A stretch of 64,000 nt of DNA from Halichondria panicea (taxonomy: Eukaryota; Porifera; Demospongiae; Suberitida; Halichondriidae): positions 265,001 to 329,000 of the forward strand of contig NC_087392.1 in the NCBI RefSeq assembly GCF_963675165.1, given 5' to 3'. The notes under the pieces are model-generated. The model searched no databases and was not told the DNA's origin. It worked only from the letters and a program-made list of their open reading frames with translations. The position numbers were made by a program, and so were the translations under genes. This document shows positions 1 through 64,000 of this stretch, piece after piece (within the stretch, counting starts at the first letter, position 1; every line of letters begins with the position of its first letter).

Positions 1-189
1 CCGAACACCTTTGTCCCCGGGCCCATTCGGGTAAGTGAAATATTCGGATAATCAAAACATGCCAGCTGGCTTCTTTTTGCCAGCCACGTGGGCAATTTCC
101 TACTGCGCATGCTCAGATTGCACTATGCTCTAGCATTCGGATAATCGAGGATTCGGATAACCGGGATTCGGATAACCGAGGCTCAACTG
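1..189 (-). mobile_element. End of a pogo/Tigger-like (Tc1/mariner) DNA transposon
   Basis: Read on the minus strand from 189, the sequence starts CAGTTGAGCCTCGG and continues with three tandem variants of GGTTATCCGAATCC. Such CAGTTGA...TTATCCGAA ends are typical of pogo/Tigger-type elements. The end abuts TA at 190-191, the expected target site. More TTCGGATAA motifs occur at 43-54. The other end lies outside the window, and no transposase coding is visible. This is family recognition from the terminus only. Confidence 0.6.
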
Positions 190-857
190 TATTACCAAAT
201 CAGAGCTTAGCTCAGAGCTTCAGTACACACACTGTGTTGGTTGCCAGTTTCTTGTTAGAGTGTGTGCAGATGTTGTGTCTGCCCTGAGGGAAGTTAGCTG
301 ACCACCTGCATGCCCTGCTAGTGTGTTCCCCTCAGGGTGTAGGTCACAGGGGGGGCCCATTGTGTGCAGAGAGGGCTTGGTAGAGCTGTATAGGGCATTG
401 TCAGGCCTGAGTGGTTAACCCTTTAAGGTAATTTGTGTAACTAGTGATTAATTGTGCATTCTCGAGCTAGTAGGAGAATAGTCTGGTTGTGATAGTCAGC
501 CTCCTCTGGGCAAGGGTATAGCTAGCTCATTGTGCCATTTTGTGGAATTTTCTTTCCATTGGTGTAAGTGTTTTATTAATTTGCATCATGCCTGATCCAA
601 TCAGAACCTCCCCTTAATAGGCCTCCATACATGCAGTGCAGCAATATGATCTCAGTGTTTCCTGTGTAGTCCCACCTAATTGCTTGGTGTCTGGAGGCAT
701 TTAAATCCTTTTATCTATCATCTTTGATGCTAAATATAAAGTTAATGTCTGGTGGTTATCAATACTCACACCCCCAGTAGACAAGCAGCCCCAGGTTGTT
801 AGTGTACACCCTCTAGATCTATATAGATGCTGTTATCACTACCTCCCACTGTAACCT

Positions 858-1053
858 GAGTCAGTGGAGGAGCCCACCACACTCTGTCCATAGCTAGCTG
901 TCTCATGAGTCAGTGGAGGAGCCCACCACACTCTGTCCATAGCTAGCTGTCTCATGAGTCAGTGGAGGAGCCCACCACACTCTGTCCATAGCTAGTTGTC
1001 TCTGAGTCAGCGGAGGAGCCCACCCACACACTGTCCATAGCTAGCTGTCTCAT
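858..1053. repeat. 49-bp tandem repeat, 4 copies
   Basis: Four near-identical units start at 858, 907, 956 and 1004. Each begins GAGTCAGTGGAGGAGCCCAC and contains GTCCATAGCTAGCTGTCTCAT. The last unit is slightly diverged and one base shorter. Non-coding. Confidence 0.9.
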
Positions 1054-1558
1054 GACCACCAATGTGATCTAGTTAGCCGGTTGGTTGAGCAACAGCATAC
1101 CAATAGTGATGTTCACAGCGTACAGTTCCCATACCCACTACAATATAATGATACATAGCATCCAGTTTCCATGTCCACTTTTAGGGCTGTGTGTTTTCAT
1201 ATGGGATACTCTCTAGTCTTGTCTATTAAATTAGAGTGGCTATAATATACTCTTGATGTTGGCAGAGTCTTTGTAGTATCTCAAAACATGTGTAAGCATA
1301 CTCCATAAATGCCTGTAATGATAAGGTGCCTTGTTTACCATCTCCTCTGGGAGCTGGTTGGCTGCTGAATCACTGTGTACATGCTCAGGCAGTCAACAGC
1401 AGATTTGTCTTTCTAGCTAAACCTCATTTGTTTATATTTGTCTTCATTTTATGGACCACCTGGTCTGCACAAAGTTGACACTGCTAGGTGGTGATCATTC
1501 GTCATGTTTGTATTGCACTTGATAGGAAGATGGCTTTCCCACTAAAGTAACTGAGAGC

Positions 1559-1773
<215 letters not shown>

Positions 1774-2285
1774 AGGTAGCTTCAGTTCTGTTGAGTCTAC
1801 TGGAGAGTGTAGAGCAGCTGAGCTTGTAGCTTAAGTGGTTAAGTTGCTCTAACAAAGTAGAAAACAGTTTGGAAGCCAATAATTGTATAATAATCTCCCC
1901 ACTTAATTAGCCAAGTGTGCCACCCTATATATAGTGTTCTCTGAAACAGGAGCACACACACACACAGTTGGTCTAGCTGCTGAATGTTGAGCCTGTGAAG
2001 CTCCTTAAAGAGGCTCTGATAGCTAACCCTCTCCAGTAGTGTGGGGCAACAGAGCCCTGCAATAGTCAGTGGTGTGTGTGTCGTTGTCTCTGTTGTCGGG
2101 CTGCATCTGACCACTAATGTGTATGTGGTGGGCCTTGCAAAGTCCCACTGGAATGTTGATTGCTTCACTAGCTAGTGCACATTCCTGCGAGCTATTGGTA
2201 TTGATTGTAGCAAACAGTTTATTCAGATGTACAAGGTTCTTGCTTGTTGTGTGTGTGTACCAGCTGTGACCTCTGACCCCTGCAG

Positions 2286-20485
<18,200 letters not shown>

Positions 20486-20828
20486 AGGGTTTTTAATCGA
20501 TGTGTGCATATCATCACCGTGTGTATCATATAGGCTACATGAACTGTAGTAGTTATTTAACTCAGTGTACATGTGTGGGTCACCTTGCTGCTGCATGTAT
20601 ATGTTATTACTGTACTCCCAGCTAATCTTTTTAATGTTCATTCTGCACAAGTTCAATACATGTATATTATTATGTACAGTGTATTTTAATTACTATTTTT
20701 GACAATAAGTTGTTCAATTCACATGCATGGCTAACTTGTTGAATTCACGTACACGTATGTAACATAATGAAAACTACAACAGTATAATTATATGAAGTTC
20801 TCTGAAAAATGCCATTATAGCTAGTTTG
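20486..20828. other. Convergent gap: 3' ends of the ROS1-like and aGPCR genes
   Basis: This 343-bp AT-rich gap holds the 3' untranslated ends of two genes that converge. I see no canonical AATAAA on either strand and no additional gene. Confidence 0.5.
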
Positions 20829-23800
20829 TTAGTTGTCATAAATGTTGATATCTTCTCCTTTCTCCACGCTAACAGCTGTGGGGTCCAGACTCTTGTACAC
20901 AGCATTGTGGGGGGTGGCATAGGCGGGGTTTGGGAACACTAGGGGACCAGCTATAAGGGGGAGGGGTAATGACATGCATATTGGAACACACACGGTAATA
21001 AGTATGACCTACATTGTTGATTGGTTGGTGACTTGCTGTATCGCTGTGATCCTGATGTGCTATGCTACAGGGGGGGGGGGGGGGGGGTGAGGTCAACTGA
21101 CATGCATGGTGGGGGGTAACTACCATGAGCTGGTCTATGCGGACTCCCAAAGGGTCACTCTGATGTGGAGGTGTGTCAGAGTGTGGAGTAGAACCATTCA
21201 CAAAGGTATCGCGTCGTACCTACAGCAGTGATGGTGTACACACAGCATGATATTAGCTAGTGCTACCAGCTAGAACAATACAAACCTGGTCTGGGAAGAG
21301 GACCAACATTGAGAACACGGCAAGACCCTGCATGTGAAATAACATTTCTCATACATAACGTGTGAGAATATTTCAAATTTAATGGTCAAAGAGTTGAGCA
21401 ACTCCTCCATCTCTTAGTTTAGGTAGGTCACCTGGAAAGCCATGCAGAGAGTGGATGCCTGGAGAAGTGGAGTGGAGGATAGGTCCTGGAGCACAGTACC
21501 CACAGACCAGCAGAGGCCCATCACCACTACCAGCGCAGCAAAACACTTCAGCCAGTATCTGTACAGGGAGAAGACCAACATCAAATGTGTTGCTAAGTTA
21601 TAATTGTACACACACACACACACACACACACACGCCCACACACACACACACGCCCACACACACACACACACACAGCACATACACTTCTGACTTTATCTCC
21701 CTCCTCTTGGAGTGTCTATACAGCATAGCCATGGCCACCAACAACACCACAATGTTCCCCTGTGCAGACAGGCGCATGGTGATAGGTACTTGACCATGCA
21801 GCTGTGGTTATATACTTACCATGACAATGAGAAGGACTGGGGAAATGGAGACCCACATAAACCCACCACCATAACCCAGCCAGCACCTGTGTATACATGA
21901 GGCCATACTGAAGGGCTGTATACAGTTCCTTCACTTCGTTACCCACCTAGCATCTCTAGTATAGAGCCATGAGCCAGTCAGCAAGTGCCTGAGGGCGAGG
22001 GCTAGTGACAAGTACAGGGCAGGCAGACCTGCACACAGTGGTCTTGTTATAGTGGATCAAAGCATGGCGGGTGTGGACTAACCGTAGCTGAGGATGGTGA
22101 AGGTTAGAATTGTACAATACTTTTTCTTGCGGCTAGTCTTGATCACACCCACACAGAGCACCACCCCCTCCATTAACAACCACAGGAAGGCCGCCATGTA
22201 CAAGTATTGCAAGGCTACAGCAACTGCAGAGCAAAATATCTGTACAGAGAAAATTAATGTTAGCGTTAAGAGCATCTTTGAACGGCCATAACTTTAGTTC
22301 CGTTGTTCCAATAACGTTAATTTTACAACTTTCTGAAAGATTAGGAAGAGATCATGTGATGCAAGAGACCCATAGAGCTTAAATCAGATAATGATGCTCA
22401 ATTTATACCTGATTGTGTGTTTTGTCAATAGCTGTGACAAATACGAGTTGATAGGCTATCAGAGACAGACACAGCTGTACATGAACGTAGCTCCGTGGTG
22501 ACCAGAGCGACCTGATCAAGAGACATCAAGGGTCAATACACAAGCACACAAGGTTGTGATGGTAGCTCACCTGATGCATGTGTGGATGAGCACCGTGAGA
22601 GTCATAGCAACCAGAGATATGGCCACAGCAGTATAGCTGACGAGGTCAAAGTGTACACTAGCATCATCTCCATGGGGGGTCAGTAGGACGGCAATGTGGG
22701 AGGGATGGGTACATGTGCACACAGTGAGAGTGTCTGTTGACTGGTCATGGTCAACTGCACATCCATCACCAGACCACCTCATCCTGTGAACACACAATGA
22801 TAAGGTTGATTGAACAAACTATTACGTATATTTACGAGTCAGTCTTCCAGAACCTGCACACTTGTTCCTTCTCATCCTGCAGTGCACCAGTAATGAATGC
22901 ATGTATACAAGGATGTAACTTACAGGATTGGCTCTGAGGGTAATCTTGACTTGAGACTGTAAGCCCCGTGTGTTACACACCTCCTCCCCACAGAGGACAG
23001 CTGTGGAGAGCACAGGACCATCAATACTGTACCCACTCAGCGTGTCACTAATGGAGACGAGGAATGTGATGAGTCAGCACTCTATAAAGAATGCCCTTAC
23101 TTATCGTCCAGAATATCAGTCATGTCAGTCAAGTAAAAGGAAGCAATCTTTCCTGTGGAATGTAAGATAGTGTGTAAGATAGTGTGTACCTCACATGATC
23201 ACAGCTATGTAGCTATATACACTCCACTAGCAATGTCACGCATGTCGTCATAATGGTGCCATCAAAAGTTCTTATTGAGAGATAAAATTACTTGCCAATT
23301 TAGCCACACAATGGAAAATAATAGCCCATGGTTCAAGGCCGAAAAAACGATTTTCTGATTTTCTGAAAGCTTAGAAAGAGACCTTTCAAATGATTTCATC
23401 AAAGTTCATATTTGAGTAATTAAAATATTTACCAATTTAGCCATACCATGGTCCAAAGCCGAAAAATGACAAATTATGGCCCCAACAAAATTTTGGATTG
23501 GAACACATTATTTGAAAGGTCTCTTTCTAAGCTTTCAGAAAATCATAAAAATTTTGAAATTGGATCAATGATACTAAAGTTATGGGGTTGAAAGATATTC
23601 AATCCCCCCCCCCATCCGTTTAATCAATGGTTTGGGGGCTCTTTTTGTTAAGCATCATCTTGTAAGCCTGCAAATAGTAATGGTAGCCATGCAAACTCAC
23701 CGGAGGTAGTTCCAGTTAGTCTCTGTAACTCTTGACCATCTAGAATGATAGAACTGCCATTGACTGCCATTGCAACAAGGTCACCCACAAAGGTAGCTTC

Positions 23801-26344
23801 AGACACATTCATCTCTGCACACACAGTGTATATAAGCATGGAGACGGTGGTAAGAGACAGACAAACACTCACTGATAAAACCAACATCCACAAAAGAGAC
23901 GTTGAAAGCGAGGAGAGCAAGGCGATCCAAGCATATTAAAATCTCGGACGCCACTTCCACTCTCTCTGCCTGTGCAAAGGAGCACACATGTGTACAATAC
24001 AGTATTGTTTGCGGTCATGGCTTACTGCTGGTAGCTTCTTGGTGTTCTGTAGAAGCCTTGCCAGTGCTCTCAGCATGGCCTAGGGACATAATTATTGTAC
24101 AGATTACATTGTTTAAATCATACGATTTATATACAAGTGTTGTTATGATTAGAGGGGCGCCTTATTAATTACTCACCTCAGGGTCCAGTGTCAAGGGGGG
24201 TCCTGACAACACCCTGGTGATGATCTCCTCCAGTATCTGCATAGCTGTCCTCATGTCCTCTTCCTTCACCAGCTCTAGCATGGCTGAGACAGGGTCAGCT
24301 GCCTCTGTACCCACGGATACCCTAGTAGTAGCAACTGCTGTGCCTGCTTCATTTGTAGCTGTAGAGACGGCCATCGTGGTAGCTTCTTCTGTAGACGCGG
24401 CCATCGTAGTAGCTTCTTCAGTGGTGGGGGCCATCGTAGTAGCTTCTTCAGTGGTGGGGGCCATGGTGGTAGCTTCTTCAGTGGTGGGGGACATCGTAGT
24501 AGCTTCTTCAGTGGTAGCTTCTTCAGTGGTGGGGGCCATCGTGGTAGCTTCTTCAGTGGTAGCTTCTTCTGTAGACGCGGCTATCGTAGTAGCTTCTTCA
24601 GTGGTGGGGGCCATGGTGGTAGCTTCTTCTGTAGACGCGGCTATCGTAGTAGCTTCTTCAGTGATGGGGGCCATTGTGGTAGCTTCTTCAGTGGTGGGGG
24701 CCATTGTGGTAGCTTCTTCAGTGGTGGGGGCCATCGTGGTAGCTTCTTCAGTGGTAGCTTCTTCAGTGGTGGGGGCCATCGTGGTAGCTTCTTCAGTGGT
24801 AGCTTCTTCAGTGGTGGGGGCCATCGTAGTAGCTTCTTCAGCGGTGGGGGCCATGGTAGTAGCTTCTTCAGTAGTGGCGGCCATCGTAGTAGCTTCTTCT
24901 GTAGATGCGGCTATCGTAGTAGCTTCCTCAGTGGTGGGGGCCATCGTGGTAGCTTCTTCAGTGGTGGCGGCCATCGTGGTAGCTTCTTCAGTGGTGGGGG
25001 TCATCGTGGTAGCTTCTTCAGTGGTGGCGGCCATCGTAGTAGCTTCTTCTGTAGACGCGGCTATCGTAGTAGCTTCCTCAGTGGTGGGGGCCATCGTAGT
25101 AGCTTCTTCTGTAGACGCGGCTATCGTAGTAGCTTCTTCAGTAGTGGCGGCCATCGTAGTAGCTTCTTCAGTGGTGGGGGTCATCGTGGTAGCTTCTTCA
25201 GTGGTGGGGGCCATCGTGATAGCTTCTTCAGTGGTGGCGGCCATCGTGGTAGCTTCTTCAGTGGTGGGGGCCATCGTAGTAGCTTCTTCAGTGGTAGGGG
25301 ACATCGTGGTAGCTTCTTCAGTGGTGGCGGCCATCGTAGTAGCTTCTTCAGTAGCTTCTTCAGTGGTGGCGGCCATCGTAGTAGCTTCTTCAGTAGCTTC
25401 TTCAGTGGTGGGGGCCATTGTGGTAGCTTCTTCAGTAGCTTCTTCAGTGGTGGCGGCCATCGTAGTAGCTTCTTCAGTAGCTTCTTCAGTGGTGGGGGCC
25501 ATTGTGGTAGCTTCTTCAGTAGCTTCTTCAGTGGTGGGGGCCATTGTGGTAGCTTCTTCAGTGGTGGGGGCCATTGTGGTAGCTTCTTCAGTGGTAGGGG
25601 ACATCGTGGTAGCTTCTTCAGTGGTGGCGGCCATCGTAGTAGCTTCTTCAGTAGCTTCTTCAGTGGTGGGGGACATCGTGGTAGCTTCTTCTGTAGCTTC
25701 TTCAGTAGTGGGGGCCATCGTGGTAGCTTCCTCAGTGGTGGGGGCCATCGTGGTAGCTTCTTCAGTGGTAGCTTCTTCAGTAGCTTCTTCAGTGGTGGGG
25801 GCCATCGTGGTAGCTTCTTCTGTAGACGCGGCTATCGTAGTAGCTTCCTCAGTGGTGGGGGCCATCGTGGTAGCCGCTTCTGAACTTTGGTCACTATCCT
25901 CAGAGCTTTGGCAATTATTTGGGTTGGAGCTCTGACCATTATTTTGGTTGGAGGAGCCTTGACCATTATTTCGGTTGGAGCATTGACCGTTATTTTGGTT
26001 GGTACCTTGCCCGTTATTGTGGTTGGTATCCTCAGAGCTTTGGTCACTATCCTCAGAGCTTTGGTCACTATCCTCAGAGCTTTGGTCGGTATCCTCAGAG
26101 CTTTGGTCGGTATCCTCAGAGCTTTGGTCGCTGGCTGATCTAATTGTCCTGTACTCTGCATCTCCATCAAGTCTTCGGTGCACATCACGATGTTCACTCA
26201 CTGCATAAACAGAAATATAGAATGAGACAGCACATCATACAAATTCAGTAGAAAGCTTTTACCCCCAGTGGAGGGACCCCCTGCATAGGCACTAGCCATG
26301 GCAACCAGAACAAGTAGAACAGAAACACTTGAGTACATTCTCAT
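20829..26344 (-). CDS. Adhesion G-protein-coupled receptor with Thr/Glu repeat stalk
   Basis: Exon 1 (26263-26344) encodes a signal peptide (MRMYSSVSVLLVLVAMASAY). Exon 2 (24177-26200) encodes about 675 residues: DQSSEDT repeats, NQNNGQ repeats, then a long stalk of TTEEATTMAP-type units. Exons at 24026-24079, 23873-23969 and onward to about 22850 form a short GAIN-like region. The GPS follows (CTCTHPSHIAVLL, codons near 22690-22730) with TM1. TM2 (HVQLCLSLIAYQLVFVTAID) lies near 22430-22520, TM3 at about 22100-22240, TM4-5 at 21820-22030, TM6 at 21420-21560, TM7 (QGLAVFSMLVLF) near 21290-21335. The tail ends at TAA 20829-20831. The start at 26344 suits the signal peptide and the TATA box just upstream; the in-frame ATG at 26395 would lie upstream of the likely transcription start. 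Subfamily and ligand cannot be assigned. The GPS is atypical (HPS instead of HLT/HLS). Confidence 0.88.
22270..22410. repeat. Partial foldback repeat in aGPCR intron
   Basis: GGCCATAACTTTAGTTCCGT followed by TGTTCCAATAACGTTAATTT, then ACTTTCTGAAAGATTAGGAA, matches the left arm of the dispersed foldback family. The right arm is missing. Confidence 0.6.
23250..23645. repeat. Foldback repeat family copy in aGPCR intron
   Basis: Contains GCCGAAAAATGACAAATTAT, ACACATTATTTGAAAGGTCT, CTTTCTAAGCTTTCAGAAAA and the right-hand arm ATTGGATCAATGATACTAAA followed by GTTATGG and a poly-C run. A second set of motifs (GATTTTCTGAAAGCTTAG) lies at about 23355, suggesting a nested or tandem copy. Confidence 0.75.
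24360..25880 (-). repeat. Coding 30-bp minisatellite (aGPCR stalk)
   Basis: Roughly fifty 30-bp units encode TTEEATTMAP, TTEEATTMAA, STEEATTIAA and close variants, interspersed with shortened EEATEEATT units. Length changes are multiples of 15 or 30 bp, so the frame is always kept. The dense Thr/Ser suggests an O-glycosylated, negatively charged stalk. The opposite strand has a 572-codon open frame through the same repeats, which I take as a shadow. Confidence 0.93.
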
Positions 26345-26403
26345 CTTTGCTTGGACTTCAGCAACTAACTCTTTGCTTGGACTGCATGTCTCCAAGTCCT
26401 GTC

Positions 26404-26411
26404 CTTATATA
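26404..26411 (-). promoter_or_regulatory. TATA box of the aGPCR gene
   Basis: The minus strand reads TATATAAG here, about 60 bp upstream of the ATG at 26344. With the usual 25-30 bp spacing, transcription would start near 26375-26380. That puts the upstream ATG at 26395 outside the transcript and supports the 26344 start. Confidence 0.55.
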
Positions 26412-27004
26412 CAGACAATGCACAGACATAATCATGAATGCAGGCAGACAGTGCATAAATTGTTGTGAGTACGTAGCATATACAAGGAATGCAACTCTTA
26501 TTTTTGATGTGGTACGAAACCAACAACATTCCCTATGACTGCAGCTAAAGAAGCACATGACAAACGCAGTCTCTAAAAGATGCTCATAATTACTGAAAAT
26601 GCAACGGAACACCTAATTTAAATGTAATTAGAGAGTACTAATCTTATAGCTTGAGTACAGACATATCTTCAGGTGAATTTGCACAACTCTGAATACTCCC
26701 TAAAGCAATAACATGCATTGTAAGCCAACCAAAGCCTTCTCCCTGCGTACACTATATACAGCGCCTAGCCCCCAGGTACTCTGATCTATATGTAAATAGG
26801 ATAATGCATGCTCCATTAAACAAGAGCTCTGTATAGCTCCCTAAAGTGTGAAGAACCGGAGTGGGGTAGACAACACAATGAGGACCACCAGCAGGACAAA
26901 GCCAGCTGCTCTCATCCACGATGCTATGGACACTATCCTCAGTCATACAATACTCCACATGTGATATCACAGAATAATAAACCGCACATTCCCGTGGGCG
27001 ACAT
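26412..27004. other. Intergenic, nothing recognised
   Basis: About 590 bp between the aGPCR promoter and the 3' end of UTP14. AT-rich with only small scattered open frames; no RNA gene or repeat of the local families was seen. Confidence 0.5.
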
Positions 27005-27010
27005 TTTATT
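27005..27010 (-). promoter_or_regulatory. Poly(A) signal of UTP14
   Basis: AATAAA on the minus strand, about 47 bp beyond the UTP14 stop codon. Confidence 0.65.
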
Positions 27011-27056
27011 GAAAACAATACTCAAAAGTGCACTTACACAGAAATCAGAGGATAAA

Positions 27057-30000
27057 TTAAGCTGTCAAGTTCTTTCGTTTTTTAGCTACCAAAGTCTTGT
27101 TCTTTTTTTGAGTGCGTTTCATGAATTCTTGCACATCCTCCGTGAGCTTGAGTGGTTCAATAACACAACCTGCAGCAGGTCGGGGTACACATTGCATCAC
27201 TATATATAAACAAGGGTGTATAAAAGAAGAGAGGGCATGCAACTCCACTATCAGTACACGTAGCTAGCAGAGTTCAAACGTGGGCGGAGGAATGTGTGCA
27301 TTTGCATGAAGTGCTAAAAATAGAAATTTCATTTCATGCACAGTCATGCACAGTCATGCACATTCATCCGCCCACGTTTGAACTCTGCTCATATAGGAGT
27401 TGCATGCCCTCTCTTCTCTTATACGCCCTTAATATAAACACTACCTGTTGCCGTGGTGACTCGTGGCTTAATGACAGAGTGGAAGGTGGCCTCAGTGTTC
27501 CAATGTCTGCCTAGAGGGCCAGAATGGGTCCTGTTGTACTGGTCTCTCGAAGTGTACGGCCATGGCAATCCCTTCACCTGTATGGGGGTAATAATTCATA
27601 CACTAGTAAGATGATACTTACCAGATGTTTGTCAATCTTTTTGTCAGTATTTTCTGAGATAATGACATTCTTGATATGTGCATCTCTCCTTGGTTTCTCA
27701 GGGATCTTCTTCACAATCTTTCTTGCCTTTCGTGGAGGCTTGACCCCCTCTCCACCCCACACACCCCAACCTGTATCACACAATGTTAACTTAGAGTATG
27801 TAGTTGAAAAATCTCAGCAACAATCTTCAATCAAAGTTTCATGTGCACACACAGTTGTATTATATAATATGTACACCCACCCGGCAACGTGAGGTCAAGG
27901 GTCAACGCCTTGCTGTCCTCCAGCAGCTGCTGTTTCTCTTCCGTAAACTGTCTAACAACATCGTCTCCAGCAAAGGCCTCTGCCACATTCCCCAGCTGGT
28001 CTGGGGGTAGGTCGGACATCACTACCCCCCTGACGAGGGGGCTAGTGAGCGAGGGGGTCACTATCTGGGGGTATGTGGTCTTACTAACAGCACTGTCTGT
28101 GTGGGGGGGATTATGCACAGTTATACAGTCTCCATTAAAAGGTTATGATTAGAAACTAAAATACAAATTCAGGAATAATAAACACTGAACCTTTGAAAGC
28201 TATTGACAAAGAATAGCACTAATTGGTTGTGTGTTTCAGAGTAACCATATATCCTTACCCGAGTGTTGTAGCCAGGGGTTGCCATGGCTACTCGGCTCAT
28301 CTAAAATGTCCAGTTCTGTATCTGATGGATCATCCTCCTCCTCACTGCTGTATTGGGTGTGTGTGGTCAACCACCACATCAGAGGAGAGGCTCACCTGCT
28401 GGAGTCTTGTGGGGCTTTGGTCTTGAGGGACTGTCCCTTGGAGTGGAGCTCAGACAATGCCTCCTGTGTCTGCAGTGTACATGAACAGTGAACACATACA
28501 ACGTGTCCACACTGGTCGGTGGTGGTGAGCGGTCTTAGGCTTTAAAAAAGGCAAATTTGTGTGTTGAAAATAGCCACTATTTGAATATTCTAGGCACATC
28601 TCTGACCACGGTGCTAGGACATGTTAGAGTAGTTGTACTTACTGAGCTCTCTTTGTGCACTCTGGTCAGCTGTTGTTTGGCCCACTTGGACATTCGACTG
28701 TGTTTCAGTGTCATCCTCTCCTATGGTAACACGTTACACATGTACTGCACACAATACTGGCATGCTCACCTCGGCCCTCAGCCGCTCTGCCTTGTCAGCC
28801 ACGCCCTCTTCCTCCTCCCCCTCGGTAATAGGAAGCTTGGCTTGTATGGCCTCTCGTTTCTTGCGTTGGATACGATGGAACCTACAAAGAATGGAATATG
28901 GAGCATTGGAGAGACAGTACAAAACCTGAAAATCTCAATTGAACCACATTTCTCACTTTTTGCTCTTGATCTTCTTAGTTCGTTTGGCTTTCTGTTCATA
29001 ATAGGACATGAGGGCTCTCATCTTCTGTAGCTCTCTCCTCCGCTCGGTTGCCTACAAGCAGTCTAACACAACATGACAGGAGTCACGAGGGACCTCACCT
29101 CCTCCAGCGAGAGGCGAGTAAGAGACTCTCTCTCTGCTTTAGTCAGCTCTTCATTCTCAACCTCCACATTGTCACTTCCAGCCAGAACACTCGCTATTTG
29201 GAGCTCAAAATCAGACTGCGGCTGTGTGTGTGTGTGTGTATGTGGGGTAACAGGTGATTCTCTGCTTTGCTAATTGTTGTGATCGTCCGCTAAGTATCTG
29301 AAGTGAGGCATCAATGTACTGTACTTACCTTGAAGTTGTCCACTTTGGTTGAGAGAGAAGGCGGAGCAACTCGATCCTCTTGCAGGGGAAACGACAAGTG
29401 CTCGGCCTTGAGGAGGTGGAGAGAGTTATGAGGATCACAAAGGGTTAATAAACACACCTCTCTGTTCTTCTTGACGATTGGGGCCCACTTGGCCACCTGT
29501 TTAGAGCTCTCCACGTACGCAACCCCTCGTTGGATCTGTGGGGGAGGGGGTGGGCATACCAACACTGTCTGTGTGAGTCATGACCTCACCTGATCAGCCC
29601 TCACTCTGGAGAGGGGGGTGGGCAGGGGTTTCCCCTTATCCTCGGCACTAGCCAGACGTTGATGTAGAGCGGCCAATGAGGGGGTCTTGACACCTGCCAG
29701 TAACGCCCCCACACTTACACCACCTATAAAGCACAGACTGTGTTGAGAGGCTGGGATGGAGGGACCACCTGCTCACCTGACGTCCCTGTGTCAAGGTGAT
29801 GCTCTGATACTTGACCAGCTGCCTCGCTTCTCTGACCCACTCTCTTCCTAGCGTACATAAATGTCATTAATTTAGTAATATTATATACTAGATGTGGAAA
29901 TTTTCCAGCAGCTCACCTCTTCTTTCCCAGTGTGCTAATAGCAGACAGTAGATCTTTATGGTTTTCTGACCCCGCCCCCTCACCCTACAAACATGCATAC

Positions 30001-30090
30001 GTATACAGTATGTGTGTTACTACAATCATTGTCATGGCCTACTTCAGAGTCTGAAGGTGAAGGGCTTTTGGGGAAATCATCCTCTGACAT
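27057..30090 (-). CDS. UTP14: UTP14, U3 snoRNA-associated SSU processome factor
   Basis: About 16 small exons. The start ATG (30088-30090) opens MSEDDFPKSPSPSDS. Conserved UTP14 blocks in order: VESSKQVAKWAPIVKKNREV (about 29455-29538), FPLQEDRVAPPSLSTK (29327-29408), MSYYEQKAKRTKKIKSKKFH with flanking basic coil (28770-29055), MTLKHSRMSKWAKQQL (28640-28722), an acidic stretch (28257-28346), GWGVWGGEGVKP and VIISE (27621-27770), then PWPYTSRDQYNRT (27445-27590). The terminal exon (27057-27170) encodes the Lys-rich end. In yeast and humans Utp14 activates the helicase Dhr1/DHX37 during 18S rRNA maturation in the nucleolus. The GWGxWGG and VIISE blocks make the assignment firm. Some internal exon borders were placed by eye. 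Confidence 0.93.
27212..27430. mobile_element. Short TIR element (MITE) in the last UTP14 intron
   Basis: The left arm AAGGGTGTATAAAAGAAGAG (from 27212) and the right arm ending CTCTTCTCTTATACGCCCTT (27430) are near-perfect reverse complements. The match continues inward through GGGCATGCAACTCC, and again at AGCAGAGTTCAAACGTGGGC / GCCCACGTTTGAACTCTGCT. ATATAAAC lies on both outer sides (204-211 and 432-439), a likely 8-bp target duplication. About 219 bp, no coding; hAT- or Mutator-type size, superfamily uncertain. Confidence 0.75.
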
Positions 30091-30662
30091 CTTGATCTAT
30101 TGTAGGTCACTCCAGCTCCCCTAGATAGCTTTATATAGCACCTTCTTACCACTTTTACAGGCCACGTGGACCAATTACCAATTTTGCAAAAAAAAAATTT
30201 TGTTCATCTGGTAAGACTGGAAGCCACTCCCCTTCTCTCCCACAGAGTGAAGGGAAGTTAAGTGGTTTCTAGTCTATGTTGTTGTCGGTACTCGTTTTTT
30301 TTCAGGGCAAATGCTCGGACCCTTTTTTACGTAGTTTCTTTGTTTTTGTGATTGATAAACAGAAAAACTTTATGCTACTGACAGGAATCGAACTAGCAAC
30401 CAACCGATTTATAAGCAGAACAGAACACATAACCAATTCGCCATTCTTTACTACCCGGTACCCGGAAGTGAATGTTATTTTACGGGGACCGGCTATGTGG
30501 CCCCCCCAGTCCAAAGTTATTATTAGGGACATCTTCATGCAGATCAAGCCTACAGGGTTCCAAATTAACGTCACACAATTGATTTGAATATTAGTATTGG
30601 AATAATGCCAAACACTTCCATATTAAGCATAAGCATAAATACAGAGTAACGTCCGTCCACTG
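30091..30662. other. Intergenic region with a tRNA-like relic
   Basis: Upstream of UTP14 and downstream of the CARD gene. On the minus strand at about 30372-30446 there is a B-box-like GTTCGATTCC preceded by CTTATAA (anticodon-loop-like) and an A-box-like TGGCGAATTGG. Acceptor, anticodon and T stems do not pair properly, so this is at best a decayed tRNA or tRNA-derived SINE fragment. The open frame at 30276-30587 (+) has no known motif and overlaps this relic. Confidence 0.4.
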
Positions 30663-33600
30663 CTAGCTTTTCCTGACCCTCACAGTGTAGTGATGGTCGA
30701 ACCACTCGTCCACCACGTCACCAGTCTAAAGGAGAGAATAACGCAGTGATAATCATTGCTATGACAGCAGCCAATACTGCACCTACCCTGTATCCAGTAG
30801 TGCACACATTGTAAGCAATGGGCAGGTGGTAGTTGTGCACACCAGTTTGTAGGAATGGCTCCACACACAGCCTGGAGGGACTCACCCACACACGGTACTC
30901 ATCCCGTATATGCCCCGCCTCAGGCTTATAACCTATAGCACAGTGAGGGGAGTGACAGATATGCCTCACCACCACCACAATGGCCTACCTTGAGGGATCT
31001 CTGTACCTAGTAGGAGCTTAGCCGGGGGGCACACTGTCACAAGATCCATTTGTTGGTACATTTCTGGGGCTTCTTCCTCTCCCTCGTTCAAGAAACTGAT
31101 GGCACCTGTCAACGATTAGATAGTGGAACAATGGTGCAGCTGTTGGATGATGGTTGTGCGTGTGCGTACCTGTTTCTTCCAAGCAGAGGATATAAAAGAA
31201 TAACTGCTTGTCTGAGAGAGCATTGAACTGGACATTGATCACACCACCTTCGTCCACATCCATGGCTTCTCCTGAGGACAAACAGAGCACGGGGCAAATG
31301 GATATAATAATCAAGGTAAACCAAGAAAGACAGTTACCGTGTGTGTTCCCGTGAAGCTGTAACTGTACTCTAGTGTCTCCAGCATCAGACATCATGGGAG
31401 GGGGTGGTGTTGGGGAGGGGTTTTCCCCAAACTTAGTAGGCTGGATGGTCACCATGGACGCAATAATTGGTCGCTGAAACGCATACTTCCTCGGATACGA
31501 AGAAGTGAAGGAATCTGTTTTAAGAATGGGAAACTGTGTCTCCAGACACACAACCAGCTCCTTCACACCTGTGAGAGCTGTAGCAACAAGTGGGTGGTCC
31601 ATCACAACCATTCAATCAGCAGTATCAATATCATTATTACCGATAAACTCTATTTTATCGAGACTAGTTGCCATGCCGAGGTGAAGAGCCATCTCCCCTC
31701 CTCCGCCTACACCATTCCAGGTGAGCTGATGAGTGTCCAACGTGAGGCAGCCATTCTTGGCAATGCCAGGCTTCAGTGACCATGCAGGAATGAACGGCCA
31801 GGGTCTGTTCACCCACAGCTGGTCCACATAACCTGACAGAGGGGGTGGGCTGATGAATACAATAGCAACTCTAGACACACTCACTCACCACTCTTTGATT
31901 TGGGTCTCTTGGCCTTCAGTTTAAAGGTGATGGAGAATTGTGCCTCAGGGTCAACTGTGTTCAGCTGGAACACAATGAAGCCGGCTATTTCATCTGTGGC
32001 CAAATCTAAGCTGGGTTTTGAACAGTCAACAACTTTCTTTAGAATGGTCTTTCTATATGTGACAGTTGCCTCTTTCACAAATTTGGAGTGAGTGGGGTCA
32101 CCTGCACAAAGACACATCTAGTAATACCTTGTATAATAAATACTAGAGACATAAATTAAAGAAATCTCTCAATTTCCTTTCATTTCACCTCTCAACTCTA
32201 CAGCAGTAATGATTCTATTCTGTTTGAATTGCACAGTCAAACTGGGAGTACGATCTGCCTTGGCGGGGGTCCAGAATTGAGGGGGGTCAGTGAACTTTAG
32301 AATAGCCTCGTAACCTAGTGACGACAGATGAACGCCCACACAAGAACTCCGGAATATCTCAAATTCTCGACACAATGGTGCAGCTGTCGATAATAGCGGC
32401 CGAGCTGTTGGAGTGTAGCAGAGTATTGATATATGAATAGTACTCAATTATCTGGCAATTAGTAGCTAGGATATTGATTGTTTCAAAGACAAAATATAAT
32501 TAACAAATAATGTACAGACATACCCACAGTCAGAGTATTGATGTATGAATAGCTACAATGTAGGGTATTGATTGTTTCAAAGACAAAGCAAATTAAATAA
32601 GGTACTACGAATAATAGACATACCCACAGTAATGAAGCAGTCATGTGACAGGTGGGGTGACCTCTGTCGAGACTTGAGACCCTTGACGTACTTGAATCGT
32701 GCAATAATCTCTGCCCAGGACAATCCACCATTATACACACACACACACACGGTAAGGATGGCCTACCTAGCATTGACTTGACCTTCTCCATGGATGATGA
32801 CATCATGGGATATTTGATGTCTCCTCTCACATCCTTCACATGATACACTTGCTCCACAAAACTCACAACTACCGCAGCACTGCACACACACACACATAGA
32901 CACATACTCCATAAAAATAATCTGCTAGCAGTCAAAGCTGGATTCCAACCATCGTAGAAGCTTTCCGTTTGATTGTGAGTTGAGGGTGTGCGACTGATAA
33001 TCCTTGCCCACCCCTACCTTTTGTACACCATTCAAACACACAGTACAAGGCTGATTTGTACAGACATTAATTTTTGTGCTATAGAAACAACAGATTTGTA
33101 AGCTTTGCTGATTGAACTTAATGCTACTAACAGGTGTACACAGCCCCCCTCCCCCCACTCACTCACTTGGTCTCCTGGGGGACGTAGGCTAGGAGATTAG
33201 AGCGCTCCTTGATATACGTCTTGAGAGTGTTGGTGTCCCCACGCTCTAGTTCCCGTGGATACACAGCCAATCGCTGGTGGAGGGGAAACTTCTTCCTTGC
33301 CAGCACGAACTCCAGACCTCTACTCACTCCACACAACTCACCCTGTGATCATAACATCACACAATCAATAGTACACTTGTAGCCTGAGAAGAACAAGTTA
33401 TGCTCTGGTGTGGTTGATGGATGGACACACGTGTAGCTAGGCTAGGATACCTTGTATAGTTCTGTGAGTGTGTCCAGGAGGCGTGTCCAGTCCCCCTCGT
33501 CAATCACGCCCACACAATGTAGGTGGAAGGACTCTGTGACACGCCCACTCACTCGTACCCTCGGCCGCAGAACATGAAACAACTCCAACTGGTCCCCTTG

Positions 33601-36570
33601 GATAAGGCCGGCCATCGTACCAGTGGTCAGCTGTGAGGAGTGTAAGATGTGTGAAATGTGATGGGAGTGGGCGGTACCTTAACACTATTGACAAACATGT
33701 CATCTCCGGAGGTAGTCCTTGTGAGGTCAGCTCTGAAGGCTTGCTGGTTAGGTAGGGAGGTCTTGTCCAGGAAGCAGCGATCCATGGCCCCCTAATAATG
33801 AAAGGACAATGAACACACAGTGAGTGTGATGGTGTACGTCTTACCGCCATGGCGGGTATGAAGAGAGGGTGAAGACGACCATTCCCACTAGAGTGCCAAT
33901 AGAAGGACACAGCCTCATAGAGGGAACGATGACTCACCAACTCTTCTTTGTTCCTGTGTGGGTGTTTCAGTTACCACCAGTTGAGGCCGTGAGTGCTTGT
34001 ACAGTTATGGATACTACACAGGAACTATACACACCCACTCACTTGAGCACACACGAGACGATTGCCTTGGTAACGGTCTCAGTGAGCAACCCCAGTGGTG
34101 ATCCTATTCCTCTCCCCTTCGGTCCTCTGCTATCAGCTATGGCTGCTGGGTCTGGCTGAAGGTACAGCACCACGGTATTAGCCTCAGGCGACACCAGAGG
34201 CAGCCACGGACTCTCCATAATCTCCACTTGTGAGACCTGACGTGTCTTATCATAGGATACAGCGTGGGAGGGGTCAGTGTCGATGAGGATGGTCACATGA
34301 CTCCCGGGCATCTCCCGTACCCACTCAACCAGGTCACTGCACTCGATACTGTCCAACTGTAGGGAAGTGATGGTGATGTGTACAGTTGAGGTAGACACAC
34401 AACATACCGATAAACGCCCAAATTTGGATGCATTTGTTCTCAGCACTGCTCCACTGTATAGGGAGCTTCCCCCCGTCTAATGAAAGGGACTTACTCTCAC
34501 GATAAGAATAAGAACACAGACCACACCCACCTTTATCGGGAACTGTATGCCAGAGAGGAACAGGAACACTATCGCTTCATCCATACACTTGCTTGCCACC
34601 TGAGAAATAAACCTCTCAGTGATGACCTTTGCCCTCTTGTCTTTACCCTCCTTGGCAGCTCTCGGAAGCTGGTCATCGTCAATATTTGTATCGAAGTGGA
34701 TCACGTGGAAATCTTTACTGGCCAGCTGTCTCTTCAACGTCTCTCTGGACGATTGAATAATAAATGATGCATGAAAACAAAAACAAGTAATGCATTCTTT
34801 ATGCATAATTATGCATACAATCAATTGTCACTACAACTCGACAATTTAGCCACCCATCCCCCCACACATACCCACACACACACCACCCCCACCCCCACAC
34901 CTGTGCTCCTTCACTGGCTGGTCGAACTGCATCGGCTCCAGACTGGTGGGCAGTCCGTTCCTCGAGAGGTAGTAGTCCGCACTCACAAACACAGCCACCT
35001 TCTCTGTAAAGAACCCATAAGACCCAACAACATACTGTGGGTAACCACTGATAGTAATAAGTACACAGTGGGTACACAGTGGTAAGATACCACAGATAGC
35101 ATTTCCCAAAAGATCTCACCATGTTTTCCTCCCCCTGACTGAACTGGCTTCTTCATTACCATCGAACCCTGAGGGGCTGCATTAAACAAGGCAAACTGCA
35201 TTAACCTGTTTCTGACAAAATTCGACAAAAAAATACAAAATTATTTTCCGAAAATAGGACAATAAGCAAATCAATGGCTTACATGCTAATAACAGTTCTC
35301 CAGCTTCTCTATTGACGGGGGATTCTTTAAGAGACTCAGCGAACTTGACCATGAAGCTGAGCTCCTTATCCAGTAGTAGGTCCAGCAGACTCTCCGTCTG
35401 GGTCTCCGTCTGGCTCAGGTAGTCTGCATCCTGTTTGGTGATCACCTGATGTTTGAGCAGCGAGGGTAGTAATGCTGGTACATTGATCTGATCCACTAGA
35501 GTGTCGCGGTGCCTCAAGATGCGCTGGTGAACCTCTTGACCAATCACTTTATCTCTCCTCTCCAGTTGCAGGATCTCGATACGGTCACTCTGACTGATGA
35601 GGTCCCTCTGAGGATGCTCCTTAAAGAACTTCTTCACTGCCAGTGGTGCATGGATATAAGTGGAGGCAGTACAATACTGTAACATTATAGGCCTAGGCTT
35701 TAACTAGGATTGGCACTTCTGTACCACTTTTCATTTATGTACATGTATCAAGTGCCAAAAATCAATTATCACATGTGGAAGAAGAAATTTCTATGAGAAG
35801 GTTACCTTCTGCAAACAATATTTCAGACAGCTTCTCATGGCCTGGATTTGGAAGGTCTTTCTGCAGAGCTGACAAGAAGCTGATGAAGCCGCGTGTGCCG
35901 TGCATCTCCAGCATAGGGAACAGTCTCTCCAGTGTTTCCTTGAGAGTGCGATCATTGTTCTGTAGGTCGAGGAAAGTGCTCAGTGGTATAGCCTGTAGTG
36001 TTAGCAGGGACTTGAGCAAAGAGACAAGGTTGATGCTACGGATGATGGATGAGAGCTGACCCTCTAGTATGGTGAAGAGTGGCGACTGCAGCTGACTGTC
36101 CACTAACTCTCCTTCCAATAGACGTAATATCTCAGCATGATTGGGAGTCTCTGCCTCACGCAGTGAAGCTATGAAGCCATCGATGGCAACTTGTCCTTTT
36201 TGGTAGAGAAAGCTCAACAGAAAGTTAGACCTCTCAAACTGAGTATGATGTTTCGCATCAGATACTTTCTTAATGATTTCTTCGGTGAGTATTCCTTTTT
36301 CTTTGAGAGGAGGAAGCAGCTTGGCTATATCAATGAGCTGCAACACTTTAGCATTCTGCTGACGAACTTCTTCCACTGTCACCTGGGCCCCTGCAGAGGA
36401 CAGATCAATATTAATGGTATCACCATGCACATGGTATTTCACAGCACCCAAGTGCAGTACCTATACCCCCGGACCCTCTGATATGCATGCAACATTGTGT
36501 ACAAAACTTGCTTCTACATCTATCCTCACACAACAAGCTGGCAGCTATGAATACCTTCAGTAGAGCTCAT
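30663..36570 (-). CDS. Triple-CARD, caspase-fold pseudoenzyme, discoidin-like protein
   Basis: Twenty-one GT-AG exons, all in phase, give 1,229 residues from ATG 36568-36570 to TAG 30663-30665. Residues about 12-98 and 107-198 are CARD-like helical domains; residues 237-318 (HRDTLVDQINVPALLPSLLK...) are a clear CARD. Residues about 338-579 have the caspase/C14 strand order: VAVFVSADYYL, DFHVIHFD, DEAIVFLFLSGIQF, SHVTILIDTDPS, then GLLTETVTKAI. The catalytic His slot (SGH) is SGI at 433, and the Cys slot (DAC) is DTD at 466. Residues about 815-943 resemble F5/8 type C (FWTPAKADRTPSLTVQF, RIITAVELRG, VKEATVTYR). Segments 580-814 and 945-1229 are unrecognised. CARD proteins assemble by homotypic contacts; a dead caspase fold suggests a scaffold or inhibitor. 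Name and partners are unknown. Confidence 0.85.
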
Positions 36571-36682
36571 CTCAGGCTTTGCTCATTCTGGTCTCGCATC
36601 AGATTTGGTAGCTAAAAAACTGGGGCCTGCTAATCCAATTATCGATCTAAAGAGGCACACCTCCGCTATTGTCAAGAGGGAC
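36571..36682. promoter_or_regulatory. Bidirectional promoter interval, CARD gene / TPGS1
   Basis: Only 112 bp separate the two divergent start codons (36570 minus, 36683 plus). No TATA box is evident. Shared regulation is inferred from spacing alone. Confidence 0.5.
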
Positions 36683-38382
<1,700 letters not shown>

Positions 38383-38526
38383 CCTTGGTTATATATATAG
38401 AACACTCATGAGGGACGTTAATTCATGCTAACATTCTCCAATGTATCACTTATTGTTATAAATGTGTGTGTAAAAAGATTGAATCTTTGCTGGAATTTCA
38501 CTAAATAATATTCTCTCACCTCCCTT

Positions 38527-38532
38527 TTTATT
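38527..38532 (-). promoter_or_regulatory. Poly(A) signal of MOSPD2
   Basis: AATAAA on the minus strand, about 90 bp beyond the MOSPD2 stop at 38620-38622. The convergent gap (38383-38619) holds no other gene. Confidence 0.55.
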
Positions 38533-38619
38533 CAAACATTATAAAAAATATAATCACCTGCAGTATATACAAACACAAACACGCTGCATGCAAAGACCAC
38601 ACTAATACATATACTAAAG

Positions 38620-39341
38620 TTACAGAAAGTAAGCGACCAGGAGCACCACTAGAACTAAACAGATAAGCACATAGTTTAGAATTAACAGTTTATCCAGTTT
38701 TTGTTTGATTTCGACATTTTCTGCACACAGTGTGGCGACCTGGAGGAGAGTGAGTATAAGAATCATCACATTGCAGTTATGAATGAGGTGATCCTTACCT
38801 TCAGCTCCAATGTTCTGAGTGGGGTAGCTGGTGTCGTTGTTTGAGGGCTCTGTAAGTTTGTGACCTTAGCAGCTGCAGAGGAGGCAGACGACTCCTTGAG
38901 GGCTGGTTTGGGGGGAATATCTGACAACCAGCGACAGTGCATTCTAGAGGAGAGGGGGCATATAACTTGACACGCTATAATGAAGCTAACATTTGATTAC
39001 CTGTGCTCTCTGATGTCTTTGCTAGGCAGTGCTCTCCAGAACTCTATGAGTCTCTCCATGTCTGGCAGACTAGCCTCAGGGGAGAACGTGTACGTCTGTA
39101 CGAGGAACTTGTCCTGGGACACACTCGTCTTGCCAGCACCTGCACAACATGCACAAAGAGAGAAGGGGATGAGAGGGAGGGAGAGAGGGGGATGAGAGAG
39201 AGAGGGAGAGAGAGAGGGGGGTAGTGGTACCTGGTGAGAACAAGACCTGCACTTTGGCCACACTCCTGCCATCCACTAGCGCCACATTAGGACGTACTTT
39301 GTAGCGAGTAGGAGCAGTCGTTTTGATCTGTGTGTGTGTGT

Positions 39342-39374
<33 letters not shown>

Positions 39375-41455
39375 AGTGAGGGGAGACAAATGGTCAATGC
39401 TATTAGTGGGTGTGTCCTGGTCACCTTGTAGAGCACAGAGTTGTCCGAGATGTTGGTGAGGGTGAGAGTACACGTGACCTCCGAGTCTTTCTTGCCAATA
39501 AATGTCAGCTCAGTTGAAGGACTAACAGAAACAGAGCAGCAAATAGACTAGATTATTATCAACAAGAGTGGACTCACCTCAACATGACATCACCCATGGT
39601 TGCCACGCCCCCATTTCTTGGATCAGCCGAGTGTCTCCTAGCAGACAAACGTCCGTTTAGTGATGCTGACTCGGCACCTTCGTCCATGCTGTTGGATCTC
39701 TTGCCATCCTGTAGACTCATGAGACGAGATACTTGTCTTCGTCTGAACCCCCGGCCAGATCCCCCCTGTAGTAGTCGTTGGTCCGGGCTGACAGGACGCC
39801 TCTCCTCACCATCATCAGGACCAAAGCGGCTCTGACGGGTGGGTGGGAGCCCAGATGAGAACCGTACCTGGGAGTGGGGGGGGGTAACATTTCTCTGCTA
39901 ATAGTACATGTATTAATAATTATTACGAATAACATAACAATTAAGTTATAGCCCACGGTTGTTCTTAAAACTGAATCTAAAAGATCTAACATAAAACACA
40001 CCATCTTGTAGCTCTATCGAAGACTTACTACAGTAACTAAAAACCAAAAAAATGCACATTTTAGCTGTGAATTTGACAATCCTAAATCAACACAAAGGCT
40101 TGCACACGCTTTTTCTTCAAAAATGAACTCAGTCTTGATATTAAGAAATGTGATGCCTACCTGTCTGGCCCTGTCAGCAGTCTCACTGATGAGTGACTCC
40201 TCTCCCTCGTCCTCGTCCTCAGCACCTGCCTCTGGCATTATGGTGGACATGGCCAGCTCAAACATACGATCCCTCTCCACCTGGTAGTCAAACTCCCACG
40301 TGTCCTCTCCTCCAAACTTGACCAGCAGCTGATCCTTAGGAATATACTCACACATGGTTTCCTTGGTTACAAACCTGGGAGTATGACGTGTTTTAATCCA
40401 AATCATTTTTTGGCCTTGAACTATAATAGCCTATGGTTGGTTAAAAGCCGAAATTGGCAAATTCTGTCATCTCCTAAATATGAACAGTCATGGTACCATT
40501 TGAAAGGCTCTTTTTAAGCTTTCAGAAAATCATAAAATCGTTGAAATTGGATCCATGGAATTAAGTTATGGCGACTGAAATGACTAAGGAGGTCAATATA
40601 TCAGCCTTTAAAAATGTCAACTACAATGAAAAGGCCATTAACAAAATCTGGTTTATGTCAACGGATACAGGTGTTATCACAATGCTCTCTTACTTGACTT
40701 TGGCAATGGCGCCCTCACCCAGCCAGCCCTGCACTATCTTCCAGGCAGCTGTATATAGGAGATATATAGTGACAATCACCATAGCAACTCGGCCACTGAC
40801 CTTGTAGGACCCAGGGCATATTGTAGATAAGCAACCATGAGAGGAGGTTGGGGTAGTAGATCTTGAAAGCATTGACTATAAATCTGACGAGGTCCATATC
40901 CATCTGAGCAAGGCCGGCTCCATTCATGTCGAACACCATACACATCTTGTTCTTGGGATACACTTTTCTCTACATGGGATAAGAGGAGGTGGTCCTTTGA
41001 TCAGCATGTACACACACACACACACACACATGATTATAAGTACACTCACTGAACATCACAAGTATAGCACCATTTAATTGACTCTTACATGCATTTCAAA
41101 GGAGAAGGCGATCCACTTGAGCAGCATGGGAGCTTTCTTAGAGTCCTTGCGATGAATGTGGATGTTTAGAATACCTGAGGGAGACATAATCGAGGGCGCC
41201 CTTTAACAGAGGACACCTCCACTTACAGACATTGTTTCCATCATTGTCGTATCCCCTATTCCAGGCCATGCCCGACTTCCATAGACTCTCATCAATATCC
41301 GTCCATAGAATATCTGCAAGATGGCAATACACACATACACACCACTATCATTGTGAGGGTGAGTACCACAATCATTGTGGTGATGGTATACTACACACAC
41401 AGGGAACACACACACACTGGGAACACACACACACTGGGAGCACACACACACTGGG

Positions 41456-41512
<57 letters not shown>

Positions 41513-42110
41513 GGAGCACACACACACACACACTGGGAGCACACACACACACACACACTGGGAGCACACACACACACACACTGGGAGCACACACACAGGG
41601 AACACACACACACTGGGTGCACACACACACACACACTGGGAGCACAACAACGCACCATTAATACCAAACGATTTCCTCCACTTCTGACAGTCAACCTGTG
41701 CCAGTATAGTGAGTACAAGGTTAGGGGGGAGGGGCTAGGGCTCACCATATGCTTGTATGCATTGTCCAGGTTGCCTTTGTTGTGAGCTACAAAGCGTGGC
41801 ACATAGAGTGGGTCACTGCGAACCATCTCAATGTCTCGTGAGTCCATCTCTTCATCATCTGAAGGAGTGGCATATTGAGTGGGGATTAAATAGAGTGCCT
41901 GATAGCTTACCTGCATGATGCTCCAGAAACCTCTCTCTGAGGACTTCAGAGTGTGATGCAAGCTCCTACAAGGGGAGGGAGTGTATATTCACCAGCTAGT
42001 ACCAGCACAGGCATGCATTGTGTATGTGGGTGAAGGCTATTTGATATAGCATTGGAACCACACTGTTTGCTTGCTTGGCTTACTTCTTCAGACAGAGCCT
42101 GCGCCATCAT
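38620..42110 (-). CDS. MOSPD2: MOSPD2, CRAL-TRIO plus MSP-domain ER membrane tether
   Basis: Begins MMAQALSEE (42110; second ATG at 42107). The CRAL-TRIO domain spans about 41890-40310 and includes MDLVRFIVNAFKIYYPNLLS, YNMPWVLQ and AAWKIVQGWLG, matching human MOSPD2 VRFIINCFKVYYPKYLS...FDMPWLMNAAFKIVKTWLG. An acidic linker follows (AGAEDEDEGEESL), then the MSP domain (about 39600-38990): LTFIGKKDSEVTCTLTLTNI, YKIKTTAPTRYKVRPN, FLVQTY, EFWRALPSKDIREHR. The last exon (38620 to about 38727) encodes a C-terminal transmembrane anchor (LLILNYVLICLVLVVLLVAY) and TAA. MOSPD2 family proteins sit in the ER membrane and bind FFAT-motif partners and lipid droplets at contact sites. Divergent from FANCB with 186 bp between starts. 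Confidence 0.92.
40420..40580. repeat. Foldback repeat copy in MOSPD2 intron
   Basis: Carries TTTGAAAGGCTCTTTTTAAG, CTTTCAGAAAATCATAAAAT and ATTGGATCCATGGAATTAAG followed by TTATGGC, the right arm of the dispersed foldback family. Confidence 0.65.
41395..41645. repeat. Compound (CA)n / CTGGGAGCACA minisatellite in MOSPD2 intron
   Basis: About eleven repeats of CTGGGAGCACACACACAC or GGGAACACACAC of variable length. Non-coding. Confidence 0.9.
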
Positions 42111-42296
42111 CAGTGAGCTCTAGAAGGTACTAGCTTGAGCTGAACACGGGTATGTACCTATGGGTACGGGTAGCTAGCTTTAGTAGACTTTTCTCTTCTG
42201 TTGAATAACTTTTTTTGTAGTCAAGTGACTTTGATCTTATGTAGCTTAAAGCATTGACGATCTTTACCCGCTAAGTCCACATGGCAAGCTGCTAGA
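42111..42296. promoter_or_regulatory. Bidirectional promoter interval, MOSPD2 / FANCB
   Basis: 186 bp between divergent start codons. No obvious TATA box; a shared promoter is inferred from the spacing. The same two genes are adjacent and head-to-head on human Xp22. Confidence 0.6.
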
Positions 42297-45200
42297 ATGA
42301 AGTACTGCGTATGGAATGGCCAACTGGTGTCAGTCAAGGATTGCAAGCTCCTATTACAAGCTTTGAGAGAAGAGGATCATCAATGGAGCCTATCACCAGC
42401 TGCTGACCCTCTAACAATTACCAACAACTGTCTCTCCATGGCTGTATTGTTTGACTCTAGCCAGGGCCAGGCTAGACCCTTCCTCCTCACCAACCAACAT
42501 CACCACTACCAACTCATGGAGTACAATACTACCGATAATCAAAATGAACTTGCAACAAGGTATTTATTTGACTGGGACCATGAGTTGTTGTCATTGAAGC
42601 TATTGGATGGACCCTTGCTGATGCTTGCCTCCACCTCTACCCTCACTCTGGTGGACTGCAACAGTGGATCACAACAACACAATATTGCAGTAGCAGAGCT
42701 ACTCAAAGAGTCAGTGACTGTATTCAAAGCTTGGGCATTTGCTTGGTACGAGGACAGTGTGTTGGTGCTGCTGCAGCTCAGGAAAGGGGGAGGGGCTGCT
42801 CACTGGAGCAGTCTGGTGTTGCAGCAAGATGGTGGGGTGTCAGAAAGCCAGGAGTTGGTACCCTGTGAGTATGGTTGCATGGCTACTTGCATCGAGTGCT
42901 CGGAGTGTGTGTCAGTGAGTAGAGTCACAGGGGACTTTGAGGTATGTAAGAGGTTCTATGTTGGTACCAGCTACAAACAAGTGGTGGTGTTTGGAGACAG
43001 TGGTACTCTACTGTATTGTGTGACTCTGAACACTGCTCCTGCTAAAGTTGTTATATTAGAGGTAAGTGAAATACTGACATGACTCATCAATTATCTCCCT
43101 CCATTCTCTAGAGTTCTGATGAGAGCTTGTCTTTGGCTGTCCTCTCTGATAGTGACTGCATTGCTTACAAGCTGACTGACACCACCCTCAAGGTACCCCT
43201 CTCTCTCTTATCATACTGTTATACCCCCCCCCCCCTCTCAGGAGGTGGGCTGCTGGAGGAATGTGAGTGACGTTATTGCTGGCAACCTGGCTCATGTTGG
43301 ACACAGCCAGTTGCTGATACTGAAACATAACGGTGACTGCATGTGTAGTGCTTTATGATGTATTTAATAGTGTTTACAGATATACAGGGAGAACAAGACT
43401 TCATAGCAACTGATTTGAACCTCTTTTCTACTGAAGACGCTGCTGTAAGTAACACCCACCCGCCCACTCACTCGTACGTACAAGGTGTACGTACTTTGTT
43501 AGACAACAAAATATCTACATCCCGTTTATTCAATGATTTAGGGATTCTTTCGGCTGCCATAACTTAAATTCCGTAGATCCAATGTCAAATTTTTTAGGAT
43601 TTTCTGAAAGCTTAAAAAAAATTAGTTCAAATGGTGTCGTCAAAATCATATTTGAGAGATAAAAGTATTTACCAATTTGGCCATACCATGAATAATAGCC
43701 CATGGTCCAAGGCCGAAAAATGACAAATTAGGGCCCCGACAAAATTTTGGATTGTAACACATCATTTGAAAGGTCTCTTTCTAAGCTTTCAGAAAATCAT
43801 AACATTTTTGACATTGGATCAACGATACTCAAGTTAAGGCTGTTGAAAGATGTTCAACTACGTCCCGTTTCTTCAATGGTTTGGGGATTCTTTCGGCTGC
43901 CATAACTTAAATTTCGTGGATCCAATGTCAACTTTTTTGGGATTTTCTGAAAAAAATAGTTCAAATGGCATTGTCAAAAATCATATTTGAGAGATCAAAG
44001 TATTTACCAATTTGGCGATACCATGGATAATAGCCCATGGTCCAAGGCCGAAAAATGACAAATTAGGGCCCCGACAAAATTTTGGATTGTAACACATCAT
44101 TTGAAAGGTCTCTTTCTGAAAATCATAACATTTTTGACATTGGATAAAGTTCATCTGAAAGCTTAGAAAAAAATAGTTCAAATGGTGTTGTCAAAAATCA
44201 TATTTGAGGGATAAAAGTATTTACCAATTTGTAGATGGATCAAACTGATAGAGGTTCCAACACGTCACTGGCTGACACTGTGAAGGCTTTCCAGCTCAGG
44301 AAACACGTAAGAACTATGCATTCATTGATGTTGATATAGAGTAGTTTTTCAAGCCATATATTTAGTATTCATTGATCCAATTTTGAAAATATCAATCTAA
44401 ATTTTGATGGGGCCATTATTTTTCGGCCTTGGACCATGGGCTTATATAATCCATAGTATTTGGCCAAAATTGGCAAATCTGTCATCTCCCAAATATGAAC
44501 ATACATTGATGGTACCATTTGAAAGGTTCAGAAAATCGATTGGATCCACAGAATTAATTAATAGCATCTATAAAATGTGTAGTTGAAGTTTCTTCCATTC
44601 TTGTGTAGGATGGAATGGTGCAGCTGACCGAGCTGGAGGCTGAGATACAGCAGAAGACTCTCCTCATTCACTCTAGTCTGGTCTTCATGAGCTCTCTGGG
44701 GTCAACAGACGTACAGCCTCCACCCACTCACTCAGTAAGACCCTCTATCATGACCTCACACACACACACACACACTCTACAGGAGCTGATGTGTATTGTC
44801 CCCGGTGGTGGTGGTGGTGTGGGTGGTGGTGGTGTGGGGGGAGTGGCTAAGAGGAGGCAGTCACAGCTGTTAGAGGTGGGGCAAGTCTGGAAGCGTCTCG
44901 AGGATAACCAGCTAATTGTTGGAATTCTACTCAAGAATATCTCAGAACAGTACGTTTTACTATTATACGTACTGTACAATCAGTGTCTTATTTTGTACCC
45001 CCACTATAGGACGTTGTCGACGGTCCACTGCTCTCTGGTGCTCCCATGTGAGGCCACACCCACTGACTCCACCTCTCACATCCTCTGGAACAGCTCTCTT
45101 GATGCTCTCACTCCTCAAGACAATGACTTCCTCTCTCACTTCCCTTCTCCTGTCAAGCGGAGGAGACTAGAGGAAGCCCTCGGCACTGGACAGAGGGGTG

Positions 45201-46047
45201 TGACAGTAACAAGTCTTGAGCCAGGGGGGACCATGTGTGTTGTTAGCTTCGCCCCCTTGGTGTGCCGAGGGGCGGTGGGTGGGGCACTGGTGGTGTGTGT
45301 GAAGAGTGTGGAGGGTGTGTGTGCAGTGGATGTACCTGTAGAGCTCAAGATGAATGAGGTGTTGTCTCAAGAGCTGAGAGTACAAAGGTCTTGCCTGAGG
45401 TTATGGAAAGGTGTGTATATACTGTACTAGCCTCGATCCCAGGCCGCACTTGGCCTGCGAAGGAAGCTAATACTGTGTGTGTGTGTGCGTGTGTGTGTGT
45501 GTGCGTGCGTGCGTGTGCTACTGTGGCTGTTGACAGGACAAGAAGAGATGAGAGAGATGGATTGGACAGACAAGGCAGTGCAAGACCTTGCTACTCTGAT
45601 GGCTGTCAAAAGAATAACTAAGGTAGGTGTGGTCATACACTACCATACATACACATTATCTGTCCCCGTTCAGATTGGAATCACCACCCAGTACACCAGT
45701 TGGGCTCAGCTGATCTCACTCATGAGCAAGAGACTACACATTAGTTACCTGATGCTGGTTGCCACGCCCCCTATTACCCCCCAGGTAGACACTGAGGGGG
45801 GTCCACTGGACGGTGTGGCTGTGTGTGTGTGCCCCATCTCAGAGAGCACAGCCAATATGGCTATCATGTACAGGTGAGGCCAACAGCAACTTACTGTACT
45901 CCCCACCCCGTTTATGTGACGTATCCTCGGCCCCCCCCCTGTATTCTATATCATTGCATCTCTTGCAGGTCTGAGCCTCAACTATCATTGTTCCTGACTA
46001 TGTTGAAGCACACACTGCCAGTGGACATTACTATCTCTCTCAACTGA
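42297..46047 (+). CDS. FANCB: FANCB-like Fanconi anaemia core complex subunit
   Basis: Eleven exons, all in phase (2,133 nt, 710 residues), from ATG 42297 to TGA 46045. The N-terminal part looks like an irregular beta-propeller (SLKLLDGPLLMLAS, LTLVDCNSG). LKLLDGPLLML fits human FANCB LRVLNGPLILW. VIAGNLAHVGHSQLLILKHNG fits IDDFIGSGTEQVLLLFKD. VWKRLEDNQLIVGILLKNIS fits IWYRVIDDSLVVGVKTTSS. Human FANCB is about 860 residues, so this one is shorter. FANCB scaffolds FANCL and FAAP100 in the ubiquitin-ligase core that modifies FANCD2/I at interstrand crosslinks. Sequence similarity alone is modest; adjacency to MOSPD2, as in humans, strengthens the call. Intron 4 (43445-44234) is built largely of foldback repeats. 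Confidence 0.78.
43530..44234. repeat. Two to three foldback repeat copies in FANCB intron 4
   Basis: GGCTGCCATAACTTAAATTC occurs at 43551 and 43897, and AAAGTATTTACCAATTTG at 43663, 43999 and 44214. ACACATCATTTGAAAGGTCT occurs at 43757 and 44091. The last copy breaks off exactly at the acceptor TACCAATTTGTAG (44222-44234) that opens exon 5. Confidence 0.85.
44340..44570. repeat. Diverged foldback repeat in FANCB intron 5
   Basis: GATGGGGCCATTATTTTTCG, GGCCTTGGACCATGGGCTTA and GGTACCATTTGAAAGGTTCA match the dispersed family in the orientation opposite to the preceding copies. Confidence 0.7.
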
Positions 46048-46485
46048 AAACTCATTATAATCTTCAATTCTCATTATACTTTGTTTTTGTTAACTTTGTT
46101 ATTCAAGATAAAGATTTTCACAATAGACACACAAACAAACAAAAATAACACGAACAGATAAACTCATTTGACACATACAGTTATAAATAAGGGTACACAT
46201 AATTAAGGTACAAAATAGTTTTAAATAATTAGCTCCTAATTGAATCAACTGATATCTATGATTGTTGCAAGCTAACATGGGAGAGACAAAACCACACACA
46301 CACACAACTGTAAGTGAACAGTCTCTATAACGAGATCACAACATAACTCTAAAATGAATAGAATACAATAGAAATAGTTCACACACACACGTACAGGACA
46401 GGCTCTTTATTTGAGAGTTAAAACTTCAAAACGTGCTGACAAACGATGCACAGGTAATGATAACTATGTGTCTGTCTGTCGGTGG
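46048..46485. other. Convergent gap FANCB / LARP1 with LARP1 poly(A) signal
   Basis: Holds the 3' untranslated ends of both genes. AATAAA on the minus strand at 46406-46411 lies about 75 bp past the LARP1 stop. No further gene seen. Confidence 0.55.
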
Positions 46486-49400
46486 TTAGTGGCTGTGTAC
46501 ACCTGTCTTGTCCTGAGATCGTGTGGTGGCATCTCGTTTACCAGAGCCAGATCGGCTTGAATCAGAGGTGACTTTGAAGGAAGAAGTCCGCAGTGAAGAT
46601 TTCTGTAAGGAAAATATAAATACAATGATAGAGGCTAGTAACACAGAACAGTCTAGCAATGGTACATAGGCATATTGGGAAACTGGGAGCAAAATAACAA
46701 GTGTCTTCTCTCTTTCTAAGGCAGGAATTACTGTAGGTACATTCCAACCAACTCTCGAGGGAAGTGCTAATCCTGGGGCAGTTTCAAAACGAAACCACGA
46801 CATGACGGATAGCATTCATCTACCACAGAAGCAACACGTGCACCCCACAACACAGAGGGCACGCTGACGTATCTGTGGCACCACACCCCTTACTGTAGTA
46901 GTCATTGTATTCTAGAATAAGGGCCAGTGTGAACACAATGATGCAGTACATCAGTACATACATGTATGTATACATGTGAGCTTAAGGATAAGAGCAACAC
47001 TAACAATGGCACATGTTTTGATGTACATACATTGATTCTGAAGTCTTCGAGTGTTTTGTAGTTGGCCAATATCTTTGTCAATTCTTGGTCAATTGTGAAA
47101 ACTCGTTTTCCCTGCGAGAAAACAATGATTTTTATCATCATCATCAATTAAACTCTGTACTAAACATGAACATAACATAACATGAACAGGTGGGCATGTA
47201 CACACACACACAAACCATACCTTGTAATATTTGAGGAAGGCCCAGAACTTCTCTAGTCCATACAGAGAGCCAGTGGCATAGTCCTTGAGAGCCTCACTCT
47301 GGAAGTCAGCTAGTACCTCTTCTCTGAAGCGCTTCTCTAGTCCATAGCTGTAGTACCTGAAGAGACACTCCAGACCATAGCGATAGCCACTGGAAGCGTC
47401 CTCCAAAGCCAGAGAGTGGAATTCCTCATACATCTTCCTACAAGGGAAACAAAACAGGTGTAAATACAGTCCAGTATATGTGTGTATACAGGCATTGTGT
47501 ACAGAGCAGGCAATTACTTATTGAAGTGAGTTCTTAGAAAGAAGGACCAGAATCTGAAGAGAGTGTTCATCTCCTGCGACTGACCAACTCCAAGTCTCTT
47601 GCGTTCTGGATAATGAAAGATATTATTATTATTATTTTATTATTATTATTAGTGGTACCTTTGAGGCAGTTGTGTCTGTACTTGTGATACTGTTGCTGTT
47701 TGAACCCGTTAGCCTTGAGCAGCGAATGAGAGGGATGTTGGAATGTAGGGATAGAGTGGGCGGATGGTGACGTGCTGGGACTGTGTGGAGGGAGGGGGCG
47801 GTTATTGGAGTGTGTGTGTGTGGTGTGTGTGTACCTTGAGGAGGGGCCAGAAAGCGGTCGTTGTTGCGATGATGATGGGGGCTTGTGAGGGGACATAACC
47901 CAACCAACATGACTCTCAACTGGAGGGTTCTGACTGTATTTGGTCTTCTGTGTGTTCTTAGGAAACTGGGAACAAATAAAACTGTCAATACAATGCTATA
48001 ATAGTCGTAAAATAAGTGTCTTCCCTCTCTCTAAAGCAGGAATTACTGAAGGTACATTCCAACCAACTATCGAGAGAAGTGCTATCCTGGGGCAGTTTCA
48101 GAACGAAACCACCACATGACGGATAGCATTCATCTACCACAGAAGCAACACGTGCACCCCACAACACAGAGGGCACGCTGACGTATCTGTGGCACCACAG
48201 CTACATGTATATATTCTATATACATACCTTTGAGGGTGTTTCCTGTTTGTAAGGCACAGGGTAGAAGCGTGGACGCATCTTCTCCTTGCCTTCTCTTGAG
48301 GGGGTCTTGGGCGGAGTCAGGCTCTCTGTCGTGGGAGTGGGCGTGTCTTCTGTATCAAGCGAGAACACAAGGTCAGAGTCCGTCTCTGCTCCTCGTTGAC
48401 TATCAAATTCTTCCTGACTGATCACATCCACTTTATTGCGAGGCTGGAGATACAGGGAGTCAACACGCACACACCCACAATGGCTGACTTACCTTGCTAA
48501 CAGTGTGTGAAGAGTCGGACACCTCACTGTACAAATCTTGTTCGTAGTAATAGAGGCCGTCGTTGATGGCTTGTGCCAAGTCTGAAGTGATCTTAGGGCG
48601 AGAAGTGAAGTTGCTAGTTCTATCCCCCCCAGGGTGTTTGCTATCCCCCCCAGTGTGTTTGTTGCGATGATAGGCGGGAGTCTGAGTAACTATGATGATC
48701 TTGCCAATGTCTTCCTCATCCATCTCATCTTCAGACACATCAGACCTAGCGGACACACAGAGGTCAATTAGTGTACACATAAAGGTCAATTAGTGCACAC
48801 ACTCACCATGGCTGGTCTGAGAAGCTGTGCACTTTGCCCCCTAATTGGAGGTCGTCATCAAATTCAAAATCCAGCTCATCGTTCTCGTTCAGTCCATCAG
48901 AGTTTGTAGTACCACTCTGCAGGAAGTATGTGGGCAGTGTACACCACACCAATGACAATGACAATGACAATGACAATGCTATGTAGATGCACATGGAGAT
49001 AACAATTCTAAATAATACACATGCATATCCAATGCAATAATTATTATGCAATACAAAATATACCTTAGTTTCGTTTTTTAAGACTTTTTTCTTTCTCTGT
49101 ACTTCTACCCAGTCTTCTTTTATAGCCTCCTGTTGAGGGGGTTCCCCTGTAGGTACCACCTCGTTAGTGTTGGGGTCACTGGACTCTTGCGCTGACTTCT
49201 CCGACTCAGCCTATAAGAGCACATGTACTTGTGTGGCCTACACACAGCAATCAGTCTCACCACATTCTCCACTGGAGGTTGTGTCTCCTCTGGTTCCTGA
49301 GGTACTAGCTGATCCTCTGACATCATCTCTGGATCAGCGTAGCCTTCTTGAGGGTAGTACATGCCAGAGGGGGAGGCAGGCCCATCACTCTGCTCATTAG

Positions 49401-52091
49401 CACCACCTAGAGTACACACAGTGGACTGAAACTGAGCTCTAATATTTACATTATACAGTTCATTGTACAGAGGAAATAGCTTGAATATGCATATCCACAC
49501 AATATTCGCTGTTTGCTGCGTAGTGCCTGACCTGCCCATTGTAGACATTCAGTGAATAACGAGCCCTCGCTATCACGAGGGGGTAGCACTCGGAGGGCAT
49601 GGGAGAGGCCTAACAAGTGACTCTAAACCCCTCGTACCAACCGTATCAACCGTACGTACTTTAGTCACTAGCCAATACCTGTGAATATCCAGCGCTGCCA
49701 TCCAACCTTCTGTCTCAGCTTGTCTCCTGATGGGGCTAACTCAACTATTTCACTGCCATCCAGGGACTGTGTATGTGTATGTGTGCGTGTGGGGGGTTAG
49801 TACATGTATGGTGTGCTCTTGTAGCCAGGGACAATCTCTAGCTTTGTAGTTGAGAGCTCACCTCTTTGATGAGAGGGACGTCCTGTGTGAGTGCACGTAC
49901 TCTGTTGAATCGTCCAACCACATCCAGGGAAACATACCCACCTTCATCCATCTAGTGGGAGATGTCAATACAATGGCTGCACAGGTACACTTACACAAAC
50001 CTGTCTTCTCAGGAAAAAGTCCTTTTGTAAGTTTTCATCACTGAAATAGTATTCACTGCAGCCAGACAAAAAAAAAACAGTGCAATGAAATCACAGCAAA
50101 CTAGGCCAATTAAAGCTCCTCACATTTGCTTCTTGATGTACTCTTGTAGTGTACCCTCATCACGAGGTAGCAACGGTGCTGTATAATAGACTGGTGCTCC
50201 AGAGTAAGGAGCAAAGAACATGCCTCCAGCCCCACCACCACCACCACCACCTCCCCCTGTACCAGCACTGCCACCACTGCCTCCACTCATCGCCTGGTTG
50301 TAATAGGCCACTGGAGGGTACACATAGTTACCACTCTGTGGACCAGATCCTGCAGAAACAAATGCCTTCCCACACTAAACTAGACCCCAAATGCAAGTTA
50401 ACAAAAATTGCAAATATCCATGGAATGCAACTTATATAATTTTTGTGATTGGATGCTAAAGACTTATTTATCGACAGTCACTGCTAGTATTACACACACA
50501 CTCACCATGTTGATATGATCTCCAGTTTCTTCCTCTGCCACGGTACCCAGTGCCATATCCACGACCACCCTCGGGGGTCCCAGTGCCATATCCCCTACCA
50601 CCCTCAGAGGTCCCTCGGCCTTCTCCCTCCTCCCCAGACTGATTAGCCCAGCGAGGGGGGACATTGTACTTATCTCTCTCCATTCTCCACTTGCCCCTGT
50701 GATAGTCCCTGTCATCACGGTGATCGTAATGTCGTCCTCCTCTGTAGCCATCTCTGTAGCCATCTCTGTAGCCACTGTTGTTTTTGTTGTTTGAATGGTA
50801 AGCGTCTTTCTCTATTCGGCCGCCATGTTCTCGTGTCTCGTGTGGTCGTTCCCGGTAACGCCGAGGGCCCTTAGAGGGCGGAGGTCGCGAAGGCGGAGGG
50901 TCAAGGGTCAACGGTACCCACTTTTGCTTTCCAGTACCTGCAGTCAAAATGACAATGTAGCCAGAAAAATGTAGTCAATACAATAACTCATAAGCATACC
51001 CACAAAGTGTAACCAGAAATATGTAGTACATGTAATAACTTGAGCACACCCACCAATGGAGGGCTATCTAGCATAACATTTCAGTCCACATAAAAGAGCA
51101 AGGAGATTACATCACCTCTTTTTTTGCCTGCTGCATATCTCTGTTGGTCATACTCTGATAGCTCTGCAGTGTGATCAATGATCTCCCCTCCCACCTTCTC
51201 CCCTGAGTCTGGGGGTGAGGCTGTAGGGGGGGACCCATCACTCCCTCTCTTGTCCTCCCCTGTCTCACCCAGAGCAGGCCAACTACCAGACACACTCACA
51301 CCCTCCACCTTCTGTACCTCCACCTTCTGTACAGGCAGAGGAACAAACTGACACAACTATTGAGTATCTATACTTCCTTACAAGCTGACAACACTATAAC
51401 CAACAGTGAAGCTCTATGTGTATAGGTATCAGCCTCTTAAGGGAAACAGCAACCACACACTACCCAGGAACCAACATCCATATATACATGTCAGTAACTG
51501 AAACGATTCCCAAGGTAATCACTGCTGATAATAGCATCCACAGAGCTTCAATACACAGGGGCAATACGTTAACTACACAAAACACACTATCATAGCAAAA
51601 CAACTCACCTTTGGTATCTGAATGCCCTTACTAGGAGCCTCCTTCTTGGTTGGTGGTGCTGGCGGTGGTGGCTTGACTGGTTTGCTTCCTCCGGGTCCCT
51701 GTTTGCTCTCCTTGCTTTCTTTGCTAGCAGCAAGGGGGTTCCTGTTCCAGGGATTCTTACGAGGTGAGTTTTTGGGTGCACTGATTGAGGTGTGTGCTCT
51801 GTGGCCAGACGCTGCCTTTGTTGGAGTGGAGGGTGGTTTTGGGTCGGTCTTCTTTGGTGAATGTACAGAGACACTTTCAATGGCTGTCTTGGGATGGTCG
51901 GGACTCCCAGAGGGTGCTTCATTGCTCTCTGTCTTGGTGGGGGTCAGTTTGTTGCTATCACTCGGAGCTGTTAGCTCGCTCTTGTCTACTTTCTCTACGG
52001 TCATCTTAGGAGTAATTACTTTATTAACTTTGTTTTCGTTAGCGGTAATGTCTCTTGTACTAGTAGACACCTCAGAATTGACTTCTGCCAT
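46486..52091 (-). CDS. LARP1: LARP1, La-motif/DM15 5'TOP mRNA-binding protein
   Basis: Exon 1 (51609-52091) gives a low-complexity N-terminus starting [26 protein letters not shown] and an RG/RGYGTG-rich segment follow (50500-50940). The La motif lies at about 49700-50150: [42 protein letters not shown]...GGDRTSNF...[20 protein letters not shown] (48490-48740) is a LARP1 hallmark. The DM15 region is at 47040-47730: [77 protein letters not shown]. The final exon encodes a Ser-rich tail to TAA 46486. LARP1 binds the m7G cap and 5'TOP motif of ribosomal-protein mRNAs and represses them under mTORC1 control. Two introns carry copies of one 180-bp repeat. Confidence 0.95.
46700..46890. repeat. Dispersed ~180-bp repeat, copy 1 (LARP1 intron)
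   Basis: From GCAGGAATTACTGTAGGTAC to GCACGCTGACGTATCTGTGG this matches 48035-48198 with only a few differences. It contains a potential hairpin GCTA(A)TCC...GTTTC...GAAAC...GGATAGC. Confidence 0.85.
48020..48205. repeat. Dispersed ~180-bp repeat, copy 2 (LARP1 intron)
   Basis: Second copy of the element at 46700-46890, same orientation, roughly 95% alike by eye. Here the hairpin GCTATCC / GGATAGC is perfect, with an inner GTTTC / GAAAC stem. Short open frames in both copies are similar only because the DNA is duplicated. Confidence 0.85.
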
Positions 52092-52670
52092 ATTCCATTT
52101 CTTTCGTCTGTGTGTATTCCAAGTTTATATAGTAACCCTTCCAAACACTATCATTGCTTGGAAGAATGCTCTTTACTTGTGTTGGGCTTGTTTTCTGTAC
52201 TTGTGAGTTCACACCAAATATCAAACAGTTGGCTTTTTTGGTACTTCTTTGGCTCAGGTAGTCGAATAAAATACTGAAGACTTGGTTGTAGAGTGTAGAG
52301 TACTTGTCTTAGTTCGTGGGAGAGGTCAGCTAGTAGAGAGAAAGAGCTAATGGTGAGAAAAACACTACAGACTTCCCTTGCATCATTCCAGGCACATGGT
52401 TCTTAGGAACATGTGCTTTCTGGGCATGCGCAGTACGTTTAAGCGAGGTGGAACCCCTCAGGCTGCACGCTGCAGTTCTCCAAGGCAACAGCAATAGCAC
52501 CACAACAAAAAGATGGAGTTCTGATCCTCTGTACTCTGTAGACGCTTGAGGCAAACTGACTGGACTGCAGAAAAACAAACTACCCCACGGCATATTTTTA
52601 ATATCAAAGGTAAATTTTCTTTGATCGTTTTTTGCTTGCATTGACCTCCACCCCCTTTTCTGCAGCTAAA
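52092..52670. promoter_or_regulatory. Divergent promoter region LARP1 / IFT81
   Basis: 579 bp between the two start codons. A 3' splice site TGCAG at 52661-52665 precedes the IFT81 ATG by five bases, so IFT81 probably has a non-coding first exon in this interval. Nothing else is recognisable. Confidence 0.5.
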
Positions 52671-54713
52671 ATGACTGAACAACTTCGCCTCATAGTGGAC
52701 ACTCTGAATCAACCACCATTCTCGAAACAATTCAATCTCGTCACATTTGACTCTCTGAATTCGCTCAACCTACTGCAAGTGCTCAACGATGTCCTCGCTG
52801 AGATCAGTCCTGACCATCAAATGGACCTCCGTCAAGAACCTCCCGAGCAAACTGCTGTTAGGATTCTTAGTCTCCTCCACGTTCTACGATACAAGCCAAA
52901 GAGTGATCAAGGAGGTGGTCTAAATGCATTTCGTCATGGATTGCTGTTGGGCAATAAGCCGACAATATATCCCTTGCTACAGTGGCTCCTGGAGAAGCTA
53001 CCAGAGTTAAAGAAAAGGGCCTACCTTGCTCGATATCTAGTCAAGATCGAATTACTTCCGGAAATGCTACAGGACGATATTGTTGCTGAGGCTAATGCAA
53101 ATCATGAAGAGCTTGTTGAACAGTTCAAAGAGCTGCACCACACCATAGAGCAGCAGAAGGCCTCACAGTTTAGTGTGGCAGACATTAAGAAGGACATTGC
53201 TTCCATGGAGGAGGAGAAAGAACAGCTCATAAAGAGGACAGAGCGACTGAAAGCCAAGGCTGAGACACTGCCCAATAAAGCTGAGATGCTGGAGGCAGCC
53301 ATGAAGCTGAGGAGAGAAAAAGATCGAGAAATAACACTAACTGAACAGAAACTAGAGCAAAAGAACTCATTTCTCCACGCACAAGAAAAAGTATCTCGAT
53401 TACAGAAACAACTTGAGGACATGAAAAGCTCGAGTGATGGTCTATCTGCCGAAGGATTGATCTCTAAACTACAGGAAGAAAACCACCTCAAGCAAATGCT
53501 AGTCTCTGAAACCCTACCAAAGAAGGTGGAGGCTAAACGAAAGGAGTGTATTGAGTTGGAGCAAGTCCTTGCCGAGCCTGTACTGAACGACCTGGACCTC
53601 GATACTATACGACAGCAAATTGACGAGTGTACTGAAGAGGTGGCTAGACTTATGGAGAAACGACTGCCAGGAAGTGACCCTGTACAAGACAAGCTAGCCC
53701 TGTTTCGACAACAAGCCTCCATTATTGCTCGTAAGAAAGAAGCTGCTGCCGAGAGCTATAAATCAGTGATGGACGAGCTAGCAGCTCTGGAGTCTGAGTT
53801 ACAGTCCAAGCGAGAACAACTGAACAAGTTTGATGGCGGGGAAATTCTAAGAGAGGAGGAATTCAAACGCTACCTCGCTAGATTACGTGTCTCAAACAAC
53901 ACTTACAAGAAAAAGAAGTCAGAACTTGGTGCTCTGAAAGCTGAGTATGGAGTCCTTGCCCGTACAGAGGAAATCCTGAGATCTCGAGATGAAAATGTGG
54001 AGGAGCTGGTCAAAATTCTCGAAGAAAAGAAAGGTGTCCGCGGCTATAAACAGACGCAAGATGCCCTCGAGGAAGTATCGGTAGCAAAGAACGAACTAGA
54101 CGAACAAAAGAGTGAGATATTAACGGCAATGACTAGCCAGATTGAGCAGCTGACGGCAGCCATTGAAACCAAGAAGGCATTCCTCTCTCCCCTCATCAAA
54201 GAGATTCGACCGTTACGTCAGAACCATCAGGAACTGTTAGCTCAACACGCTGAGAAGAAGGTTGCTTATGACGGAGTGGCTGCTGGGCTGGAGGGTCAAA
54301 GGGCAGACCTGGAGCGAGAGGTACGAGCATACTGGGAGGAAACAATGGCTGAAGAGAGTCGCTACCACTATCTACAGTGTATGATAAAGTCCATCAAGCT
54401 ACAGCAGGAGAGAGTGGCGGCTGAGATGCGATGCTATGTCAGTTCTGACCCGGCTGAGAAACGCAAGTCCCGTCGAGATCTGTTCACTCGAAAGATACAG
54501 GAGCAAGAAAACTTGGGGAAGGGTCTTCGTGACCAGCAGAAGGAGATTCAAGAGACCCACAGTGATGCCCTGCGACAGGTCAAGATGTGGCAGGATCTGA
54601 GACGTCAGTTCAAAGTGAAGAAACAATGTTTTGTGTCTGACCAGCAGCGGCGGATGAGGGACAAGGCTGAGGAAAAGATGGCTGCCACTGAGAACAGACT
54701 AGTCATTACTTGA
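52671..54713 (+). CDS. IFT81: IFT81, intraflagellar transport complex B tubulin-binding subunit
   Basis: One uninterrupted coding exon of 680 residues (human IFT81: 676). The N-terminal calponin-homology-like domain includes FNLVTFDSLNSLNLLQVLND, MLSLLHVLRYKP-type LSLLHVLRYKPKSD, and PTIYPLLQWLLEKLPELKKR / AYLARYLVKIE, close to human IFT81. The rest is long coiled coil, with LALFRQQASIIARKKEAAAE, EEFKRYLARLR, EEKKGVRGY, EESRYHYLQCMIKS and a tail QENLGKGLRDQQKEI. I chose ATG 52671 because it sits just after a 3' splice site and aligns with the family start; an upstream in-frame extension to 52632 crosses that site. IFT81 pairs with IFT74 to carry tubulin into cilia. Being intronless is odd among these intron-dense genes. 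Confidence 0.97.
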   Translation: MTEQLRLIVDTLNQPPFSKQFNLVTFDSLNSLNLLQVLNDVLAEISPDHQMDLRQEPPEQTAVRILSLLHVLRYKPKSDQGGGLNAFRHGLLLGNKPTIYPLLQWLLEKLPELKKRAYLARYLVKIELLPEMLQDDIVAEANANHEELVEQFKELHHTIEQQKASQFSVADIKKDIASMEEEKEQLIKRTERLKAKAETLPNKAEMLEAAMKLRREKDREITLTEQKLEQKNSFLHAQEKVSRLQKQLEDMKSSSDGLSAEGLISKLQEENHLKQMLVSETLPKKVEAKRKECIELEQVLAEPVLNDLDLDTIRQQIDECTEEVARLMEKRLPGSDPVQDKLALFRQQASIIARKKEAAAESYKSVMDELAALESELQSKREQLNKFDGGEILREEEFKRYLARLRVSNNTYKKKKSELGALKAEYGVLARTEEILRSRDENVEELVKILEEKKGVRGYKQTQDALEEVSVAKNELDEQKSEILTAMTSQIEQLTAAIETKKAFLSPLIKEIRPLRQNHQELLAQHAEKKVAYDGVAAGLEGQRADLEREVRAYWEETMAEESRYHYLQCMIKSIKLQQERVAAEMRCYVSSDPAEKRKSRRDLFTRKIQEQENLGKGLRDQQKEIQETHSDALRQVKMWQDLRRQFKVKKQCFVSDQQRRMRDKAEEKMAATENRLVIT

Positions 54714-55071
54714 ACAATATTCATGTGATAGTTTATTGTATCTCTGTATAATTATATGGAATATCATTGTTGTGTAATGTTTCTGATAGTTTATCATGAT
54801 AAAATATTAAACCTCAAAATATTAATGTCCTGAAATGTATAGTACCACATCATCATGCATGTTGATGACAATCTAGCCTCGATTCCCTAGGCCAAGAGGG
54901 GCTGGGATCGAGGCTAAGAGGGGCTGGGATCGAGGCTAATGACAATCACAAATATACCCTTGATCTGAGCTTATTAATAGACTGTGAATTAATACAAGAA
55001 TGTGCAAATCACCATAATAATTATTAAGTGATAAAGCTGCCAAACACAAACAACAATACTGTAAATAGTTG
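54714..55071. other. Convergent gap IFT81 / KIF3A with ATTAAA and short inverted repeat
   Basis: ATTAAA at 54806-54811 (+) is a likely IFT81 poly(A) signal. At about 54873-54941, AGCCTCGATTCCCTAGGCC faces two tandem copies of AAGAGGGGCTGGGATCGAGG, forming an inverted repeat. A related AGCCTCGATCCCAGGCC occurs at 45430 in a FANCB intron. Confidence 0.55.
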
Positions 55072-58000
55072 CTAAGCAAAACGTCTGACAAGTCCTCTAG
55101 TGGTTGGGTACTGAGTATCCTCTTGTCCTTCTTTATCATCTCTCCTGCAGAACAGACACTATATCAACACACACACATACAGAGCAAATCAACACACTCA
55201 CTTCTTTGAGGGTCCCTTGCCTCCCTTCCTCCCAATGGAGTCAGAGTGAGACATCTGTAGACTGGAGACCCGAGCAGAGCCCACACTATACGTCAGATAG
55301 GCAGTACTTGTGTCATAACCAGGAAACTGTGGGGGGTAATAGAGTCACATGACCAGTGGGGGGGTCTATATGCAGTACCTGGCTGAGTGGTTCGGGAGAC
55401 AATTTCTTCCTCATGTTATTCCCAGCATAAGCAATACCGTGCTATACAAAACACAAAAACAGATCACACAGATTACACATGTAGCCACTGTACAAGTACT
55501 CGCTTACCATATGCCACTCCCCCGTGTCCTCACTCCAAGTTGAGTGAGCCTCTAGTTGAGTCTGATAGTCCTCAGGGATGTACCTATCCATGATGAGACT
55601 TTGTAGCTGCAGCTCCTTGTTTAACTCTCGAATGGCCTCCAACATAGACTCATTCTCTTGCTGGGACTCTGCCCTCATGTCAGCTATCTATAGGAGCAGG
55701 CAGTACAACCATTACACACACTGACTGAGGCTTACCTCATCCTTTGCTTGCTGTAACTGTTTCCAGACATCTTTAAGTCGTCGTGTCTTCCCGGCGGCCT
55801 CCTCCTGTAGACTGGCATACTTCTCCTCAATGTCCAGTCTCTCTGCTTCCTTCCTCTGTAGCTGGTGTCTCAGTTTGGCCTCTTTCTTCTGTCTCTTCTC
55901 CAGCTCTTTAGCCGACTCCTCTAACATGCGCTCCTGCTCCTCAGCCTGCTCCAACATGTTCACTCCACCCACTATCACCTATAGAATGAGGACACACAAC
56001 ATGATTAGAATACTGCACTAAAGGTCTATGCAATCGATTATACAAAGAGAACATTAACATCTAACTGCTGAGTGTCAATACGGTACAAGTGCTGACCTTA
56101 GAGTTGAGATCTTGCAGCTTTCTCTCCAGTCGTTGCTGTTGCTCTGATGCTAGTCTCAGCTCATCCTCCTTGTGTTGGAGTACCTTTTGTACTTTGTCCC
56201 TATCTTCTTGAGCCATATCCTTGGAGGCAAGCAGACGTGCCCTCTCCTTCTCAATCTCTGTCTTACGAGCGCTCATTGACCGAGGTGACAACGGGCCACT
56301 GGAGCCTAACAATCAATAGTACAACATCAAAAATTATATGTGGTTATTATGTGTTTATCATTACTTTTCCGCTTTTGCCTCTTCTTCCTCTTTGATGCCT
56401 CCCCTTGCCCTGCCTCCTCTCCACTCTCACTGCCACTACCACTGGCTGCATCACACACTAGCTCACACATACACACAACACTGAGAGACCCACCATTGTC
56501 CAGTTGCTTCTTGAGTTGCTCTATCTCCTTCTGAAACTCTCTCAACATGGCGTCCTTAGGGTCTTCGTTGATATGCGCACTGTTCTTGATATTCTTGGCT
56601 CGACTGGCATACCTGAGGGTAGGGAGTGAGGGAGGGTATATACTGGTAGAGTTCACCTCAGTGTGTTGAGGGTCTCATCACAGTTGTAGTCAGCGGGACC
56701 AACATTGGCTATCTGCAGTAAGAGATACATAGTGGGGTTTGAGAAGTATTGCTAACATAATTTTTTGGCCTTGGACCATATCATGAAATTATTGAGCCTA
56801 TCTACCAAATATGAACATTGACTGTCTAAGCTTTCAGAAAATCAAGAAATCGTTGAAATAGATACACAGAATTAAAGTCATGGCATTACTTAAACACAAG
56901 ATAGTTTTTAAACGGGGGGTGGTTGAACATCTTTCAGCAGCCATAACTTTAGTACCGTTGATCCAATGCCAAAAATGTTATCATTTTCTGAAAGCTTAGA
57001 AAGAGACCTTTCAAATGATGTGCTTCAATCCAAAATTTGGTGAGGGCCCTAATTTGTCATTTTTCGGCCTTGGACCATGGGCTATTATCCATGATATGGC
57101 CAAATTGTCAAATATTTAAATCGCTCAAATATGAAATTTGATGACACTATTTGAAAGGTCTCTTTCTAAGCTTCAAGAAAATCAGAAAATCGTTGAAATT
57201 AAATGCACGGATTTCAAGTTATAGAAGCTGAAAGAGTCATATTGATTTAAACGTAACTCCAGTAATGGGCATACAAGCAGCACAGGATACATTGCATCAG
57301 GTGAGGGAGGACCTACCATGACAGTCTTAGAGTTCCCTCCCAGGGAGTCCTGTAACAGTCTGGTGAGCTTAGAGTTACGATAAGGAACGTGACTAGTCCG
57401 TCCGCTCACCAGAGCAGAGATGACATTACCAAGAGTGGAGAGGGAGAGGTTGATCTTGACTGCCTCCTTGAACCGATCCCCCTCTGCCCCCGTCTTGGAC
57501 TGACGCTCAGAACCCTACAACGAGGGGGGGATAAAGTACTGTGATATACTTGTAACTGGCTAGCTACTCACTGCAAGGTCCACGAGATGCAGCTTCCCCA
57601 TCCGGACATGTTGCTGCTTGTCTGGTCCCACTTCACTGCACTCCACGGTAATACTGAAGATGACGTGAGAACGAGAGGAATGGTCGTTCATATCGGTCAC
57701 TGCAAACACTCCTGGAGCATGGGAAGAGAGAGATAAAGAGAACAGCACATTGGATATCAGTAGACTATCATCAAGCATAGGTGTACTGTATATAGCCGCT
57801 CACTGTTTTTGTTTCCAATGGACATAAGTCGGTCCATTTCGTCAGCATTCTTGACTACGAATGATGAGAGGTCCTTGACGTAGACCCCAATGTCTGGTCT
57901 CTCTCTCACCTCCAGTTTATTAGCCACATTCTTACTCAGCAGATCTCTTACCTCCTCATTGTACAGCTCCAAGTACGACACACGAACCAGAAACCTGCAA

Positions 58001-58847
58001 GTGAAGAAGTATGTATAATACCATCTACTAAACATGTATGTACTGCATAATAATGTAGTGTACATGTATGTGCATGCAGCAGCTATTAGGAAATGGTACG
58101 ACTAAAGCAAAAATTGCATCGATTTTGATTAGCCTGGGTTTTTTTCTCAGCCTTTCGGGAGCAATCTTTGACTGCCTGTAACTGAGTTAGGATCAACCAA
58201 TTTCAAAACTAAAAACTGTATACAAGAGAGTGGTCTGGACTGACTCACTGTGTCTCTCCCTCTGACTTCGCTATGTGGCCAAAGATGTGAGCGAATGAGT
58301 TGGGAATGATTCCCCTCTTCTCTGGCACAGATCTCTCTCCCTCCATTGTGTAGGTCTTCCCTGTACCAGTCTGTCCATACGCAAATATAGTGCCTACACA
58401 AACAAGAATAAGGGGGTGACCGTGTGTGTTGAGGTAGAGCAGTCACCGTTGTAGCCATCCAGTACACTGTTGACTATAGGCCGTGCTGTCTCATTATAGA
58501 TGTCCACCTGTTTGGCGTCGAAACCAAACACAGAGTCAAAGCTGAATACTTTCTCCCTCTCTCCTCTGTGGGGGGTCTGCATGTGTACTGTCACCTGCAG
58601 CACAGGGGGTACCAGGACGTGTTACCATGGATACGGTGTTTACCTGGCCTCGGAGTTGGTCCACTCGTACGCTCACACGTCGGTTGTCACTCGTCTCCCT
58701 GGGGGTCAAAGGTCGACACCGGACGGCTACCTTGACGTTATCGTCCTCCTTGGAAGCACACTCAGTCTAGAGGGGGGGGGGGGGGGGGTTAGGTGAGGGA
58801 TACAGTTTACCATGCAATATAATCACCAGGACAGTACTTACAGCCAT
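55072..58847 (-). CDS. KIF3A: KIF3A, kinesin-II motor subunit
   Basis: A tiny first exon (ATGGCT, 58842-58847) joins [17 protein letters not shown] near 58740. The motor domain follows in order: [20 protein letters not shown] (P-loop, about 58340-58460), [53 protein letters not shown] (switch I), LHLVDLAGSE (switch II, split by an intron near 57570), [66 protein letters not shown] is the kinesin-II neck. Coiled coil at 55440-56300 ([20 protein letters not shown]) and tail EWHM...YAGNNMRK...VRRFA to TAG 55072 match KIF3A rather than KIF3B or KIF17. Kinesin-II drives anterograde intraflagellar transport. Convergent with IFT81, its functional partner. Confidence 0.96.
56750..57245. repeat. Foldback repeat copies in KIF3A intron
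   Basis: GCAGCCATAACTTTAGTACC at about 56937, GACCTTTCAAATGATGTGCT at 57006, TTTTTCGGCCTTGGACCATG at 57060, then TATTTGAAAGGTCTCTTTCT and TTTCAAGTTATAGAAGCTG at the right. Arms are near reverse complements, making this the most intact member. A partial copy precedes it at 56760-56885. Confidence 0.85.
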
Positions 58848-59250
58848 TGCTTCGCTTGCAGATGATCTTGGGGCGCAGGCCAGCAATAACTTAACTGGAG
58901 GAATCTTTCTAGAGGAGCTAGCTAGCTAGCTACTAATAGCCTCCACCTCTTCGACCTTTTGTTATGGTGCTCACTATACAGAAGTTGCATCACCAGCACT
59001 ATCTCATCTAGGCTAGGCTGAGCTTAAAGAATTAACAGATCTCTACAGATAAGAGGGCAGACAACTGCTACCAGGACTGCTACAAGTATATAGAACTAGA
59101 AGAGGTGAGCAAGTGTGACTATCTGTACTGTGTTGTGTGTGTGTGTGTGTGTGTGTGATCACATCTTATACTATAAGATAGCATGTAGTCAGCCATTAAC
59201 ATAACATGTTACACATCACCAGGCCAACCAGTGATCTGATTGGACGGACG
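58848..59250. promoter_or_regulatory. Divergent promoter region KIF3A / TMEM184C
   Basis: 403 bp between start codons. A plausible 5'-untranslated intron for TMEM184C runs from the donor GTGAGC near 59104 to an acceptor CACCAG near 59222 and contains a (TG)n run. No TATA box is obvious. Confidence 0.45.
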
Positions 59251-61210
59251 ATGAGTAGACTACGACTGTCACTACGTAACTGTTGTACCCGATGTACCCG
59301 TTATCCGTGTTGGCTCCAGTGGCGGGAGTGGTGCAAGCCACTGATGCTGGTCCTATATCTGATAGTACTACTGGTGGTACTGCCACTGCTTATATATGAG
59401 CTCTACAAGGAGAATGCAGGGGATCGGTTCAAGGCGTGGTTTGTGGCCGGTCTGTTCGTCCTCCTCACTCTACCCATATTCTTTATTGGGGTCATGCAGC
59501 ACATGTTCAACTACACAAAACCATATTTGCAGAAGCACATCATCAGGTGGGTGTGTGTGTACATGATATGTATACCTACACATTCTTTTATTTCATCTGT
59601 GCGTTAGCTTTCAACTAGGGTGAGCCTAAAGAGACATAATTTCAATTGTTCTTAGATGGAGTTTTTCATGTTGTTTGGGCCCATGATTGCCCACTACCTC
59701 AGCCCTACCTATGTGTATGTGTACATTCACTGCTGTTGTTTCAATGCACAGGATCTTGTGGATAGTTCCCATCTACTCACTCAACAGTGTAAGTTCAGAC
59801 TGTCGCTAGCTGTTCAATCCTAACTGTACCCACACACCCACCCACACACACACACACACACAGTGGCTGGGACTTATCTCCCCATCGACTGCCGTGTACT
59901 GGGATGCTATCAAGGAGTGCTATGAAGCGTATGTACTCTATAACTTTCTTTGCTACCTCCTCAACTTTCTGGAGAGTGAGTATGACATCGTGTCTGAGCT
60001 GGAGGCACTGTATCCGATTGGCCAGCCCATTCCATGTTGCTGCTGCCCCCCGTGGCCAAAGGGACGAAGATTTATCTTCTGGTGCAAGTTTGGGACCCTC
60101 CAGTACACAGTATCCCGGCTCCTCTTCACCCTCATTGCTCTGTAAGCTAATTCGTTTTCTTAAATAGAAACCATTTAGATACAGTTAATTTGGTAGAAAC
60201 CAATTAGAGAACATAAAAGGAATAGTAGCATACCATAGTCACATGTAGGTGGTGTTGACAATGCTCTATCTATGTATGTATAGAAACATGTTTTCTCCCT
60301 TTACTACGTTATGATAACTGTCCCTACATTCATTGTGTGTGTGTGCTGCTCCCCAGGATCACCCAATGGTGTGGTGTGTATGAGAAGGGCAAGATACGGT
60401 TTGACAAGGCCTGGATCTACATCGCCATCTTCAATGCCATCTCCCAGATGATAGCCATTCATACCCTCATCTACTTCTACAAAGGCACTAGGAAACTACT
60501 GGGGCCAATCCATCCTATCTTTAAGTTCCTCACTATCAAAGCTATCATCTTTGCCATATTCTGGTGAGCCTCTATACACAAAGTGTACCATGTGATGTGC
60601 TTGTTTAACCCCTCCTCCCCTATATAATTATAGGCAAGCAGTGTTCATTGCCATCCTGGTGAAGGTGGAAGCTTTGCCCAAGGAGTGGAAAGAGTATGAT
60701 GTGCAAGACGTGGCAGAGGGTCTCCAGAACTTCATCATCTGTGTGGAGATGCTCCTCTTTGCATTGGCTCACTACTTTGTGTTCTCACACAAACCCTTCG
60801 TGGACCCGGCTGCTGCCAGAGCTCCGTGCATCGCCTCCTGTCTCAGAATGCTTGATGTGAGGGACGTGGCAGATGATGTTAAAGAACATTTTGTTGATCC
60901 CATCCCTCGCCCAAGACTACCCACCATCACTCGGAGGAACACAGCAAAACGAGGGGACAAATTTGAAACCACCCCCTTAATTAATGACACACCCTCTTCT
61001 TTCAACTCGGACACCGAACACATGCCACAATTGAGTGCCCCACGAACTAATCATGAAGTGAGTTCAGAGTTCAGTGTTCTCACGTATAGAGACCTTGACC
61101 CCCGACCTGCATTTGGACGTACCAGCAAGTTGCCTGAGGAGGATACTGAACAAGCCAGCAGCTGCACCAGTGGACAAGACTCTCCTCCGAACAGCTCTAG
61201 CTCTGCATAG
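59251..61210 (+). CDS. TMEM184C: TMEM184C-like seven-helix membrane protein (OST-alpha family)
   Basis: Six exons. The N-terminal part resembles human TMEM184C: WREWCKPLMLVLYLIVLLVV, KAWFVAGLFVLLTLPIFFIG, YTKPYLQKHIIR, ILWIVPIYSLNS, then WDAIKECYEAYVLYNFLCYL (about 59910-59960). CCCCPPWPKGRRFIFWCKFG and TLQYTVSRLLFTLIAL follow (to about 60141). GVYEKGKIRFDKAWIYIAIF lies at 60359-60564, and QAVFIAILVKV...GLQNFIICVEMLLFALAHYF in the last exon. A Ser/Thr-rich cytoplasmic tail ends at TAG 61208. The ATG at 59251 is preferred; an upstream in-frame ATG (59206) lies in the probable 5' intron. The family is related to solute transporter alpha subunits; the human protein's role is poorly defined. Confidence 0.92.
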
Positions 61211-61371
61211 CTACCATTGTTATTATTATTATTGCGTTGTTTCATTAATTTTTACCATTTACCAAGAATTAATTTGTTTATGTTTACAAAAATTAATTAA
61301 CACATGTGGGGGTTAAGTTAACAATGACAGCAAAAATAACACATAAAAAATATAAAATTTCACGCATATGC

Positions 61372-61377
61372 AATAAA
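61372..61377 (+). promoter_or_regulatory. Poly(A) signal of TMEM184C
   Basis: AATAAA about 160 bp beyond the TMEM184C stop and only 22 bp before the CYP4 stop on the other strand, so the two transcripts end very close together or overlap. Confidence 0.5.
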
Positions 61378-61399
61378 CCAAAGTAATACACTAACTGTG

Positions 61400-62935
61400 T
61401 CAGTAAAGTGGTTCTAGATTGATCTTGATATCATTCTTGCTCCGTAACACAATTTTAGGGGCTGTCTCAACTTTATGTCCTTGTACTGGCGATAACTTGA
61501 ATCTGTTTAGAATGGAGGCAATCACAATCCTCTCTTCATTCAGAGCAAAGTTCTGTCCAATGCAGTTTCGCTGACCACCAGAGAATGGAATGTAGGCATA
61601 GGGGTCACGACCCTCGCAGTTGCTGGGACGGAAACGAAGAGGGTCATACTCATCGGGATTCTCCCAAGTGTCTGACTGACGATGAATAGCGCGAATACTG
61701 ATACCAATTCTGACTCCTTTTGGAACGAGACAACCGTCTAACTCCAACTCTTCATTGGTTTCTCGAGATATAAAGAAGACAGGAGGGTAGAGTCTCATGG
61801 CCTCCTTGATGGCCCACTGAGTGTACTTGAGCTCTTTAAGATCATCATAGTCGAGGGTGTCTCGTCCCTGAAGCACACTCCTCACCTCCTCACGCACTTT
61901 CTCCTGGGCCTCAGGATGCTTTGCTAGACAGTACAGGGTCCAGCACATCCCACTGGTTGTCGTGTCATGGCCTTCAAACATGAACGTGTCCACTTCATCT
62001 TGAATCTCTTGATCGGTGAGGCCATTGCCATCCTCGTCTCTAGCTATGAGCAGAACGTCCAGGAAATCCAGGTACTTCCCATTCTTTCTAGTCCGCAGCT
62101 CACTCTCGGAAAGTTGTGTCTGGCCGTCAACAATACCTAATTCTTTCTTTCGGTTCTGAATGACCATGTTGGAATAGTCATGAACTGTGTTGCAGTGCTT
62201 CCTAAAGGTGCGGCCATCCTTGGTCAAGTAGTAGTACCAATCCCATCGCGACGGCAAGGATTTAAATCTCCGAGTTATTAGTTCGACAATCTCTTGAACA
62301 GAGTGTATGTACGGATGCCTACTCGACTCGACCTGGCAGTCACTGCTGAAGCTGAAGGAGCATTGCAGAATAATGTCCAGAGATAACAGGCTCACACACT
62401 CAAACAGTTTCACGGGATCGTTGACCCTTGCTGCAGCAGACCACTTGTCCATCATCACCCCAAGGCATCTATTGTACACAGTAATGTAAGGCATGAGAAT
62501 AGCATAATGGAAAGCAGGGGTTAGTAGTCGTCGGTTCCGAAACCATTTATTTCCCTCCGAGATGAGTAGACCATCTCCTAGCCACGGCTTCAGTAAGTTA
62601 TAGCCAACCTTGTCCTTGGGTAGTTTTAGCACTTTAGGTAACAGTGAGGGATGTTGAATATTCAGTATAGCAAAGAAAGGTCCTATCCATACCTTCGTCA
62701 TCTTGATCTTGTTGTCACTCACATATTTAACATAGTTCAATGCTTCTGCTTCATCTTCATACAATTTCCTGATATAGGGCATGCTTCCCAGAAGCCAGTG
62801 CATGTTGGGCATTTCAGGAACATTCTTTAGAGCTACTGCTCTCTTGTGCAGAATGTGAGCAATGGCTGCCAACTTATAGAGTAGGACAGCACACAGGCAG
62901 AGGGCAGGGATGGCAAGCACTGACAGATAGTCCAT
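61400..62935 (-). CDS. Cytochrome P450, CYP4-type, single exon
   Basis: Intronless, 511 residues, usual P450 length. The N-terminal membrane anchor is VLAIPALCLCAVLLYKLAAI. The I-helix EVDTFMFEGHDTTTSG is the CYP4-clan signature; its Glu can bind haem covalently in several CYP4 enzymes. ExxR is in IKEAMRLYPP, PERF-like in YDPLRFRPSN, and the haem loop is FSGGQRNCIGQNFAL with the ligand Cys. CYP4 enzymes mostly omega-hydroxylate fatty acids and related lipids in the ER; the substrate here is unknown. A TATA-like CATAAAAAT lies on the minus strand at about 62969-62977. Tail-to-tail with TMEM184C. Confidence 0.95.
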   Translation of the reverse strand: MDYLSVLAIPALCLCAVLLYKLAAIAHILHKRAVALKNVPEMPNMHWLLGSMPYIRKLYEDEAEALNYVKYVSDNKIKMTKVWIGPFFAILNIQHPSLLPKVLKLPKDKVGYNLLKPWLGDGLLISEGNKWFRNRRLLTPAFHYAILMPYITVYNRCLGVMMDKWSAAARVNDPVKLFECVSLLSLDIILQCSFSFSSDCQVESSRHPYIHSVQEIVELITRRFKSLPSRWDWYYYLTKDGRTFRKHCNTVHDYSNMVIQNRKKELGIVDGQTQLSESELRTRKNGKYLDFLDVLLIARDEDGNGLTDQEIQDEVDTFMFEGHDTTTSGMCWTLYCLAKHPEAQEKVREEVRSVLQGRDTLDYDDLKELKYTQWAIKEAMRLYPPVFFISRETNEELELDGCLVPKGVRIGISIRAIHRQSDTWENPDEYDPLRFRPSNCEGRDPYAYIPFSGGQRNCIGQNFALNEERIVIASILNRFKLSPVQGHKVETAPKIVLRSKNDIKINLEPLY

Positions 62936-63209
62936 GGTACTGTGTACTAGTAGCTAGTCTAGCTAGCTATTTTTATGAACATATATCAGCTACACGGAAA
63001 AGAGTCGATGGATATGGATGTTGGAATAAGACACCACACCCATGCATTACATAAATGCCAAGAGCTTGCAGAAAGGGGAGGGGCTGGTATAGTATTATAG
63101 TGTGCACTGGAATAAATTACAAAAAACCTTCCAAAGAGAGCAAGGAACTCAGAAATAAACTAGACACACTATAGTTACTAGTACTATACAACATACAACA
63201 GTGTTTGTA
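62936..63209. other. Intergenic, CYP4 upstream / TRPA-like downstream
   Basis: 274 bp between two minus-strand genes. It must contain the CYP4 promoter and the 3' end of the channel gene. No other feature was recognised. Confidence 0.5.
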
Positions 63210-64000
63210 CTAGCAGCTTTTCCCATTATTCCAACTCTCATTGAGCTCCTCAGCAGGATCGAAGTCCATACTCACAGAGTTCATGCTAGTAGCTGATAGT
63301 CCTCGATAGCGTCTTCTGAACTCAGCATTGGCTTCTTGCATCTGCTGCATGGACTCCTTCAACTCGAGAACATGATGCTTTAATTCAGTGATCTCAGAGA
63401 CATATGCATATGCGGCGACGCCTGCAGCACTTGAATTATCAGACTGTTCCGGCTCTATCTGAGCCTCGATCCACTTCCAACTGTCTCGCCATAATGACCA
63501 TATCGAACGATTCTTGTTTGGGTAGACAGTGTACAAGGGAAGAGAGAAGCGTTTCAGAGACCCTCTCGGTATCGAGGCGTCTAGCTGAGAGAAGAATTCA
63601 ACCTCAATATCCTTTCTCTGTAGTATAGCGTTCAATTTTACTCGTTCAATGTCCCCAACAGCCAATCCAATGAGCAGATTTGCAAGGACAATGCTCAGCA
63701 GGATTGCCAGAAACATCATAAATACCAGAAATATTTTTCCGAATGCAAGGTATCCAGCAGATTCTTGTCTGATGTACATGTCATAGGGCAGCTCTCCCAG
63801 CATGAAACCAAACACAGAAAGAAAGGCATAGCCAACATTATCAAATTCACTGAGACTCCCAGCTAGGATGTAAAATGCGAAGGCAAATGCAATCAGCAGG
63901 AAAATACTGACACAGAGTACAAGGAATACTGTTTTGGCAACCTCCAGAAACATTTTAACAATGGTCCCTGCCAGTGACAAATGCTCCAGCGAGAGGAGAA
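63210..64000 (-). CDS. TRPA-like cation channel, C-terminal fragment (cut by window end)
   Basis: The frame is open from the window edge (64000) to TAG 63210; the real start lies outside. S5 is VFLVLCVSIFLLIAFAFAFY. The pore segment is FLSVFGFMLGELPYD, where MLGE matches the TRPA1 MLGD/E filter region. S6 is FMMFLAILLSIVLANLLIGL, followed by AVGDIERVK, very close to NLLIGLAVGDI of TRPA1. The cytoplasmic tail keeps TRPA1-like VEFFSQLDASIP and VYPNKNRS and ends in a short coiled coil. TRPA channels are tetrameric calcium-permeable sensors. The ankyrin repeats expected upstream are not in this window, so TRPA versus a TRPA-like paralogue is undecided. Confidence 0.85.
   Translation of the reverse strand, partial: LLSLEHLSLAGTIVKMFLEVAKTVFLVLCVSIFLLIAFAFAFYILAGSLSEFDNVGYAFLSVFGFMLGELPYDMYIRQESAGYLAFGKIFLVFMMFLAILLSIVLANLLIGLAVGDIERVKLNAILQRKDIEVEFFSQLDASIPRGSLKRFSLPLYTVYPNKNRSIWSLWRDSWKWIEAQIEPEQSDNSSAAGVAAYAYVSEITELKHHVLELKESMQQMQEANAEFRRRYRGLSATSMNSVSMDFDPAEELNESWNNGKSC

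Follow-up and report, generated by a model that had tools for sequence, protein, structure and literature searches.

On the minus strand of contig NC_087392.1 of the sponge Halichondria panicea, we describe a gene whose predicted product carries three CARDs followed by a caspase-like domain in which, as aligned, both catalytic positions are substituted. Since both cutting residues are lost, the protein resembles less a protease than a scaffold or brake that acts in signalling for cell death or immunity. The role we consider most likely is one without catalysis, in which the protein would scaffold or restrain CARD assembly much as c-FLIP does. Stated in full, as a cytosolic signalling scaffold whose three CARDs and dead caspase-fold domain would put a c-FLIP-like brake on CARD assembly, this reading has in our judgement an even chance of being right.

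Gene model and CARD domains

The window, which is the whole 64-kb stretch of DNA analyzed here, contains the gene in the direction from position 36570 to 30663. Its main features are the following.

30663..36570, minus strand: whole gene model, 22 exons, 1,259 aa, with GT-AG at all 21 introns and phases kept
36555..36570, minus strand: candidate first exon, 16 nt with ATG, without homology support
36488-36467, minus strand: alternative candidate first exon, without homology support
36122..36364, minus strand: CARD1, aa 15-95; Pfam CARD at 32.4 bits, above cut-off
35849..36067, minus strand: CARD2, aa 114-186; hhalign to own-genome CARDs
35320..35526, minus strand: CARD3, aa 238-306; Pfam CARD at 31.3 and 30.8 bits, above cut-off
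33851..35001, minus strand: caspase-like domain, predicted to be inactive, in exons 5-9 (aa 339-605); aligned by hhalign with 43 C14 domains
34546..34554, minus strand: SGI, aa 436-438, aligned with the catalytic His of the profile; SGI also in the relatives P0007 and P0008
34408..34476, minus strand: exon 7, 23 aa; sequence kept in P0003 and P0005
34273..34281, minus strand: DTD, aa 492-494, aligned with D-x-Cys of the profile; all five relatives have DTD, DID or DTE there
31890..32403, minus strand: putative discoidin (F5/8 C)-like domain, aa 831-973; sub-threshold Pfam match of aa 870-919 at 32288-32052

As a model derived from sequence, the minus-strand gene is real. Its introns measure 47-287 nt. 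Since the exon ends were picked by eye to fit both phase and GT-AG, the agreement of the model with these two criteria is a matter of consistency and not independent proof. The two candidate first exons were found within the 610 nt searched, and the start codon of the model is putative. The first-pass annotation had proposed a single gene that keeps phase through 21 exons and 1,229 residues; the single phase-keeping gene stands, whereas the exon count and length do not. The spacing between the SGI and DTD motifs, given there as 33 residues, is 56 here, a difference that fits the 23 residues of exon 7, which was apparently missing from that model. A search of the sponge's own genome, in which the best candidates alone were scored, recovered this gene and, on C3, one partial copy in decay. 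A homologue search with the whole protein returned none at E <= 0.01 among 7,991 candidates scored, and a phmmer comparison of the whole protein with the PDB gave weak matches to CARD8 and RAIDD alone (E 0.83 and above).

That the protein carries three CARDs, as proposed earlier, is supported by two lines of sequence comparison. CARD1 and CARD3 exceed the Pfam cut-off of the CARD family (PF00619, 23.9 bits), and no Pfam match to CARD2 was found in the domain scan. Against a profile of ten own-genome CARDs, taken from 27 CARD exon matches, hhalign gave scores of 38.3, 23.1 and 34.2 for CARD1, CARD2 and CARD3, respectively, and each score was reached by none of 200 shuffles. The AlphaFold model of exon 2 (mean pLDDT 54.5) is usable for its first half, CARD1, alone. 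Six helices are predicted for CARD1, with pLDDT block means of 62-85, which supports a six-helix death fold at fair model confidence; six helices are also predicted for CARD2, with pLDDT mostly below 50. In a Foldseek search with this model the best matches were mostly CARDs from the PDB (best E 0.13, the matched half not being stated), and none was found at E 0.001.

The caspase-like domain and the C-terminal regions

Residues 339-605 aligned end to end with the profile of 43 C14 sequences (hhalign, 214 columns). The score of 32.4 lies above those of all 69 decoys (maximum 21.1), 63 of which came from E. coli proteins (many being alpha/beta enzymes, to judge from their names), and above those of all 300 shuffles (maximum 29.8). 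The profile combined 23 of 33 own-genome C14 matches with 20 of 27 bacterial ones. On the own-genome side, 30 of 33 matches had loci and the three without a locus were left out, along with two repeats (L037 and L040, of L036 and L039) and five partial domains (L049, L053, L055, L057, L058). On the bacterial side, L095 was excluded, as were L101 and L103, which had no frame, and L090, L092, L099 and L100, whose frames did not show the HG or D-x-C pattern. Both motifs, His and Cys, are present in all 20 bacterial members, frames without these patterns having been dropped beforehand.

Among the sub-profiles, bacterial caspases were nearest, with a score of 30.3. Against the bacterial set, one of 300 shuffles scored above the real query. 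Non-canonical caspases of the same genome scored 20.1, and just 28 columns aligned with its canonical animal caspases. By sequence, canonical animal caspases are more distant from the domain than are bacterial ones, which belong to the orthocaspase or metacaspase type. With the 23 own-genome caspase domains alone, 19 of 300 shuffles scored as high as the query, and with their metacaspase-like subset 49 of 300 did so. When relatives were added to the query, the score fell to 29.8 against all 43 C14 sequences and to 22.9 against the bacterial set, the latter being under the best of the 69 decoys (23.4). No caspase match to the domain was found in Pfam (Peptidase_C14, PF00656), NCBIfam, PADLOC or the PDB. 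The AlphaFold model of exons 5-8 with introns read through (mean pLDDT 30.7; P0005 and P0008 were excluded from the folding alignment, A3) is an uninformative surrogate for the spliced domain. Thus the caspase fold put forward in the first-pass annotation is supported by the 43-sequence profile, but less firmly than was stated there, given the library scans without a match and the non-significant result with own-genome caspases alone. No match to a metacaspase of the same genome was found in a search of plasmids.

In the C14 profile alignment, D494, at the end of the DTD strand, stands in the column of the catalytic Cys. This position holds D or E, never Cys, in all six sequences (the window and five relatives), and the His is absent from all three sequences that cover its position (the window, P0007 and P0008); the residue found there in the window is Ile, or Ser depending on the alignment register. 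The earlier claim that both catalytic positions are lost is therefore borne out, and the loss is common to the relatives covering them. With the nucleophile Cys replaced by an acidic residue and the His lost, the domain should not cut. A search with exon 8 found five proteins, 69-98% identical across the covered parts, and one with exon 6 found three, including the window's own protein (P0006). The 98% identical exon 8 relative, P0001, may come from the same species, and no exon 8 relative was found in the viral contigs or genome contigs searched. The sequence of exons 6, 7 and 8 is conserved in public proteins. Since both residues are lost here and in the covering relatives while the domain sequence is conserved, the pattern points to a retained non-catalytic role rather than decay.

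Evidence for a discoidin-like domain is weak. The Pfam similarity to F5/8 type C (PF00754) that agrees with the earlier annotation is present (E 0.0034 and 0.0021, 18.0-18.6 bits), but it lies under the 28.2-bit cut-off and was not confirmed by two profiles of our own. With the first profile (seven of 11 own-genome matches) 13 of 300 shuffles scored as high, and with the second (nine of 10 bacterial and four of 11 own-genome matches) 26 of 300 shuffles and 13 of 91 decoys did so; neither result is significant. For aa 608-830 (exons 10-14; 32625..33791, minus strand), nothing beyond chance was found in Pfam, NCBIfam or the PDB, and the same holds for the C-terminal aa 974-1259 (exons 17-22; 30666..31832, minus strand) in the domain and library scans.

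Proposed role and competing readings

In the mechanism we propose, the three CARDs would form joint assemblies with receptors, adaptors or caspases that carry CARDs themselves. The caspase-fold domain behind them, presumably non-cutting with its acidic residue in place of Cys and its His lost, would fill caspase-like or substrate sites in the CARD assembly, and activation would be tuned or blocked at these occupied sites, as c-FLIP does at the DED level. The C-terminal discoidin-like and unassigned regions might supply localisation or ligand sensing. We infer the cytosolic location, the CARD partners, the inhibitory or scaffolding role and the ligand sensing alike. Possible partners are the C14 and CARD proteins of the same genome, in which exon matches number at least 33 for C14 and 27 for CARD. 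Pairing with animal caspases in the manner of c-FLIP is less likely, however, because the domain lies close to bacterial caspases. The scaffold or decoy idea of the first-pass annotation remains the best fit to the three CARDs, the lost catalytic residues and the conserved sequence, although the caspase assignment under it is weaker than that annotation stated and the discoidin match is sub-threshold.

A more elaborate form of this idea, which we regard as rather doubtful, is a CARD-based counterpart of c-FLIP, a scaffold that unites in one protein death-fold assembly, an orthocaspase-type dead caspase whose nucleophile position holds a conserved acidic residue, and a discoidin-like sensor acting inside the cell. 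Control of active caspases by inactive ones is known mainly from vertebrate DED signalling. If the counterpart proved true, control of CARD assemblies by inactive caspases would have existed in early animals separately from the DED/c-FLIP system of vertebrates, and a conserved CARD version with a near-bacterial caspase domain in a sponge would bear on the origin of caspase regulation.

Other readings give the same modules different functions. The protein could be an intracellular pattern sensor, in which the discoidin-like and C-terminal regions bind glycans, lipids or proteins of invaders, the CARDs transmit the signal and the dead caspase serves as a structural relay. The F5/8 C similarity (E 0.002-0.003) speaks for this reading, and so does the parallel of bacterial fusions of death-like domains with NPCBM, which are read as invader sensors in PMC8195603. 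However, the unconfirmed match under the cut-off and a C-terminal region without any match beyond chance leave ligand binding putative, and we consider such a sensor rather unlikely. Still less probable is a MALT1/BCL10-like platform, in which CARDs and a paracaspase-type domain would form a constitutive signalosome core for NF-kB-like signalling without proteolysis. It would account for the combination of CARDs with a caspase domain of non-canonical animal type and agrees with the order of the sub-profiles, bacterial and then own-genome non-canonical, yet Pfam scans found no Ig domain, and both catalytic residues are lost here while MALT1 is an active protease.

Two further readings question the model itself. 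Residues 338-607 could adopt a different alpha/beta fold, such as a TIR- or Rossmann-like one, which would make the SGI and DTD readings coincidental. The missing library match, the shuffles that equalled the score with own-genome caspases, the decoy above the bacterial-set score once relatives were added and the uninformative read-through model all leave room for it, whereas the end-to-end alignment that beats every decoy, many of them alpha/beta enzymes, and every shuffle, together with the Cys column landing on the end of the DTD strand, argues for a caspase fold; we hold a different fold to be unlikely, slightly more so than the pattern sensor. Neither a TIR nor a TRADD-N match was found in the Pfam scans. 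The exon model could also have joined two adjacent genes, or parts of a decaying one, as the single transcript rests on that model, an in-frame ATG lies near the start of exon 10 and the relative P0005 looks rearranged. This we consider very improbable: with introns of 47-108 nt there is no gap across exons 8-12, every exon is open, and public proteins keep the sequence of exons 6, 7 and 8.

Comparison with known systems

No report of this domain architecture was found among the matches listed in open-licence PMC literature. In initiator and inflammatory caspases a CARD precedes the caspase fold, and the same order is predicted here; the differences are the three CARDs, the loss of the catalytic Cys and His and the near absence of similarity to canonical caspases of the same genome. 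MALT1 is an active paracaspase that also has a death domain and Ig domains. The H. panicea protein does not fall into this class, since Pfam scans found neither a death nor an Ig domain, very diverged Ig domains being possible, and the dyad is absent.

The likeness to c-FLIP (CFLAR) lies in the joining of death-fold domains to a caspase domain without catalysis. The caspase domain of c-FLIP is canonical. Membership in this class, defined by DEDs and a canonical pseudo-caspase, is not supported here, as CARDs take the place of DEDs and the canonical profile aligns over so few columns; the protein is also larger, with extra C-terminal regions and a domain nearer to bacterial caspases. PMC8195603 describes c-FLIP as DED plus inactive caspase. 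The same paper describes proteins of the Amphimedon TRADD-N expansion as having 1-3 N-terminal death-superfamily domains and a C-terminus that varies and may include a caspase. They resemble our protein in the N-terminal death-superfamily domains and the possible caspase downstream, and may differ in TRADD-N, to which Pfam scans, with a library that may lack this model, gave no match here.

Bacteria offer two further comparisons. According to PMC8195603, death-like domains are fused to NPCBM, and related NPCBM domains occur in gene neighbourhoods coding for caspases. The joining of a death-like domain to a discoidin-fold domain is shared, subject to the sub-threshold match here; in contrast, the bacterial modules are spread over several genes, and the NPCBM family is distinct from F5/8 C. 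In bacterial pseudo-orthocaspases, Tyr and Ser replace the His-Cys dyad (PMC6426788). They share with our protein a caspase p20 that has lost this dyad, and bacterial caspases are the closest sub-profile to the domain described here. In the sponge protein, however, the replacements are Ile (or Ser) and Asp or Glu, and the domain is fused to CARDs in an animal gene.

Gene structure and genomic surroundings

The CARD gene lies on the minus strand, where our model runs from 36570 to 30663 and comprises 22 exons encoding 1,259 aa. All 21 introns (47-287 nt) have GT-AG borders and the phases fit, although this agreement is built into the model, since exon ends were picked by eye under the GT-AG and phase rules. 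The first-pass annotation had also read this stretch as one gene with phases kept, but its 21 exons and 1,229 aa needed correction; it had apparently left out exon 7 (34476-34408), the sequence of which is retained in two public relatives (P0003 and P0005). The start of the gene is ambiguous, with two small candidate first exons within the 610 nt searched. Taken as a whole, the gene at 30663..36570 has good sequence support.

Features of the window around the CARD gene
14331-18019: minisatellite with a 54-bp unit, 68 copies and 99% matches
24165-26234, minus strand: 689-aa open frame rich in TEEATTMAP-like tandem repeats, mucin-like in look
30663-36570, minus strand: CARD gene
36551-36808, plus strand: open frame overlapping, head-to-head, one of the CARD gene's candidate first exons
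37044-37638: (TG)n run of ~298 units in the plus-strand neighbour region upstream of the CARD gene
47089-47517, minus strand: LARP1 piece (Pfam)
52614-54713, plus strand: IFT81, single open frame (Pfam)
61400-62953, minus strand: cytochrome P450 (Pfam)

Hand-joined exon pieces of the frame at 36551-36808 gave only a sub-threshold Pfam match, to Dpy-30.

Domain composition of the predicted protein

The presence of three CARDs, as originally proposed, is supported. CARD1 (aa 15-95) and CARD3 (aa 238-306) exceed the Pfam CARD cut-off, while the middle stretch, CARD2, had no match in the Pfam scan. Against a profile of 10 CARDs from the same genome, CARD1, CARD2 and CARD3 scored 38.3, 23.1 and 34.2, respectively, compared with 10.1 and 9.5 for two control stretches from within the protein, and none of 200 shuffles equalled any of the three. 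The AlphaFold model of exon 2 contains twelve helices in two sets of six, with block mean pLDDT values of 62-85 in the first set and nearly all below 50 in the second. PDB CARDs predominate among the Foldseek matches to this model (best E 0.13, probability up to 1.00), with designed proteins among the top three; no match reached E <= 0.001, and the matching half of the model was not distinguished.

For the caspase-like domain, Pfam, NCBIfam, PADLOC and PDB searches were empty or at chance level, and the alignment with 23 caspase domains encoded in this genome was collinear but weak (score 17.5, with 19 of 300 shuffles as high, and 49 of 300 for the metacaspase-like subset). In contrast, a 43-sequence profile combining these 23 domains with 20 bacterial C14 domains, all 20 of which carry the His and Cys motifs, matches aa 339-605 along its full length in a 214-column alignment. 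The score was 32.4, whereas the 69 decoys, of which 63 came from E. coli proteins and six were segments of the protein itself, peaked at 21.1 and the 300 shuffles at 29.8. The bacterial domains alone gave 30.3 (0/69 decoys and 1/300 shuffles as high), non-canonical caspases of this genome 20.1, and canonical ones 16.3 with only 28 columns aligned; bacterial domains combined with the non-canonical or canonical subgroup gave 27.9 and 23.5. The query together with its relatives scored 29.8 against the 43-sequence profile and 22.9 against the bacterial set, under the best decoy (23.4). An AlphaFold model of exons 5-8 read through the introns was uninformative (mean pLDDT 30.7). The profile scores make a caspase fold probable rather than certain, and place the region nearer to bacterial than to canonical animal caspases.

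Loss of both catalytic positions, noted earlier, was confirmed and extends to the relatives that cover them. The catalytic Cys column of the caspase profile falls on D494, and the His column on I438 or, in another register, S436. At the DTD site, public proteins related to exon 8 carry DTD (P0001, P0002, P0005), DID (P0003) or DTE (P0004), so that all six sequences, counting that of the window, have an acidic residue and no Cys; SGI is retained in the exon 6 relatives P0007 and P0008, leaving three of three sequences, again counting the window's, without His. This conserved loss suggests that the domain has been kept for a non-catalytic role.

The proposed F5/8C-like (discoidin) domain is sub-threshold: the Pfam signal (E 0.0034 for the whole protein, 0.0021 for a piece) amounts to 18.0-18.6 bits, below the cut-off of 28.2, and our two profiles gave no significant match (13/300 shuffles as high for the first; 26/300 shuffles and 13/91 decoys for the second). 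Pfam, NCBIfam and PDB gave nothing beyond chance for aa 608-830 and 974-1259.

Possible role and known parallels

The most probable role of the protein is that of a scaffold or brake without catalytic activity. Its CARDs would nucleate an assembly or be recruited to one, the dead caspase-like domain could fill sites for partners or substrates, and the C-terminal regions may serve in localisation or sensing; products of the C14 and CARD exon matches in the same genome are possible partners. PMC8195603 describes c-FLIP, which pairs DED with an inactive caspase, and Amphimedon proteins in which one to three death-superfamily domains precede a C-terminus that varies and may include a caspase. It also describes bacterial death-like domains fused to discoidin-fold NPCBM lectins, and related NPCBM domains in gene neighbourhoods with caspases. 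Bacterial pseudo-orthocaspases have Tyr and Ser at the dyad (PMC6426788). Passages of PMC12909245, PMC2575513 and PMC11797021 discuss CARD and caspase genes of other animals without mentioning this combination of domains. We place the product in the known class of death-fold proteins with an inactive caspase, as a variant whose architecture is not reported among the matches listed in open-licence literature.

Relatives and copies in the same genome

The exon 8 search returned five public proteins (61-99% by the search's own figure; 69-98% identity over the covered part), the closest of which may come from the same species, and the exon 6 search two besides the window's own (73-78%). These relatives are listed without names or Pfam domains. 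In P0005, an exon 5-like piece is joined straight to an exon 7-like piece and exon 6 is absent, reflecting either a rearranged copy or an assembly error. Among the best-scoring candidates in the same genome (131.5 Mb in 39 contigs), no complete paralogue appeared; besides the gene itself there was a partial stretch of exons 14-15 on contig C3 (locus L028, 4445-4751), decayed, with frame breaks and ~80% identical over 254 columns. Exon matches to C14 number at least 33 in this genome, and those to CARD at least 27. The C14 matches (on contigs C11, C14, C16 and others) range from canonical-looking (QACRG/QACQG) to metacaspase-looking (GHG, DACRG).
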